From: Hydrogenophaga pseudoflava
GTDB taxonomy: Bacteria; Pseudomonadota; Gammaproteobacteria; Burkholderiales; Burkholderiaceae_C
Direction: 5' to 3'
DNA: 64,000 bases
Assembly: GCF_031020795.1 (NCBI RefSeq)
Contig: NZ_JAVHJP010000005.1
Span: 3,362-67,361, forward strand
Position 1 is the stretch's first letter. The number at the start of each line of letters is the position of its first letter. Below are positions 1 through 64,000 of the stretch, piece by piece. Position numbers and translations under genes: made by a program. The notes beneath the pieces are model-generated. The model was not told the DNA's origin. It searched no databases and worked only from the letters and a program-made list of their open reading frames with translations.

Positions 1-90
1 ACGCTGCGGCGAGTTTTCCATGGCCGGGCTCTTGGATTTGGTCTTTTCGACCTCCCGGCCGTGGCGCACGAGTTGACTGATGGTTGGCAT
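1..90 (-). CDS. rpsL: 30S ribosomal protein S12, N-terminal fragment cut by the window edge
   Basis: The 30 visible codons start [15 protein letters not shown] and continue to MENSPQR, the conserved N-terminus of bacterial S12, which sits in the decoding centre of the 30S subunit. The full protein is normally about 125 residues, so roughly three quarters lies beyond base 1. In Betaproteobacteria rpsL normally heads the str operon (rpsL-rpsG-fusA-tuf); that operon should follow off-window (inference from family context). A sigma-70-like promoter and a short palindrome lie just upstream. Confidence 0.93.
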
Positions 91-160
91 GAAAGAAACG
101 TCCCTAAACGTTTGATGAGCGAAAAAGCAAAACCCTTCGGAAAATTCCGAAAAGCCCTCT

Positions 161-189
161 ACTGTATCACGGGCCCGGAGAAAGACCAA
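161..189 (-). promoter_or_regulatory. Putative sigma-70 promoter of rpsL with downstream palindrome
   Basis: On the minus strand TTGGTC (189-184), a 17-bp spacer and TACAGT (166-161) form a plausible -35/-10 pair. The predicted start near 154 is followed at once by the 16-bp palindrome TTCGGAATTTTCCGAA (151-136), so the transcript would begin with a small hairpin ahead of the rpsL start at 90. Based on pattern only. Confidence 0.45.
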
Positions 190-222
190 ATCACGGGCTC
201 ATGCACAGCTACGCCACGCTGA

Positions 223-1410
223 TCACTGGATCCAGAGGCGCAATGCGTCCCACGCGCGCCCAAAAACGCCGCTCTCTTCCACAGGTTCCAGAACCGTCAA
301 CGGAACTTCGGCGACCGTTTCGCCAGCCGCCGTGCGCACACGCAGCATCCCCACCTGCTGCCCTTTCAATAGCGGTGCCACCAGAGGGTCCGGACGGGCG
401 ACCTCGGTCTTGAGGCCGGCACCGGTACCTGCAGGAACGGAAACCACCACTCCTTCGGGACGCCCGAGTCTGGCCTGTTCCACGCGTCCCTTCCAAACAC
501 GCGGCGTGACCACCGCCCCGCCGGCAGAACTCAGCCGGACCGCCTCGTAGGCCGTGAACCCCCAGTTCAGCAGCTTCTGGCTCTCAGCGGCGCGCGAGTT
601 CTCGCTTGCCGCCCCGAGCACAACGCTCAGCAGCCTGCGCTGTCCTTCGGCTCCGCTACCCAACAACGCACTGGGGCGGCGCGCCGTCGCGACCAGGCAA
701 TAACCGGCGGCGTCGGTGTGGCCCGTTTTCAGACCGTCCACGGTGGGGTCGCGGAACAGCAGAAGGTTCCGGTTGGTGTCGTTGGCGGCTGGAGTGCCTG
801 GATAGCGGTACCGCTGAATGGCGTAGTACGGCACGTATTCGGGGAAATCGCGCATCAACCGGGTTGCCAGCGTGGCCAGGTCCCGCGCCGTGGTGGTGTG
901 CCCGGGCACGGTGAGGCCTTCCGGATTGCGAAAGCTGCTGGCATTCATGCCAAGGACCTTCGCTTGGCGGTTCATCATCTCGACAAACTGCTCGGCGCTT
1001 CCACCCACCCCTTCGGCCAGGGCCATGGTGGCGTCGTTGCCCGACTGCACGATCATCCCTTTGATGAGATCTTCTACCGGCACCTTCATCTTGGGATCGA
1101 TGAACATGCGGGAGCCCGGCATTTTCCAGGCTCGCTCACTCACCGACAGCGTTTGCTTCAGATCCAGCTTGCCGGACTTGAGCGCGTCGAACACGAGATA
1201 GGCGGTCATCAGCTTGGTCAGCGACGCAGGCTCGACCGGCTTGTCCGCATCCTTGGCAGCGAGAACCTGCCCTGACGACACATCCATAAGGAGATATGCC
1301 CGCGCAGCCACCTCCGGCGGTTGCGGGACGATCGCAGAGGCGGTCAGGTGCCAGCACAGAAAGAAGGCAGCCGCCAGGCTGCCATTACGCAGAATTCGTT
1401 CAAAAAGCAT
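223..1410 (-). CDS. dacC: D-alanyl-D-alanine carboxypeptidase (PBP5/6 type)
   Basis: Periplasmic low-molecular-weight penicillin-binding protein of 395 residues that trims the terminal D-Ala from peptidoglycan stem peptides. All three catalytic motifs of the S11 family are present: SLTK (S63-K66), SGN (about 123-125) and KTG (about 228-230), followed by the beta-rich C-terminal PBP5 domain. Residues 10-26 form a hydrophobic signal peptide after a short basic start. The ATG at 1410 puts the signal peptide in the right place; longer in-frame starts add only low-complexity residues. The choice of dacC over dacA is by general resemblance. It lies upstream of rpsL on the same strand with a separate promoter between them. 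Confidence 0.93.
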   Translation of the reverse strand: MLFERILRNGSLAAAFFLCWHLTASAIVPQPPEVAARAYLLMDVSSGQVLAAKDADKPVEPASLTKLMTAYLVFDALKSGKLDLKQTLSVSERAWKMPGSRMFIDPKMKVPVEDLIKGMIVQSGNDATMALAEGVGGSAEQFVEMMNRQAKVLGMNASSFRNPEGLTVPGHTTTARDLATLATRLMRDFPEYVPYYAIQRYRYPGTPAANDTNRNLLLFRDPTVDGLKTGHTDAAGYCLVATARRPSALLGSGAEGQRRLLSVVLGAASENSRAAESQKLLNWGFTAYEAVRLSSAGGAVVTPRVWKGRVEQARLGRPEGVVVSVPAGTGAGLKTEVARPDPLVAPLLKGQQVGMLRVRTAAGETVAEVPLTVLEPVEESGVFGRAWDALRLWIQ

Positions 1411-1454
1411 GAAATAAAAAAGAAAAAGTGAGGCCCGCAATGAGCGGCCCGAAC

Positions 1455-2078
1455 TCACGCGGGAAGATGCCGCAGCACGAGGTCCCGCAACAAAGGCAAC
1501 TGGCCATGGAAAAAATGACCGCCACCGGGCACCACCAGCACCGGCAAAGCCTGGGGGCGGGCCCACTCCATCACGGACTGCAACGGCACGGTGTCGTCGT
1601 GTTCGCCATGAATGACCAAGGTGCGCAGGCGAAGTTCATCCTGAATTTCGGCCACATCAAAACGGCTGGCCGCCGGACCGACCATCACCACCCGCTGGAT
1701 ATCCCTCCGCCCCTGCAAGGCAGCCACGGCGTGGCTGGCGACAAAGCCACCAAACGAGAATCCCGCGAGACACAGCGGACCATCGGGCGCCTGCGCCTGT
1801 ACGACGGCCAGCATGTCCTGCAACTCGCCGCGCCCCTCATCGTAGACACCCGCACTCGCACCCACGCCCCGGAAATTGAAGCGCACAGCCGTCCAGCCAC
1901 CGAGCACAAAGGCGCGCGCCAGCGTCTGCACCACCTTGTTGGTCAGTGTGCCACCGTGCAGGGGATGCGGATGGGCAATGACCGCCATCCCGCGCGGGGA
2001 ACCCGCAGGACGGTCGATGGCCAGCTCCAGTTGCCCGGAGGGACCCGCCTGAAACAGATGCTCGGTGTGTGCGTTCAC
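1455..2078 (-). CDS. Alpha/beta hydrolase, COG2945-like
   Basis: A 207-residue hydrolase with the N-terminal motif AHPHPLHGGTLTNK typical of this small family, a nucleophile elbow GFSFGG, a candidate acid in HGEHDDTVP and a catalytic His in GGGHFFHG. The start is a GTG at 2078; no ATG fits, and the resulting length matches the family. The substrate is unknown. The next upstream gene on this strand is the ferredoxin at 2114-2455, 35 bp away, so the pair is probably co-transcribed. Confidence 0.82.
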   Translation of the reverse strand: MNAHTEHLFQAGPSGQLELAIDRPAGSPRGMAVIAHPHPLHGGTLTNKVVQTLARAFVLGGWTAVRFNFRGVGASAGVYDEGRGELQDMLAVVQAQAPDGPLCLAGFSFGGFVASHAVAALQGRRDIQRVVMVGPAASRFDVAEIQDELRLRTLVIHGEHDDTVPLQSVMEWARPQALPVLVVPGGGHFFHGQLPLLRDLVLRHLPA

Positions 2079-2113
2079 AGTTGTCGTGCGGCCAGCCCAG
2101 GAATCCGCGCGTG

Positions 2114-2455
2114 TCAGCGTCCCACCTCGGGGGGTGTCCGCAGCCGCTCGACCACCACACCGTCCCGAAGATGCGACTGCACGATCTCGTCGATGTCGTG
2201 CTCGTCCACATAGCTGTACCAGACGGCCTCCGGGTACACCACCGCAATGGGACCGCCGGCGCAGCGGTCCAGGCAACCGGCCTTGTTCACTCGCACCTTG
2301 CCAGGCCCCAGCAGCCCGAGCGCCTTCGACTGGCTCTTGCACCGATCAAAAGCGGCCTGCGCCTTGTGCTGGGCACAGCAGTTTTCGCCGTTGTCGCGCT
2401 GATTCAGGCAAAAAAAGATGTGGCGCTCGTAGTAGGAGGATCGGTTCTCGGACAT
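2114..2455 (-). CDS. (2Fe-2S) thioredoxin-like ferredoxin
   Basis: A 113-residue protein of the thioredoxin-fold [2Fe-2S] ferredoxin family (COG3411). Cys16, Cys26/27, Cys61 and Cys65 (in GCLDRCAGG) are the likely cluster ligands, spaced as in this family. It is presumably a cytoplasmic electron carrier; its partner is not evident here. No Shine-Dalgarno precedes the ATG; instead a -10-like TAGAAT sits exactly 6 nt before it, so the mRNA may be leaderless. Confidence 0.85.
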   Translation of the reverse strand: MSENRSSYYERHIFFCLNQRDNGENCCAQHKAQAAFDRCKSQSKALGLLGPGKVRVNKAGCLDRCAGGPIAVVYPEAVWYSYVDEHDIDEIVQSHLRDGVVVERLRTPPEVGR

Positions 2456-2464
2456 GGCTGGATT

Positions 2465-3589
2465 CTAGTGGTCGACCTGGCGCCCCAAGGGGAGGCGGGT
2501 CACTGCCCGCACCGCGTACACCAGAGCGGCAAACGGCCACAACCAGCCCAGCCACTGCGACAGGCCATGGAAGCGAATGAAGCGCCCCTGCTCCCAGACA
2601 TCCAGCGACTGATCGAAGTAGGCGCTCACCGGCGCTCGATTGAGCAAGCTCAGGGACACCGCCAGCGCCAGCAGCAACCCCACATGGCACACGCGGGATG
2701 GCAAGCTCACCGTGACGAGGGCCACCACCGCGGCACCGCCCATTCCCAGCAGCGCCGGCATGTCCACCCAGGCCCAGGCATGGTCCGGCCCGTACGTCAT
2801 CGCAGCAGAGAGTCCGGCCGCACCGAGCGCCGACACGAGCAGCGCGATCATCAGCACCACTCTGCGCCCGGGCACCGGCACATCCGCATAGCCGAGCATC
2901 AGCGGCGCCAGCAAACCCAGCGCCACGCACAAGGCCTGAGCCAGCGGGCTCAGCGGCACGGCCGCTTCTGCTTGCATGGGCAGCCACACCAGGAAGGGCG
3001 TGTCCGCCAGCAGGCCGGACAACACCTGCTCAAGCTGCACCCAGACCTGCCCAAGACCGAACGGCACCGACACCGGATACAGCAAGGCAAACGGCCAGAG
3101 AGCCAGCAATACCAGTGATCCATGGGCATGGGGCGCGAACCAGTGCCGGCGGAAATGGGTCCACTGGCGCATCACACCCAGCCGCTCCAACAGCCAGGCG
3201 ATGCACACGCCCAGCCCCCCGCCTGCGATGTTCAGCCCGAGGTCGAGGTTCGATGGCACCCGCATGGGCAGCAGGTTCTGCAAGGTCTCCAGCAGCAGCG
3301 ACAGCAGAGCCGGCAACAGCAGCGCCAGGACCCAGGCCCAGCGTCCCCAGCCGGAGCGCAACAGCCCCAGTGCAACCAGAAACCCCAGCGGCATGTAGCC
3401 CACCAGGTTGGCCATGACATCGAACTTCGTCCAATACCGGGGGAGGGGCGCGTCCAGAAACGCCCACGCAGAGCCGGCCGGCCACCGCCACCCATCGAAG
3501 GGGTAGAGGCTGGCGTACACGACCAGCGCAGCAAACAGCAGCGACAGCGGGATGGCGGAGGATCGGCTCGCCACGGCGCCCGGGGTCAT
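2465..3589 (-). CDS. VanZ family integral membrane protein
   Basis: A 374-residue protein with many hydrophobic helices. The first 130 residues resemble VanZ-like domains (a helix ending in LYPFDGW, then a predicted DVMANLVGYMPLGF segment), and several further membrane helices follow. No enzymatic motif is visible. Its ATG overlaps the hemJ stop codon (ATGA at 3589), so the two are translationally coupled. The function of this long VanZ class is unknown; a role in haem handling would be only a guess from position. Confidence 0.75.
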   Translation of the reverse strand: MTPGAVASRSSAIPLSLLFAALVVYASLYPFDGWRWPAGSAWAFLDAPLPRYWTKFDVMANLVGYMPLGFLVALGLLRSGWGRWAWVLALLLPALLSLLLETLQNLLPMRVPSNLDLGLNIAGGGLGVCIAWLLERLGVMRQWTHFRRHWFAPHAHGSLVLLALWPFALLYPVSVPFGLGQVWVQLEQVLSGLLADTPFLVWLPMQAEAAVPLSPLAQALCVALGLLAPLMLGYADVPVPGRRVVLMIALLVSALGAAGLSAAMTYGPDHAWAWVDMPALLGMGGAAVVALVTVSLPSRVCHVGLLLALAVSLSLLNRAPVSAYFDQSLDVWEQGRFIRFHGLSQWLGWLWPFAALVYAVRAVTRLPLGRQVDH

Positions 3590-4017
3590 CAGAACGGCTT
3601 GACGACCACCAACACGACCACCAGCACCAGCATGATCACCGGCGCCTCGTTGAACCACCGGAACCACACATGATGGCGGCGGTTGGCATTGGTCCTGAAA
3701 GTCTTCAGAAGCCGCCCGCACGCGTGGTGATAGCCCAGGATCAGGACCACCAGGAGCAGCTTGGCGTGCATCCACCCGTTGCCGGCGCCAAGCCCGATCC
3801 CGTATCCCAGCCAGAGCCAAAGCCCCAGGACCAAGGCAGGAACGGCCAGCATGGTGGTGAAACGGAAGAGCTTTTCAGCCATCAGCATCAACCGTTCACG
3901 CTCGGCCACGCTTTCAGGCGGCACCATGGCCAGGTTCACGAAGATGCGGGGCAGATAGAACAGGCCCGCAAACCAGCTGGCGATGAAGACGATGTGGAAG
4001 GATTTGACCCAGAGCAT
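3589..4017 (-). CDS. hemJ: Protoporphyrinogen IX oxidase HemJ (CopD/UPF0093 family)
   Basis: A 142-residue, four-helix membrane protein. The opening MLWVKSFHIVFIASWFAG with His8, the FYLPR segment and the terminal tryptophan/lysine-rich region match HemJ, the oxygen-independent enzyme that oxidises protoporphyrinogen IX to protoporphyrin IX in many proteobacteria lacking HemG/HemY. hemB, an early haem-pathway gene, lies 1.6 kb away on the other strand. The start has no Shine-Dalgarno; a -10-like TAAACT lies exactly 6 nt before the ATG. Confidence 0.85.
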   Translation of the reverse strand: MLWVKSFHIVFIASWFAGLFYLPRIFVNLAMVPPESVAERERLMLMAEKLFRFTTMLAVPALVLGLWLWLGYGIGLGAGNGWMHAKLLLVVLILGYHHACGRLLKTFRTNANRRHHVWFRWFNEAPVIMLVLVVVLVVVKPF

Positions 4018-4068
4018 GCGGGCAGTTTATCTGCGCTTCGCAACCAAGGATCCCCTGCCGAAGGGCAG

Positions 4069-4097
4069 AAAAAAAACCCGGCCCACAGGGCCGGGTT
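4069..4097 (-). terminator. Strong rho-independent terminator
   Basis: A 10-bp stem (AACCCGGCCC / GGGCCGGGTT) with a 3-nt loop, followed on the minus strand by a run of eight T. It lies downstream of the gene ending at 4271 and upstream of hemJ, so it ends either that gene's transcript or a short independent RNA. Confidence 0.85.
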
Positions 4098-4174
4098 AGG
4101 AAGCCTTTTTGCTGTCACACACTAAGGCACCCGCTCAGGGAGGAAAAGCGGGGAGCGGCCCGAGAGCACGCTCA
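4069..4174 (-). ncRNA. Candidate small RNA of about 105 nt
   Basis: In the gap between the gene ending at 4271 and hemJ, the minus strand has TTCACA (4209-4204), a 17-bp spacer and TAACAT (4186-4181), a good sigma-70 pair, and then the strong terminator about 80 nt later. A perfect 16-bp palindrome, CTGTCAGATCTGACAG (4218-4233), is centred about 52 bp upstream of the predicted start, where an activator or repressor could bind. The predicted RNA also contains a 17-codon frame beginning at its second or third base. Nothing here matches an RNA family I know, so this is inferred from architecture alone. It could instead be an attenuator-like leader of hemJ. Confidence 0.4.
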
Positions 4175-4270
4175 TTGCTGATGTTACAACAAAACACATC
4201 GGCTGTGAAGCGCAACACTGTCAGATCTGACAGGGATTGCAGGCTAAGCCCGGACATGAACCCAAAAGGG

Positions 4271-5401
4271 TTACATCATCTTGGCCAATTCGAACATCAC
4301 GGCCGTTCCCAGCGCTTCGCGGATGTTCCCGCGGCCCACCTTGGCCATCGAAAACTCGCCGAACCCAGACATGTCGAACGAACTGTCGTCGGGCGAAATC
4401 TCCACGAACGGAAACTCGAACACCTCGCGCAGCAACTCGTCGCGGAACCGGTCGAATTCGTCGTCCTTGAGCTCCGAGTCCACCACGATCAGGTTGGGCA
4501 TTCGGGCCTTGACTGCGTCCCGGGCCTGCTGGAAGTCCACCACGCTGTCGGAGGTGATGCCGATTTCGCGCAGGGCGTCCCGCACATCGGCCCGGATCTG
4601 AAGGCTGGGAGAGATCGTGAGCACATAGGTGCCCGAGAGCGACTTAAACATCGACGAATGCTCGTCCGACAGGTCGACGGTCGAAATGCCGTCCACCGCC
4701 TGCACAACGGTGCGGCTGAACATGGCCGTGAAACTGACGCCTTCGGCGGTGACGTTGCGCTCGAGGTCGATGCCGCCCGACGCAGTGGCAATCTGGCGAA
4801 TCAGCATCCAGCTCAGACTGTCGGACGATGTGCTGCTCGAAGGCGGCACCCCATCGTTGGCTACGCGAATCTGAAGGCGCGCATGCTGCGGCCAGGCGTT
4901 GAGGTCCACACGCACGTCCACCCGGTTGCCGAAGGGAAGCCCCCAGTCAAGCACCGCATTGACGAAGGAATGCGCCAAGGTCGGGTCAATCAGCACCTCG
5001 ACCGGTTTGAGCTTGCGGCGCAGGGCAATGCCCAGGATGCCCAGTTCCTGTTTCCGCTCCTGCAGCACACCCTCCACCAGATCGGCCATGTTCACCTTCT
5101 CGTGCGACTGGCGGATGCGCCCCCCATACAGGCGATGGATCTGCTGGGCACTGAGCCCGGCCAGCTTGATGCGCTCGGCCGGGATGTTCAGCGCCCGGTG
5201 CTCCATCTTCGTGATGCGGCCTTTGGCCAGCAGCTGGTCGATCTGGTTCTGGAGGTTGCTCACCCCTTCGGTGAACTGGTCGGCCAGCGCCGAAACCAGC
5301 TCCTGCCAGTGATCCTCCAGCTTCCATGCATCGGCCTCGGCCGGGGCGCCCGGCTTGGGCTGGGAGGTCTGGGTCGGTGGGCTGGATCTGGTGGGCTGCA
5401 T
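4271..5401 (-). CDS. Degenerate histidine-kinase-like protein with C-terminal receiver-like domain
   Basis: About 376 residues. Residues 30-130 look like a helical dimerisation region. Residues about 130-240 resemble a HATPase fold (VANDGV in place of the G1 box, then an IRQIATASGGIDLE stretch and GVSFTAMF). Residues about 250-376 resemble a receiver (LTISPSLQIRADVRDAL, LIVVDSE, SMAKV). No canonical H-box, N-box or glycine-rich lid is visible, so kinase activity is doubtful. The start chosen is the ATG opening MQPTRSS; upstream in-frame starts add an unlikely basic leader. A hypothetical regulator; no partner is adjacent. Confidence 0.6.
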   Translation of the reverse strand: MQPTRSSPPTQTSQPKPGAPAEADAWKLEDHWQELVSALADQFTEGVSNLQNQIDQLLAKGRITKMEHRALNIPAERIKLAGLSAQQIHRLYGGRIRQSHEKVNMADLVEGVLQERKQELGILGIALRRKLKPVEVLIDPTLAHSFVNAVLDWGLPFGNRVDVRVDLNAWPQHARLQIRVANDGVPPSSSTSSDSLSWMLIRQIATASGGIDLERNVTAEGVSFTAMFSRTVVQAVDGISTVDLSDEHSSMFKSLSGTYVLTISPSLQIRADVRDALREIGITSDSVVDFQQARDAVKARMPNLIVVDSELKDDEFDRFRDELLREVFEFPFVEISPDDSSFDMSGFGEFSMAKVGRGNIREALGTAVMFELAKMM

Positions 5402-5584
5402 GACGGTGCTCTTGAGTGAAAGATTCCTGCGGCGCTCCGGATGGCGCAGGAAGATCGGTATTTTCGTATTACCAGGAGGTGAACATTTCTCCAAGGTGTT
5501 CTCAATCATCGGGCTTTTTTTACGGTTTGCAACAACCGTCCGGTCAGGATGCGCCGGTGCCATCGCAAATTACTGCACGGTTGA

Positions 5585-6607
<1,023 letters not shown>

Positions 6608-6621
6608 GGCGGGTCCGGGGC

Positions 6622-7743
6622 ATGCGCGTCTTTCACATCCAGACGACCTCGGTCACCGAGTCCGACGCGCTGCCCGCGCATCCGCCGGCCAGCGGGTTCA
6701 TCTGGATCGCCTGCGGCCGGCGGGAGTTCGAACTTGAACAAGGCCACGTGCAGTCCACGCTGCAGGCGCTGGGCAGCGTGCCGATGGTGGACCTGCACGT
6801 CTCCGATCTGCTGAACAACCAGCTGCCCTCGCACTTCGACTACACCTCGCAGTACGACCTGCTGGTGTTCAGGCGCCTGGCGGCCGGCCACAGCGAAACC
6901 GACCTTTCCCATCCCGGCCAGGTGCTCACGCAGCCCACCCGGCGCGGCGGCCCGCCGGTGCTGCGCCGCATCGACACCAGCCCGGTGGGCTTCGCCGTCT
7001 TCGACCACGTCCTGCTCACCGTGCACCCGGCCGGCTGCACGGTGCTCGATCACTACGCCACGCGCCTGCTGGCCGCAGGCACAAGCGCCGCGCGTGCGGC
7101 CGGCGTGAACCTGCCCGCCGGCCCCGCCGACCTGATGCTGCGCATCGTCAACCAGATGGTCGACGGCTATCTGGAGTTGCGGCGCGAGCTCACACGCCAG
7201 CTGGACCACTGGCAGGCCGAGCTGCTGCACCCGTCCACCCGATTCACCAACTGGGGCTCTCTGCTGGACGCCCGCATCTCGCTGCACCAGCTCGACGAGA
7301 TCTGCGAAGACCAGCGCGCCGCCATCCAGGACTGGATCGAGGCGCTCGCGGGCTGGGAGGTGGTCGAGGGGAAAAGCGACCACTTCGGCGGCCACAAGGG
7401 CCTGGAGCTGCTCAAGGTGCGCAGCCGCGATGTGCTGGAGCACATCGAACGGGTGATTCACCATGTGCGGCGGCTGGAGCAGAACGCCGAAACCGCGGTG
7501 CAGATGCACTTCTCGGCGCAGAGCAACCGCACCAACGACATCATGCGCACGCTCACTGCGCTGACCGCCATCTTCCTGCCGCTGAACCTGATCGCGGGCA
7601 TCTTCGGCATGAACTTCGAGTTCATCCCGCTGCTGCACGACAACGCCGGCTTCTGGTGGGCCATGGGGTCGATGGTCCTGATCGCCGCCGGCCTGAGCGT
7701 GGTGTTCTGGCGCAAGCGCTACCTGGCGCGCAGCGGGCGCTGA
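6622..7743 (+). CDS. corA: CorA-family magnesium/divalent cation transporter
   Basis: A 373-residue protein with a long cytoplasmic N-terminal domain, a long helix (about 215-300) and two C-terminal membrane helices. The signature loop between them reads IFGMNFEFIPLL, matching the CorA GMN selectivity motif. Inner-membrane channel for Mg2+ or related cations. It starts 14 bp after hemB and probably shares its transcript. No Mg-sensing leader is visible upstream. Confidence 0.93.
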   Translation: MRVFHIQTTSVTESDALPAHPPASGFIWIACGRREFELEQGHVQSTLQALGSVPMVDLHVSDLLNNQLPSHFDYTSQYDLLVFRRLAAGHSETDLSHPGQVLTQPTRRGGPPVLRRIDTSPVGFAVFDHVLLTVHPAGCTVLDHYATRLLAAGTSAARAAGVNLPAGPADLMLRIVNQMVDGYLELRRELTRQLDHWQAELLHPSTRFTNWGSLLDARISLHQLDEICEDQRAAIQDWIEALAGWEVVEGKSDHFGGHKGLELLKVRSRDVLEHIERVIHHVRRLEQNAETAVQMHFSAQSNRTNDIMRTLTALTAIFLPLNLIAGIFGMNFEFIPLLHDNAGFWWAMGSMVLIAAGLSVVFWRKRYLARSGR

Positions 7744-7760
7744 CAGCGCCGGGAACCGGG

Positions 7761-8678
7761 TCAGGGCCGGCCGTTGCCGTGCGGCACGCCGAACAGCGTC
7801 GCCGCGTTGTCCCAGGCGATGCGGCGAGCCACGCCAGCGGGCAGACCGCCCAGCCAGAGCCGGTAGGACTGCATCAGCTCGTCGTAATAGAGCCAGCGCT
7901 GGTTGACCCAGGTGTCCGACCCGATCACGAAGCGTTCAGGGTACTTCAGCAGCAGGCTGCGCCACTCCGGGCACAGCTGCCCGTCGCCGCAGGTGAGCCC
8001 GGGGCGGTAGGACAGCTCGCCCATCAGCTGGGGGTAGCGCGCCATCAGGGCGTCGACGCGTTCGACGGGAGCGCCGCCAATGCCCGTGTGGGCCCAGATC
8101 AGCCGCATCTTCTGCCCCTGGCTCGGCGTTGCGGCCATCAGCAGGTCGATCGCCACATCGTCCACATGGGCCAGCACCGCCAGCTGCTTCTCCTCGGCCA
8201 GCGCCATCAGGCGCCGCGCCACCGGCCCGTGGGCATTGGCGCTGTCATAGAGATGGAATTCGCCCAGACCGCGGTAGGGACCGGCCGGTGTGCCGCGCGC
8301 CAGTTCGGAGTTCACGAGTTCCACGATGCTCTCGTCCCGGAACCAGCCGCTGTAGTCGGCCCGGTCGCGGTACAGGCGCACAAAGGGCACCACGGTCACG
8401 CCCGCCGCACGCGTGGCGTCGCGGGCGCTGGCCAGGGCGCGGGTGCCGGCGTTGGGGCGCGAATTGGCCAGCACGGCGCGCACGCCGTTGCGCTGCATGC
8501 GGGCCAGCACATCGGCCAGCGGGTGCGGGCAGGCCGGGTCGGGCACGTCGTGCACGCAGGCCTCGTCGTTGTAGTGCAGGTGCGCATCGAACAGCGGCCC
8601 CGCATACGGTGTCTGCGCCATGGCAGGGGCCGTGCCACAGGCCACCCACAGCAGGCCTCGTCGCAGCAGGCTGCGCAT
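7761..8678 (-). CDS. Secreted amidohydrolase-family protein
   Basis: A 305-residue protein with a signal peptide ([15 protein letters not shown], cleavage near AMAQ). It contains DAHLHYND, the HxH metal motif of TIM-barrel amidohydrolases, then LAHVDD, WAHTG and FVIGSDTW, which supply the other expected His/Asp ligands. It is likely a periplasmic metal-dependent hydrolase of the COG2159 type. Substrate unknown. It begins 7 bp after the dienelactone-hydrolase-like gene, so the two form an operon. Confidence 0.78.
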
Positions 8679-8685
8679 GCCGGCC

Positions 8686-9369
8686 TCAGCCCAGGTGCTG
8701 TGCAAAGAAGGCGAGCGTGCGCTCCCGTGCGAGCGCGGCCGATGGTGCGTCCCAGGCACCGCGCTGGTCACAGTTGAAACCGTGGTGCGCCGGGTAGAGG
8801 TGTACTGCCACACCGGGGTGCGCCCGGCGGAACGCCTCCACGCCCTCCAGCGGAATCCAGCGGTCCTGCTCGGCAAAGTGCGCCAGCGTCGGCACCTGCG
8901 CCTGGCGTGCCACCTCGTCCGGGGTGGTCATGCCGCCGCCGTAGTAGGGCACGGCCGCCGAGAGTCCGTGCAGCGTGCAGGCGGCCCGCCAGGTCAACAG
9001 GCCGCCCCAGCAGTAGCCCACGATGCCGACCTTGCCGCCCAGCGCCGCATGGTCGATGGCGGCCTGGATGTCGGCCATCACACCGGGCGCCGGCAGGGCC
9101 TCGACCGCGGTCTTCAGCGCCATGCCCTGGCCCATGTCGGCTTCGGTGTAGCCCAGCTCGACACCGGCCTGGACCCGGTGGAAGGTGGAGGGCGCAACCA
9201 CGAGGTAGCCCTCGGCGGCGTAGCCGTCGGCCACCGCGCGGATGTGGCTGTTGACGCCGAAGATCTCCTGCAGAACGACCACACCGCCCCGGGGCTGGCC
9301 GGCAGGGTGTGCGACGTAGGCGGGACAATGGCCTCCGTCGGCCGAAGCGAGTTGAACAAAGCTGCCCAT
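8686..9369 (-). CDS. Dienelactone hydrolase family protein
   Basis: A 227-residue alpha/beta hydrolase with a cysteine nucleophile in GYCWGG, the acid in EQDRWIP and the histidine in HHGFN, i.e. the Cys-Asp-His triad of the dienelactone hydrolase family. The ATG at 9369 follows GGAGACTTC, a usable ribosome site. The true substrate cannot be read from sequence. No chlorocatechol ortho-cleavage genes accompany it, so it is probably a general carboxylic ester or lactone hydrolase. Confidence 0.87.
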
Positions 9370-9492
9370 GAAGTCTCCGAACGATGAAGTGGGCAGGTCC
9401 GGTGCGCGACGGGTGCGCAACCCGGCCTGCGTTAAGTTTCGACAGGTGCGTGTTGTAACCGCAAAAGTGACAGAGCGTCAGGAGGGTGCAGG

Positions 9493-10251
9493 ATGAACAC
9501 AGGGTCCGATGGGGTGCTGCTGGTGACCGGTGGTGGCCGGGGCATCGGCGCGGCGACGGCGCGGCTGGCGGCCCGCCGGGGCTGGGCCGTGGCGGTGAAC
9601 TACAGCGCCAATTCGCTCGCCGCCGACGAGGTGGTGCGCGCCATCCGCGCCGACGGCGGCAGCGCCATCACCGTGCAGGCCGACGTGGCCGACGAGGCAC
9701 AGGTGCTGCGCATGTTCCAGAAGGTCGACGCCAAACTGGGCCGGCTCACCGGGCTGGTGAACAACGCCGGCGTGGTGGACGTCACCGCCCGCGTCGACGA
9801 GATGAGCGCGGCGCGCTGGAAGCGCATGTTCGACATCAACGTGTTCGGCAGCTTTGTGTGCGCGCGCGAGGCGGTGCGCCGCATGAGCACGCGCCACGGC
9901 GGCTCGGGCGGTGCCATCGTCAACCTCTCCAGTGCGGCCTCGCGCATCGGCTCGCCGGGACAGTATGTGGACTACGCGGCGGCCAAGGGCGCGATCGACA
10001 CCTTCACCATCGGCCTGGCCAAGGAGGTGGCGGCCGAGGGCATCCGCGTCAATGCGGTGCGACCGGGGCTGATCGAGACCGAGATCCATGCCTCTGGCGG
10101 CATTCCCGACCGTGTGAACCAGCTCAAGCACCAGGTGCCCATGCAGCGCGGCGGCACGGCCGACGAGGTGGCGCAGGCCATCGTCTGGCTGCTGTCGCCT
10201 GAGGCGAGCTACACGACGATGACCCTGATGGACGTTTCCGGAGGACGATGA
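9493..10251 (+). CDS. SDR-family NAD(P)-dependent oxidoreductase
   Basis: A 252-residue short-chain dehydrogenase with the cofactor motif TGGGRGIG near residue 12, NNAG, a catalytic Ser in NLSSAAS and the YxxxK pair in YVDYAAAK. Closest in style to FabG/glucose-dehydrogenase-like oxidoreductases. A strong ribosome site (AGGAGGG) precedes the ATG. The stop overlaps the start of the MaoC gene (ATGA), which suggests joint action on a 3-hydroxyacyl or similar substrate. The actual reaction is unknown. Confidence 0.88.
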   Translation: MNTGSDGVLLVTGGGRGIGAATARLAARRGWAVAVNYSANSLAADEVVRAIRADGGSAITVQADVADEAQVLRMFQKVDAKLGRLTGLVNNAGVVDVTARVDEMSAARWKRMFDINVFGSFVCAREAVRRMSTRHGGSGGAIVNLSSAASRIGSPGQYVDYAAAKGAIDTFTIGLAKEVAAEGIRVNAVRPGLIETEIHASGGIPDRVNQLKHQVPMQRGGTADEVAQAIVWLLSPEASYTTMTLMDVSGGR

Positions 10252-10748
10252 ACATGACCGCGACCACACCCGAGAACAGCCCCCACATCAGGATCTGGTG
10301 GGAAGACCTGGAGGTCGGCCAGACGCGCGACCTGGGCAGCCTCTCGCCGACCCAGGAAGAAATCATCGCGTTTGCCAGACAGTTCGACCCGCAGCCCTTC
10401 CACCTCAGCGAGGAAGGCGGCCGCGCCTCGGTGTTCGGCGCGCTGAGCGCCAGCGGCTGGCACACCTGCGCCATGGCCATGCGGCTGATGGTGACCAACT
10501 TCCTGCACGAGACCTCCAGCCTCGGCTCGCCCGGGCTGGAGAGCCTGAAATGGACCAAGCCGGTCTACCCCGGCGACGTGCTGCGGCTGCAGCACACCAT
10601 CACCGAGAAGCGGCCGATGAGCAAACGGCCCGACGTGGGACTGGTGCGCACGGTGTGGGAGATGTTCAACCAGCGCAATGAGAAAGTCCTCCACATGGAG
10701 GGCTACGGCATGTTTCGCCGGAAAGAACCCGCCCCACCCGCACAATAG
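10248..10748 (+). CDS. MaoC-family dehydratase (hot-dog fold)
   Basis: A 166-residue single hot-dog protein. It carries the MaoC/R-hydratase hallmarks FARQFDPQPFH (catalytic Asp and His) and FGALSASGWHTCA. Such enzymes hydrate enoyl-CoA or thioester substrates. The ATG lies inside the upstream SDR stop (ATGA); a second ATG two codons later is an alternative. The pairing with an SDR is common in acyl-CoA metabolism. Confidence 0.87.
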   Translation: MNMTATTPENSPHIRIWWEDLEVGQTRDLGSLSPTQEEIIAFARQFDPQPFHLSEEGGRASVFGALSASGWHTCAMAMRLMVTNFLHETSSLGSPGLESLKWTKPVYPGDVLRLQHTITEKRPMSKRPDVGLVRTVWEMFNQRNEKVLHMEGYGMFRRKEPAPPAQ

Positions 10749-10752
10749 CGGG

Positions 10753-11373
10753 ATGGATTTCAAGCCCCTCATCACCCTGCTGGCCATCGTCAACCCGCTG
10801 GCCATCGTGCCTTTCTTCATCCACTACACGCAGGGCTTCAGTGCCGCGCAGCGCAAGCGCACCATCCTGATCTCGTCGTTCAGCGCCTTCGCGGTGATCG
10901 CCACCTGTGCGGTGATCGGCCTGCAGATCCTCGAGTTCTTCAGCATCTCGCTGGCGAGTTTCCAGGTGGGTGGCGGCATGCTGCTGCTGACCTCGGCGCT
11001 GTCCATGCTGAACGCCCAGCCGGCCGAGGCCAAGGCCACCAAGAGCGAGGTGGACGATGCCGGCACGAAGGCCTCCATCGCCGTGGTGCCGCTGACCATC
11101 CCGCTGCTCACCGGCCCGGCCACCATGTCCACCGTGGTGATCTACGCCGACCAGGCCAAGACCTTCTTCCAGCACGCCGCGCTGGTGGGCTATGGCGTGG
11201 TGATCGCCCTGGCCACGGCGGTGTGCTTCGCCGCGGCCAAGCCGATTGCGCGCTTCCTCGGCCAGACCGGCATCAACGTGATGACCCGGCTGATGGGCCT
11301 GATCCTGGCCGCGCTGGCGGTGGAGGTGATGGCCGCCGGTCTGAGCAAGCTGTTCCCGGCGCTGGGCGCCTGA
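10753..11373 (+). CDS. MarC-family integral membrane protein
   Basis: A 206-residue protein with six hydrophobic segments and the family start LLAIVNPLAIVPFF and IPLLTGPATMSTVV. MarC/UPF0056 proteins are inner-membrane proteins of unsettled function; the old link to multiple antibiotic resistance is not supported for the family. The ATG at 10753 lacks a Shine-Dalgarno and has CACAAT exactly 6 nt before it, so it may be transcribed separately as a leaderless mRNA despite the short gap after the MaoC gene. Confidence 0.87.
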   Translation: MDFKPLITLLAIVNPLAIVPFFIHYTQGFSAAQRKRTILISSFSAFAVIATCAVIGLQILEFFSISLASFQVGGGMLLLTSALSMLNAQPAEAKATKSEVDDAGTKASIAVVPLTIPLLTGPATMSTVVIYADQAKTFFQHAALVGYGVVIALATAVCFAAAKPIARFLGQTGINVMTRLMGLILAALAVEVMAAGLSKLFPALGA

Positions 11374-11379
11374 GCCCGC

Positions 11380-12123
11380 TCAGGCCGCCCGCAGCGGCCG
11401 CCCCGCCTCGGTGGCATGCCGCGTCAGGATGTCGCAGGTCAGCCGGATGTGGGCCTCCAGGGCCAGCGCCGCGCGCGCCTCCTGCCGCGCCATCGCCGCG
11501 AGGAAGATGCCCTCGTGCTCGGCGTGCACGTCGCGGTCGAAGCCCGGGGTTGCGCCGATGCGGATCGCGATGTGGCGGTAGCGCTCGCCGTGGCGGTAGA
11601 GGATGTCCAGCAGGTGCCTCGTCCAGGGCGAGCTGTGGCCCGCGATCAGGGTCTCGTGGAAGTGGCGGTTGGCGCGCTCCCATTGGTCCGGGTCACGGCC
11701 GGCGCCGCCCTCCTCGGCCGCGCTGAGCTGCGCAAAGGCCCCGCGCACCGACGCCTCCCAGGCCGCGTCACCCAGGCGGATCGACTGGCGCAGCGCCTCG
11801 GTCTCCAGCCGCACGCGGGTGTCGGTCAGGTCGCGCAGGTCGTCCAGCGAGACCGCGCTGACGCGGTAGCCGCGCTGGCCCTCGACCGTGACCAGCGCGT
11901 CGGACACCAGCAGCGCCAGCGCCTCGCGCAGCGTGCCCGCGCCGACGCCGTAGTGGTCCTTGAGGTGCTCGACGCGCAGACGCTGGCCCGGCTGCAGATC
12001 GCCGCAGACGATGTGGTGGCGCAGCGCGCGGTAGGCGCGCTCGGTCAGGGTGCGCGGTTCGGGTTCGTCGCTGCGCGGCGCGGGGCCTGCGGCGTGCGGA
12101 GGTTGAAGCAGGTCTTGCAGCAT
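11380..12123 (-). CDS. GntR/FCD-family regulator, AphS/PhcS-like
   Basis: A 247-residue regulator: N-terminal GntR winged helix (about 30-95, LTERAYRALRHHIV ... LREALALLVSDALV) and a C-terminal all-helical FCD ligand domain (about 100-235) with His-containing metal/ligand segments (NRHFHETLI, EHEGIF). It starts 10 bp after the DmpR-type gene and is clearly in the same operon. In Comamonas testosteroni a GntR-type repressor (AphS/PhcS) silences the phenol genes; by position this is the likely equivalent. The 13-bp inverted repeat in the divergent region is a candidate operator. Confidence 0.82.
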   Translation of the reverse strand: MLQDLLQPPHAAGPAPRSDEPEPRTLTERAYRALRHHIVCGDLQPGQRLRVEHLKDHYGVGAGTLREALALLVSDALVTVEGQRGYRVSAVSLDDLRDLTDTRVRLETEALRQSIRLGDAAWEASVRGAFAQLSAAEEGGAGRDPDQWERANRHFHETLIAGHSSPWTRHLLDILYRHGERYRHIAIRIGATPGFDRDVHAEHEGIFLAAMARQEARAALALEAHIRLTCDILTRHATEAGRPLRAA

Positions 12124-12133
12124 GGTGATGACC

Positions 12134-13813
12134 TCAATCGGCTTCCTGTTGGTGCTGGCGTTTGAGACGGTAGGCCAGCTGCGCACGGCTGAGGCCCAGC
12201 AGGCGCGCGGCGCCGGCCAGGTTGCCGCGGCTGCGCTCGACCGCCAGCGCCAGCACCTGCGCCTCCAGGGTCTCGATCGGCACGCCGGCGTCGAGCACCT
12301 GCGCGCACAGGCGCAGTTCGTCCTCGGGCGCGCGGCGCGCCAGCCGGCCCTGGGGATCCAGCCCGTCCTGCGCCGGCTCGGACTGGTTGGGGAACAGGTG
12401 CTCGGCCTCGATGGTGCCGCCCTGCGCCGCCAGGATCACGCCGCGCTCGACCAGGTTCTCGAGCTCGCGCACGTTGCCCGGCCAGCCGTGGCGCGAGAGC
12501 GCCTGCAGCGCGCGGTCGCTGAAGCCGCCCAGCCGCTTCTGGTGCAGCGCGGTAAAGCGGGCCAGCAGGTGGCGCGCCAGCGGCTCGATGTCGCTCGCGC
12601 GTTCGCGCAGCGGCGGGATGCAGACCGGGTAGACGTTGAGGCGGTAGAACAGGTCGCGCCGGAACTGTCCCCGCTCCACCGCCGCTTCGAGATTGACATT
12701 GGTCGCAGCCACGAGACGCACATTGACCTTGCGCGCGCTCTCGCTGCCCAGGCGCTCGATCTCCCCTTCCTGCAGCACGCGCAGCAGCTTGGCCTGTGCC
12801 GGCAGGGGCAGGTCACCCACCTCGTCCAGGAACAGCGTGCCGCCCTCGGCGCGCTCGAAGCGCCCGGCGCGCGCCGCGTGCGCGCCGGTGAAGGCGCCCT
12901 TCTCGACGCCGAACAGCTCGGCCTCGATCAGCTCGGCCGGCAGGGCCGCGCAGTTGACCGCCACAAAGGGCCCGGCCGCGCGCTCGGAATGCTCGTGCAG
13001 CGCACGCGCGAAGCGTTCCTTGCCGACCCCGGTCTCCCCCGTCAGCAACACCGTCACCTGCGTCGCGGCGGCGCGGCGCATCAGGTCGTGCGCGCGCTGG
13101 AAACCCGGCGAGGTGCCCACCAGCATGCCGCCCGACTCGGCCGGCTCCAGCGTGTTCTTCAGCGCCTCCACCTGCTGGCTCAGCGCGGCCATCTTCTCCA
13201 GCAGCGAGTCGTCCTCGAAGTACTGGCGGTGCGCGTCGCCGTCGGGCCAGTCGTCGATCGGCCGGCCTTCGATCAGGCAGTGGTCGTCGCCGCAGGCCGA
13301 GCACTTGATCTCCTTGAACAGGATCAGCCGCCCCATGAAGGCGCTGGTGTAGCCGCTGGCGTAACCCAGCAGGGTCCAGCAGGCCGGCTCGTCGACCACA
13401 CCGTATTGCAGGCGGTGTGCGTGCGCCTCCCAGGAATCGTCCCAGCGGAACACGCCCTCGAAGCGGCCGGCGGCGGCGTCCATCTCCAGCCGCACCGGCG
13501 TCACGCGCGCCGCGCCTTCGAGCATGTGCAGCTGCGGCCCGACCAGGAACATGTCCTCCAGCGTCTTCTTGCCGCGCGTCTTGGCCGCGAAACCGGCGTC
13601 GTGCAGGCCGCAGGCGTAGCCCATGCGCGTGAGCAGGCGCCGCGCGTGGTCCTTGCCGACCGAGGTGATGAGGTCGTGGCGCAGGGCCGTCAGCGCCGCG
13701 GTGTGCAGCAGCACCATGCGCCGCTCGCCCAGCCAGATGGCGCCGCTGTGCGGCTCGAAGCGCAGCAGGCGGCGCAGGTCGTTGTCGGGCGGGTAGGTCA
13801 GGTGGGGGTCCAA
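12134..13813 (-). CDS. dmpR: Sigma-54-dependent phenol-responsive activator, DmpR/PoxR type
   Basis: 559 residues with the full XylR/DmpR layout: XylR_N aromatic-sensing domain with V4R (about 1-210, including the zinc-type CSACGDDHC), a B-linker helix, the AAA+ domain (about 235-465; Walker A GETGVGKE, GAFTGA sigma-54 contact loop, GGTLFLDEVGD, RRDLFYRLNV) and a C-terminal Fis-type helix-turn-helix (GNLAGAARLLGLSRAQLAYRLKR). Its family binds phenol and drives the sigma-54 promoter of the hydroxylase operon. The start codon is TTG at 13813 with GGAGA about 6 nt before it. It is transcribed divergently from dmpK. Confidence 0.93.
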   Translation of the reverse strand: MDPHLTYPPDNDLRRLLRFEPHSGAIWLGERRMVLLHTAALTALRHDLITSVGKDHARRLLTRMGYACGLHDAGFAAKTRGKKTLEDMFLVGPQLHMLEGAARVTPVRLEMDAAAGRFEGVFRWDDSWEAHAHRLQYGVVDEPACWTLLGYASGYTSAFMGRLILFKEIKCSACGDDHCLIEGRPIDDWPDGDAHRQYFEDDSLLEKMAALSQQVEALKNTLEPAESGGMLVGTSPGFQRAHDLMRRAAATQVTVLLTGETGVGKERFARALHEHSERAAGPFVAVNCAALPAELIEAELFGVEKGAFTGAHAARAGRFERAEGGTLFLDEVGDLPLPAQAKLLRVLQEGEIERLGSESARKVNVRLVAATNVNLEAAVERGQFRRDLFYRLNVYPVCIPPLRERASDIEPLARHLLARFTALHQKRLGGFSDRALQALSRHGWPGNVRELENLVERGVILAAQGGTIEAEHLFPNQSEPAQDGLDPQGRLARRAPEDELRLCAQVLDAGVPIETLEAQVLALAVERSRGNLAGAARLLGLSRAQLAYRLKRQHQQEAD

Positions 13814-13908
13814 AGCTGTCTCCGGTGGGTCGCTCTGCGGCGACTGGAATCTCGATATTTTTGGCGATGAGGCCTCAGGACGGCAAGCCGCCCGGGCAGC
13901 GCTGGCAG

Positions 13909-13956
13909 TTGATCATTTGAGCAATTTCACCAGAAAGAGTCTCATCAAATCGTGAG
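13909..13956 (+). promoter_or_regulatory. Upstream activator sites for the DmpR-type regulator
   Basis: TTGATCATTTGAGCAA (13909-13924) matches the XylR/DmpR dyad TTGATC-N4-GATCAA apart from one change. A weaker dyad, CTCATCAAATCGTGAG (13941-13956), lies 32 bp further on, about three helical turns. They sit about 150-190 bp upstream of the -24/-12 promoter, the distance known for XylR/DmpR targets. The match is by eye. Confidence 0.65.
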
Positions 13957-14097
13957 ATTTTGCGCTTGTTGCGCCGCAGCAGGCCAAGGACGAGGCTATC
14001 GAACAGGTCCCGTCGATCCGGATGCTGCGCTGCACACCGGTCTTTTTCTCAGGGATTTCCCTGAAATATCGAGATTTTCGGTCAGCACAGGGCCACC

Positions 14098-14113
14098 TGG
14101 CACGCGGCCTGCG
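14098..14113 (+). promoter_or_regulatory. Sigma-54 (-24/-12) promoter of the phenol operon
   Basis: TGGCACG-CGGC-CTGCG, compared with the consensus TGGCACG-N4-TTGCA. The essential GG (14099-14100) and GC (14111-14112) are kept with correct spacing. It lies 34 bp before the dmpK start and is the only such match in the divergent region. Confidence 0.8.
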
Positions 14114-14146
14114 AAAGGGGACGCGTCCGACCACACCCTGACCGCC

Positions 14147-14347
14147 ATGAACCCGACCCCCGACACCGCCCTGCCCGTCTGCGACACCTCGCTGCGTTTC
14201 GTGCGGCTGATCGAGCGCCGTGCCGATGGCCTGGTCAGCTTCGAGTTCTCCATCGGCTGGCCCGAGCTGGCGGTGGAGCTGATGCTGCCCGAAGCGGCGT
14301 TCGAGGCCTTCTGCGCCAACAACCGGGTGCAGCGTCTGGACACCTGA
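14147..14347 (+). CDS. dmpK: Phenol hydroxylase assembly/accessory subunit DmpK
   Basis: A 66-residue protein of the phenol hydroxylase subunit family (PF06099 type): RFVRLIERRADGLVSFEFSIGWPELAVELMLP is the recognisable core (cited as motif RFVRLIE...GLVSFEF). Known relatives help assemble the iron centre of the oxygenase and are not part of the active complex. It is shorter than the roughly 90-residue Pseudomonas DmpK, having a trimmed C-terminus. First gene of the phenol operon, 34 bp after the sigma-54 promoter; its own ribosome site is weak. Confidence 0.85.
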   Translation: MNPTPDTALPVCDTSLRFVRLIERRADGLVSFEFSIGWPELAVELMLPEAAFEAFCANNRVQRLDT

Positions 14348-14393
14348 GTGCCCGAGAGCTGTTCGAACCACACCACCACGGAGACAAGCACCG

Positions 14394-15389
14394 ATGAACA
14401 TCGACCTGCAGGCGCGGGAGATCACGCCGCTGCGCCAGACCTACGCCCACGTGGCGAAATACATCGGCGGCGACAAGGCCGCCAGCCGCTACCAGGAGGC
14501 CACCTTCGGCGCCCAGCCGATGACCAACTTCCATTACCGGCCGACCTGGGACCCGGGCCACGAACTGTTCGACGCGGCGCGCAGCCAGATCGTGCTGGCC
14601 GACTGGTACGTGCTCAAGGACCCGCGCCAGTTCTATTACGCGACCTGGACCATGACCCGCGCGCGCCAGCAGGACGCGATGGAGGCCAACTTCCAGTTCG
14701 TCGAGCAGCGCGCCATGGTCGGCAAGATGCCCGACGCCATCCGCGAGAAGGCGCTGGCCGTGCTGATGCCGCTGCGTCACGCGGCCTGGGGCGCGAACAT
14801 GAACAACGCCTCCATCTGCGCCTACGGCTACGGCACGGCCTTCACCGCCCCGGCCATGTTCCACGCGATGGACAACCTGGGCGTGGCGCAGTACCTCACC
14901 CGCCTGGGCCTGGTGCTGGGCGAGCCGCAGTCGCTGGAGGACGGCAAACAGCGCTGGATCGACGCGCCCGAGTGGCAAGGCCTGCGCCGCCTGGTGGAAG
15001 ACAGCTTCGTGGTCAGCGACCCGTTCGAACTGTTCGTGGCACAGAACTTCGCGCTCGACGGTCTGCTGTACCCGCTGATCTACGGCGGCTTCGTGGACGA
15101 CCACGTTGCGCTGCAGGGTGGCACCGCCGTGGCCATGCTGACCAGCTTCATGCCCGAGTGGCACGACGAAACCGCGCGCTGGATCGACGCCGTCATCAAG
15201 GCCGCGGGCGCCGAGTCGGACGCCAACCGCGCCCTGCTGCGCGGCTGGGCCGGCCACTGGATGGACCGCGCCCAGGCCGCACTGTCTCCCATCGCCCGCC
15301 TGGCGCTGGGCGAGACCGGCGAAACCGTGCTGAGCGACGCCCGCGTGCAGCTGCAGGCCCGCCTCACCAAGACCGGCGTGAACGCCTGA
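14394..15389 (+). CDS. dmpL: Phenol 2-monooxygenase, oxygenase beta subunit
   Basis: 331 residues, the non-catalytic beta subunit of the multicomponent phenol hydroxylase (alpha-beta-gamma dimer). Family features are the start MNIDLQAREI, the segment YRPTWDPGHELFD and the later helices of the ferritin-like fold lacking the diiron ligands. It is preceded by GGAGA and lies 46 bp after dmpK. Confidence 0.95.
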   Translation: MNIDLQAREITPLRQTYAHVAKYIGGDKAASRYQEATFGAQPMTNFHYRPTWDPGHELFDAARSQIVLADWYVLKDPRQFYYATWTMTRARQQDAMEANFQFVEQRAMVGKMPDAIREKALAVLMPLRHAAWGANMNNASICAYGYGTAFTAPAMFHAMDNLGVAQYLTRLGLVLGEPQSLEDGKQRWIDAPEWQGLRRLVEDSFVVSDPFELFVAQNFALDGLLYPLIYGGFVDDHVALQGGTAVAMLTSFMPEWHDETARWIDAVIKAAGAESDANRALLRGWAGHWMDRAQAALSPIARLALGETGETVLSDARVQLQARLTKTGVNA

Positions 15390-15414
15390 CCAGGCCCGAA
15401 CAGGAGACCACAAC

Positions 15415-15684
15415 ATGTCCGACGTATTCATTGCTTTCCAGCACAACGAAGAGTCCCGCCCGGTGATCGACGCCATCGTGGCCGACAACCCGAACGCGGT
15501 GCTGACCCACCCCACCGGCCTGGTCAAGATCAACGCGCCCGGCAGCCTGACCATCCGCCGCGAAACCATCGAGGGCCTTACCGGCCGGCCCTACGACCTG
15601 CAGGCCATCCACGTCAACCTCGTCACCCTCTCGGGCCACATCGACGAGGACGACGACCAGCTGACCCTCAGCTGGAAGCACTGA
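15415..15684 (+). CDS. dmpM: Phenol hydroxylase coupling/effector protein
   Basis: 89 residues, the cofactorless regulatory (MmoB/DmpM) protein that binds the oxygenase and tunes its diiron site. The opening VFIAFQHNEESRPVIDAI and the centre VLTHPTGLVKI are characteristic. A strong AGGAGA ribosome site precedes the ATG. Confidence 0.95.
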   Translation: MSDVFIAFQHNEESRPVIDAIVADNPNAVLTHPTGLVKINAPGSLTIRRETIEGLTGRPYDLQAIHVNLVTLSGHIDEDDDQLTLSWKH

Positions 15685-15705
15685 ACCCAACAGAGGAGAC
15701 AAGAC

Positions 15706-17250
15706 ATGGACACCCGCGTTGCCAGCAAGAAGCTCGGCCTGAAGGAACGTTACGCCGCTATGACCCGCGGCCTGGGCTGGGAGACCAGCTACCAGCCCAT
15801 GGACAAGGTATTCCCGTACGACAGGTACGAGGGCATCAAGATCCACGACTGGGACAAGTGGCAGGACCCGTTCCGCCTGACCATGGACGCCTACTGGAAG
15901 TACCAGGGCGAGAAGGAGAAGAAGCTCTACGCCGTCATCGAGGCCTTTGCGCAGAACAACGGCCAGCTCGGCGTGACCGACGCGCGCTACATCAACGCGC
16001 TCAAGCTCTTCATCCAGGGCGTGACCCCGCTGGAGTACTACGCGCACCGTGGCTTCGCCCACGTGGGCCGGCAGTTCACCGGTGAAGGCGCCCGCGTGGC
16101 CGCGCAGATGCAGTCCATCGACGAGCTGCGCCACTACCAGACCGAGACGCACGCGATCAGCCACTACAACAAGTACTTCAACGGCATGCACCACTCGAAC
16201 CACTGGTTCGACCGCGTGTGGTACCTGTCGGTGCCCAAGAGCTTCTTCGAGGACGCCTGCACCGGTGGCCCGTTCGAGTTCCTCACGGCCGTCAGCTTCA
16301 GCTTCGAGTACGTGCTGACCAACCTGCTGTTCGTGCCCTTCATGAGCGGCGCGGCGCACAACGGCGACATGTCCACCGTGACCTTCGGCTTCTCGGCGCA
16401 GAGCGACGAGAGCCGCCACATGACGCTGGGCATCGAGTGCATCAAGTTCCTGCTGGAACAGGACCCGGACAACGTGCCCATCGTGCAGCGCTGGATCGAC
16501 AAATGGTTCTGGCGCGGCTACCGCCTGCTGACCCTGGTGGCCATGATGCAGGACTACATGCTGCCCAAGCGCGTGATGAGCTGGAAGGAAGCCTGGGAGA
16601 TGTACGCCGAAGAAAACGGCGGCGCCCTGTTCAAGGACCTGGCGCGCTACGGCATCCGCGAGCCCGCGGGCTGGAAGCAGGCCTGCGAAGGCAAGGACCA
16701 CATCAGCCACCAGGCCTGGAACACCTTCTACAACTACAACGCCGCCGCGCCCTTCCACACCTGGATTCCCAGCGACGAAGAAATGGCCTGGCTGTCGGAG
16801 AAGTACCCCACGACCTTCGACCAGTACTACCGCCCGCGCTTCGAGTTCTTCCGCGAGCAGCAGCAGGCCGGCAACCGCTTCTACAACAAGACGCTGCCGA
16901 TGCTGTGCACGACCTGCCAGATCCCGATGCTGTTCACCGAAGAGGGCGACGCCAGCAAGATCTGCTACCGCGAGAGCGACTACAAGGCCTACAAGTACCA
17001 CTTCTGCAGCGACCACTGCAAGAGCATCTTCGACCACGAGCCCGAGAAGTACGTGCAGAGCTGGCTGCCGGTGCACCAGATCTACCAGGGCCACTGCTTC
17101 AAACCCGGCACCGACCCGACCGCCGAGGGCTTCGATCCGCTGATCGCCGTGCTCCAGTACTACGAGATGGAGATCGGCCGTGACAACTTCGACTTCGAAG
17201 GCTCGGAAGACCAGAAGAACTTTGCGATGTGGAAAGGAGACACGAAATGA
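15706..17250 (+). CDS. dmpN: Phenol 2-monooxygenase, catalytic alpha subunit
   Basis: 514 residues; carries the carboxylate-bridged diiron centre that hydroxylates phenol to catechol with O2. The two metal half-sites are visible: an early Glu in TPLEYYAHRG with DELRHYQ (about 144), and a later Glu with DESRHMT (about 235). The C-terminal third has CTTCQIP and the HFCSDHCKSIF cysteine/histidine cluster, as in other phenol and toluene monooxygenase alpha subunits. Its stop overlaps the dmpO start (ATGA). Confidence 0.97.
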   Translation: MDTRVASKKLGLKERYAAMTRGLGWETSYQPMDKVFPYDRYEGIKIHDWDKWQDPFRLTMDAYWKYQGEKEKKLYAVIEAFAQNNGQLGVTDARYINALKLFIQGVTPLEYYAHRGFAHVGRQFTGEGARVAAQMQSIDELRHYQTETHAISHYNKYFNGMHHSNHWFDRVWYLSVPKSFFEDACTGGPFEFLTAVSFSFEYVLTNLLFVPFMSGAAHNGDMSTVTFGFSAQSDESRHMTLGIECIKFLLEQDPDNVPIVQRWIDKWFWRGYRLLTLVAMMQDYMLPKRVMSWKEAWEMYAEENGGALFKDLARYGIREPAGWKQACEGKDHISHQAWNTFYNYNAAAPFHTWIPSDEEMAWLSEKYPTTFDQYYRPRFEFFREQQQAGNRFYNKTLPMLCTTCQIPMLFTEEGDASKICYRESDYKAYKYHFCSDHCKSIFDHEPEKYVQSWLPVHQIYQGHCFKPGTDPTAEGFDPLIAVLQYYEMEIGRDNFDFEGSEDQKNFAMWKGDTK

Positions 17251-17603
17251 GCGTCGTCGCCATCGCCCCGTACGAGTTCACGCCGCAGGACGTGCGCGAG
17301 AACTTCCCCGCGCCCCTGCTCTACATCGGCTGGGAAGACCACCTGATGTTCTGTGCGCCGTTCTGCCTGCCGCTGCCGCCGGACACCCCGTTCGGCGCGC
17401 TCTCGGCCGCGGTGCTGCCCGGCATCTACGGTTACCACCCGGACTTCGCCAGGATCGATTGGGCCCGGGCCGAGTGGAAGAAGAACGGCCAGCCCTGGAC
17501 GCCCGACCCGGCCAAGTCGCTGGCCGAGAACGGCCTGGTGCACAAGGACGCGATCCGCTTCCGCACGCCTGGCCTGAACGGCATCAAGGGTTCGTTCAGC
17601 TGA
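17247..17603 (+). CDS. dmpO: Phenol hydroxylase gamma subunit
   Basis: 118 residues, the small third subunit of the oxygenase. The opening VVAIAPYEFTPQDVRENF and the later YIGWEDHLMF are family hallmarks. The start at 17247 overlaps the dmpN stop; an in-frame upstream ATG would only add residues inside dmpN. The GGAGA six codons earlier serves as ribosome site. Confidence 0.93.
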   Translation: MSVVAIAPYEFTPQDVRENFPAPLLYIGWEDHLMFCAPFCLPLPPDTPFGALSAAVLPGIYGYHPDFARIDWARAEWKKNGQPWTPDPAKSLAENGLVHKDAIRFRTPGLNGIKGSFS

Positions 17604-17610
17604 TCCGGCC

Positions 17611-18672
17611 ATGAGCTACCAACTGACGATCGAGCCGCTGGGCGCGACCATCGAGGTCGAAGCAGGCCAGACGGTGCTGGACGCGGCGCTGCGGCAGGGC
17701 ATCTACCTGCCGCATGCCTGCGGCCACGGCCTGTGCGGCACCTGCAAGGTGCAGGTCTGCGGCGGCGAGGTGGACCACGGCGCGGCCAACCCGTTCGCGC
17801 TGATGGACTTCGAGCGCGACGACGGCAAGACCCTGGCTTGCTGCGCCACGCTGCAGGCCGACACCACCATCGAGGCCGAGATCGACGAGGAGCCCGATGC
17901 GCGCGTGATCGCGGTGCGCGACTTCGCCGCCACGGTCAGCCGCATCGAGGACCTCACGCCCACCATCAAGGCGATCCATCTGCAGCTCGACAAGGCCATC
18001 GACTTCCAGGCGGGCCAGTATGTGCAGGTGGAGATCCCGGGCGTGGGCCCCCGCGCCTTCTCGATCGCCAACGATCCGGCCGACGTGGCCGCTACGAAGA
18101 GCATCGAGCTGAACGTGCGACGCCTGCCCGGCGGTGCCGGCACCACCTGGCTGCACGAACAGTTGAAGACCGGTGACCGCCTGCGCGTGTCCGGGCCCTA
18201 CGGCCGCTTCTTCGTGCGCGAATCGGCCCGGCAACCGATGCTGTTCATGGCCGGCGGCTCGGGGCTCTCCAGCCCGCGCTCAATGATCGTGGACCTGCTC
18301 GCGCGCGGCTGCACGCTGCCCATCACCCTGGTCTACGGCCAACGTTCGCGCGAGGAGCTGTACTACGACGCACAGTTCCGCGCGCTCGCCGAGCAGCACC
18401 CGAACTTCAGCTACGTGCCGGCGCTGTCGCACGAGCCCGAGGGCTCGGATTGGGATGGCTTGCGCGGCTTCGTGCACGAGGCGGCCAAGGCGCATTTCGG
18501 CGGCAACTTCGCCGGCCGCAAGGCCTACCTCTGCGGACCGCCGCCCATGATCGAGGCCTGCATCACCACGCTGATGCAGGGCCGCCTGTTCGAGCGCGAC
18601 ATCTACACCGAGAAATTCCTCTCGGCGGCCGACGCCCAGGCCACGCGCAGCCCATTGTTCCAGAGGGTCTGA
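17611..18672 (+). CDS. dmpP: Phenol hydroxylase FAD/[2Fe-2S] reductase component
   Basis: 353 residues. The N-terminal plant-type ferredoxin domain has CGHGLCGTC (Cys37, 42, 45) plus Cys77/78 in LACCAT. An FAD-binding barrel (RAFSIAND) and an NAD-binding domain (GGSGLSSPRSM, then YLCGPPPMI) follow. It passes electrons from NADH to the dmpLNO oxygenase. Seven bases separate it from dmpO. Confidence 0.96.
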   Translation: MSYQLTIEPLGATIEVEAGQTVLDAALRQGIYLPHACGHGLCGTCKVQVCGGEVDHGAANPFALMDFERDDGKTLACCATLQADTTIEAEIDEEPDARVIAVRDFAATVSRIEDLTPTIKAIHLQLDKAIDFQAGQYVQVEIPGVGPRAFSIANDPADVAATKSIELNVRRLPGGAGTTWLHEQLKTGDRLRVSGPYGRFFVRESARQPMLFMAGGSGLSSPRSMIVDLLARGCTLPITLVYGQRSREELYYDAQFRALAEQHPNFSYVPALSHEPEGSDWDGLRGFVHEAAKAHFGGNFAGRKAYLCGPPPMIEACITTLMQGRLFERDIYTEKFLSAADAQATRSPLFQRV

Positions 18673-18677
18673 CAGCC

Positions 18678-19049
18678 ATGTCGATCTTCGATACCCGCCC
18701 CAAGTTCGCGGTGCACGTCGCGCAGACGGACGAGACCTTCCCCTGCGCCGCCAACGAAAGCCTGCTCACGGGCATGGTGCGGCTGGGCCGCAAGGGCATC
18801 CCGGTCGGCTGCGTCAACGGCGGCTGCGGCGTCTGCAAGGTCCGCATCCTGGCGGGCGACATCCAGGCCCTGGGTCCGATCAGCCGCGCCCACGTGAGCG
18901 TCGACGAAGAGTGCCAGGGCTACACGCTGGCCTGCCGCGTGGCGCCGCAGACCGCGGTTCAGCTCGAAGTGGCCGGCAAGCTGAACAAACCGTTTTCAAA
19001 AGGGCGCGCAGAGTCTGCGACTGCCAGCCCCATTCCTCAACAGCAGTAA
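18678..19049 (+). CDS. dmpQ: Chloroplast-type ferredoxin that protects catechol dioxygenase
   Basis: 123 residues with one [2Fe-2S] motif GCVNGGCGVC (Cys45, 50, 53) and Cys86 in LACRVAP. It belongs to the XylT/DmpQ/NahT family, which re-reduces the oxidised iron of catechol 2,3-dioxygenase. Its place immediately before dmpB fits. The last 20 residues are a Ser/Ala-rich tail slightly longer than usual. Confidence 0.93.
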   Translation: MSIFDTRPKFAVHVAQTDETFPCAANESLLTGMVRLGRKGIPVGCVNGGCGVCKVRILAGDIQALGPISRAHVSVDEECQGYTLACRVAPQTAVQLEVAGKLNKPFSKGRAESATASPIPQQQ

Positions 19050-19070
19050 TCAACCACCAGGAGACACAAC

Positions 19071-20015
19071 ATGGGTGTGATGCGCATCGGGCACGCGAGC
19101 CTGAAAGTGATGGACATGGACGCCGCCGTCCGGCACTACGAGAACGTGCTGGGCATGAAGACGACCATGAAGGACAAGGCCGGCAACGTCTACCTCAAGT
19201 GCTGGGACGAGTGGGACAAATACTCGCTGGTGCTGACGCCGTCCGACCAGGCCGGACTGAACCACGTGGCCTACAAGGTCGAGAAGGACAGCGACCTCGA
19301 CGAACTGCAGCAGAAGATCGAAGCCTGGGGCGTGAAGACCACCGTGCTGCCCGAGGGCACCCTGCCCTCCACCGGCCGCATGCTGCAGTTCAATCTGCCC
19401 AGCGGCCACGAGATGCGCCTGTACGCCATGAAGGAGTACGTGGGCACCGAGGTCGGCACCACCAACCCCGACCCGTGGCCGGACGGCCTCAAGGGCGCGG
19501 GGGTGCACTGGCTGGACCACACCCTGCTGATGTGCGAGATGAACCCGGCCGAGGGCATCAACACCGTGGCCGACAACACCCGCTTCATGACCGAGGCGCT
19601 GGACTTCTTCCTGACCGAGCAGGTCGTGGTTGGCCCGGGTGGTGCGATCCAGGCGGCCACCTGGATGGCCCGCACCACCACGCCGCACGACATCGCCTTC
19701 GTGGGCGGCGCCAAGAGCGGACTGCACCACATCGCCTTCTTCCTCGACTCGTGGAACGACGTGCTGAAGTCGGCCGACGTGATGGCCAAGAACAAGACCA
19801 AGATCGACGTCGCCCCGACGCGCCACGGCATCACGCGCGGCGAGACCATCTACTTCTTCGACCCCAGCGGCAACCGCAACGAGACCTTCGCCGGCCTGGG
19901 CTACCTGGCCCAGCGCGACCGCCCCGTGACCACCTGGACCGAGGACCAGCTGTGGAGCGGCATCTTCTATCACACCGGTGAAGCGGTGCCGTCCTTCACG
20001 GACGTGTACACCTGA
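19071..20015 (+). CDS. dmpB: Catechol 2,3-dioxygenase
   Basis: 314 residues, two-domain type I extradiol dioxygenase. It opens catechol at the meta position to 2-hydroxymuconic semialdehyde. The Fe(II) ligands are in GVHWLDH (His), GLHHIAF (His) and NRNETFAG (Glu), and YFFDPSGN is the extradiol signature. AGGAGA ribosome site; 21 bp after dmpQ. Confidence 0.97.
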
Positions 20016-20025
20016 TCCGCCGGCC

Positions 20026-20457
20026 ATGTCCCTGTCTGTCGACACCTCGCAGATCGGCACCACGGCGGCCCACGCCGCCGTGGCGGCCTCGGTCGGGCAC
20101 GCGCGCACGCTGGGCATCGCCATCAACGTGGCGGTGGTCGACGGCAGCGGCACGCTGATGGCTTTCCTGCGCATGAACGGCGCCTTCCTGCATTCGATCG
20201 ACATCGCCATCGACAAGGCCTACACCGCGGCCAGCTTCGGTTTCCCCACCTCGAAGTGGGGCGGTGTGATCGGCGACGACGAGCTGCTGCGCATCGGCCT
20301 GAACCAGCGCCAGCGGCTCGTGCTGTTCGGCGGCGGATTGCCGCTGGTCGAGAACGGCCGCGGCATCGGCGGCATCGGTGTCTCCGGCGGTTCGGCCGAG
20401 CAGGACGAAGCCTGCGCCGCCGCCGGTCTGACCGCCCTGGGTCTGGCCCACCCCTGA
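20026..20457 (+). CDS. DUF336/GlcG-HbpS family protein in the meta operon
   Basis: 143 residues of the GlcG/HbpS (DUF336, haem-binding-like) family: AHAAVAASVGHARTLGIAI, VVDGSGTLMAF and the closing GIGGIGVSGG are characteristic. Related genes occur inside several aromatic meta operons (NahX/OrfX type) without an assigned catabolic step. A role in cofactor or iron handling, or in stabilising the dioxygenase, is only an inference. It sits 10 bp after dmpB and 25 bp before dmpC. Confidence 0.85.
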   Translation: MSLSVDTSQIGTTAAHAAVAASVGHARTLGIAINVAVVDGSGTLMAFLRMNGAFLHSIDIAIDKAYTAASFGFPTSKWGGVIGDDELLRIGLNQRQRLVLFGGGLPLVENGRGIGGIGVSGGSAEQDEACAAAGLTALGLAHP

Positions 20458-20482
20458 TTTCCAACTCCCGCCCTGTGCTCCC

Positions 20483-21937
20483 ATGAAACAGTTCCACAAC
20501 TTCATCAACGGCGAATTCGTCGCCACCGACAAGACCTTCGAGAAGCGTGCGCCCGCCACCAACGCCGTGATCGGCCAGGTGCACGAGGCCGGCCAGCGCG
20601 AGGTCGACGCCGCCGTGGCCGCGGGCCGCGCCGCGCTCCAGGGCGAGTGGGGCCGGATGAGCGTGGTCCGGCGCGCCGAGCTGCTGCACGCGGTGGCCGA
20701 CGAGATCAACCGCCGCTTCGACGACTTCCTCGCCGCCGAGCTCGCCGACACCGGCAAGCCGCGCTCGCTGGCCTCGCACATCGACATCCCGCGCGGCGCG
20801 GCCAACTTCAAGATCTTCGCGGACATCGTCAAGAACGTGCCAACCGAGAGCTTCCAGATGACCACGCCCGACGGTGGCACGGCCATCAGCTACGGCGTGC
20901 GCACCCCCCTGGGTGTCGTCGGCGTGATCTGCCCCTGGAACCTGCCGCTGCTGCTGATGACCTGGAAGGTCGGCCCGGCGCTGGCCTGTGGCAACACCGT
21001 GATCGTCAAGCCCTCCGAAGAAACGCCCGCCACCGCCACCCTGCTGGGCGAGGTGATGAACGCGGTTGGCGTTCCCAAGGGCGTGTACCAGGTGCTGCAC
21101 GGCTTCGGCCCCGGCTCGGCCGGCGAGTTCATCACGAAGCATCCGGGCGTCAACGGCATCACCTTCACCGGCGAGACCCGCACCGGCGAGGCCATCATGG
21201 CCGCGGCCGCCAAGGGCGTGCGCCCGGTGTCCTTCGAACTCGGCGGCAAGAACGCCGGCATCGTGTTCGCCGACGCCGACTTCGACAAGGCGGTGGCCGG
21301 CATCACGCGCAGCGCGTTCGAGAACTGCGGCCAGGTGTGCCTGGGCACCGAACGCGTCTACGTGCAGCGCCCGATCTTCGACAGGTTCGTCGCGGCGCTC
21401 AAGGAAAAGGCCGAGGGCCTGAAGATCGGCGGCCCCGACACCCCCGGCGTGGGTCTGGGTCCGCTGATCTCGGCCGAGCACAAGGCCAAGGTGCTGTCGT
21501 ACTACGCCAAGGCCAAGGCCGAGGGCGCGACCGTGGTCACCGGCGGCGGCACGCCCGTCATGGACGGCGAGTACGCCCACGGCCACTTCGTGCAGCCCAC
21601 CATCTGGACCGGCCTGCCCGAGGGCGCCAGCGTGATCCGCGAAGAGATCTTCGGCCCCTGCTGCCACATCGCGCCCTTCGACACCGAAGAGGAAGCCGTC
21701 GCCCTGGCCAACGCCACCGACTACGGCCTGGCCACCACCGTCTGGACGCAGGACCTGGGCAAGGCCCACCGCATGGCCGCGGCCATCGAGGTCGGCCTGT
21801 GCTGGATCAACAGCTGGTTCCTGCGCGACCTGCGCACCGCCTTCGGCGGCAGCAAGGCCAGCGGCATCGGCCGCGAGGGCGGTGTGCATTCGCTCGAGTT
21901 CTATACCGAGCTGCGCAACGTGATGGTGAAGCTGTGA
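20483..21937 (+). CDS. dmpC: 2-hydroxymuconic semialdehyde dehydrogenase
   Basis: 484 residues of the aldehyde dehydrogenase superfamily. It converts 2-hydroxymuconic semialdehyde to 2-hydroxymuconate (4-oxalocrotonate branch) with NAD. The general base Glu is in FELGGKNAG, the nucleophile Cys in NCGQVCLGTE, and the cofactor loop in FTGETRTG. The opening KQFHNFINGEFV matches XylG/DmpC. The stop overlaps the GTG start of dmpD. Confidence 0.95.
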   Translation: MKQFHNFINGEFVATDKTFEKRAPATNAVIGQVHEAGQREVDAAVAAGRAALQGEWGRMSVVRRAELLHAVADEINRRFDDFLAAELADTGKPRSLASHIDIPRGAANFKIFADIVKNVPTESFQMTTPDGGTAISYGVRTPLGVVGVICPWNLPLLLMTWKVGPALACGNTVIVKPSEETPATATLLGEVMNAVGVPKGVYQVLHGFGPGSAGEFITKHPGVNGITFTGETRTGEAIMAAAAKGVRPVSFELGGKNAGIVFADADFDKAVAGITRSAFENCGQVCLGTERVYVQRPIFDRFVAALKEKAEGLKIGGPDTPGVGLGPLISAEHKAKVLSYYAKAKAEGATVVTGGGTPVMDGEYAHGHFVQPTIWTGLPEGASVIREEIFGPCCHIAPFDTEEEAVALANATDYGLATTVWTQDLGKAHRMAAAIEVGLCWINSWFLRDLRTAFGGSKASGIGREGGVHSLEFYTELRNVMVKL

Positions 21938-22800
21938 ACGCACCGCACAACCCCGAAATCGCCCGCAGCGTCCGCACGGGCGCCTTCAACTCCAACGTGC
22001 ACGACCTCGGCGCCTCGAAGCCGGGCCAGCCGCCGGTGCTGTTCATCCACGGCTCCGGCCCCGGCGTCAGCGCCTGGGCCAACTGGCGCCTGGCGATGCC
22101 CGTCATCGCACAGGACCGGCGGGTCATCGCGCCCGACATGGTGGGCTTCGGCCACACCGACCGGCCGTCGAACATCACCTACCACATGGACACCTGGGTG
22201 CAGCAGGCGCTGGACCTCCTGGACGCGCTGGGCATCGAACAGGCCGACGTGGTGGGCAACAGCTTTGGCGGCGCGCTCTCGCTGGCACTGGCCATCCGCG
22301 CACCGCAGCGTGTGCGCCGGCTGGTGCTCATGGGCTCGGTCGGTGTGCCCTTCCCCATCACGCCCGGCCTGGATGCCGTGTGGGGCTACGAGCCCTCGCT
22401 GGCGACCATGAAAAAGCTGCTGGACATCTTTGCGTTCAGCCGCGCGCTGGTGACCGACGAGCTGGCCGAACTGCGTTACCAGGCCAGCATCCACCCCGGT
22501 TTCCAGGAGTCGTTTTCGGCCATGTTCCCGGCCCCGCGCCAGCGCTGGGTCGACGCCATGGCCAGCCCCGAAGCGGCCATCCGCGCGCTGCCGCACGAGA
22601 CCCTGATCGTGCACGGCCGCGAAGACCGGGTGATCCCGCTGCAGAACTCGCTCACGCTGAGCCAGTGGATCCCCCACAGCCAGCTGCACGTCTTCGGCCA
22701 CTGCGGCCACTGGACGCAGATCGAACACGCGGCGCGCTTCGCGCAGCTGGTCGCGAACTTCCTCGAAGAAGCGGACGCCCAGGCCGACAAGACCTCTTAA
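21934..22800 (+). CDS. dmpD: 2-hydroxymuconic semialdehyde hydrolase
   Basis: 288-residue alpha/beta hydrolase (C-C bond hydrolase) that handles the hydrolytic branch, releasing formate from the ring-cleavage product. HGSGPGVSAWANW is the oxyanion segment and GNSFGGALS the nucleophile elbow; HGREDRVIP supplies the Asp and FGHCGHW the His. The start is GTG at 21934, overlapping the dmpC stop as GTGA, which places the whole conserved N-terminus in frame. Confidence 0.95.
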   Translation: MNAPHNPEIARSVRTGAFNSNVHDLGASKPGQPPVLFIHGSGPGVSAWANWRLAMPVIAQDRRVIAPDMVGFGHTDRPSNITYHMDTWVQQALDLLDALGIEQADVVGNSFGGALSLALAIRAPQRVRRLVLMGSVGVPFPITPGLDAVWGYEPSLATMKKLLDIFAFSRALVTDELAELRYQASIHPGFQESFSAMFPAPRQRWVDAMASPEAAIRALPHETLIVHGREDRVIPLQNSLTLSQWIPHSQLHVFGHCGHWTQIEHAARFAQLVANFLEEADAQADKTS

Positions 22801-22815
22801 CAAGACACCCACACC

Positions 22816-23592
22816 ATGATCTCCATCGAAACCCTGGGCGACGAGCTCTACACCGCGCTGCGCGACCGGCAGGTCGTCGATCCGCTGTCCAACCGCTTCC
22901 CCGACATCACCATCGAGCAGGCCTACCGCATCCAGGAGCGCATGCTGCAGCGCCGCCTGCAGGACGGCGAGCGCATCGTGGGCAAGAAGATCGGCGTGAC
23001 CTCGGCGGCGGTGATGAACATGCTGGGCGTGCACCAGCCCGACTTCGGCTACCTGACCGACGCCATGGTGGTCAACCAGGGCGAGGCCATTGACATCTCG
23101 ACCCTGATCCAGCCCAAGGCCGAGGGCGAGATCGCCTTCCTGCTCAAGCGCGACCTGATGGGCCCGGGCGTGGGCGTGTCGGACGTGCTGGCCGCGACCG
23201 AGTGCGTGATGCCCTGCTTCGAGATCGTCGACTCGCGCATCCGCGACTGGAAGATCAAGATCACCGACACCGTGGCCGACAACGCGTCCTGCGGCGTGTT
23301 CGTGCTGGGCGACCGCGCGGTCAGCCCGCTGGCGCTGGACCTGCAGACCTGCGGCATGGTGCTGGAGAAAAACGGCGAGGTCGTGGCCACCGGCGCCGGC
23401 GCCGCGGCCCTGGGCTCGCCGCTCAACGCCGTGGCCTGGCTGGCCAACACCATGGGCCGCCTGGGCATTCCGCTCAAGGCCGGCGAGGTCGTGCTCTCGG
23501 GCGCGCTGGCCGCCATGTTCCCGGCCGCCAAGGGCGACTTCTTCCGCGTCTCCATCGGCGGGCTGGGCGAGTGCTCGGTGCGCTTCCACTGA
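22816..23592 (+). CDS. dmpE: 2-oxopent-4-enoate hydratase
   Basis: 258 residues, metal-dependent hydratase of the FAH-like fold. It adds water to 2-oxopent-4-enoate to give 4-hydroxy-2-oxovalerate. The metal-binding E-x-E lies in KAEGEIAFLL and ATECVMPCFEIVDSR is the family core. It differs from the next gene in keeping GKKIGVTS in the substrate loop. 15 bp after dmpD. Confidence 0.93.
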   Translation: MISIETLGDELYTALRDRQVVDPLSNRFPDITIEQAYRIQERMLQRRLQDGERIVGKKIGVTSAAVMNMLGVHQPDFGYLTDAMVVNQGEAIDISTLIQPKAEGEIAFLLKRDLMGPGVGVSDVLAATECVMPCFEIVDSRIRDWKIKITDTVADNASCGVFVLGDRAVSPLALDLQTCGMVLEKNGEVVATGAGAAALGSPLNAVAWLANTMGRLGIPLKAGEVVLSGALAAMFPAAKGDFFRVSIGGLGECSVRFH

Positions 23593-23611
23593 ACCCGCGG
23601 AGCACACCACC

Positions 23612-24400
23612 ATGACACTCGACAAAGCCACCGTCGACGCCCTGGCCGAACACCTGGAACGCTGCCAGCTGCAGGCCAAGGACACCCACAAGATCACCGA
23701 CGACCACCCGGACATGGACTGGGCCGACGCCTACGCGATCCAGGCCGCCCTCCTCGCGCGCAAGCAGGCGCGCGGCCTCAAGCTCGCGGGCCTCAAGGCC
23801 GGGCTGACCTCGTTCGCCAAGATGAAGCAGATGGGCGTGAGCTCGCCCGTGTTCGGCTTCATGACCGAGGACTATGCCGTGCCGCACGGCGGCGAGGTGA
23901 AGACCAGCGAACTCATCCACCCCAAGGTCGAACCCGAGATCGCCTTCGTGCTCAAGCGCGCGCTCAAGGGCCCGGGCTGCCACATGGGCACCGTGCTGGC
24001 CGCGACCGACTTCGTGCTGCCCGGCATCGAGGTGATCGACAGCCGCTACCGCGACTTCAAGTTCGACCTCAAGAGCGTGATCGCCGACAACACCTCGGCC
24101 GCGCGCTTCGTGGTCGGCGGACAGCCGATGAAGGTGGACGACCAGGATCTGCGCACCGTCGGCATCGTGATGGAGAAGAACGGCCAGCCCGTGGCCTTCG
24201 GCGCCGGCGCCGCCGTGCTCGGCCACCCGGCCACCGCGATTGCGATGCTGGCCAACCACCTGGGCGCGCGCGGCGAAGAGATCCCCGCCGGCACGCTGAT
24301 TTTGTCCGGCGGCATCACCGAGGCCGTGTCCGTCGCCGCGGGCGACTCTGTGACTCTAAAAGTCCAGGGCATGGGCAGCACCGGCTTGCGCTTCGTCTGA
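23612..24400 (+). CDS. dmpH: 4-oxalocrotonate decarboxylase
   Basis: 262 residues, paralogue of DmpE that decarboxylates 2-oxo-3-hexenedioate. It begins [20 protein letters not shown], typical of XylI/DmpH, and has [10 protein letters not shown] and [11 protein letters not shown] (metal E-x-E). It and DmpE form a physical complex in Pseudomonas, and here the two genes are adjacent. In the classical dmp operon H comes after G, so its position here is rearranged. Confidence 0.93.
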
Positions 24401-24419
24401 GATTCAGAAAAGGAAACCC

Positions 24420-25334
24420 ATGAGCAAGAAGATCAAGTGCGCCCTCATCGGGCCCGGCAACATCGGCACCGACCTGCTGGCCAAGCTGCAGCGCAGCCCG
24501 GTGCTCGAACCCGTGTGGATGGTCGGCATCGACCCCCAATCCGACGGCCTCAAGCGCGCCAAGGAGATGGGCATCAAGACCACCGCCGACGGCGTGGACG
24601 GCCTGATCCCGCACATGAAGGCCGATGGTGTGCAGATCGTGTTCGACGCCACCAGCGCCTATGTGCACGCCGAGAACTCGCGCAAGGTCAATGAGCAGGG
24701 CGCGATGATGATCGACCTCACGCCCGCCGCCATCGGCCCCTACTGCGTGCCGCCGGTGAACCTGAAACAGCATGTCGGCCAGCGCGAGATGAACGTGAAC
24801 ATGGTCACCTGCGGCGGCCAGGCCACCATTCCGATGGTGTATGCCGTGTCTCGGGTTCAGCCCGTGGCCTACGGCGAGATCGTCGCCACCGTGTCCAGCA
24901 AATCGGTCGGCCCCGGCACGCGCAAGAACATCGACGAGTTCACCCGCACCACGGCCGGCGCGGTCGAGAAGGTGGGCGGCGCGAAAAAGGGCAAGGCCAT
25001 CATCGTGATCAACCCGGCCGAGCCGCCGCTGATCATGCGCGACACGGTGCACTGCCTGGTCGAAGGCACGCCCGACGAGGCCGCCATCACGAAGTCGGTC
25101 CACGACATGATCCGTGAAGTGCAGAAGTACGTGCCGGGCTACAAGCTGGTCAACGGCCCGGTCTTCGACGGCAACCGCGTCTCGGTCTACATGGAGGTCG
25201 AGGGCCTGGGCGACTACCTGCCCAAGTACGCCGGCAACCTGGACATCATGACCGCCGCCGCCGCGCGCACCGCGGAAATGTTCGCGGAGGAGATTCTTAA
25301 AGGCGAACTGGTCCTCGAACCGGTCGCCGCCTGA
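24420..25334 (+). CDS. dmpF: Acylating acetaldehyde dehydrogenase
   Basis: 304 residues; converts acetaldehyde to acetyl-CoA with NAD and CoA, receiving acetaldehyde through a tunnel from DmpG. The NAD loop is [10 protein letters not shown], the catalytic Cys is in [11 protein letters not shown] (about residue 130), and [11 protein letters not shown] is conserved. Ribosome site AAAGGA. It is directly followed by its aldolase partner. Confidence 0.96.
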
Positions 25335-25350
25335 AGTGGAGCACCCCGCC

Positions 25351-26391
25351 ATGAGCCAGCAAAAAATCACCCTGCACGACATGACCCTGCGCGACGGGAT
25401 GCACCCCAAGCGCCACCTGATGACGCTCGACCAGATGAGAGCAATAGCCTGCGGCCTGGACGCCGCCGGTGTGCCGCTGATCGAGGTGACCCACGGCGAC
25501 GGCCTGGGCGGCTCCAGCGTCAACTACGGCTTCCCGGCCCACTCCGACGAGGAGTACCTGGGCACCGTGATCCCGCTGATGAAGCAGGCCAAGGTCTCGG
25601 CCCTGCTGCTGCCTGGCATCGGCACCGTCGACCACCTGAAGATGGCGCACGGCCTGGGCGTGCACACCATCCGCGTGGCCACGCACTGCACCGAAGCCGA
25701 CGTGAGCGAACAGCACATCACCTACGCGCGAAAGCTCGACATGGACACCGTCGGCTTTTTGATGATGGCCCACATGAACAGCCCAGAAGGCCTGGTGAAA
25801 CAGGCCAAGCTGATGGAAGGCTACGGCGCCAACTGCATCTACATCACCGACTCGGCCGGCTACATGCTGCCCGCTGACGTGAAGGCCCGCCTGCAGGCCG
25901 TGCGCGACGCGCTCAAGCCCGAGACCGAGCTGGGCTTCCACGGCCACCACAACCTGGCCATGGGCGTGGCCAACTCGGTCGCCGCCATCGAGTGCGGGGC
26001 CACCCGCATCGACGCCGCCGCCGCCGGCCTGGGCGCGGGCGCGGGCAACACGCCGATGGAAGTGCTGGTCGCCGTGCTCGACCGCATGGGCGTGCAGACC
26101 GGCGTGGACGTCTGGAAGATCCAGGACGTGGCCGAAGACCTCGTCACGCCCATCATGGACTTCCCGATCCGCATCGACCGCGACGCGCTCACGCTGGGCT
26201 ACGCCGGCGTTTACGGCAGCTTCCTGCTGTTCGCCAAACGCGCCGCGGTCAAGTACGGCCTGTCGGCGCGCGACATCCTGGTCGAGCTCGGCCGCAAGAA
26301 GATGGTCGGCGGCCAGGAAGACATGATCGAAGACACCGCCATGACCATGGCGCGCGAGCGCGACGCCCGCGACCAGCGGCGCGCCGCCTGA
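25351..26391 (+). CDS. dmpG: 4-hydroxy-2-oxovalerate aldolase
   Basis: 346 residues, HMGL-like TIM barrel. It cleaves 4-hydroxy-2-oxovalerate to pyruvate and acetaldehyde. [13 protein letters not shown] is the active-site opening and [15 protein letters not shown] the metal-binding histidine pair. The ATG at 25351 is preferred over an in-frame GTG at 25336 because TGGAG sits at the right distance. Confidence 0.96.
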
Positions 26392-26404
26392 GGAGGGACA
26401 CACC

Positions 26405-26596
26405 ATGCCATTCGCCCAGATCTACATGCTCGAAGGCCGCACGCCCGAGCAGAAGAAGGCCGTGATCGAGAAGGTCACCCAGGCGCTGCACGAGGCCACC
26501 GACGCGAAGAAGGAAGCCATCCGCGTCTGGATCCACGAGATGCCCAAGGAGAACTGGGGCATCGCCGGCGTGTCGGCGAAAGACCTGGGGCGCTAG
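26405..26596 (+). CDS. dmpI: 4-oxalocrotonate tautomerase
   Basis: 63 residues. After Met removal the N-terminal Pro acts as catalytic base; PFAQIYMLEGRTPEQKKAVI and WIHEMPKENWGIAG are typical. It isomerises 2-hydroxymuconate to its oxo form before DmpH acts. Strong AGGAGG ribosome site 14 bp after dmpG. Confidence 0.95.
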   Translation: MPFAQIYMLEGRTPEQKKAVIEKVTQALHEATDAKKEAIRVWIHEMPKENWGIAGVSAKDLGR

Positions 26597-26606
26597 GGTC
26601 CGCGCC

Positions 26607-27404
26607 ATGCGCACGCCCGGCGCGGTGGCCGCCGCCGAACGCATCTGGGCCGCCCGCCAGGCCGGGCGCACCTTGGACGCCGAGGCCACCATCGGCACGC
26701 CCGACCTCGCCACCTCCTACGCCATCCAGCGCGCGCTGCTCGGCCTGCGCCTGGCCGCCGGCGAACGCGTGGTCGGGTGGAAGCTGGGCTACACGTCGGA
26801 AGTGATGCGCCGCCAGATGGGCATAGCCCGGCCCAACATCGGGCCGCTGACCGACTGGATGCTGCTCGGCTCGGGCGACGCGGTGCATCAGCGCCTGGTG
26901 CAGCCGCGGGTTGAACCCGAGATCGGGCTGCGCCTGAAGACCGCCCTCGACGCGCGGCAGGCGCCCGTCGACCGCCACACCGTGGCCGCCGCCGTGGAAG
27001 GCGCCTACGCCTGCCTCGAAGTCGTGCACTCCACCTGGACCGGCTACCGCTTCAACCTCGAACAGAACACCGCCGACAACTCCTCCGCCGGCCAGGTCGT
27101 CATCGGGCCGCGCCTGCCGTTGACCGACCTGATGGCGCTCGACACCGTGGCGGTGCGCCTGCACGACGGCAGCGGCCACACGCTGGGCCAGGGCGTGGGC
27201 GCCGACGCCGACGGCCACCCGCTGGACGCGGTGGCGCGGCTGGCGCGGGAGCTGGCTGCGTTCGGTCAGTGGCTGGAGGCGGGGGATTGGGTGATCACGG
27301 GTGGGTTGACGAAGGCTTGTGCGCTCGAGCTGGGTGGGCGATTGGTGGGGGTGTTTTCTGCGGGGGAGGCTTGGTCGGTTGAGGCGTCTGTTCAGCGGCT
27401 GTGA
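26607..27404 (+). CDS. Third 2-keto-4-pentenoate hydratase/decarboxylase paralogue of the operon
   Basis: 265 residues of the same family as DmpE and DmpH. It keeps VEPEIGLRLK (metal E-x-E), GWKLGYTSEVM and EVVHSTWTGYRFNL, but is about as different from DmpE as from DmpH. It is the last gene of the phenol operon, 10 bp after dmpI. Either a second hydratase/decarboxylase with different substrate range or a redundant copy. Its last 120 bp or so (27280-27404) are G/T-rich and use codons unlike the rest of the gene, hinting at a recombination border. Confidence 0.83.
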   Translation: MRTPGAVAAAERIWAARQAGRTLDAEATIGTPDLATSYAIQRALLGLRLAAGERVVGWKLGYTSEVMRRQMGIARPNIGPLTDWMLLGSGDAVHQRLVQPRVEPEIGLRLKTALDARQAPVDRHTVAAAVEGAYACLEVVHSTWTGYRFNLEQNTADNSSAGQVVIGPRLPLTDLMALDTVAVRLHDGSGHTLGQGVGADADGHPLDAVARLARELAAFGQWLEAGDWVITGGLTKACALELGGRLVGVFSAGEAWSVEASVQRL

Positions 27405-27632
27405 AACGACACCCGGAAGGCGCGGCTCGCCTGCGCATCAATTCAATCAACGAACGCCTCAACGAAAGGCGCCAATGCAGCGACGGCGGACGCCTGCAAT
27501 CTTGCGTCCAGACGCGATGTCTCAGCCGCAAGCGGCTCTCATCGCCACCCGTAGTTTTTTAGGGACCTTGTTCACTTCAATCTCCACCTTGCTGTTAGGC
27601 GCTAGGTGGGCACAGTGCAGCCTTGTCAAACT

Positions 27633-28793
27633 CTAGAACGGAATGTCGTCGTCGGGCAGCAGTTCGATAGGTCCGGAGTACCTATAGATATCTCGGACGA
27701 TGCGCCTGAGATGCTCCATGAAGTGGGTGCTTTCACGCAGTCGCTGGATTACCGGCTCATCTAGTGTCAACAGAATCGCAACGCCGGCCGGACTGTGTGC
27801 GACACGGAGCCAGTCGCTTCCTTCCGGTCGCTCAGAACTTCCCCAAACCGAAACATAAAGGGCCAAGCGGCGTGCCAGTTCAGGAACGAGGGCATCTCGT
27901 CGGTCCGGTGTTGACAGCACTGTCTCGAAAAAGGTCCGCACCTTTGCATCGAAGTGCACTCGATTGAAATCGTGAACTCCTCCCAGTTCTTGAAGAAGCT
28001 GTGCGAACGCGGGGCGCGTACAGAACTCTATGCGGGCCGAAAAATCTTTCCCGCCAAGCATGGTCCGCGCAAAGTGGCGATATCTCTCTACCTTGCGAAC
28101 TAACGGGGGCGTATCTGCTTTGAAGGCAGCTTCATAGAGGTCGCCATCAAGCAGCTGTACGAGGTTGAACTGATATACCAGCCGCTCGGCACTTGACCCT
28201 TTCCGCTGTTGGACGGACTGGGTCTCATACACGAGTGCCTTGAGAAGCGACATGGCCCCTTCATACATGCTCGAATCTCCGTTTGCGCGGAAGCGCGGCG
28301 GCATGACTCCCTTGTCGCGCTCTCCCCCCTTCTGGACGGTATCGAACTCATGCAGCGCAAAGACTTCTTGGGGGCTATCTGATGCCCAATTTTTGAGTCC
28401 GGTCGCGTCCGCAAGAGTGAAGTATTCGAGTCCCCATGCGGGCTTCTCGACCTCGTGGCGAACAACGTCATAGTTGGACCAAACAGCCACGGGCGGGTAG
28501 GGGTACCAGTTTGAATTTCGGCCGGGCCACGGCCGGGTCAGAAGCACCCAAGGCTTCCCAGTCCGAGCTTTGCAACTGATGAGCACTGCAGTTACGGTGA
28601 CTACCTCGCTACCCTTGCTATAGCGGTAGCACAAGAGGTCCATCTCCCGCGTCTTCTCTTCCTCGGGGTCGATATAGAGCCGATTGCTCCGCGTGTTCCA
28701 GCCCTGCGCCTGTGCGGTAGTGAAGGCGAAGTGCTCAAAAGGGAAGCCGGTTTGATTGAGCGCGTGAGACAGCGCCAGTTCTACCTCATCCAT
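27633..28793 (-). CDS. Orphan hypothetical protein with PD-(D/E)xK-nuclease-like N-terminus
   Basis: 386 residues, no family recognised. Residues 46-78 read REMDLLC (Glu50, Asp52), then a beta-strand-like stretch and LISCKART (Lys75). This is the layout of the PD-(D/E)xK nuclease fold, with Ser where Glu is usual. The other 300 residues are helical and charged with no motif I know. AGGAGG nine bases before the ATG at 28793 fixes the start. Its G+C content is visibly below that of its neighbours, it stands alone between two catabolic operons, and it is convergent to the phenol operon. Probably acquired; a defence role is speculation. Confidence 0.6.
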   Translation of the reverse strand: MDEVELALSHALNQTGFPFEHFAFTTAQAQGWNTRSNRLYIDPEEEKTREMDLLCYRYSKGSEVVTVTAVLISCKARTGKPWVLLTRPWPGRNSNWYPYPPVAVWSNYDVVRHEVEKPAWGLEYFTLADATGLKNWASDSPQEVFALHEFDTVQKGGERDKGVMPPRFRANGDSSMYEGAMSLLKALVYETQSVQQRKGSSAERLVYQFNLVQLLDGDLYEAAFKADTPPLVRKVERYRHFARTMLGGKDFSARIEFCTRPAFAQLLQELGGVHDFNRVHFDAKVRTFFETVLSTPDRRDALVPELARRLALYVSVWGSSERPEGSDWLRVAHSPAGVAILLTLDEPVIQRLRESTHFMEHLRRIVRDIYRYSGPIELLPDDDIPF

Positions 28794-29110
28794 AAACTCA
28801 TTCCTCCTGGTCGCATTGTTCATATGCAGGGCTCGACCGCCGCAGGCATTGGCATGCGCCCTTTCTGCCCATTGCCCGTGTAGGAGGACCATCGTTCCTC
28901 ACTACTGTGTCATCCGCCATCAATCTTAGGAGGCACCGAACAGCGGACGCCAACGGCTGCATCAACCTTGTGCGCACTTCGGTCGCGGTCAGATGAAGCG
29001 CTGCTACTGATAGGAGCCGAGCGGACCACGCAAGCCCTTCCTCAAATAACTGTATACATGTACAGTTTTGCGGTGCGATCTTGCACGCCACACCCACTCA
29101 AGGACCCCAC
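28794..29110. other. 317-bp gap with one LexA-type box
   Basis: No convincing gene is present; short open frames here have no ribosome site. Composition resembles the low-GC gene to its left. The only clear signal is the CTGT-N8-ACAG box at 29050-29065. Confidence 0.5.
29050..29065. promoter_or_regulatory. LexA-type (SOS) operator
   Basis: CTGTATACATGTACAG flanked by AA and TT matches the proteobacterial LexA pattern CTGT-N8-ACAG with an AT-rich centre, giving 6-bp arms AACTGT/ACAGTT. It lies 45 bp before the VOC gene (plus strand) and 257 bp before the nuclease-like gene (minus strand); either could be its target. Confidence 0.6.
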
Positions 29111-29524
29111 ATGCTCGACCACATGACGTTCCGCGTGACGGACATTGCCAAGGCCAAGGCCTTCTACAGCGCGGCCCTCGCGCCGCTGGGCTATAGCGTC
29201 TGTTTTGAAGGGAACTACGGTTCCAACATGATCGGCTTTGCCTACCCGGACGCCGCCGAGCCCGACGGCAAGAAGGCCGACGTGTGGTTCATCGACGGGC
29301 CTTCGCCCTACGGCGGGCCGGCGGCAACATCGGGTTGCCATCTGGCATGGCGCGCCAGCAGCCGCGCACAGGTGGACGCCTTCTACAAGGCGGCCCTGGC
29401 CGCTGGCGGCAAAGACAACGGCGCGCCCGGCCTGCGTCCGGATTACCACCCCAACTACTACGGCGCCTTCGTGATCGACCCGGAGGGCAACAACATCGAA
29501 GCCGTCTGCCACCTGCCCGAGTGA
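29111..29524 (+). CDS. VOC (glyoxalase/bleomycin-resistance-like) family protein
   Basis: 137 residues: LDHMTFRVTDIAKAKAFYSAALAPLGY at the start and GAFVIDPEGNNIEAVCH at the end are the classical VOC ends (cited as separate short motifs). Metal ligands are plausible at His4 and Glu130. Unlike extradiol dioxygenases it is a single module, so a lyase, isomerase or binding protein. AAGGA precedes the ATG at 29111. The LexA-type box just upstream is unusual for this family. Confidence 0.83.
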   Translation: MLDHMTFRVTDIAKAKAFYSAALAPLGYSVCFEGNYGSNMIGFAYPDAAEPDGKKADVWFIDGPSPYGGPAATSGCHLAWRASSRAQVDAFYKAALAAGGKDNGAPGLRPDYHPNYYGAFVIDPEGNNIEAVCHLPE

Positions 29525-29540
29525 GCGGCGCCGGGGGCGC

Positions 29541-30350
29541 TCAGTAGCCCCCGGATGAGGACGGTACTTTGGCCACCGCCCCGGCGCCAAAGCGGTGCAC
29601 CAACCCAGTTGCCGCCTTCACCAGCAGCGTCGTGTCCACCCCCACCGCCACAAACAGCGCGCCCGCGTCGAGGTACTGCTGCGCCAACGCAGGGTCGGTG
29701 GCGAGGATGCCGGCGGCCTTGCCGGCGGCGCGCACGGTGGCGATGCCGTCGAGGATGACTTTCTGCACCTCGGGGTGGCCGGGCTGGCCGCGGTGGCCCA
29801 TGCTGGCCGAGAGGTCGGCCGGGCCGAAGAACACGCCGTCCACGCCCTCGGTCTCGGCAATGGCCTTGAGGTTGTTCACCGCGGTCACGGTTTCGGCCTG
29901 CACCAGCAGGCACATCTGGCCGTTGGCCTGGTTGAGGTAGTCATCGACCTGGTTCCAGCGCGAGGCGCGAGCGAGCGCCGCGCCCATGCCGCGGATGCCT
30001 TCGGGTGGGTAGCGCATGGCCTGGACCATGAGTGCGGCCTGCTCGGCGGTGTCGACCATGGGGATCAGCAGGGTCTGCGCGCCGATGTCGAGGTACTGCT
30101 TGACCAGGGCAACGTCGGCCTGCACCGCGCGCACGACGGCGTGGGTCTTGCCGTAGGGGGCGATGGCGCGCAGCTGGTCGAGTGCGGTGCGAGGGTCGTT
30201 GGGCGCGTGTTCGCCGTCGATGAGCAGCCAGTCGAAGCCGCAGCCGGCCAGGGCCTCGGCCACGTCGGGCGAGGCGAAGCCGACCCAGCAGCCGATCTGG
30301 GGTTTGCCGGCCTTGAGGGCGTCGCGAAAGGTGTTCTGGGGGATCTTCAT
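29541..30350 (-). CDS. hpaI: 4-hydroxy-2-oxoheptane-1,7-dioate aldolase
   Basis: 269-residue class II (metal-dependent) HpcH/HpaI aldolase. It splits the last intermediate of homoprotocatechuate degradation to pyruvate and succinic semialdehyde. [11 protein letters not shown] supplies the base, VQAETVTAV the metal Glu and [14 protein letters not shown] the metal Asp and signature. Its ATG overlaps the upstream gene's stop (ATGA). Last gene of the hpa operon. Confidence 0.92.
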
Positions 30351-31378
30351 TGCGGTGTCTTGGCCGGTTCGGGGTAGAGCTGCTTCATCTGCCCCATGAG
30401 GCGCGTGAGGCCCATGAGCGCGTCCATGCTCGGCGTCGCTTCGCCCAGATGCTGCCCGATCTCGCGCACGGCGCCCACCAGCGCGTCGAGTTCGATGGGG
30501 CGGCCGGCTTCCACGTCCTGCAGCATCGAGGTCTTGAACGAGCCGAGCTTGCGCGTTACGGCGTGGCGGTCTTCGGGTTGCTGGTCGATGGGGATGCCGA
30601 TGCGCGCGCCGATGGTCTGCGCTTCGCGCATCACGGCGCTGCAGAAGCCGCGCACGAGGTCGTCGTCCAGGATGCGGTCACAGGGCGCGCCGGTGAGGGC
30701 CGAGACCGGGTTCATGGTCATGTTGCCCCAGAGCTTGAACCAGATGTCGCGCTGGATACGCTCGCTGACGGTGACGCCGAAACCGGCCGCACCCAGCAGC
30801 TCGGCAACGGCCTGCACGCGCGGGGTCACGCCGCCGGCCGGCTCGCCGAGGATGAGCTGGTTGTTCTTGATGCGTTCGATGCGCGCGGGCTGGGGCGCGG
30901 CGGCGCTGGCGTGCACCACGCAGCCGATGACCTGGGATGTGGGGATGTTCGCAGCGGTGACGCCGCCGGGGTCCACCGCGTTGAGCTGCAGACCCGCGGC
31001 TTCGCCGGGCAGGCCGTCGAAGAACCACCAGGGCACGCCGTTCATCGCCACCAGCACGGTGGTTTGCGGCCCCATGAGCGCGCGCACGGCGGGCGCGACC
31101 TGCGGCATGGCCGGGCCCTTGACCGAGACGATGACCAGGTCCTGCACGCCCAGGCTCGCAGGGTCGTCGCTGGCGTTCACCGCGACGGTGTGTTCGGCGC
31201 CATCGGCATCCACCCACACCAGGCCGCGCTGATTCAGCGCCCGCAGCGTGTCGCCACGCGCCACAGCCGAGAGCTGGATCTGCCCGGCCGGCAGGCGCGA
31301 ACCGAGCCAGCTGGCGAACAGGCCGCCGATGGCGCCAACGCCGACCACAGCCACTTTCTGAAGCTTCAAGTCGCTCAT
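30347..31378 (-). CDS. 2-dehydropantoate 2-reductase family protein in the hpa operon
   Basis: 343 residues with an N-terminal Rossmann motif [15 protein letters not shown], conserved [15 protein letters not shown] (catalytic Lys and Asn region) and a C-terminal helical ketopantoate-reductase domain. The fold is clear. A role in pantothenate synthesis is unlikely given its place inside a catabolic operon, coupled by ATGA overlaps on both sides; it may reduce a 2-oxo acid of the pathway. Confidence 0.82.
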
Positions 31379-32136
31379 GCGCGGTACCCCGGGTCGATGC
31401 GGTCGATCAGACGCTGCATGGCGGCGAAAGAGTCTTCGCCGGCGCCGAACTTGGGGTTGAAGTTGAGCGAGTCTCGCACGCAGCCTTCGAGCACCGGCAT
31501 CGGAATCGCGCGCTGTGGGCCGAGCGCGGCCGTGGCCACCTGGACCTCGCAGGCGCGCTGCAGCAGCCACAGGAGGTTGAAGGCTTGAGGCAGCGTGTGG
31601 CCGATGACGACGGGACCGTGGTTGCGCAGCAGCAGCACGCGCTTGCCTCCGGCCGACGCGAGGATGCGCGCGCCCTCTTCGCGGTGCACGGTGATGCCCT
31701 CGAAGTCGTGATAGGCCACCTGGCCGTGCAGCTGCGCGGCGTAGAAGTTGGTGTAACTCAGGCCTTCTTCGCTGCAGCACACGGCCATGGTCGGCGTGGT
31801 GTGCACGTGCATCACGCAGTGCGCGTCGGGCAGGGCGGCATGGATGGCGCCGTGGAAGGTGAAGCCGGCCGGGTTGATCGGCCAGTCGTCGTTGCCGATG
31901 ATGTTGCCGTCCACGTCCACCTTGACCAGGTTGGACGCGGTGACTTCGGTGTAGTGCAGGCCGAAGGGGTTGATGAGGAAGTGGTCGTCCGGTCCGGGGA
32001 CTCGGAGGGAGATGTGGTTGTAGATCAGCTCGGCCCAGCCCAGGTGGGCAAAGATGCGGTAGCAGGCGGCGAGCTGCACGCGCGCCTGCCATTCGGCGTC
32101 GCTGAAGCGGGCGGGTTTGAGGAAGGCGTCGGCCAT
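31375..32136 (-). CDS. Class II aldolase/adducin family protein
   Basis: 253 residues with the zinc site of this family: MHVHTTPTMAV (HxH) and LLRNHGPVVIGHT (third His). Families with this fold include fuculose- and ribulose-phosphate aldolases/epimerases and decarboxylases. Substrate unknown. It overlaps the ketopantoate-reductase-like gene by ATGA and follows hpaH by 18 bp. The pair may process an aldehyde or hydroxy acid formed beside the main pathway. Confidence 0.82.
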   Translation of the reverse strand: MADAFLKPARFSDAEWQARVQLAACYRIFAHLGWAELIYNHISLRVPGPDDHFLINPFGLHYTEVTASNLVKVDVDGNIIGNDDWPINPAGFTFHGAIHAALPDAHCVMHVHTTPTMAVCCSEEGLSYTNFYAAQLHGQVAYHDFEGITVHREEGARILASAGGKRVLLLRNHGPVVIGHTLPQAFNLLWLLQRACEVQVATAALGPQRAIPMPVLEGCVRDSLNFNPKFGAGEDSFAAMQRLIDRIDPGYRA

Positions 32137-32154
32137 GGGGTCTCTTTCGGTCGA

Positions 32155-32982
32155 TCAGATGAACTTGAACTTCAGGCAGCCGAGCGGGCCGTAGTCCGCC
32201 TCGAACAGGTCGCCCGCTTTCGCCGCCACGGGCCGCGTGAAGCTGCCCGCGAGCACGATTTCGCCGGCCTGCAGCGTCTCTCCCCAGGGCGCGAGCTTGT
32301 TGGCCAGCCAGGCGATGCCGATGGCCGGGTCGCCCTGCACGCCCGCGGCCAGGCCGGTCTCTTCGACGGCGCCGTTCTGCCGCAGGATGGCGCCGCACCA
32401 GGGGCGGTTGGTGCTGCGCGGGTCGGCCTTGAACGCGGGGTCGCCCGCGCCGATGACGATGCCGGCGTTGGCTGCGTTGTCGCTGATGGTGTCGTAGACC
32501 TTGCGCATCACTTTGGTGTGGCGGTCGAACTGCTCGATGCGCGCGTCGATGATTTCGATGGCGGGGGTGATGTACTCGGTGGCGGCCAGCACGTCTTCCA
32601 CGGTCACGTTGGGGCCGGCCAGCGGCGCCTTGAGCACGAAGGCCAGCTCGACCTCGACGCGCGGTGCGATGAAGTTCCGGGTCGGGATCTCCAGCACCTC
32701 GCCGGCCTGGGCGGTGTAGAGCATGTCGTCGAGCAGGGTTCCGTAGTCGGGCTCGTCGATCTGGCTGCTGATCTGCATGGCGCGGCTGGTCAGGCCGATC
32801 TTGTGGCCGATGACTTGTCTGCCGGCAGCCCTTTCCAGATCCACCCAGGCGCGGCCGATGCGGTAGCCGTCTTCAATCGTCATGCCGGGGTGGCGTTTGG
32901 AAAAGTGCTCGACCTGGGTGCGGGTCTGCTGGGAGCGCTGCAGCTCGGCGGCGAGCTGCTGAACGAGGGCGTCGTCGAACAT
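32155..32982 (-). CDS. hpaH: 2-oxo-hept-4-ene-1,7-dioate hydratase
   Basis: 275 residues, same superfamily as DmpE/Dmp[13 protein letters not shown] and [11 protein letters not shown] (metal E-x-E) are visible. It adds water in the homoprotocatechuate pathway just before HpaI. Distinguished from DmpE by YGTLLDDM and by the hpa context. Starts 7 bp after hpaF. Confidence 0.92.
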
Positions 32983-32989
32983 GGCTTCT

Positions 32990-33436
32990 TTATGTCCTGT
33001 TGAAGAGCGGGTGCAGGGAACTGTTCTTGGCGTCGAAGACCTCGTGGCCTTCGTCCACCTGCACGGTGATGCCGATGGGGCGCCTGGCCAGCTGTTCGGC
33101 AAAGCGTTCTTTCACCACGGCGTTCAGGGCCTCGCCCACGCGCTGGTGCACCACGGCGCTGCGGCCCTTGGCCATGCGCACGTTCATGTAGACGAAGGCG
33201 TAGTCGCCACCCAGCCCGGCCGCGATGCCCGCCGCGCCACCGTCGGACACCGCGCAATGCGCGGCGGGGTAGGCCAGCACGCGCGTGCCGCCGGTGGGAA
33301 AGACCTGGCGGTCCTGCTCGTCGCGCACCGCGAGCATCGCGTCGGCCAGCGCGCGGCACAGGCCGCCCATGTCGACGCCGCCTTGTGAGGCGGGCTTGTC
33401 GAGGTTGGGGGTGTAGAGGATGACGAGGTGGGGCAT
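32990..33436 (-). CDS. hpaF: 5-carboxymethyl-2-hydroxymuconate delta-isomerase
   Basis: 148 residues, tautomerase superfamily. The second residue is Pro (MPHLVILYT), which becomes the catalytic N-terminus; MNVRMAKGRS and the DEGHEVFDAKNSSLH tail are typical of HpaF/HpcD. It isomerises the 5-carboxymethyl-2-hydroxymuconate formed by HpaE. Starts 2 bp after hpaD ends. Confidence 0.88.
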   Translation of the reverse strand: MPHLVILYTPNLDKPASQGGVDMGGLCRALADAMLAVRDEQDRQVFPTGGTRVLAYPAAHCAVSDGGAAGIAAGLGGDYAFVYMNVRMAKGRSAVVHQRVGEALNAVVKERFAEQLARRPIGITVQVDEGHEVFDAKNSSLHPLFNRT

Positions 33437-33438
33437 GT

Positions 33439-34365
33439 TCAGAGCCTCGTGGCGATGGTGGAGAAGCCGTCGGCGCGCGAGGCCACGGGCTGCGGGATGG
33501 CCGATCCGCTGACCGGCAGCACCGGGAACAGCGCGTTGATCTGGCCGGTGCCGCTGGCGCCGAAGTACGGCGTGATCACTTCGGCCTGGCCGGTGTATTC
33601 GCTCCAGCCCAGCACGCCGAGCATCATGGCCGTGTCGTGCATGAAGCCCTCGCCGTGGCCCTTGGCGGCGTACTCGGGCAGCATCTCGCAGAAGTCCTTC
33701 CACTCGCCGGCCTGCCACATGCGCACGACCTCGTCGTCCAGGTGTTGCAGGAAGGGGCTCCAGACCTTGAAGGCGAATTCGGGCGCGAGGCCGTTCTGCG
33801 CGAAGCGGTGGCTGAGCGAGCCGCTGGCGAGGAAGGCGACGGTGCCGTCGTAGTGGTCTTCGACGGCCTTGCGCATGGCCCAGCCCAGGCGTGCGCTGTC
33901 GTTGAGGTAGTGCGAGGTGCACAGGGCCGAGACCGAGACCGCCTTGAAGTGCTGGTCGGCGTTCATGTAGCGCATGGGCACGAGGGTGCCGTATTCGGGC
34001 TGCAGCGTGGTGGCGTGGTGGGCCAGGGTTTCGACGCCGTGTTCGTTGGCGACTTTGGCGAGCAGTTGGCCGAGTTCGGGGTTGCCGGGGATGGCGTAGC
34101 CCATGTTGCTGATGAAGTGCGGCAGTTCGTTGCTGGTGTAGGTGCCTTGCCAGTGTTCGGCGCAGTTGAGGTGGTAGGTGGCGTTGACGAGCCAGTGGGT
34201 GTCGAAGACGACGATGGTGTCGACGCCGAGTTCCTTGCAGCGGCGTGCGATTTCGGTGTGGCCGTCGATGGCGTCCTGGCGGGTGCCTTTGCGGGGGCCG
34301 TCGAGTTCGCTGAGGTACATCGAGGGGACGTGGGTGATCTTGCCGACCAGTGCTACTTTGCCCAT
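33439..34365 (-). CDS. hpaD: 3,4-dihydroxyphenylacetate 2,3-dioxygenase
   Basis: 308 residues, type III (LigB-like) extradiol dioxygenase that opens homoprotocatechuate. VGKITHVPSMYLSE and FDTHWLVNATYH provide iron ligands, and ASGSLSHRFAQNG and HGEGFMHDTAMML are conserved. It is unrelated in fold to DmpB, so the window carries two unrelated extradiol dioxygenase types. The region just upstream (34366-34701) holds a repeat element separating it from hpaE. Confidence 0.93.
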   Translation of the reverse strand: MGKVALVGKITHVPSMYLSELDGPRKGTRQDAIDGHTEIARRCKELGVDTIVVFDTHWLVNATYHLNCAEHWQGTYTSNELPHFISNMGYAIPGNPELGQLLAKVANEHGVETLAHHATTLQPEYGTLVPMRYMNADQHFKAVSVSALCTSHYLNDSARLGWAMRKAVEDHYDGTVAFLASGSLSHRFAQNGLAPEFAFKVWSPFLQHLDDEVVRMWQAGEWKDFCEMLPEYAAKGHGEGFMHDTAMMLGVLGWSEYTGQAEVITPYFGASGTGQINALFPVLPVSGSAIPQPVASRADGFSTIATRL

Positions 34366-34437
34366 TTGGCTTGTCTCCTGTCTTGTGCGTTGTCTTGGCT
34401 GACGTTTGTGGTGGAAGGCGAGGTGGGTGGTGTACCT

Positions 34438-34661
34438 CCGCTCATGTCCCCCGGTCTGCGCTGCGCGCAGCCCTCCTCCTTTACTTCGCTGCGGCACACC
34501 ACCCTCCTCGCCTTCTCGCTGCGCATCGGCGCTCCACTGGTTCGCGCCCACGTTGCTTCTGGCTTGGAGGACCGGGGTACCCGGTGCAGCGAAGTAAAGG
34601 AGGAGAAACGGGCAAAGCCCGTTTCGGGGGACATGAGCGGAACCGGGTACCCCGGTCCTCC
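34438..34661. repeat. Nested inverted-repeat element between hpaE and hpaD
   Basis: Two 55-bp arms (34438-34492 and 34586-34640) are inverted copies: 16 outer and about 20 inner bases are identical, while the centre of each arm differs but is itself a small hairpin (CTGCGC.../...GCGCAG in one, AAACGGGC/GCCCGTTT in the other). A second, perfect 20-bp inverted pair (34566-34585 and 34642-34661, containing GGGGTACCC) brackets the right arm. No coding capacity. It looks like a mobile REP- or MITE-like element. The remaining flanks in this 336-bp gap (34366-34437, 34662-34701) show nothing. Confidence 0.8.
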
Positions 34662-34701
34662 GAGCCCGCCCAGGTAGAAGAGCGAAAAGGAGGAACGCAA
34701 A

Positions 34702-36177
34702 TCACACCCCCCAATGAGGAATGTGGTGCGACCCGAGAGAAACAGCAACGTTCTTGGGCTCCAGGAACACCTCGTAACTCCAGGTCCCCCCTTCGCGGCC
34801 AGTTCCGGAAGCCTTGGTGCCACCAAACGGCTGCCGCAAGTCGCGCACGTTCTGCGAGTTGACGAAACACATGCCCGCTTCAATCGAGGCCGCGACCCGG
34901 TGCGCCTTGCCGATGTTCTCGGTCCACACATAACTCGACAGACCGTAGGCGATGTCGTTGGCGATGCGGATCGCGTCCGCCTCGTCCTTGAACGGAATCA
35001 GACAGGCCACGGGGCCGAAGATCTCGTCCTGCGCGATCTTCATGCGGTTGTCCACGTCGGCGAACACCGTGGGCCAGACGTAGTTGCCGCCCGCCACATG
35101 CGCCGGCAGCTCGGCCGCATACGACGGCCGGTCCAGCCCGCCACACAACATCGTCGCGCCTTCCTTCGGCCCCAGCTCGATGTAGCTGCGCACCTTGGCC
35201 AGATGGGCCTTGGAAATCATCGGGCCGATGGTGGTCTTCTCATCCAGCGGGTCGCCCACCACGATGCGTTTGGCGCGCTCCGCGAACTTTGCGGCGAAGT
35301 CGGCGTAGATGCTTTGCTGCACCAGGATGCGCGAGCCCGCCGTGCAGCGCTCGCCGTTGTTGCTGAAGATCATGAAGATCGCTGCGTCGAGCGCGCGGTC
35401 CAGGTCGGCGTCGTCGAAGATCACGAACGGGCTCTTGCCGCCCAGCTCCATGCTGAACTTCTTCAGGCCCGCGGCCCGGGCGATGCGGTTGCCGGTGGCG
35501 GTGGACCCGGTGAAGCTGATGGCGCGCACGTCGGGGTGGGCGCACAGCGGTTCGCCGGCTTCCTTGCCGAAGCCGTGCACCACGTTGAGCACACCGGCCG
35601 GGATGCCGGCCTCCAGGGCCAGCTCGCCCAGGCGCGCCGCGGTCAGGGGCGACAGTTCGCTCATCTTCAGCACCGCCGTGTTGCCGAAGGCCAGACAGGG
35701 CGCGACCTTCCAGGTGGCCGTCATGAAGGGCACGTTCCACGGCGAGATCAATGCGCACACGCCGACCGGGTGGAACAGGGTGTAGTTCAGGTGCGTGGGC
35801 GTGGGGTAGGTGTGGCCGTCCACGCGGGTGCACATCTCGGCGAAGTAATAGAAGTTGTCCGAGGCGCGCGGGATCAGCTGCTTGCCGGTCTGCGCGATCA
35901 CCTGGCCGGTGTCTTCGGTTTCGGTGCGGGCGATCTCGGGCACGTGCTGGGCGATCAGGTCGCCCAGGGCGCGCACCTTCTTCGCGCGCTCGGTGGCGGG
36001 CAGTCCGGCCCAGGCCGGGAAGGCGTCTTTGGCGGCCTGCACCGCGGCGTTCACTTCTGCTTCGGTGCCCGAGGCCACTTCGGCCAGCACGCCCTGTGTG
36101 GCCGGGTTGATCGTTTCGAAGTAGTCGCTGCCGGCGACGGTCTTGCCGTTGATGAGGTGGTGAATGCGTTGCGTCAT
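34702..36177 (-). CDS. hpaE: 5-carboxymethyl-2-hydroxymuconic semialdehyde dehydrogenase
   Basis: 491-residue aldehyde dehydrogenase of the HpaE type (IHHLINGKTVAG start). The Glu base is in MELGGKSPF, the Cys nucleophile in NNGERCTAGSR and the NAD loop in FTGSTATGN. It oxidises the ring-cleavage product. Its ATG overlaps the hpaG2 stop. Confidence 0.94.
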   Translation of the reverse strand: MTQRIHHLINGKTVAGSDYFETINPATQGVLAEVASGTEAEVNAAVQAAKDAFPAWAGLPATERAKKVRALGDLIAQHVPEIARTETEDTGQVIAQTGKQLIPRASDNFYYFAEMCTRVDGHTYPTPTHLNYTLFHPVGVCALISPWNVPFMTATWKVAPCLAFGNTAVLKMSELSPLTAARLGELALEAGIPAGVLNVVHGFGKEAGEPLCAHPDVRAISFTGSTATGNRIARAAGLKKFSMELGGKSPFVIFDDADLDRALDAAIFMIFSNNGERCTAGSRILVQQSIYADFAAKFAERAKRIVVGDPLDEKTTIGPMISKAHLAKVRSYIELGPKEGATMLCGGLDRPSYAAELPAHVAGGNYVWPTVFADVDNRMKIAQDEIFGPVACLIPFKDEADAIRIANDIAYGLSSYVWTENIGKAHRVAASIEAGMCFVNSQNVRDLRQPFGGTKASGTGREGGTWSYEVFLEPKNVAVSLGSHHIPHWGV

Positions 36178-36947
36178 GCCTTGCTTTCGGAAGTGATCGT
36201 GTTGATGAGCGAGCCTATGCCGTCGATCTCGGTGACGACCACATCGCCGGGCTGGCAGTCGACGACGCCGTCGGGTGTGCCGGTCAGGATGAGGTCGCCG
36301 GGCATCAGGGTCATGAAGCCGCTGAAGTACTCGATCAGCGTGGCGACGTCGAAGATCATGTCTTTCGTGTTCCCCTGCTGCGTGACGTTGCCGTTGACCG
36401 TGGTGCGCAGCGCCAGCGCCTGGGGGTCGGGCACATCGGCCGCATCGACCAGCCAGGGGCCGATGGGCGTGCCGGTGTCGCGGTTCTTCACCTTGAGGTT
36501 GGGCCGGTACCAGTTCTCCAGGTAGTCGCGGATCGCGTAGTCGTTGGCGACGGTGTAGCCGGCCACGTATTGCAGCGCGTCGGCTTTCTTCACGCGTTTG
36601 GCGGGCTTGCCGATCACCACAGCCAGCTCGCACTCGTAGTGCATGAAGCTCACGCCGTCGGGCCGCACGGTGAAAGCCTTGTGGCCGATGAGCGAGGCCT
36701 CGCCCTTGACGAAGGCCAACGGTTCTTCGGGCGCCTTGAAGGCGAGTTCTTTCGCGTGGTCGGCGTAGTTCAGACCGAGCGCGAGCACGGTGCGCGGACG
36801 TGGCACCGGCGCGAGCGGCGGCAGCCAGACCACCTCGTCGAAGGACACGCGGCGGCCCTGGAAGGCGGGCGTGAGCAGCTCGAGTTGACCGTCGGCTTCA
36901 ACGGCGTCGTGGACCGCGCCGGCCCAGGCGATGCGGGCGTGTTTCAT
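36174..36947 (-). CDS. hpaG2: HpaG-type decarboxylase/isomerase, C-terminal-type subunit
   Basis: 257 residues of the FAH family; GLNYADHAKEL and YECELAVVIGK (metal E-x-E) with TGTPDGV near the end. In enterobacteria HpaG is one fused protein with two homologous halves; here the halves are separate genes overlapping by ATGA. The pair decarboxylates 5-oxopent-3-ene-1,2,5-tricarboxylate. Confidence 0.92.
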   Translation of the reverse strand: MKHARIAWAGAVHDAVEADGQLELLTPAFQGRRVSFDEVVWLPPLAPVPRPRTVLALGLNYADHAKELAFKAPEEPLAFVKGEASLIGHKAFTVRPDGVSFMHYECELAVVIGKPAKRVKKADALQYVAGYTVANDYAIRDYLENWYRPNLKVKNRDTGTPIGPWLVDAADVPDPQALALRTTVNGNVTQQGNTKDMIFDVATLIEYFSGFMTLMPGDLILTGTPDGVVDCQPGDVVVTEIDGIGSLINTITSESKA

Positions 36948-37588
36948 ACCGCCTCCTGCACGAAGTGGTTGACCAGCGGCGCGAAGCCGGTGGCGGTGAT
37001 CTCGACCGAATCACCCGCTTTGGCGCGGGGGCGTGATCCGTCGTCCAGGCAGTCGGTGCCGACCATCAGCACATCGCCCGGCCGCATGGACTGGAAAGCG
37101 CTCACGTCGGCCCACAGCGTGGCGGCGTCGCGCACCAGATCGGCCAGGGCCGTGCGCTGGCGCATCACGCCATCCACGCGCAGTTCCAGCACCAGCGAGG
37201 TCAGCGAAGACAGGTCGTGGACCGGCCGCAGCGCATCGCCCACGCCCAGGAACCCGTCCACACAGCGGAACTTCACCGGTGGGCGGTAGTAGCTGTCGTG
37301 CGTAATCGCCACGTCGTTGAACAGCACGGCGCCGGCCACGCGGCCACCCTCGCCCGCCACCAGCCCCAGGCTGGCCGCGACCTCGATCTCGGCCAAGCCC
37401 TTGGGCAGGGCAATCGCCTGGCCGCTGCGGGTGAAGGTGTTGGCGGTCTTGATGTAGAGCACCGGCGCGTTCGGCGGCGCCTTGTAAGGCGCCTCGTGCA
37501 TGCGCGGCGCCCAGAGCGCGTGTTCGCGCCGGAAGTTCAGCAGCGTGCCGTAGACGGTGCCGCCGGGAAGGTAAGGGTTCGGGCTCAT
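36944..37588 (-). CDS. hpaG1: HpaG-type decarboxylase/isomerase, N-terminal-type subunit
   Basis: 214 residues of the FAH family, opening GTVYGTLLNFRREHAL. LAEIEVAASLGLV is the metal E-x-E segment and MVGTDCLDDGSRP the product loop. Works with hpaG2. First structural gene of the operon, 5 bp after hpaR. Confidence 0.91.
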   Translation of the reverse strand: MSPNPYLPGGTVYGTLLNFRREHALWAPRMHEAPYKAPPNAPVLYIKTANTFTRSGQAIALPKGLAEIEVAASLGLVAGEGGRVAGAVLFNDVAITHDSYYRPPVKFRCVDGFLGVGDALRPVHDLSSLTSLVLELRVDGVMRQRTALADLVRDAATLWADVSAFQSMRPGDVLMVGTDCLDDGSRPRAKAGDSVEITATGFAPLVNHFVQEAV

Positions 37589-37593
37589 GGGGG

Positions 37594-38082
37594 TCACTCC
37601 TCGAAGTCGTCGGCCTCGACGCCGTCCGGCGCCTCCAGCGCGATCACGTCGTCCAGCAGCGCATAGAGCTGGGCCAGGCGCTGCGGGCCGAGCTGCGCCT
37701 CCATCCACTGGTAGTGCGATTCGATGGTCTGCGACAGCTTGCGCACCAGCTTCAGACCCGCGGGCGTGGCGCGCACCACGGTGCGGCGCGCGTCCTGCGG
37801 GCAGCGGTTGCGGGTGATCAGCCCGTCGCGTTCCATGCGCGCAAGCACCCCCGTGAGGCTGGGCCCGAGCAGCAGCGCTTCGCGCGCCACGCGGCCGGTC
37901 TCGACGCCCGCCAGGTCGCGCGCGTGTTCGCCCAGCACACGCAGCACGCGCCACTGCTGGTCCGACAGGCCGTGCTCGCGCAGGCTGGGCCGGGTGTGCT
38001 GCATGACGGCCTCGCGCGCCTCCAGCAGCAGGCGCGGCAGGTTGCGGTGGGCAAAAGAAGGGGAGCTGTCGTCGATGGCCAT
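37594..38082 (-). CDS. hpaR: MarR-family repressor of the homoprotocatechuate operon
   Basis: 162 residues with a MarR winged helix (LSDQQWRVLRVLGEHA, LTGVLARMERDGLITR, DARRTVVRATPAG). HpaR of E. coli represses hpa genes and is relieved by pathway aromatics. Here it heads the operon it should control, so it is autoregulated; a 16-bp palindrome overlaps its -10. Confidence 0.9.
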   Translation of the reverse strand: MAIDDSSPSFAHRNLPRLLLEAREAVMQHTRPSLREHGLSDQQWRVLRVLGEHARDLAGVETGRVAREALLLGPSLTGVLARMERDGLITRNRCPQDARRTVVRATPAGLKLVRKLSQTIESHYQWMEAQLGPQRLAQLYALLDDVIALEAPDGVEADDFEE

Positions 38083-38097
38083 GGGTCGGTCTGATTT

Positions 38098-38133
38098 ATT
38101 TAATATGTTAAATGTTTTTTCGACCTTCTCCAA
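38098..38133 (-). promoter_or_regulatory. hpaR promoter with MarR-type operator
   Basis: On the minus strand TTGGAG (38133-38128), 17 bp and TAACAT (38110-38105) form a promoter. The palindrome ATTTAATATGTTAAAT (38098-38113; arms ATTTAA/TTAAAT) covers the -10, as expected of a MarR/HpaR operator. No second copy is seen nearby. Confidence 0.68.
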
Positions 38134-38178
38134 ACAGGGGTTAACCCTTGTCCCCCGGGCGCGGCCGACAATGCGCGC

Positions 38179-39219
38179 ATGAACACGCTCACCCCACGCC
38201 TGAATGTCGACCGCCTGCTGCTGCAGGCGCCCATGGCCGGCTCGCAGGGCTCGGCCCTCGCGCTGGCGGTCTGCCGGGCCGGCGGCATCGGCGCCCTGCC
38301 CGCGGCCATGCTCACGCCGGAGGCGCTGGTGCAGGAGCTGACCGCGCTCTCGCAAGGCACCGACCGGCCCTGGAACGTCAACTTCTTCTGTCACACCCCG
38401 CCCGCGCCCGACCCGGCGCGCGAGGCCCGCTGGCGCGAGGCGCTGGCACCGTTCTACGCCGAGGCCGGGCTGGACATCGCCGCCGTGCCGGCCGGCGCGG
38501 GGCGTGTGCCCTTCAGCCACGCGGTGGCCGACCTCGTGGAGCCGTTCCGGCCGCCCATCGTGAGCTTCCACTTCGGCCTGCCCGCGCCGGACCTGCTGGC
38601 GCGTGTGAAGGGCTGGGGCAGCGTGCTGCTGTCCTCGGCGACGACGGTGGAAGAAGCCATCTGGCTCGAAGCCCAGGGCGTGGACGCGGTGATCGCGCAG
38701 GGTTCGGAAGCAGGCGGCCACCGCGGCATGTTCCTGACCGACGATCTGACAACCCAGGTCGGCACCTTCGCCCTGCTGCCGCAGATCGCGGCCGCGGTGC
38801 AGGTGCCGGTGATTGCGGCCGGTGGCATCGCCGACGCGGCGGGCGTGCGGGCCGCCCTGGCGCTGGGTGCATCGGGCGTGCAGGTGGGCACGGCCTACCT
38901 GTGCAGCAACGAGGCCGCCACCTCGGCGCTGCACCGCGCCGCACTTCAGAGCGAGGCCGCGCGCCACACGCAGCTGACCACCCTGTTCACCGGCCGGCCG
39001 GCGCGGGGCATCCCGAACCGCGTGATGCGCGAGCTGGGGCCGCTGAGCCCGGCGGCGCCCGCCTTCCCCACCGCCACGGCCGCCATCGCGCCGCTGCGCG
39101 CACACTGGGAGAAGCAGGGACGCGGCGACTTCTCACCGCTGTGGAGCGGCCAGAACGCCAGCGGCTGCCGCAGTGCGCCCGCGGCCGACATCACCCGCGA
39201 ACTCCTGAAAGGCTTCTGA
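38179..39219 (+). CDS. NAD(P)H-dependent flavin oxidoreductase / nitronate monooxygenase family
   Basis: 346-residue FMN-binding TIM barrel. LQAPMAGSQG at the start, GSEAGGHRG in the middle and VIAAGGIADAAGVRAAL are the nitronate monooxygenase/2-nitropropane dioxygenase signatures. Detoxification of nitronates is the family's best-known reaction, but many members have other substrates. There is no Shine-Dalgarno; GACAAT lies exactly 6 nt before the ATG. It is divergent from hpaR. Confidence 0.88.
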   Translation: MNTLTPRLNVDRLLLQAPMAGSQGSALALAVCRAGGIGALPAAMLTPEALVQELTALSQGTDRPWNVNFFCHTPPAPDPAREARWREALAPFYAEAGLDIAAVPAGAGRVPFSHAVADLVEPFRPPIVSFHFGLPAPDLLARVKGWGSVLLSSATTVEEAIWLEAQGVDAVIAQGSEAGGHRGMFLTDDLTTQVGTFALLPQIAAAVQVPVIAAGGIADAAGVRAALALGASGVQVGTAYLCSNEAATSALHRAALQSEAARHTQLTTLFTGRPARGIPNRVMRELGPLSPAAPAFPTATAAIAPLRAHWEKQGRGDFSPLWSGQNASGCRSAPAADITRELLKGF

Positions 39220-39221
39220 AC

Positions 39222-39527
39222 ATGTTCGTCGTGATCTTCCGCGCCAAGGCCCGCGACCTGGATGCAGAGTACAGCGCCATGGCCGCGCAGATGCGCCAGC
39301 TCGCGCTCACGCAGTTCGGCTGCCTGGACTTCACCGCCGTGACCGAGGGCGAGCAGGAAATCGCGCTGTCCTACTGGCCCGATGAGGCCAGCATCCGCGC
39401 CTGGAAACAGCACACCGACCACCTGATGGCGCAGCGGCTGGGCCGCGAGCGCTGGTACGCCAGCTACTCGGTGGAGATCGCCAAGGTGACACGGCGCTAC
39501 CGCCACCCGGCCGACGCTCAGACGTAG
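39222..39527 (+). CDS. Antibiotic biosynthesis monooxygenase (ABM) domain protein
   Basis: 101 residues, a single dimeric alpha/beta ABM barrel: FVVIFRAKARDLDAEYSAMA and LSYWPDEASIRAWKQHTDH match YgiN/EthD-like small proteins. Function unknown. It starts 2 bp after the flavin oxidoreductase, so the two probably act together. Its last 10 bases overlap the convergent J-domain gene. Confidence 0.85.
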   Translation: MFVVIFRAKARDLDAEYSAMAAQMRQLALTQFGCLDFTAVTEGEQEIALSYWPDEASIRAWKQHTDHLMAQRLGRERWYASYSVEIAKVTRRYRHPADAQT

Positions 39528-40666
39528 TCGTCGGGGTCGCGGTCCGCCCGCCCCGGACGCGGCGCCTCGCGTTGCCGGTTGAGCCAGCGCTTGAGCGTCG
39601 CCACGTCCTGCACCGCGGCCAGGTCCTGCCCCAACTGTGCCACCTGAGCTTCCAGCGCCGCCACCTCGGCCAGCAGGTGCTGCCTGAGTGTGTTCGGATT
39701 GGCCACCTGGCCGTGCGGCAACTCGAACTCGCCGGCGAGCTGCCCCTGTCGCGCGGCACGTTCGCGCTCCAGGCCCGCCACCTGCTGCTTGAGCAGCAGC
39801 GTCAGCGCGGCCAGCCGGTCGTCCGCCAGGCGCGACACCGCGGCCGGATCGGCCAGTTCGGCGCGCAGCTGGATCTGCATCAGCGTCACCAGGTCCTTGC
39901 GCGCGTAGGCGGTGTTGGCCTCGCTCATCAGTGCGGTCTTGCGCAGGCGCTCGGCCTCGTCGGGCTCGCGGTCGGGGTGCAGGGCACTGGCCAGCTGGCG
40001 GAACAGGGTGCGGAGCTGCGTTTCGGCGTCGGCCGCCTGGGTCAGCGCTTCGGCCTGCTGCGCGCTGGGCCGCTTGCGCGCCTTGCGCGCCTGGGCCTTG
40101 GCCTGGCGGCGCGCCTGCGCCTCTTCACGCGCCGCGCGCCAGCGCGCCAGGCCTTCGCGCACCAGCTCGTCCGCCGACAGCGCCTCGTCGCCGTCCGCCA
40201 ACGGCTCGCCCAGCGCGGCCTCCAGGCGCGCGCGCAGCGCGTCGGCCGCGGCCTGCTTCTTCTGGGCCAACGTCTGGCGGCTGTGCCGGTCGTGCAGCGC
40301 CACCATGTCGGCCTCACCCTCGTCGGCCAGGGTCTGCGCCAGTGCGCACACAGCCTCGGCGGCCGTGTCCTGCTGCAGCCGGCTCAGGGCCTTGCCCTGC
40401 AGATGCCCGTCCAGCGCCAGGGCGAGGGCGCGCATCTGCTGGCGCCGCTGCTGCTGCAGGGGCGCGAGCCAGCGGTGCCGCTCGACCCGGTGCGACTGGC
40501 CCAGCGCGTCGAGCTCGTCCAGCTGCGCCCGGAGCTTGTCCACCCGGCCGAGCTGCAGGTTGAAGGCGCGGGCCGCGGCCGAGAGCGGCTGCTCGCCAGG
40601 GGCCAGGGCCTGCAGGGCGGTGGCGGGGACGACACGGTTCGATGACGCGGAACGGGCAGGAGACAC
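39518..40666 (-). CDS. Hypothetical J-domain protein
   Basis: 382 residues starting from a GTG at 40666 (no ATG is available upstream of the conserved part). The first 200 residues are long charged helices. A J-domain follows, with LHPDRE (HPD at about 230-232) in a QLRTLFRQLASALHPD context, and then an Arg/Gln-rich helical tail. It may recruit DnaK/HscA-type chaperones; the placing of the J-domain inside a long coiled coil is unusual. Function unknown. Confidence 0.7.
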   Translation of the reverse strand: MSPARSASSNRVVPATALQALAPGEQPLSAAARAFNLQLGRVDKLRAQLDELDALGQSHRVERHRWLAPLQQQRRQQMRALALALDGHLQGKALSRLQQDTAAEAVCALAQTLADEGEADMVALHDRHSRQTLAQKKQAAADALRARLEAALGEPLADGDEALSADELVREGLARWRAAREEAQARRQAKAQARKARKRPSAQQAEALTQAADAETQLRTLFRQLASALHPDREPDEAERLRKTALMSEANTAYARKDLVTLMQIQLRAELADPAAVSRLADDRLAALTLLLKQQVAGLERERAARQGQLAGEFELPHGQVANPNTLRQHLLAEVAALEAQVAQLGQDLAAVQDVATLKRWLNRQREAPRPGRADRDPDDYV

Positions 40667-40732
40667 GTTGGTGAGGTGCGGAGGGGCCGGGCACGACAGG
40701 CCCGACGGGGTGTCGACTATATTGCCGGCCAC

Positions 40733-42109
40733 ATGGCCAAAGAAAAGACGATCTACACCTGCAACGAATGCGGTGGCACCAGCCCGCGCTGGTTGGGCAA
40801 ATGCCCGCACTGCAACGCCTGGAACACGCTGATCGAGTCGGTCGCCGAATCCGGCGCGCCCACCAAGAACCGCTTCGCCGCGCTGGCCAAGACGGCCGAA
40901 GTCACCACCCTGGCCGACATCGAGGCCACCGACGTGCAGCGCACGCCCACCGGCCACGACGAACTCGACCGCGTGCTCGGCGGTGGCGTGGTCGAGGGCG
41001 GTGTGGTGCTGATCGGCGGCGACCCGGGCATTGGCAAGTCGACGCTGCTGCTGCAGGCGCTGGATGCGCTGCAGCGCGCCGGCCAGAAGACGCTGTACGT
41101 CACCGGCGAAGAGTCGGGCGCCCAGGTCGCGTTGCGCTCGCGCCGGCTGGGCCTGGACGGCTCGCAGGTCCAGGTGCTGGCCGAGATCCAGCTGGAGAAG
41201 ATCCTGGCCACGCTGTCGGCGCACAAGCCGGCCATCGCGGTGATCGACTCGATCCAGACGGTGTACTCCGAACAGCTCACCAGCGCACCCGGTTCGGTGG
41301 CGCAGGTGCGGGAGTGCGCCGCCCACCTCACGCGCGCGGCCAAGGCCAGCGGCACGGCCATCGTGCTGGTGGGCCACGTGACCAAGGAAGGCGCGCTGGC
41401 CGGCCCGCGCGTGCTGGAGCACATGGTGGACACGGTGCTGTACTTCGAGGGCGACACGCACAGCAGCTTCCGCCTGATCCGCGCGATCAAGAACCGCTTC
41501 GGCGCGGTCAACGAGATCGGCGTCTTCGCCATGACGGAAAAAGGCCTCAAGGGCGTGAGCAACCCGAGCGCAATCTTCCTGTCGCAGCACTCGGAGCCCG
41601 TTCCGGGCAGCTGCGTGATGGTGACGCTGGAGGGCACGCGGCCCATGCTGGTGGAGATCCAGGCGCTGGTGGACAGCGGCGGCCCCTCGCCCCGGCGCCT
41701 GTCGGTCGGCCTGGACCGCGACCGCCTGGCCATGCTGCTGGCCGTGCTACACCGCCACGCGGGCGTGGCCTGCATGGATCAGGACGTGTTTGTCAACGCC
41801 GTGGGCGGCGTGCGCATCAGCGAGCCCGCGGCGGACCTGGCCGTCATGCTGGCCATCACCAGCAGCCTGCGCGGCCGCGCCCTGCCCAAGGGCTTCATCG
41901 CCTTCGGCGAAGTCGGCCTGGCCGGCGAGGTGCGCCCGGCGCCACGCGGCCAGGAGCGGCTGAAGGAAGCCGCCAAGCTGGGCTTTTCCGTGGCGGTGGT
42001 GCCCAAGGCCAACGCCCCGAAGAAAAACGACAAGGCCTTCGAAGGCCTGACCATCCACGGCGTGGACCGCATCGAAGAGGCCATGGAACTGGCCCGCAGC
42101 CTCGCCTGA
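40733..42109 (+). CDS. radA: DNA repair protein RadA (Sms)
   Basis: 458 residues: N-terminal zinc finger (CNECGG, CPHC), RecA-like ATPase with GGDPGIGKSTL and the RadA-specific KNRFG motif, and a C-terminal Lon-protease-like domain (GGVRISEPAADLA). It processes recombination branches in the cytoplasm. The ATG has no Shine-Dalgarno; TATATT lies 9 nt before it. Confidence 0.96.
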   Translation: MAKEKTIYTCNECGGTSPRWLGKCPHCNAWNTLIESVAESGAPTKNRFAALAKTAEVTTLADIEATDVQRTPTGHDELDRVLGGGVVEGGVVLIGGDPGIGKSTLLLQALDALQRAGQKTLYVTGEESGAQVALRSRRLGLDGSQVQVLAEIQLEKILATLSAHKPAIAVIDSIQTVYSEQLTSAPGSVAQVRECAAHLTRAAKASGTAIVLVGHVTKEGALAGPRVLEHMVDTVLYFEGDTHSSFRLIRAIKNRFGAVNEIGVFAMTEKGLKGVSNPSAIFLSQHSEPVPGSCVMVTLEGTRPMLVEIQALVDSGGPSPRRLSVGLDRDRLAMLLAVLHRHAGVACMDQDVFVNAVGGVRISEPAADLAVMLAITSSLRGRALPKGFIAFGEVGLAGEVRPAPRGQERLKEAAKLGFSVAVVPKANAPKKNDKAFEGLTIHGVDRIEEAMELARSLA

Positions 42110-42121
42110 CACCCGCTCCTC

Positions 42122-43240
42122 ATGAACTTCCTGCCTGCTCTGCATGGACTGCGCGGCCTCGCCGCGGTCCTGGTGCTTCTGTTTCATTGGCGAACCAACT
42201 TTCCGGCCTTTGGCAACGCCTTCTCCAAGGTCGAGTTCCTGGGTGAACGCTGGAACCTGATGCTCCTGATCGACCACGGGTGGGTCGGCGTGCAATGGTT
42301 TTTTGTGCTGTCCGGCTACCTGCTGGGCGGCGTGCTCTGGAACAAGCCCCTGACCGCCACCACCGTCGCGCATTTCTGGCAGCGGCGCTTTGCGCGCATC
42401 TACCCGGGGCTGTGGTTCCAGGTGCTGCTGCTGGCCCTGCTGACTTCGTACACCTTGCTGCTCAAGGACCTCGACCCGGAGCGCATGCGGAACAACCTGC
42501 TGCTGTGGCTGAACCCGCTGCCGGGCGGCAGCATTCCGTACAACGGCGTCTGGTGGACCCTGCCCATCGAGCTCTGCTTCTACCTGGCGCTCCCACTGTG
42601 CCTGGTGTTCTATCGCCGCACCAACGTGTGGGCGATGCTGGCCGCCAGCTTTGTGATCAGCATCGGCTGGCGCTATGCCATTCTGGAGAGCCGCAGCGAT
42701 CCCACCCAGCTGGTGGAACTGGGACTGATCCGGCACCTGCCCGGTTCTCTGTGCCTGTTCCTCACCGGTCTGGCCCTGAACCAATGGCGGCATGCCGGGT
42801 CGCTGACGCTCACCCGCAAGGCGCTGGCTGCAGCGGCCGTGCTCTACCTGCTCTGGCTGTACCTGCTGTCCCTTCACCCGCGGGCCCTGGTGGACGGCTC
42901 GTGGGCCACCTACATCTGGGAGCCCGTGGTCGGCCTGCTGATCGCGGGCATCGTGTACCTCGTGGTTCATCCATCCAACCCCGTCCGGTGGCTGGGCTCC
43001 AGACCACTGCTCCTGCTGGGCACCTGGAGCTATGGCATCTACCTGTGGCACTTCCCCGTCCTCAGGCTGCTCCCCCGCACCGTGCCCGGACCGTGGAAGA
43101 CAATCGAAGGCAGCCTGCTCGCATTGTTGATCTGCGTTCTGGCCTCGTTGGTACTGGCAGCCCTCAGCTACTACGCCGTCGAACGCCCCGCGCTCAATGC
43201 CATTGCCCGCTGGCAATCCAGAAACAAGGCCACCCGATGA
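42122..43240 (+). CDS. Acyltransferase-3 family membrane protein (OafA-like)
   Basis: 372 residues with about ten hydrophobic helices. It opens LPALHGLRGLAAVLVLLFHW, the family's R/H active-site region, and has QWFFVLSGYLLGG and FWQRRFARIYPGLW. These enzymes O-acylate envelope polysaccharides or lipids. Target unknown. It follows radA by 12 bp and overlaps the next gene by ATGA. Confidence 0.88.
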   Translation: MNFLPALHGLRGLAAVLVLLFHWRTNFPAFGNAFSKVEFLGERWNLMLLIDHGWVGVQWFFVLSGYLLGGVLWNKPLTATTVAHFWQRRFARIYPGLWFQVLLLALLTSYTLLLKDLDPERMRNNLLLWLNPLPGGSIPYNGVWWTLPIELCFYLALPLCLVFYRRTNVWAMLAASFVISIGWRYAILESRSDPTQLVELGLIRHLPGSLCLFLTGLALNQWRHAGSLTLTRKALAAAAVLYLLWLYLLSLHPRALVDGSWATYIWEPVVGLLIAGIVYLVVHPSNPVRWLGSRPLLLLGTWSYGIYLWHFPVLRLLPRTVPGPWKTIEGSLLALLICVLASLVLAALSYYAVERPALNAIARWQSRNKATR

Positions 43241-43644
43241 CCCAACGACTTCTCTTCAAATGGGGGCTTCCCATCCTCATCATCGGTCTGCTCGTCTTCG
43301 CCGGGCGCCAGTACGGCTGGGCGGGCGTGGCGGCCGTGGGCGGCGGCCTGGTGATGTGGCTGCTGCTGCACTGGACGCGGATGATGACGGTGATGAAGCG
43401 CGCCGCGGACCGGCCCATGGGCTGGGTGGCCAGCGCGGTGATGCTCAATGCCAAACTCAAGCCCGGGGTGAACCTGATGCACGTCATCGCCATGACGCGT
43501 TCGCTGGGTGAGCGCCTGAGCGCCGAAGGCGAAGAACCCGAGCGCTACCGCTGGACCGACAACGGAGGCTCCACCGTCACCGTCACCCTGCAAGGGGGCC
43601 GCGTGACCACCTGGGAGCTGCAACGCCCTCCGGCCGAAGGCTGA
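43237..43644 (+). CDS. Hypothetical small membrane-anchored protein
   Basis: 135 residues: two hydrophobic helices (about 7-45) followed by a soluble basic region (MKRAADRPMGWVASAVMLNAKL) and a C-terminal beta-strand-rich part. No known domain. Translationally coupled to the acyltransferase by ATGA. Confidence 0.7.
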   Translation: MTQRLLFKWGLPILIIGLLVFAGRQYGWAGVAAVGGGLVMWLLLHWTRMMTVMKRAADRPMGWVASAVMLNAKLKPGVNLMHVIAMTRSLGERLSAEGEEPERYRWTDNGGSTVTVTLQGGRVTTWELQRPPAEG

Positions 43645-43740
43645 AAACACCCGGCTCGGCTCCCCTGGGCGGGCACCTAAAATGCGTGTTTCTGCGGCGC
43701 AAGACGGCGCCTGAGACACCCCATTTCCAAAGGACCCCGC

Positions 43741-44682
43741 ATGAGCCCCGTGATTCCCTCGATGTCCGACCGCGACGGCAAGATCTGGATGGACGGCCAG
43801 ATGGTGGACTGGCGCGACGCCAAGATCCATGTGCTGACCCACACGCTGCACTACGGCTGCGGCGCCTTCGAGGGTGTGCGCGCCTACAAGACGGCCGACG
43901 GCAGCACCGCCATCTTCCGCCTGGAAGAGCACACCGACCGCCTGTTCAACAGCGCCAAGATCCTGCGCATGGCCATCCCGTTCACCAAGGAACAGGTCAA
44001 CGAGGCCCAGAAGGCCGTGGTGCGCGAGAACAAGCTGGAGTCCTGCTACCTGCGCCCGCTGACCTGGATCGGCGACAAGAAGCTGGGTGTCAGCCCCAAG
44101 GGCAACACCATCCACCTGATGGTGGCGGCCTGGGCCTGGGGCGCCTACCTGGGTGAAGAGGGTCTCAAGCGCGGCATCCGCGTCAAGACCAGCAGCTACA
44201 CCCGCCACCACGTCAACATCACCATGACGCAGGCCAAGGCGGTGAGCAACTACACCAACTCCATCCTGGCCAACATGGAAGTGACCGACGAGGGTTACGA
44301 CGAAGCCCTGCTGCTGGACAGCTCGGGCTTCGTGTCCGAGGGCGCGGGCGAGAACATCTTCGTGATCAAGAACGGCGTGATCTACACGCCCGACCTGTCG
44401 GCCGGTGCCCTGAACGGCATCACCCGCAACACCATCTTCCACATCGCCAAGGACCTGGGCCTGGAGATCGTGCAGAAGCGCATCACGCGCGACGAGGTCT
44501 ACATCGCCGACGAGGCCTTCTTCACAGGCACCGCCGCCGAAGTCACTCCGATCCGCGAACTCGACCGCATCGAGCTGGGTTCGGGCAGCCGTGGCCCCAT
44601 CACCGAGAAGATCCAGAGCGCGTTCTTCGACATCGTGGGCGGCCGCAACCCCAAGTACGCCCACTGGCTGAGCAAGGTCTGA
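43741..44682 (+). CDS. ilvE: Branched-chain amino acid aminotransferase
   Basis: 313 residues, fold-type IV PLP enzyme catalysing the last step of Leu/Ile/Val synthesis. HYGCGAFEGVRAY and the PLP lysine in TQAKAVSNYTNS are clear, as is SEGAGENIFV. AAAGGA ribosome site. A TAAAAT -10-like hexamer is at 43678-43683 with no convincing -35. Confidence 0.96.
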   Translation: MSPVIPSMSDRDGKIWMDGQMVDWRDAKIHVLTHTLHYGCGAFEGVRAYKTADGSTAIFRLEEHTDRLFNSAKILRMAIPFTKEQVNEAQKAVVRENKLESCYLRPLTWIGDKKLGVSPKGNTIHLMVAAWAWGAYLGEEGLKRGIRVKTSSYTRHHVNITMTQAKAVSNYTNSILANMEVTDEGYDEALLLDSSGFVSEGAGENIFVIKNGVIYTPDLSAGALNGITRNTIFHIAKDLGLEIVQKRITRDEVYIADEAFFTGTAAEVTPIRELDRIELGSGSRGPITEKIQSAFFDIVGGRNPKYAHWLSKV

Positions 44683-44693
44683 GGAACATTCCC

Positions 44694-44903
44694 ATGAGCA
44701 CTTCTTCCACGATCGAATTGGCCGCCAAGGACCTGAACCCTCAGGGCGGGGTGTTCTGCCCCAGCCCCAAGGCCGACATGAAGCTCTGGAACAGCCATCC
44801 CAGGGTGTTCCTGGACGTGGCCCGCACGGGCCAGGCCCGTTGCCCGTACTGCGGCACGGTGTACGCCCTCAAGGCCGGCGAAGTGGTGGCGCACGGGCAC
44901 TGA
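44694..44903 (+). CDS. Small zinc-finger (zf-CHCC) protein
   Basis: 69 residues with Cys in GVFCPSP, His in WNSHPRVFLD and CPYCGTVY. This is the CHCC zinc finger of the NDUFS6/Fe-S-associated family, very often found after ilvE in Betaproteobacteria. Function unclear. Starts 11 bp after ilvE with GAGGA as ribosome site. Confidence 0.9.
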   Translation: MSTSSTIELAAKDLNPQGGVFCPSPKADMKLWNSHPRVFLDVARTGQARCPYCGTVYALKAGEVVAHGH

Positions 44904-44905
44904 AC

Positions 44906-45736
44906 ATGGGGACGGTGGGCAGCGTCGAGGTGGTGGTGTCGACCTACAACCACCCCCGTGCGCTGGACCTGGTGCTGCACGCATTGCTGCGACAGAGCGC
45001 GCCGGACTTCCGGATCTGCGTGGCGGACGACGGCTCCGGGCCGGAGACGGCCGCGCTGATGGCCGCTTGGCAGCAGCGCCTGGGTGCCCGCCTGCGCCAT
45101 GTCTGGCAGGTGGACCGCGGCTTTCGCAAGAACCGCATCCTCAACAAGGCCATCGCCAGCTCGGGCGCCGACTACCTGATCTTTCTCGACGGCGACTGCC
45201 TGCCGTCGGAACACGTTGTGGCGCGCCACCTCGCGCTGGCGCGGCCCCGGCGCTTCTGCACCGGTGGGGTGATCCGGCTCACCCTGGCGGCCAGCGAGGC
45301 CGTGCTGGCGCCGGGTGTGGACTCGGGCGACGTCTTCACGCCGGACTGGCTCGCATCGCACGAGGCCTTGCGCAGCACCAGCGCCCGGCTCAAGGCCGGC
45401 CTCTATCCCTCCTGGGCCTCTCGCCTGGCCGAGCGCCTGACCACCGTGCGCCGGACCTGGAACGGCGGCAACAGTTCCACGGCGCGCCTCAACCTGATCC
45501 GGGTGAACGGGTTCGACGAGAACTTCGGCTACGGCGCAGAAGACATCGAACTGGGTTTTCGCCTCAACAACGCGGGCATCCGGGGAGTCCACCTGCGGTA
45601 CACCGCGCCGGTGCTGCACCTGGAACACCGGCGCGACTACGCGCACCCGGACGAACGCATCCGCAACAAGCAGGCCGCCCGCCTGGCGCTGAGGCAGGGC
45701 AAAACCACCACCACCCACGGCATCGTCGAGCTCTGA
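44906..45736 (+). CDS. Family 2 glycosyltransferase
   Basis: 276 residues, GT-A fold: VVVSTYNHPRALDLVL, ADDGSG and FLDGDCLPS (DxD-type metal site), then a C-terminal galactosyltransferase-like segment (GFDENFGYGAEDIELGFRL). Probably envelope sugar transfer. Starts 2 bp after the zinc-finger gene. A bidirectional terminator follows. Confidence 0.88.
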   Translation: MGTVGSVEVVVSTYNHPRALDLVLHALLRQSAPDFRICVADDGSGPETAALMAAWQQRLGARLRHVWQVDRGFRKNRILNKAIASSGADYLIFLDGDCLPSEHVVARHLALARPRRFCTGGVIRLTLAASEAVLAPGVDSGDVFTPDWLASHEALRSTSARLKAGLYPSWASRLAERLTTVRRTWNGGNSSTARLNLIRVNGFDENFGYGAEDIELGFRLNNAGIRGVHLRYTAPVLHLEHRRDYAHPDERIRNKQAARLALRQGKTTTTHGIVEL

Positions 45737-46045
45737 AGGCCGGAGGCAGCAACAAAAAAAAGCCACCTTGCGGTGGCTTTGAAAGTCCTTGGAAGGACGT
45801 CGTTGGGAGACCGGTGCGGGCGACGATTTGGATTTGGAAGTGAGCCGTCGCTCGGTTTGTTGTGACAGCAACCTGCAAATTGTGCGTTGCCGCACACGTT
45901 CGGACCATCCCCCATTTGGGGGAGAACTGTGGCCCTTTGTTGCAATTCGCTCAAAATCCAGGCAACAAATCAGCACCAAATGCTGCCAGGGTCACATCAT
46001 CGTGACAAATTGCACAGTTCGTCGGCCCACAACATTTACAACAGG
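45737..46045. other. 309-bp gap between convergent units
   Basis: Contains the terminator at 45759-45780 and a second, unterminated hairpin (CCCCC-ATTT-GGGGG, 45909-45922). Otherwise it is moderately AT-rich without a gene, promoter or repeat that I can support. Confidence 0.5.
45759..45780. terminator. Bidirectional rho-independent terminator
   Basis: AAGCCACC-TTGC-GGTGGCTT stem with A-rich left flank and T-rich right flank. It ends the ilvE/glycosyltransferase unit on the plus strand and, with a longer T-tract, transcripts of the sensor kinase on the minus strand. Confidence 0.8.
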
Positions 46046-47299
46046 TTACATCGGCAAGTCGACCACAAAGCGGGCTCCCCCCCCCGGGCGATCCTCGCAG
46101 CGCACGCTGCCCTGGTGCCGCAAGGCGATCGAGCGCACCAGCGACAAGCCCAGGCCCACCCCTCCCACGCTTTCGCTGGCCCCCGGCAGCCGGTAGAACG
46201 GCTCGAAGATGCGTTCCCTCAACTCGGGCGGCACGCCCGGACCGTGGTCCTCGACGCACACCCGCACCAGTTCCCGCCGGCCCGGCGCGGTGATCCGGTC
46301 AACGCTCAGTCGGGCGGGTCCGGCGTCGCCGCCCGCCTCCGCCCGGTGGCCGTAGCGCCGGGCGTTCTCCAGCAGGTTGCGCAGCAGGCGGCGCAGCAGC
46401 TTGGGATAGCCCTGCACAAGCACTGGGGAGATTCCCTCGGCCACGTCCAGGTCGGCGCCGGTGCGGGCGCACTCCTCGGCCGCCAGCCCCACCAGGTCGA
46501 CCTCCTCGGTCGGTCCCAGCGCCGACACCTCGTTGGCATCGCGCAGGTCCAGCCGGCTGGCCATCAGGATCTCGTCGATCAGCTGGTCCAGCTCGTCGAT
46601 GTTGCGCGCGATCTCGGCCCGTTGCGGGGCACGCGCCGGGTCGTTGCCCAGCAGCTCCAGCCCGATGCGGATGCGGGCCAGCGGTGAGCGCAGCTCGTGC
46701 GAGGCATTGGCCAGCAGGGTCTTGTGCGAGAGCATCAGGGTCTGCACACGCTCGGCCGCCGCGTTGAAACGCTCGGCCAGAAACGCCACCTCGTCCTGTC
46801 CGCTGACCGGCAGGCGGGCGCTGAGGTCGCCCTGCCCCCAGCGCTCGACGCCGCGCTGCAGCCGTTCCAGCCGCTGGGTCAGGCGCCGCACGATCGGGTA
46901 GGCGCCCAACGCCACCGCCAGCCCGACCAGACCCAGCAACCAGGCAAAGCCGATTGGCGACTGCAGGCCGAACAGGCTGCGCCGCCCTGGCACGGGGCTG
47001 CCGGGCTGCCGGTTTGGGCGCGGCAGCTGGATGTACAGCGTCTGGCCGTCCTTCATCTGCACCTGGAACTCCAGCCCCTGCCCGGGCACCCGCACCGCCT
47101 GCGCCGGCGCCTCGCCCAGGATCTCTCCAGCGCCGTTGCGCAGCACGATCTCGCGCGCGATGCGGGCGTCGCGCTCCTCGCGGTCCCGGTCCAGCGCCAT
47201 CTGCCAGAGCCAGCCGACGACCAGGGTCAGCACCGCGACGGCGGCCACAATGGCCAGCCAGATGCGCAGGTACAGCTTCTGACCCAGCAGGCTTTTCAT
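46046..47299 (-). CDS. Sensor histidine kinase (EnvZ/RstB class)
   Basis: 417 residues: two membrane helices (about 10-34 and 112-135) flanking a periplasmic sensor, HAMP (about 135-185), HisKA with NASHELRSPLARIR (phospho-His near 200) and a C-terminal HATPase (LLRNLLENARRYG, DHGPGVP, GGVGLGLSLVRSI). Inner-membrane kinase. It starts on the base after the response regulator's stop. Signal unknown. Confidence 0.93.
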   Translation of the reverse strand: MKSLLGQKLYLRIWLAIVAAVAVLTLVVGWLWQMALDRDREERDARIAREIVLRNGAGEILGEAPAQAVRVPGQGLEFQVQMKDGQTLYIQLPRPNRQPGSPVPGRRSLFGLQSPIGFAWLLGLVGLAVALGAYPIVRRLTQRLERLQRGVERWGQGDLSARLPVSGQDEVAFLAERFNAAAERVQTLMLSHKTLLANASHELRSPLARIRIGLELLGNDPARAPQRAEIARNIDELDQLIDEILMASRLDLRDANEVSALGPTEEVDLVGLAAEECARTGADLDVAEGISPVLVQGYPKLLRRLLRNLLENARRYGHRAEAGGDAGPARLSVDRITAPGRRELVRVCVEDHGPGVPPELRERIFEPFYRLPGASESVGGVGLGLSLVRSIALRHQGSVRCEDRPGGGARFVVDLPM

Positions 47300-48031
47300 T
47301 CAGTCCTGCTGCTTCGCAAAAACATAGCCCACTCCGCGCACCGTCAGGATGCGCTTGGGCTCCTTGCTGTCGGCCTCGATGGCGTTGCGGATGCGGCCGA
47401 TGTGCACGTCGATGCTGCGGTCGAACGCTTCGAGCTCACGCCCGCGCACCGCCTCCATGATCTGGTCGCGGGTGAGCACGCGGCCGGCGCGCTCGGCCAG
47501 CGCCACCAGCAGGTCGAACTGGTAGGAGGTCAGCTCACAGGCCTTGCCCGCCACCTGCACCGTGCGCGCGTCGCGGTCGATCTCCAGCGAGCCGAAGCGC
47601 AGCACCGGCGTGGCGCGGGCCGTGGCCGCGGCGGCGGTCGACTCGCCGCGGCGGCGCAGCACGGCCCGGATGCGCGCCAGCAGCTCGCGCGGCTCGAAGG
47701 GCTTGGGCAGGTAATCGTCGGCGCCGAGTTCGAGACCAATGATGCGGTCCATCGGGTCGCCCTTGGCCGTCAGCATCAGCACCGGCACCTTGGCGCCGCC
47801 GTTGGGCAGGGCGCGGATGCGCCGGCACACCTCCAGGCCGTCGATTCCCGGCATCATCAGGTCCAGGATCACCAACTCGGGCTGCAGCAGCGGCAGCTGC
47901 TCCAGGCCCCTTTCGCCGTCGGGAGCGTGGGTGACCTCGTAGCCGGACTGGGCCAGATACTCGGTGACCATCTGCGCCAGACGCGCATCGTCTTCGATCA
48001 TCAGGAGGCGGGTGGTGGACGGGGCATTCAT
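47300..48031 (-). CDS. OmpR-family response regulator
   Basis: 243 residues: receiver with LLMIEDDARLAQM, the phospho-Asp in VILDLMMPGIDG and MLTAKGD, and a winged-helix DNA-binding domain (VLTRDQIMEAVRGRE, IDVHIGRIRNAIE). First gene of the two-component operon. No Shine-Dalgarno; TAAACT lies exactly 6 nt before the ATG. Confidence 0.94.
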   Translation of the reverse strand: MNAPSTTRLLMIEDDARLAQMVTEYLAQSGYEVTHAPDGERGLEQLPLLQPELVILDLMMPGIDGLEVCRRIRALPNGGAKVPVLMLTAKGDPMDRIIGLELGADDYLPKPFEPRELLARIRAVLRRRGESTAAAATARATPVLRFGSLEIDRDARTVQVAGKACELTSYQFDLLVALAERAGRVLTRDQIMEAVRGRELEAFDRSIDVHIGRIRNAIEADSKEPKRILTVRGVGYVFAKQQD

Positions 48032-48219
48032 GGGACCAGTTTAAAGGTACCCCCACGCTCCTCCGCTTCGCGGGTCGCAGCTCCAGGACTGGGAAGGGAC
48101 CCGGTCCTTGCCGGGCCTAGGGGCTGATCCGGCTTGGGGCGGCCCGGCGCCGGATCGGGGCGCCCGCATCGTCGCCCACGCGCGTGAACCGTTTGTCTCG
48201 CTCACGTAAAGTTGCCGCC

Positions 48220-49779
48220 ATGTTCACGCCCGACGCCCCTGCCCTGCCCGCCCGTTCGCTGCCCGGCCTGCTGCACGGCCTGGCACGGGCCCGCCCCGAC
48301 GCCCGGGCCCTGCGCTGGCTCGACATCAGCACCGGCGCACGCAGCGACTGGAGCTTCGCCCGGCTGAGCGCTGAAGCCGACGCGCTGGCACGCAGCTTCT
48401 TGGCGCTGGGCGTTCGACCGGGCGACCGGATCGCCTGGCTGGGCCAGAACCACCCGGCGCTGATCGCGGCGCTGTTCGCGCTCGGACGCCTGGAAGCGGT
48501 GCTGGTGCCCCTGAACACCCGGCTGGCGGCGGCCGAATGGGCCGCCGTGCTGGACGACTGCACGCCGAAGCTGCTGGTGCACGACACCTCGTTCAAGGAG
48601 GCGGCCGGCGTGCTCAGCAAGGGTCCTGGCCGGCCGGTCGATCTGACGCTCGACCACCTGCTCGCAGCCGAGCCCTCCACCCTGCTGCCGGAAGTCCCGG
48701 CCGACGCGCTGGACCGCCCGGCGCTGCTGGTCTACACCTCGGGCACCACCGGCACGCCCAAGGCCGCGGTGCACACCCAGGGCAACCTGCTGGCGAACGT
48801 GGCGATCGCCGCCCAGGTGCAGAGCCTGACGGCCGAGGACACGGTGCTGACGGTGCTGCCGCTGTTCCATGTGGGCGGCCTGTGCATCCAGACCCTGCCG
48901 GCGCTCTCCGTCGGCGCCACCGTGCTGCTGCACAGCCGCTTCGACCCGATGGCCACGCTGCGCGCCATCGCCGAAGAGCGCCCCTCGTTGACGCTGCAGG
49001 TGCCGGCCACTCTGCAGGCGCTGACAGGCCACCCGGACTGGGCCTCGACCGACCTCACCTGTCTGCGCGCGGTCTGGGCCGGGTCCTCGGTGCTGCCGCC
49101 CGAGCCGCTGAAGGCCTTCATGGCGCGGGGCATTCCGGTCAGCAACGTCTACGGCAGCACCGAAACCGGGCCCTTCTCCATTGCCCTGCCCCCGGAGCAC
49201 GCCGCCACGCACATCGGCTCATGCGGCTGGCCGGCGCCGGGTGTGCAGATCCGGCTGCTCGGCCCCGACGGCCGCCCCGTGGCCGCCGGCGACGTCGGCG
49301 AAATCGCGGTGCGGGCGCCCAACGTGGTCGCGACCTACTGGCCCGACCGGCCGGCCCTCGACGCCGACGGCTTCTTTCGCAGCGGTGATCTGGCGCGCCA
49401 GGCCGACGACGGCAGCTTCACCGTGGTGGGCCGGGCCAAGGACATGATCATTTCGGGCGGCGAGAACATCTACCCGGCCGAGATCGAGAACCTGATCGCC
49501 CAGCACCCTGCGGTGGCCGAGTGCAGCGTGGTCGGCCAGGCCGATGCGCGCTGGGGCGAGGTGGCGGTGGCGGTGGTGGTGCTGCGCGATCCGCAGGCCG
49601 CGACAGAGGGCTGGGACGCGCCGCTGCGAGCCTTCCTGGACGGCCGGCTGGCGCGCTACAAGTGGCCGCGCCGCTGGGTGCGGCTGGAGGCCCTGCCGCG
49701 GACGGCGCTGGGCAAGGTGAAAAAAGCGGAGTTGGTGGCGGCGCTCAAGACTTTGCTGGAAACGCCGGCGCCGAACTGA
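48220..49779 (+). CDS. AMP-dependent acyl-CoA synthetase
   Basis: 519 residues, ANL superfamily. YTSGTTGTPKAAVHTQGN is the P-loop, VYGSTETGPFS and GFFRSGDLARQADDGSF the later motifs, and TALGKVKKAELV the C-terminal lysine. Acid substrate not evident; a fatty or aromatic acid is possible. TAAAGT lies 7 nt before the ATG and there is no Shine-Dalgarno. The 3' end overlaps the convergent permease gene by 35 bp. Confidence 0.9.
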   Translation: MFTPDAPALPARSLPGLLHGLARARPDARALRWLDISTGARSDWSFARLSAEADALARSFLALGVRPGDRIAWLGQNHPALIAALFALGRLEAVLVPLNTRLAAAEWAAVLDDCTPKLLVHDTSFKEAAGVLSKGPGRPVDLTLDHLLAAEPSTLLPEVPADALDRPALLVYTSGTTGTPKAAVHTQGNLLANVAIAAQVQSLTAEDTVLTVLPLFHVGGLCIQTLPALSVGATVLLHSRFDPMATLRAIAEERPSLTLQVPATLQALTGHPDWASTDLTCLRAVWAGSSVLPPEPLKAFMARGIPVSNVYGSTETGPFSIALPPEHAATHIGSCGWPAPGVQIRLLGPDGRPVAAGDVGEIAVRAPNVVATYWPDRPALDADGFFRSGDLARQADDGSFTVVGRAKDMIISGGENIYPAEIENLIAQHPAVAECSVVGQADARWGEVAVAVVVLRDPQAATEGWDAPLRAFLDGRLARYKWPRRWVRLEALPRTALGKVKKAELVAALKTLLETPAPN

Positions 49780-51163
49780 TCCGGGTGGCCAGCCAGATCA
49801 GCACCAGCACCGGCAAGCCCAGGAACGCGGTGGCGGTGAAGAAGGTCGGGTAGTCGTAGGCGTCGACAAACGCGCCGGAGTACCCCGCCAGCCACTTGGG
49901 CGCCAGCAACATCATCGAGCTGAACAGCGCGTACTGCGTGGCCGAGTAGCTGACGTTGGTCAGGCTCGAGAGGTAGGCGATGAAGGCCGCCGAAGCCACG
50001 CCCGCGCTCAGGTTGTCGGCCGAGACCACGGCGATCAGCGCCGTCACGTCGTGGCCGTGCCCGGCCAGCCAGGCGAACAGCAGGTTGCTCGCAGCCGACA
50101 GGATGGCACCGAGCATCAGCACCCGCATCACGCCCAGGCGCAGCGAGAGCGCGCCACCGACGAAGGCGCCCACGAGGGTCATGATCACGCCGTAGACCTT
50201 GGTGACCGCGGCCACCTCGTCCTTGGTATAGCCCATGTCCACGTAGAACGGGTTGGCCATGATGCCCATCACCACGTCGCTGATGCGGTAGACGCCGATC
50301 AGCGCCAGGATCAGCACGGCGTGTGTGCCGTAGCGCTTGAGGAAGTCCGCGAACGGCTCGACGAACGCCCCCTTGAACCACTCGCCGGCATTGCGAGAGG
50401 GCGGCAGTTCGACCTGCGCCGGCTCGCGCGAGAACAGCACGGTGACCACCCCCACCAGCATGCTCGCCGCCATGACCAGGTAGGCCGTGGTCCAGGCACC
50501 GTTCTGGTAGAGCGCGCCGGGGGCCGGCTTCACCGCCTCGGCCACGGCGGCGGCGGCCTGCGCCACGGGCGCCACCTCGGCCCGGGCCGCCAGCCAGAGC
50601 ACGCCCGCGCCGGCCCAGATCATGGCCAGCCGGTAGCCGGTCTGGTAGGTCGCGGCCAGCGCACCCTGGTGCGCGGCGTCGGCCGATTCGATGCGGTAGG
50701 CGTCCAGCGCGATGTCCTGCGTGGCCGAGGCGAAGGCCACCGCCAGCGCACACCAGACCACCGTGTCCAGGTGGCTGCGCGGGTCGGCGAACGCCATGCC
50801 GGCCAGCGCCCCCATGATGGCCAGTTGCGAGAGCAGCAGCCAGCTGCGCCGGCGCCCCATCGCGCGCGTCAGCAGCGGGATCGGCAGGCGGTCGACCAGC
50901 GGCGACCAGACCCATTTGAAACCATAGGCAAGACCCACCCAGCTCAGGTAACCGATGGTGGTGCGGTCCAGCCCGGCCTCGCGCAGACGAAAGCTCAGCG
51001 TGCCCAGCACCAGCAGCAACGGCAGCCCGGCGGAAAAACCGAGGGCGAACATGCGCAGGCTGGCCGGCTCCAGGTAGGCGCGCAGCGTGTCGGCCCAGCT
51101 GGGACGGCGAACGGCTGCCGGGTGGGGCTCGGGCGACACCGGCGTGACGGATGAACGGTTCAT
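49745..51163 (-). CDS. ampG: AmpG-like major facilitator permease
   Basis: 472 residues with about 12-14 hydrophobic segments. FALGFSAGLPLLLVLGTLSF, WVGLAYGFKWVWSPLVDR and TQDIALDAYRIE are AmpG hallmarks. AmpG imports anhydromuropeptides for cell-wall recycling, in keeping with other envelope genes in the window. An insertion (about 205-230) makes it slightly longer than E. coli AmpG's core. Confidence 0.85.
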   Translation of the reverse strand: MNRSSVTPVSPEPHPAAVRRPSWADTLRAYLEPASLRMFALGFSAGLPLLLVLGTLSFRLREAGLDRTTIGYLSWVGLAYGFKWVWSPLVDRLPIPLLTRAMGRRRSWLLLSQLAIMGALAGMAFADPRSHLDTVVWCALAVAFASATQDIALDAYRIESADAAHQGALAATYQTGYRLAMIWAGAGVLWLAARAEVAPVAQAAAAVAEAVKPAPGALYQNGAWTTAYLVMAASMLVGVVTVLFSREPAQVELPPSRNAGEWFKGAFVEPFADFLKRYGTHAVLILALIGVYRISDVVMGIMANPFYVDMGYTKDEVAAVTKVYGVIMTLVGAFVGGALSLRLGVMRVLMLGAILSAASNLLFAWLAGHGHDVTALIAVVSADNLSAGVASAAFIAYLSSLTNVSYSATQYALFSSMMLLAPKWLAGYSGAFVDAYDYPTFFTATAFLGLPVLVLIWLATRISSAPAFPAKS

Positions 51164-51233
51164 GAACGGAACGGGCGCGTGGCCTTGGTTTGGGCCCGTG
51201 GCAGGCGACGGGTGCTTTGCCTATTATTGGGCC

Positions 51234-52088
51234 ATGTGCTTCCTCTGCGATCTCAAACAGCGCCCTGTCGATGCCCCGCGCGCCAGCCCCTGGCAGGCGC
51301 GGCGCGCCTTCCTGCTCGCCGCATCCGCCGCTGCGGCGGCCCCGGCCATGGCCCAGGTCGACGTCGGCAAGGCCTCCAGCATGCGCAAGCTGGTGCCCGC
51401 CGAAGCGATTGAACAGGCCGGCGCCCAGCAGTTCGTGGCCACGGTCCAGGAGGCGAAGAAGCAGAACGCGCTGGTGCCCGCCGAGCATCCGCAGACCCGG
51501 CGCCTGCACGCCATTGCCAAGAAGATCATTCCCTTCGCCGCCGCCTGGAACCCGCGCGCGAAGGACTGGCAGTGGCAGGTGGCGCTGATCAGCAGCGACC
51601 AGATCAACGCCTTCTGCCTGCCCGGCGGCAAGATCGCCTTCTACACCGGCATCCTCGACAAGCTGCAGCTCACCGACGACGAGACCGCCATGATCATGGG
51701 CCACGAAATGGCCCACGCGCTGCGCGAACACGCGCGCGAGCGCCTGGCCAAGAGCAGCGCCACCAGCCTGGGCCTGCGCCTGGGCGCCGAGCTGCTGGGT
51801 CTGGGCAATCTCGGCGCGGCCGCCGCCGACATGGGCTCGCAGCTGCTGACGCTCAAGTTCAGCCGCGAAGACGAGAGCGAGGCCGACCTGGTGGGCCTGG
51901 AGCTGGCCGCCCGCGGCGCCTACCAGCCGGGCGCCAGCGTCAGCCTCTGGCAGAAGATGGCCAAGGCCGGCGGCGGCAACGGCATCGCTTTCCTGTCGAC
52001 CCACCCGAGCGGGCCGGAACGCATCCGGCAGCTGCAGGCGAATGTGCCGAAGGTGCAGGGTCTGTACGAGCAGGCCCGGCGGGGCTAG
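51234..52088 (+). CDS. Secreted M48-family metalloprotease
   Basis: 284 residues. After a short Cys-containing start (MCFLCDLK) comes a twin-arginine-like signal (ARRAFLLAASAAAAAPAMA). The zinc motif is HEMAH with a downstream Glu in EDESEADLVGLE. A small periplasmic or lipoprotein-like M48 protease related to YcaL/LoiP. TATTAT lies exactly 6 nt before the ATG and no Shine-Dalgarno is present. Confidence 0.87.
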   Translation: MCFLCDLKQRPVDAPRASPWQARRAFLLAASAAAAAPAMAQVDVGKASSMRKLVPAEAIEQAGAQQFVATVQEAKKQNALVPAEHPQTRRLHAIAKKIIPFAAAWNPRAKDWQWQVALISSDQINAFCLPGGKIAFYTGILDKLQLTDDETAMIMGHEMAHALREHARERLAKSSATSLGLRLGAELLGLGNLGAAAADMGSQLLTLKFSREDESEADLVGLELAARGAYQPGASVSLWQKMAKAGGGNGIAFLSTHPSGPERIRQLQANVPKVQGLYEQARRG

Positions 52089-52135
52089 CATCCGCCCGTC
52101 GGCGCCTGTCGACATCCACCCGAAGGAGACACCCC

Positions 52136-52372
52136 ATGAAAGCCCTTGTGATCGCGTACAGCCTGCTGTTCTGCTCCGTGGCCTTTGCCCACAGCTGCCC
52201 CAACGAGATGAAGGCAATCGACGCCAAGCTTGGCGCCGGCCCTGGCCTGTCCATGGCCGACATGGACAAGGTGAAGTCCTTGCGGGCGCAGGGGGAGAAG
52301 ATGCACAAGGAAGGCAAGCACGACGAGTCCATGAAGGCTCTCGGCGACGCCAAGAAGCTGCTCGGCCTTTGA
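52136..52372 (+). CDS. Small secreted hypothetical protein
   Basis: 78 residues: signal peptide (MKALVIAYSLLFCSVAFA), then a mature helical domain of about 60 residues beginning HSCPNEMKAIDAKL and rich in Lys/Met. AAGGAG ribosome site. No family name known to me. It lies 47 bp after the M48 protease. Confidence 0.75.
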   Translation: MKALVIAYSLLFCSVAFAHSCPNEMKAIDAKLGAGPGLSMADMDKVKSLRAQGEKMHKEGKHDESMKALGDAKKLLGL

Positions 52373-52395
52373 CCGCGCGGTGACCGGACGGGCGC

Positions 52396-53034
52396 TCAGC
52401 CCGCCTGGACGTATGGGTTGAAGCGCCGCTCCTCGCCGAGCGTGCTCTCCGGACCGTGGCCGGGGATGAACACCGTGTCGTCCCCCATGGGCCAGAGCCG
52501 CTCCTTGATGCTGGCGATCAGCTGGGCGTGGTTGCCCTGCGGAAAATCGGTGCGACCGATGCTGCCGGCGAACAGCACGTCCCCGACGAAGACCCGCTGC
52601 GCCTCGGGCGAGTGGAACACGACGTGGCCCGGCGTGTGTCCGGGGCAGTGGCGCACGTTCAGCGTGCAGTGGCCGATCTGAACCATGTCGCCGTCGGCCA
52701 GCCAGCGCGTCGGCGTGAAGTGGCCGGCGGGCGGAAAACCGAACATCCGGCTCTGCTGCGGCAGACCATCGATCCAGAACTGGTCGCCCGGGTGCGGGCC
52801 GATGATGGGCAGGCCCAGTCGTTCGGCCAGTTCGGCCGTGCCGCCCGCGTGGTCGATGTGGGCATGGGTCAGCCAGATGGCCTTGAGATTCACACCCAGC
52901 TGCTGCGCCGCGCCGACCAGCCGGTCCAGATCGCCGCCCGGGTCGATCACCGCGGCGTCGCGGGTTTCATCGCACCAGACGATGGAGCAGTTCTGGGCGA
53001 AGGCGGTGACGGGAATGGTCTGGTAGCGGAACAT
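52396..53034 (-). CDS. MBL-fold metallo-hydrolase (glyoxalase II-like)
   Basis: 212 residues with the zinc site THAHIDHAGG (His57, 59, Asp61, His62), HCPGHTPGH and FIPGHGPEST, and FVGDVLFAGSIGRTD. Member of the YcbL/GloB-like group; the substrate is likely a thioester such as S-lactoylglutathione or a persulfide, not determined. Confidence 0.88.
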   Translation of the reverse strand: MFRYQTIPVTAFAQNCSIVWCDETRDAAVIDPGGDLDRLVGAAQQLGVNLKAIWLTHAHIDHAGGTAELAERLGLPIIGPHPGDQFWIDGLPQQSRMFGFPPAGHFTPTRWLADGDMVQIGHCTLNVRHCPGHTPGHVVFHSPEAQRVFVGDVLFAGSIGRTDFPQGNHAQLIASIKERLWPMGDDTVFIPGHGPESTLGEERRFNPYVQAG

Positions 53035-53095
53035 GGTGGGTCGGCATCACGAACAACAGGGGCGGCAGCCCCGCCCGGGATTGTCCCTCACCCGG

Positions 53096-54037
53096 TCAGT
53101 GATCGAGGCAGCGCGCCCCCACCCAGTGCCCCTCGCGGCTGAGCCGCTGCATCGTCGCCACCGCCAGCGCCGCCACCGCCTGACAGGCCTGGGAGCGGGG
53201 GATGTGCGCCGAACTGCACACCGCCAGCACCCGCTCCAGCGGCGGATGGCCCACCGGCGTGGCGCGCAGCAGGCCCGCGTCGATATCGGACTGCAGGGGC
53301 ATGACCGGCAACAGCGTGCGGCCCAGGCCGGCGAGGAGGGTGGTGCGCAGGATGCTGATCGAACTGATGTCGGCCTCGACGCGCGGGGGCGGCAGGCCCG
53401 CCGCGGCGGCGGCCGCCTCGATGATCGGGCGCACCCCGTGGGGACTGGCGGGGAGGATCAGCGGCTGCGCCAGCGCCTGTTTGAGACTCAGCGAACGGCC
53501 CGGGCGCCCGGGCTGCGGCGCACTGGCCGGCTCGATCAGGCAGAGCCGCTCGCTCAGCACACCGGTCACCGAAAAACCACTGAGCTGACCATCGTCGAAC
53601 AGTACCGCCAGCTGGATCTGGCCCGTGCGCAGCTGGCGCGACAGGTTCCCGGTCAACTCTTCGGTCAGTTCCAGCGTCACCCGGGGAAAGCGCTGCCTCA
53701 CCTCGCGCATCAGCGGCAACGCCAGCGCGGCGGAAGCGCTGTGCGGCAGGCCGAACACCACCGTGCCTTCGGGCTCCTGGCTCGTGCTGCGGGCGCTGGC
53801 AATGGCCTCCTCCGCCTGGCGCAGGATCGAGACAGCGTGCGGGAAGAACCGCTGCCCGGCCTCGGTCAGGCCGACACCGCGTCGCGAGCGCTCGAACAGG
53901 CTCACACCGAGCTCCCCCTCCAGCTGCGCCAGCTGGTGGCTCAGCGCCGACTGCGCCACGAACACGCGCTCGGCCGCCTTGGTGACGCTGCCACTGTCGG
54001 CGATCGCCACGAAGTAGCGCAACTGTCTGAGTTCCAT
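53096..54037 (-). CDS. LysR-family transcriptional regulator
   Basis: 313 residues: N-terminal LysR helix-turn-helix (MELRQLRYFVAIADSGSVTKAAERVFVAQSALS, cited as the family start) and a periplasmic-binding-protein-like effector domain. Closest in style to the Nac/Cbl-like group. No divergent target gene is adjacent, so its regulon is unknown. The 203-bp gap upstream (54038-54240) shows nothing else. Confidence 0.9.
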   Translation of the reverse strand: MELRQLRYFVAIADSGSVTKAAERVFVAQSALSHQLAQLEGELGVSLFERSRRGVGLTEAGQRFFPHAVSILRQAEEAIASARSTSQEPEGTVVFGLPHSASAALALPLMREVRQRFPRVTLELTEELTGNLSRQLRTGQIQLAVLFDDGQLSGFSVTGVLSERLCLIEPASAPQPGRPGRSLSLKQALAQPLILPASPHGVRPIIEAAAAAAGLPPPRVEADISSISILRTTLLAGLGRTLLPVMPLQSDIDAGLLRATPVGHPPLERVLAVCSSAHIPRSQACQAVAALAVATMQRLSREGHWVGARCLDH

Positions 54038-54240
54038 CGTCCGCGTCCTGCCATCTGTTTTCAAGATGGTAATGTGAATGATCTGTATTGGACAGATGGT
54101 GCGGGGGCGCGTTCAATACACCCATCCCCGCGGACCACCGTCCTGCCCGCCACAAGCGGTCAGTCAGCGCCCCACCAGGCCGGCACGGTGGTCCGCAGCA
54201 CCGCTCACCGGCGGTGTGGCCCCGGGTTCCGGGCGGGCGC

Positions 54241-55044
54241 TCAGAGCGTGAAGTCGTATTCGATGGTCAGCGGCGCGTGGTCGCTGAACTTCTCGCCCTT
54301 GTAGATCGATTCGGTGCGGGCGGTTTCGGCAAACGCCGGGGTCGCCAGGTGGTAGTCCAGACGCCACCCTACGTTATTGGCGTAAGCCTGCCCCCGGTTG
54401 CTCCACCATGTGTAGCAGGTGTCGGTGGTGTCCGGCTGCAGCCGGCGGTAGACGTCGATCAGGCCGCCCTCGTTCAGCAGCCGGGTCATCCAGGCGCGCT
54501 CCTCCGGGAGGAAGCCGCTGTTCTTCTGGTTGCTGCGCCAGTTCTTGAGGTCTTTTTCCTGGTGAGCGATGTTGACGTCGCTGCAGATCACGAACTCGCG
54601 CTTCTTCTTCAGCGCCATCAGGTGCGGGTACATCAGGTCCAGAAAGCGGTATTTGGCCTCCTGCCGCTCGGGACCGGAGGAGCCGCTGGGAAAGTACACG
54701 CTGATGACCGAAAACTTGCGTTTGGGGGTGTCGAAGCGCAGCTCGGCCCAGCGGCCCTCTGCGTCGAACTCGCCGCCGTCGAAGCCGGTCACCACGTCGC
54801 TGGGCAGGTGCCGGGTGTAGACGGCCACACCGGAATAGCCCTTCTTTTCCGCGAAATGGAAGTGCCCCTTGAGGCCGACCATCTCTTCAAACCGACCGGC
54901 CACGTCGGCGGCCTGGGCCTTGACTTCCTGCACGCAAATACAATCCGGCGCATGCCCGGCGAGCCAGGATTCCAGCCCTTTGTTGCTGGCCGAACGGATG
55001 CCGTTGAGGTTGAGGCTGGTCAGTTTGAACAAGGATTTCCCCAT
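54241..55044 (-). CDS. xth: Exodeoxyribonuclease III
   Basis: 267 residues, AP endonuclease/3'-5' exonuclease of base excision repair. SLNLNGIRSA, QEVKAQ, SDVNIAH, WRLDYHLAT and SDHAPL are the catalytic motifs. The ATG at 55044 shares two bases with the pyrE ATG on the other strand. A TTG four codons later (before FKLTSLN) is an alternative start. Confidence 0.93.
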   Translation of the reverse strand: MGKSLFKLTSLNLNGIRSASNKGLESWLAGHAPDCICVQEVKAQAADVAGRFEEMVGLKGHFHFAEKKGYSGVAVYTRHLPSDVVTGFDGGEFDAEGRWAELRFDTPKRKFSVISVYFPSGSSGPERQEAKYRFLDLMYPHLMALKKKREFVICSDVNIAHQEKDLKNWRSNQKNSGFLPEERAWMTRLLNEGGLIDVYRRLQPDTTDTCYTWWSNRGQAYANNVGWRLDYHLATPAFAETARTESIYKGEKFSDHAPLTIEYDFTL

Positions 55045-55759
55045 GTCGTTGGATGCGGACGCCACAGGCGCCGGTGCAAAAAAGGATTCGCTGGCACAGG
55101 ACTTCGTGCAGTTCTGCGTGGACTCGGGCGTGTTGCGCTTCGGCGAATTCAAGACCAAGGCCGGTCGCCTGTCTCCCTATTTCTTCAACGCCGGACTGTT
55201 CGACGATGGCGCCAAGCTTGGCCGGCTCGCGCAATTCTATGCACAGGCCCTGGTCGCCAGCGGCATTGAATTCGACATGATCTTCGGCCCGGCCTACAAG
55301 GGCATTCCGCTGGGCGCGGCGGTGGCCATCGAGCTGGCCCGACTGGGCCGCAACGTGCCGTTCGCCTACAACCGCAAGGAAGCCAAGGACCACGGTGAGG
55401 GGGGCACGCTGGTCGGTGCGCCGCTGAAGGGCCGGGTGCTGATCGTCGACGACGTGATGAGCGCCGGCACCGCCGCGCGCGAGTCCATCGCCCTGATCCA
55501 GGCCGCCGGCGCGACGCCGCACGCCGTGGCCATCGCGCTGGACCGGCAGGAGAAGGCCACCGAGAAGGCCGTGGATGGTTCGGTGAGAGACGTGGACCAC
55601 AGCGCCGTGCAGTATGTGCAGAACGCGCTCGGCCTCAAGGTCTGTGCCATTGCGAGGCTGGAGGATTTGCTGCAGTATCTGACGGGCCATCCCGGCGCCG
55701 AACTGGGCCAGCACCGCGACCGTGTGCTGGCTTACCGCGAACGCTACGGCGTCGCCTGA
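55043..55759 (+). CDS. pyrE: Orotate phosphoribosyltransferase
   Basis: 238 residues; makes OMP from orotate and PRPP in pyrimidine synthesis. The PRPP loop is VLIVDDVMSAGTA, and FGPAYKGIPLGAA and PFAYNRKEAKDHGEGG are conserved. AAGGA seven bases before the ATG is a good ribosome site, and it lies inside the antiparallel xth coding sequence. Confidence 0.95.
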   Translation: MSLDADATGAGAKKDSLAQDFVQFCVDSGVLRFGEFKTKAGRLSPYFFNAGLFDDGAKLGRLAQFYAQALVASGIEFDMIFGPAYKGIPLGAAVAIELARLGRNVPFAYNRKEAKDHGEGGTLVGAPLKGRVLIVDDVMSAGTAARESIALIQAAGATPHAVAIALDRQEKATEKAVDGSVRDVDHSAVQYVQNALGLKVCAIARLEDLLQYLTGHPGAELGQHRDRVLAYRERYGVA

Positions 55760-55768
55760 GGAACCTCC

Positions 55769-56431
55769 TTGATCCCATCTGCGCCCCTTGCCACTTCCGC
55801 CCGATGCCTGTGCCTGGCTGGCGCGGGCCTGCTGCTGGCGCTCGCGGCCCCGGCCGTGCCGGCCCAGGAAAAAAAAGGCGGCGGCATCTACAGCTGCGTG
55901 GACAGCAAGGGCCGGCGCCTCACGTCCGACCGGCCCATCGTCGACTGCCTGGACCGCGAGCAGAAAGAGCTGGGCGCCTCGGGCACGGTCCGGCGGGTCG
56001 TGCCGCCCAGCTACACGGCGGAAGAGCGGGCCCGCATCGAGGAACAGCGCCGGGCAGAAGAACTCGAGCGCTCGCGGATCGCCGAAGAAAAGCGGCGCGA
56101 GCGGGCCCTGTTGATCCGTTACCCCACCCAGGCCATGCACGACAAGGAGCGTGCGGAAGCGCTCAAGCAGATCGACGAGGTCATCGAGGCGGTGAAAAAA
56201 CGCGTGACCGAGCTGGGCACGCAGCGCAAGGAAATCGACCAGGAGCTGGAGTTCTACCAGAACGACCCCAAGAAGGCGCCGCCCTGGCTGCAGCGCAAGC
56301 TGGAGGACAACGCCCAGCAGGTTCAGGTACAGACCCGCTTCCTGAGCGACCAGAACCTGGAGAAGCAGCGGGTCAACGCGCGGTTCGACGAAGAACTGGT
56401 CAAGCTGCGCGCGCTCTGGACGAAGCGGTGA
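55769..56431 (+). CDS. DUF4124-like secreted hypothetical protein
   Basis: 220 residues: signal peptide ending near VPAQE, a short DUF4124-like segment (IYSCVDSKGRRLTSDRPIVDC) and long charged helices (about 85-215) with coiled-coil character. The start is TTG at 55769, with GAGGA before it. Follows pyrE by 9 bp. Function unknown. Confidence 0.72.
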   Translation: MIPSAPLATSARCLCLAGAGLLLALAAPAVPAQEKKGGGIYSCVDSKGRRLTSDRPIVDCLDREQKELGASGTVRRVVPPSYTAEERARIEEQRRAEELERSRIAEEKRRERALLIRYPTQAMHDKERAEALKQIDEVIEAVKKRVTELGTQRKEIDQELEFYQNDPKKAPPWLQRKLEDNAQQVQVQTRFLSDQNLEKQRVNARFDEELVKLRALWTKR

Positions 56432-56435
56432 CCCT

Positions 56436-56459
56436 GCTGCGCCGCTGACACGGCGCAGC
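56436..56459. terminator. Shared hairpin between convergent genes
   Basis: GCTGCGCCG-N6-CGGCGCAGC, a 9-bp stem between the stops of the DUF4124 gene and gatB. No T-tract, so possibly an mRNA-stabilising hairpin rather than a classical terminator. Confidence 0.45.
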
Positions 56460-56462
56460 CTC

Positions 56463-57923
56463 TCAGCCGAGCTTCTTCTTCAGCAGTTCGTTGGCCTGCT
56501 GCGGGTTGGCCTTGCCCTTGCTCGCTTTCATGACCAGGCCGACCAGCGCGTTGAAGGCCTTGTCCTTGCCGGCGCGGAACTGCTCGACCATGGGTGCGTT
56601 GGCGGCCATCACCTCGTCGATGATGGCTTCCAGTGCGCCGGAGTCGTTCATCTGCTTGAGGCCCTTGGCCTCAATGACGGCGTCAACGTCCTGTCCCTCG
56701 CCCGCCCACAGCGCGTCCATCACCTGCTTGGCGGCGTTGTTCGACACCGTGCCGTCGGCGATGCGCTTGAGCAGCGCGGCCAGCGTCTCTGCGCTCACCG
56801 GCACCTGGGCAATGTCCTTCTCTTCGCTGTTCAGGCGGCGCGAAACCTCGCCCATGATCCAGTTGCTGGCCATCTTGGCCTGGCCACTGGCCTTGGCCGC
56901 CGTCTCGAAGTAGGCCGCCATGGCCGGGCTCTGGGTCAGCGTGGTCGCATCGTATTCGGGCAGGCCGTAGTCGGCCACCAGGCGCTCGGCCATCTGGCGC
57001 GGCAGCTCGGGCATCGCCGCCTTCACCTCGTCCACCCAGCTGCGCGCGATCACCAGCGGCGGCAAATCCGGATCGGGGAAGTAGCGGTAGTCGGCCGCGT
57101 CTTCCTTGGTGCGCATGGCACGGGTCTCGCCCGTGTCGGGGTCGAACAGCACCGTGGCCTGCTGGATCGCATGGCCGTCCTCGATCTGCTCGATCTGCCA
57201 GCGCACCTCGTAGTCGATGGCCTGCTGCATGAACTTGAACGAGTTCAGGTTCTTGATCTCGCGCCGCGTACCCAGCGGCGCACCCGGCTTGCGCACCGAC
57301 ACGTTGGCGTCGCAGCGGAACGAGCCTTCCTGCATGTTGCCGTCGCAGATGCCGATCCAGGTGACGATCTTGTGCAACTCTTTCGCGTAGGCCACGGCCT
57401 CGGCGCTGGAGCGGATGTCGGGCTCGGTCACGATCTCCAGCAGCGGCGTGCCGGCGCGGTTGAGGTCGATGCCGCTCTGGCCGATGAAGTCCTCGTGCAG
57501 GCTCTTGCCCGCGTCCTCTTCGAGGTGGGCACGCACCAGGCGCACGGTCTTCTTCTCGTCACCGAGGAAAAAGCTCACCTCGCCGCCCTGCACCACCGGG
57601 ATCTCGAACTGGCTGATCTGGTAGCCCTTGGGCAGATCGGGGTAGAAGTAGTTCTTGCGCGCGAACACGCTCTGTTCGGCGATGTGCGAGCCCAGCGCCA
57701 AGCCGAGGCGGATGGCGTGCGCCACCGCTTCGCGGTTCATCACCGGCAGCGTGCCCGGCAGCGCCAGATCCACCGCGCAGGCTTGCGTGTTCGGCTCGGC
57801 GCCGAAGGCCGTGGGCGCGCGGCTGAAGATCTTGGACTGCGTGGCGAGCTGGGCGTGGGTCTCGAAGCCGATCACGACTTCGTAACCGTGCACCAGCAGG
57901 GAAGCTTGTTTTTTCTCGCTCAT
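56463..57923 (-). CDS. gatB: Aspartyl/glutamyl-tRNA amidotransferase subunit B
   Basis: 486 residues. [21 protein letters not shown] is the GatB start, followed by the kinase-like domain ([16 protein letters not shown]) and the C-terminal YqeY-type tRNA-binding domain. With GatA and GatC it converts Glu-tRNA(Gln)/Asp-tRNA(Asn) to the amidated forms. Starts 2 bp after gatA. Confidence 0.97.
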
Positions 57924-57925
57924 GT

Positions 57926-59422
57926 TCAGAAGCCCTCCGGCGTCTTCGTGTGCCAGTCGGTGGCGCGCTGGAACGCATCGGCCGCCTGCAGCAGTTCGGC
58001 CTCACGGAAGTAGTTGCCGATCAGTTGCAGGCCCACAGGCAGACCGCCCGCACCGAAGCCGGCCGGCACGCTCATGCCGGGCAGGCCGGCCAGCGAGGCG
58101 GGCAGCGTGAAGATGTCGGCCAGGTAGTTGGCGACCGGGTCGTCGCTCATCTCGCCGATCTTCCAGGCGGTGGTCGGCGCGGCCGGACCGGCGATCAGGT
58201 CGCACTGCGCGAAGGCGTCCTGGAAGTCCTGCGCGATCAGGCGTCGGATCTGCTGCGCCTTGAGGTAATACGCGTCGTAGTAGCCGTGTGAGAGGACATA
58301 GGTGCCGATCATGATGCGCCGCTGCACCTCGGGCCCGAAGCCTTCGCTGCGCGACTTCTTGTACATGTCGATCAGGTCGTCGTACTGCGCGGCGCGGTGA
58401 CCGAACTTCACGCCGTCGAAACGGCTCAGGTTCGACGAGGCCTCGGCCGGCGCGATGATGTAGTAGACCGGGATGGACAGCTCGGTGCGCGGCAGCGAGA
58501 TGTCGACCAGCGTGGCACCCAGCTTCTCGTATTCGCTCAAAGCGGTTCGAACGGCGGCGACCACGTCGGGTGCGCAGCCTTCACCGAAGAACTCCTTGGG
58601 CAGGCCGACGCGCAGGCCCTTGAGTGGCTGGGCGGCGGTGGCGCCCTCGCGAAGGGTCCCCAGCAGGCGCGTGTAGTCCTCGGCCGGGTGGTCCAGGCTG
58701 GTGGAGTCGCGGTCGATGTCCGGACCGGCCATCGCGCTCAGCAGCGTGGCGCAGTCGGCGGCGCTGCGCGCCATCGGGCCGGCCTGGTCCAGGCTGGAGG
58801 CGAAGGCGATCATGCCGTAGCGCGAGCAGCGGCCGTACGTGGGCTTGATGCCGGTGACGTTGCAGAAGCTCGCGGGCTGACGGATCGAGCCGCCGGTGTC
58901 GGTGCCGGTGGTGGCCGGCGCCAGACGCGCGGCCACGGCCACGGCCGAGCCGCCCGAGGAGCCGCCGGGCACGCGCTCCATGTCCCAGGGGTTGCGGGCC
59001 ACCCCATAGGCGGAGTTCTCGTTGCTGCCGCCCATGGCGAACTCGTCGCAGTTGAGCTTGCCCAGGGTCACGGCGCCGGCCTTGGCGAGGTTGGCGACCA
59101 CGGTGGCATCGAACGGGCTCTGGTAGCCCTCCAGCATCTTGCTGCCCGCGGTGCTGGTGAAGCCCTGCGTGACGAAGATGTCCTTGTGCGCCAGGGGCAC
59201 ACCCAGCAGCGGGCCGCGTTCGCCGGCGGCCACGCGGGCATCGGCCGCTTTGGCCTGCGCCAGCGTCAGGTCCTCGTTGAACGACAGGTAGGCGCCAAGG
59301 TTCTGGTGTTGCTTCGCGCGCGCCAGCAGGGCCTGCGCGGCTTCGACAGACGACGTTTGTTTGTCGGCGATGGCGGCGGCCAGTTCGGCCACGCCCATCT
59401 GGTGGAGGTCGTTCAAGCTCAT
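57926..59422 (-). CDS. gatA: Aspartyl/glutamyl-tRNA amidotransferase subunit A
   Basis: 498 residues, amidase-signature enzyme with the Ser-cisSer-Lys triad: [10 protein letters not shown] (Lys), [13 protein letters not shown] and [11 protein letters not shown]. Supplies ammonia for the transamidation by GatB. ATG overlaps the gatC stop. Confidence 0.97.
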
Positions 59423-59718
59423 TCGATCACCTTGGGCACGAGGAACAGGCCGCGCTCGACGGCAGGGGCACTTTGCTGGTTGGCCTCGCGGTTGTTCGGT
59501 TCGCTGGCCACGTCGGGCCGCAGGCGCAGGCTGACGTGATCGATCACGGCGGTGGGGTGGGCCAGCGGCTCGATGCCGGAGGTGTCCACCGCCTTCATCT
59601 GCTCGACGATGTCGAAGAAGCCGTTGAGCTGGGTGAGCATGCGCTCGGCCTGGGCCGGGGGCATTTCCAGCCGGGCCAGGTTGGCGATGCGGCCGATGTC
59701 GGTCAGGGTCAGGGACAT
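59419..59718 (-). CDS. gatC: Aspartyl/glutamyl-tRNA amidotransferase subunit C
   Basis: 99 residues: [17 protein letters not shown] at the start and [21 protein letters not shown] are the GatC hallmarks. It clamps GatA to GatB. First gene of gatCAB; a probable divergent promoter region is shared with mreB. Confidence 0.95.
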
Positions 59719-59894
59719 GACGGGGAGTGGTGAGGCGGTCGATCAAAAAAACAGGCCTGGGCGCAGCGCAAGGCGGCTGAAACGGCCTGTAAGGAGATGA
59801 TTTCGCCCCCGTTGGGCACAGTTATGCACAGGGGATACGGTATTATCCAAGGTTTGGCGACCCCGACCGCCCATCGGGCCGTTTTTGTCGCTGA

Positions 59895-61025
<1,131 letters not shown>

Positions 61026-61067
61026 GCGCGCGCCGGATCTCCGGCCCCGTCGAGAGCCCATCCCGCC

Positions 61068-62003
61068 ATGCCACTGGGCACCCTGGACCGCACCCCGCCC
61101 CCGTTTTTCAAGCAGGGGCCGTCGGCCCTGTCCAAGCTCATGGTGTTCAGCGCGATCGCGCTGTTCCTGATGGTCGCGGACACCCGTTTCCAGATCACCG
61201 CGCCGCTGCGTGCGGCGCTCGCCACGGCCCTGTACCCGGTGCAGTGGCTGGTGATGCAGCCGGTCGACGCCGCCCGCCAGGCCGGCGGCTACTTCACCAG
61301 CCTGCACACCGCGGAGCAGGAAGCCGCCAACGCGCGCATGCGGCTGGCGACCCAGGCCGAGCGGGCGCTGCAGGTCGAGCAGCTGATGCTGGAGAACCAG
61401 CGCCTGCGCGAGCTGCTGGTGATGCGCGAGCGCATCACCACGCCCGCCACCGGCGCACAGGTCCTCTACGACGCGGCCGACCCCTATTCGCGCAAGGTCA
61501 TCATCGACCGCGGCCAGACCCACGGCGTCGTTCCCGGTTCGCCCGTGATCGATGACAGCGGGGTGCTGGGCCAGGTCACGCGCGTGTACCCGCTGGTGTC
61601 CGAGGTCACGATGCTGATCGACCGCGACCAGGCCATCCCCGTGCTCAACACCCGCACCGGCGTGCGCAGCGTGGTCTATGGACAACCTGGAGAGGACGGT
61701 GACGGACTGGAGCTGCGCTACACGCTGGCCAACGCCGACCTCAGCGAGGGCGACCTGCTGACCACCAGCGGTGTCGACGGTGTCTACCCGGCGGGCCTGC
61801 CGGTGGGGCGCATCACCAAGGTCGAGCGGCGCGCGGAGTCCTCGTTCACCCGCGTCAACTGTGCACCCGTGGCCCGCATGCAGGGCGCCTTGCACGTGCT
61901 GGTGCTGACCCCGGTGGGGCAGTCGCTGCCAGCGCCGCCCGCGGCCGGTGCCGGCAAGGGTGCTGCCACGGTCACCCCGTCCGAACGCGGGAGGGCCCCA
62001 TGA
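61068..62003 (+). CDS. mreC: Cell-shape protein MreC
   Basis: 311 residues: one membrane anchor (about 23-55), a coiled coil (about 80-125, ending LLVMRERI) and the beta-barrel MreC domain (VIIDRGQTHGVVPGSPVID). Links MreB to the periplasmic PBP2 complex. Stop overlaps the mreD start (ATGA). Confidence 0.95.
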   Translation: MPLGTLDRTPPPFFKQGPSALSKLMVFSAIALFLMVADTRFQITAPLRAALATALYPVQWLVMQPVDAARQAGGYFTSLHTAEQEAANARMRLATQAERALQVEQLMLENQRLRELLVMRERITTPATGAQVLYDAADPYSRKVIIDRGQTHGVVPGSPVIDDSGVLGQVTRVYPLVSEVTMLIDRDQAIPVLNTRTGVRSVVYGQPGEDGDGLELRYTLANADLSEGDLLTTSGVDGVYPAGLPVGRITKVERRAESSFTRVNCAPVARMQGALHVLVLTPVGQSLPAPPAAGAGKGAATVTPSERGRAP

Positions 62004-62530
62004 TCATGCGCCCCGGGCAGCAGCTGCTGCTGCCAGCCAACCCGGTGTTCATCTGGAGCAGCCTGTTCGGCGCGCTGCTGATCAACATCCTCATGAACAT
62101 GGGTCTGCTGGGTCGCGCCGCCTGGGCGCCCGACCTGCTGATCGTGGCCCTGGTGTTCTGGAGCGTGCACCAGCCGCTGCGCATCGGCGTCGGCACCGCG
62201 TTCTTCTTCGGTCTGGTGATGGACGTGCAGCAGGGCGCGCTGCTTGGCCAGCACGCCCTGGCCTACACCGTGCTGGGCTACTTCGCGGTGTTCATGCACC
62301 GGCGCCTGCTGTGGTTCGATGTGCCGACGCAGGCGGTCCAGGTGCTGCCACTGTTCGTTGCGGTGCACGCGCTGGAACTGCTGGTGCGCCTGGTCGCCGG
62401 GGACGGCTTCCCGGGCTGGAGCCACCTGCTCGCCCCCGTGATCGAAGCCGTGCTGTGGCCGGTGGCCTCGGTGCTGCTGCTGGCACCCCAGCGCCGCGCG
62501 CCCGATCCGGACGACAACCGGCCATTATGA
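62000..62530 (+). CDS. mreD: Rod-shape membrane protein MreD
   Basis: 176 residues with five to six hydrophobic helices, e.g. LFGALLINILMNMGLLG and DLLIVALVFWSV. Partner of MreC in the elongasome. Followed by a 124-bp repeat element before mrdA. Confidence 0.93.
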   Translation: MIMRPGQQLLLPANPVFIWSSLFGALLINILMNMGLLGRAAWAPDLLIVALVFWSVHQPLRIGVGTAFFFGLVMDVQQGALLGQHALAYTVLGYFAVFMHRRLLWFDVPTQAVQVLPLFVAVHALELLVRLVAGDGFPGWSHLLAPVIEAVLWPVASVLLLAPQRRAPDPDDNRPL

Positions 62531-62654
62531 AAACCCCCTGCGCCGCCTTCGGCGTCTCCCCCCTGCAAGGGGGGCGATGCGTGTGGCCCGGCAAAGCCGG
62601 TTCCACCGCATCCTGGTGGGAAGTCACTTCGCACGAGCGGAGCGTGGGGGCCAC
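62531..62654. repeat. REP-like G+C-rich hairpin cluster inside the mre-mrdA operon
   Basis: Three adjacent stems: CGCCG-N4-CGGCG, CCCCCC-N5-GGGGGG and CCGGC-AAA-GCCGG, then GAGCGGAGCGTGGGGGCCAC. The reverse complement of this end shares CCCCCACGCTCC with 48050-48080, so the same family probably recurs. No T-tracts. Typical of intergenic repeats seen across Comamonadaceae. Confidence 0.6.
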
Positions 62655-64000
62655 ATGACCGAACTCAGAAACGTCGAAGCCGACCTGGCGCAGTTCCGCA
62701 CCCGGGTGGTGGTGGCGGGGCTGGCAGTGCTGTTCGCCTTCGGCCTGCTGGCCGCGCGCATGGTCTACCTGCAGGTGCTGCGCCACGACGACTTCGACGC
62801 CCAGGCCGAAAGCAACCGCACCGCGGTCCTGCCGGTCGTGCCCAACCGGGGGCAGATCCTGGACCGGCACGGCCGCGTGCTGGCCACCAACTTCTCGGCC
62901 TACACGCTGGAAATCACTCCCTCCAAGGTCGAGGACCTGGACGGCACCATCGAGGCGCTGGGCGAGCTGGTCGACATCCAGCCGCGCGACAAGCGGCGCT
63001 TCCGCAAGCTGCTGGAAGAGTCGCGGCGCTTCGATTCGCTGCCGATCCGCACGCGCCTGACCGACGACGAGGTCGCGCGCTTCACCGCCCAGCGCTACCG
63101 CTTCCCCGGTGTGGACGTGCGCGCCCGCCTGATCCGCCACTACCCCCATGGAGAAGTGGCCAGCCATGTGGTCGGCTACATCGGCCGCATCAACCAGCGG
63201 GAAAAGGAAAGTATCGAAGAGTGGCCTGAAGAGGACCAGGCCAACTACCGCGGCACCGACTACATCGGCAAGCTGGGCACCGAACAGCACTACGAGCGCG
63301 AGCTGCATGGCCTCACGGGATTCGACCGCGTCGAGACTTCGGCCGGCGGCCGCGCGGTGCGCTCGCTGGCCAATACGCCGGCCACCCCGGGCAACACCGT
63401 GGTGCTGGCGATCGACATCAAGCTGCAGAAGCTGGTGGAGGACATGTTCGGCGAGCGCCGGGGCGCGCTGGTGGCCATCGACCCGCGCAACGGCGAGGTG
63501 CTGGCCTTTGTCTCCAAACCCACCTTCGACCCCAACCTGTTCGTCGAAGGCATCGATTCCGAGAACTGGAAAATCCTCAACGAATCGATCGACAAGCCCC
63601 TGCTCAACCGCGCGCTGCGCGGCACCTACCCGCCCGGTTCCACCTACAAGCCCTTCATGGCGCTGGGTGCGCTGGAGACCGGCACCCGCAGCGCGAGCAC
63701 CATCATCAACGACCCGGGCTACTGGATGTTCGGCAACCACCGCTTCCGCAGCCACGGCGACGGCGGCCTGGGCGCGGTCGACATGCACCGCAGCATCGTC
63801 AAGTCGAGCAACGTCTACTACTACTCGCTGGCCAACGAGATGGGCGTGGAGGCCATGCACGACTTCATGGCGCCCCTGGGTTTCGGCCAGATCACCGGCA
63901 TCGATCTCAAGGGCGAGGTGCGCGGCGTGCTGCCCAACCAGGCATGGAAGCGCAACACCTACAAGCGGCCCGAGCAGCAGAAGTGGTACGCGGGCGAGAC
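62655..64000 (+). CDS. mrdA: Penicillin-binding protein 2, cut by the window edge
   Basis: About 448 codons visible of some 640. It begins TELRNVEADLAQF and has one membrane helix (about 15-38), the PBP dimer domain (NRGQILDRHGRVLA) and the transpeptidase domain with the catalytic Ser in PPGSTYKP (near residue 330) and SSN in IVKSSNVYYY. Elongation-specific transpeptidase of the rod complex. The C-terminal KTG motif lies beyond base 64000. Confidence 0.96.
   Translation, partial: MTELRNVEADLAQFRTRVVVAGLAVLFAFGLLAARMVYLQVLRHDDFDAQAESNRTAVLPVVPNRGQILDRHGRVLATNFSAYTLEITPSKVEDLDGTIEALGELVDIQPRDKRRFRKLLEESRRFDSLPIRTRLTDDEVARFTAQRYRFPGVDVRARLIRHYPHGEVASHVVGYIGRINQREKESIEEWPEEDQANYRGTDYIGKLGTEQHYERELHGLTGFDRVETSAGGRAVRSLANTPATPGNTVVLAIDIKLQKLVEDMFGERRGALVAIDPRNGEVLAFVSKPTFDPNLFVEGIDSENWKILNESIDKPLLNRALRGTYPPGSTYKPFMALGALETGTRSASTIINDPGYWMFGNHRFRSHGDGGLGAVDMHRSIVKSSNVYYYSLANEMGVEAMHDFMAPLGFGQITGIDLKGEVRGVLPNQAWKRNTYKRPEQQKWYAGE

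Follow-up and report, generated by a model that had tools for sequence, protein, structure and literature searches.

Within the 64,000-nucleotide stretch of the Hydrogenophaga pseudoflava genome analysed here (the window), two minus-strand genes, hpaE (5-carboxymethyl-2-hydroxymuconate semialdehyde dehydrogenase; 34702-36165, stop at 34702; NCBIfam TIGR02299, 6.1e-238) and hpaD (3,4-dihydroxyphenylacetate 2,3-dioxygenase; 33439-34365, start at 34365; NCBIfam TIGR02298, 1.9e-132), are separated by a spacer of 336 nt (34366-34701). The start of hpaE is placed at the first residue matched by TIGR02299, which covers residues 157-642 of the open reading frame 34702-36633. Inside the spacer, we found the segment 34413-34665 to comprise a pair of hairpin units, each some 105 nt long, on opposite strands. 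Unit A is hpaD-proximal and operon-sense (34413-34517, minus strand; covariance-model match of 102.1 bits, E 6.8e-19) and comprises an outer stem, an internal loop and an inner hairpin; unit B is hpaE-proximal and operon-antisense (34561-34665, plus strand; 112.8 bits, E 2.6e-21), with the same architecture and different stems. Between them lies a spacer of 43 nt (34518-34560), the place at which versions of the element at other loci hold cargo. An exact pattern match locates a conserved core flanking the inner hairpin of each unit, at 34445-34483 on the minus strand in unit A (TAAAGGAGGAG ... CGGGGGACA; 0 expected by chance) and at 34595-34633 on the plus strand in unit B, the two matches in the window comparing with 0 in 100 shuffles. 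The variable inner hairpins, delimited by sequence and predicted fold, are 21 nt long including the closing G-C pair (34453-34473, minus; 34605-34625, plus). In genome coordinates (window offset 3361), the units correspond to G000:C18:37774-37878, minus, and G000:C18:37922-38026, plus.

The first-pass annotation of this DNA had described two inverted arms with swapped centres and a further inverted pair enclosing one arm, together forming a nested single element. In line with the first part of this description, an inverted-repeat search recovered the arms (34437-34492 and 34586-34641; 56 nt, 79% complementary), with the swapped centres accounting for most of the difference, and the pair around the right arm (34561-34590 and 34637-34666; 30 nt, 90%). 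The left arm also proved to lie within an inverted pair of its own (34414-34441 and 34488-34515; 28 nt, 86%), which the annotation did not contain. The arms and the right-arm pair are real, but the nested arrangement gives way to two self-contained hairpin units, one per strand. Both have very stable predicted RNA folds (unit B, -76.6 kcal/mol, z -10.3; unit A, -60.8 kcal/mol, z -7.0), with none of 200 shuffles as good in either case. On the operon strand (311 nt), the arm-to-arm stem is the predicted minimum-energy fold at -166.5 kcal/mol, the two units alone being predicted at -68.9 and -60.8. In some pairs, inspection suggested a central hairpin in the inter-unit spacer, which was rejected: for 16 spacers set against 200 mononucleotide shuffles, z was mostly near 0, three reaching -2.3 or below and the best -4.3. 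Using a simple consensus only, we detected no sigma-70-like promoter in 34300-34800.

The element belongs to a dispersed family. An initial search of the genome with a 261-nt query gave 20 matches, and a covariance model (R1) derived from an alignment of 14 units, with a fixed core and variable helices, gave 19 at E ≤ 0.1, distributed as 6 compact pairs, 2 pairs around cargo (about 1.0-1.3 kb between units) and 3 single units. The genome-wide count that the first-pass annotation had called for therefore reveals many copies rather than a single one. Across 60 genomes searched, 34 held a model match, namely the source genome, 32 of 35 further congeneric genomes, and 1 of 24 from other families of the order. 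The three congeneric genomes with no match are G004, G009 and G016, of which G004 is only 80% complete; one relative (G028) holds 55. The core pattern alone occurs in at least 118 stretches of GTDB genomes. Among the matches listed, record titles are mostly of Burkholderiales (Variovorax, Rhodoferax, Ramlibacter, Rubrivivax and others) and Xanthomonadaceae (Stenotrophomonas, Luteimonas, Lysobacter, Pseudoxanthomonas), together with some Rhodocyclaceae and others. Three loci holding units (L246, L274, L300) are titled Bacillus subtilis SK7B5; their G+C content of 68-69% does not fit that species, whose G+C is about 44%, and the title or the assembly is probably wrong. By blastn in its 'distant' setting (E ≤ 1e-3), plasmids gave only partial matches in 4 of 72,556 records, and none of 50,697 phage records matched. 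In viral contigs, the pattern was present in 4 stretches of 3 contigs, 2 of the stretches having a covariance-model match at E ≤ 0.5. One 42.8-kb viral contig carries a unit at each end, minus on the left (L335:446-554) and plus on the right (L338:7341-7436), which may reflect an assembly break at a repeat.

Going inwards, each unit has an outer stem some 24 bp long, then a 3x3 loop, a helix of 5 pairs in which tandem G.A is tolerated, an internal loop and a variable apical hairpin. Outer-stem pairing extends over about 24 positions and falls off beyond; among 138 units fetched by the core pattern alone, 123 have 19 or more of 23 flanking positions paired. The internal loop, TAAAGGAGGA / GGGGGACA, is purine-rich and nearly fixed. 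Across 314 distinct units the core is nearly invariant at R TAAAGG[A/G]GGA and GG[G/A]GGACA, with TA-A-GG-GGA / GG-GGACA as the invariant letters, a conservation that is partly an artefact of choosing units by what can be recognised. Two core columns, 41 and 68, co-vary (A-G in 262 units, G-A in 37, A-A in 8, C-G in 5, G-G in 2), and this reciprocal exchange of A and G on the two sides of the internal loop is not explained by a plain base pair. Helix 29-33/74-78 occurs most often as GCGAAA/ATTCGC (96), GCGAAG/ATGAGC (74; tandem G.A) and GCGACA/AGTCGC (23), followed by GCGGCA/AGCCGC (19), GTGAGG/ACGAAC (18), CGCAGG/ACGGAG (17) and rarer forms. Mimicry of a Shine-Dalgarno sequence by AAAGGAGG was considered and is disfavoured, being broken by the 37 of the 314 units that carry GGGGGA / GGAGGA in its place.

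The helices are maintained by compensatory change. For the 14-unit alignment from this genome, RNAalifold predicted 31 pairs, of which 27 are changed on both sides, and none of 500 shuffles scored as high on any of five measures; 87.1% of cells were paired compared with 59.1% in shuffles, and cells with double changes numbered 113 compared with 32.6. Orthologous hpaE-hpaD spacers behave likewise. The alignment of operon-sense units, restricted to those matching or nearly matching in length (12 of 16), has 24 of 38 pairs changed on both sides and 89.5% of cells paired (70.5% when shuffled); for operon-antisense units chosen in the same way (11 of 18), the corresponding values are 23 of 38 and 95.0% (78.6%). 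Four measures were reached by 0 of 500 shuffles for both units, and the number of pair types by 0 and 1 of 500. Sliding controls brought pairing down to 29-45% in all three alignments. Within the hpaE-hpaD orthologues, the mean pairwise difference is 0.05 and 0.07 in the core and 0.45 and 0.42 in the stem, a comparison that excludes L171, L174, L177 and L186 and leans to conservation as units with a broken core go unrecognised. That the core is kept in both hpa units while the stems change suggests a function that outlasts insertion, and not mobility alone.

Mismatch types in the stems identify the strand on which this selection acts. In the 128 of 138 core-pattern units with at least 12 Watson-Crick pairs, G.T mismatches number 243 and A.C 34 (265 and 51 in all 138); unit by unit, G.T exceeds A.C in 104, the reverse holds in 5, and 19 are ties. 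The ratio expected from composition alone is about 1.4 (0.116 v 0.085). Positions 1-23 of 298 units taken with no stem filter give 551 G.T and 87 A.C, while beyond the stem (positions 28-40) A.C outnumbers G.T; 131 representatives under 70% stem identity, a set filtered with G.T as paired, give 237 and 31. Since G.T stands far above A.C in the stems, the core-bearing strand is under selection as a folded single strand. The same excess is found in the hpa units whether operon-antisense (G.T 23, A.C 0; n=18) or operon-sense (30 and 8; n=16), and in tandem gene contexts in both sense (61 v 3; n=34) and antisense orientation (67 v 9; n=33), the tandem counts being built on the 314-unit set, whose filter favours G.T over A.C because it asks for pairing at 14 or more of 20 flanking positions and accepts G.T as a pair. 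The selection is therefore independent of host transcription. Tolerance of G.T is classically a property of RNA; the excess alone does not distinguish RNA from strand-specific single-stranded DNA.

We grouped units from 80 of the at least 118 pattern-fetched genome loci and from 4 viral stretches, dropping clusters near a locus end. Of the resulting 68 clusters, 34 are minus-plus pairs, 30 consist of a single unit and 4 form other arrays. Hence 34 of 38 multi-unit clusters are outward-facing pairs, minus on the left and plus on the right, and 29 of the 34 compact pairs of other genomes have a gap of 40-61 nt between units. At each end of a pair, the 3′ side of the core-bearing strand is directed outward, away from the element. 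Relative to genes, crudely called with a home-made ORF caller, the family is mainly intergenic, 86 clusters comprising 45 in tandem, 29 in convergent and 6 in divergent contexts and 6 over an open reading frame. Single units show no host-sense bias (10 antisense, 6 sense, 8 convergent, 2 divergent, 1 in an open reading frame). Single operon-sense units were seen between cbbS and cbbQ (L142:1622-1722, genes by Pfam; L150:1486-1586, by look) and after boxB (L133:2715-2815, gene by NCBIfam; L151:1559-1659, by look). In one coding gene, which we take from a motif to be mpl, a unit is read in frame and adds about 30 residues (L134:1498-1588; L073, at G000:C16:416997-417087; L251:7562-7652); this placement, found in this genome and an uncultured bacterium, accounts for 2 of the 314 units.

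A scan of 27 hpaE-hpaD loci in 26 genomes, with one extra 14.8-bit match disregarded and one locus (L160) beginning at hpaD, found at least one unit at 19 loci (19 genomes) and both units at 15. In three relatives (L166, L180, L182), hpaE and hpaD are separated by a short spacer and hold no element; L170 has a different spacer, and L168 and L178 gave no model match. By eye, apparent remnants consisting of one unit without a core lie upstream of hpaD at L176 and upstream of the unit at L139, L146, L149 and L153. In one relative rich in units (G028), visual inspection shows 15 of 20 fetched copies to be alike across the units and the spacer, and the resemblance fades some 20 nt beyond the stems. 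A search for direct repeats of 3-9 nt in the 40 nt next to the stems revealed no target-site duplication in these 15 copies, the best offset, for a 3-mer, being shared by 4 of 15. Given copies at many unrelated places, the look-alike copies in G028 and the element-free sites in three relatives, the element behaves as a small mobile element.

A few pairs enclose a gene. In this genome, the two units at C12 flank a 311-aa Mrr endonuclease (Mrr_cat 5.4e-39; PADLOC mREase_IV 1e-111). At proC-ubiA, the content differs between genomes: the open reading frame between the units encodes 116 aa in this genome, 180 aa in G025, 91 aa in G014, 269 aa in G017 (a Trypsin_2 match below cut-off) and 293 aa in G021, where the second unit is weak (26.5 bits), while in G011 only 29 nt and no open reading frame lie between them. 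Elsewhere, two units 1.5 kb apart surround a 230-aa open reading frame with a HEPN match below cut-off (L270), and in G027 a DUF2625 gene (1.1e-76) adjoins one whole and one apparently truncated unit. Among seven mechanically chosen cargo open reading frames scanned, Mrr is the sole one above the Pfam cut-off and no transposase was found. Apparently ordinary chromosomal genes between widely separated units (L261, L262, L280, L138) were not counted as cargo.

We could not match the element to any described family within Rfam and the literature searched, from which subscription papers were largely absent. At gathering score, Rfam returned nothing in the window at 34000-35000 (12 matches, all below) or in 11 other loci (1, below); no description of the element was found in the texts searched, and the single literature match to the two core strings concerned an unrelated subject. 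The first-pass annotation had proposed a modular REP/MITE family, and dispersal, interchangeable centres and the behaviour of a small mobile element bear this out, while the size and the GTAG/CGTC tag of REPs do not. REPs are described as 20-40 bp long and GTAG- or CGTC-tagged (PMC3733652). The family shares with REPs and BIMEs (REPINs) the many intergenic palindromic copies and inverted doublets, but its units are 105 nt long, have freely varying stems and a fixed internal loop, and bear neither tag. The MITE definition, a short non-coding element with terminal inverted repeats, applies to the inverted doublets that form 34 of 38 multi-unit clusters. MITEs, Correia/NEMIS and ERIC elements are likewise small, non-coding, mobile inverted repeats able to fold in mRNA, and the stem of about 24 bp is, by the usual rules, presumably long enough for candidate RNase III processing of the Correia/NEMIS type; here, in contrast, no target-site duplication was found, each arm has a conserved internal loop, and selection is strand-specific. 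Integron attC sites have conserved outer boxes and a variable apical part. They resemble our units as single-strand hairpins with a variable apical part and single-gene cargo, whereas in our units the outer stem varies, the inner loop is fixed and the units are inverted around the cargo. Rickettsia palindromic elements also place a palindromic unit in frame in a coding gene, but the present family is mainly intergenic, with few units so placed. The Betaproteobacteria toxic sRNA (RF02278), comparable as a multi-copy RNA family named for Betaproteobacteria, was rejected, its places in G000, G028, G025 and G047 overlapping no units; one match over gathering score in a relative (G028:C2:57320-57385) lies away from units.

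To explain the insert, we put hairpin-end recognition in mobility first because of the outward 3′ strand geometry, the dispersal, the cargo and the lack of host-orientation bias. The insert would then be one of the dispersed copies of a mobile inverted doublet, and a factor would recognise its hairpins on the outward 3′ strand; we assign this tentative reading a probability of roughly 0.4. Each arm is a strand-specific folded unit, and the factor, acting in trans, would recognise the hairpin on the core-bearing strand, which would be the strand cut or transferred at each end; it would move doublets that are empty and, now and then, doublets carrying one gene between their arms. The outward 3′ sides of the core-bearing strands are as expected of strands transferred at the two ends of an element. 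On this reading, the folded form would probably be single-stranded DNA and not RNA, mobility would be the function under selection, and an enzyme moving the doublet would presumably exist. Counting against it are the lasting conservation of the core at hpaE-hpaD, the RNA-like tolerance of G.T and the lack of a target-site duplication in the 15 copies of G028. In addition, most pairs are free of cargo, 30 of the 68 clusters are single units, and the sole Y1_Tnp gene of the genome (PF01797, at C1:770913) has none of the 19 units in its 3.3-kb locus. The last observation bears equally on the idea that this is an ordinary REP/BIME and that a RAYT (Y1 transposase) moves it, with which palindromic units, inverted doublets, intergenic positions and many copies would agree; given the divergent anatomy set out above and the isolation of that gene, we consider this very unlikely.

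Ranked a close second is a dedicated structured RNA. Each unit would be transcribed from its own strand, either outwards from the spacer or through read-through, and its internal loop would bind a protein or ligand; paired copies would provide the RNA regardless of the direction in which the region is read. The G.T excess, the exchange of tandem G.A with Watson-Crick pairs together with the A41/G68 swap, the core kept in situ at hpaE-hpaD, and the position near gene ends with few divergent contexts (by crude gene calls) would all fit, and we regard it as quite possible, if on balance doubtful, in view of the missing promoter by simple consensus, the unbiased orientation of single units, the lack of Rfam families at gathering score in the window segment and 11 loci, and the unit read in frame within a coding gene. 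A third account, already suggested by the first-pass annotation, is an intercistronic mRNA hairpin, in which the doublet in the operon transcript would change stability or processing and set different levels of hpaE and hpaD. In its favour, arm-to-arm and per-unit folds are both predicted to be very stable, and units also occur between cbbS and cbbQ and after boxB. Yet the operon-antisense unit is under the same or stronger pairing constraint on its own strand, and in tandem contexts generally both orientations show this constraint, so that a role in the hpaE/hpaD ratio is unsupported as a selected function; selection does not track the operon strand, orientation is unbiased, and three relatives combine hpaE and hpaD with no element. 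We hold this explanation to be improbable, while the predicted arm-to-arm stem may possibly have a side effect on hpa mRNA. Least probable of all, and scarcely credible, is a purely mutational product, with template switching at imperfect palindromes continually perfecting the arms and no selection. It would account for stems that change fast yet stay complementary, but a correction process of this kind would give no reason for G.T to outnumber A.C on one strand, and it leaves the nearly fixed core unexplained.

Returning to the mobile doublet, a more far-reaching version would be a previously undescribed mobility system of Burkholderiales and Xanthomonadaceae. Both ends of an element would be recognised in folded, single-stranded form on the outward 3′ strand, by way of a purine internal loop that stays fixed while the helices on either side evolve freely, and single genes, including defence genes, would be swapped between the ends at fixed chromosomal sites; we think this rather unlikely. 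If the link to cargo holds, the element would provide a route for single genes, such as the Mrr endonuclease, into fixed chromosomal slots. More broadly, a widespread structured family of this kind makes it possible to test directly if bacterial intergenic repeats are maintained in the form of folded single strands, be it of DNA or of RNA.
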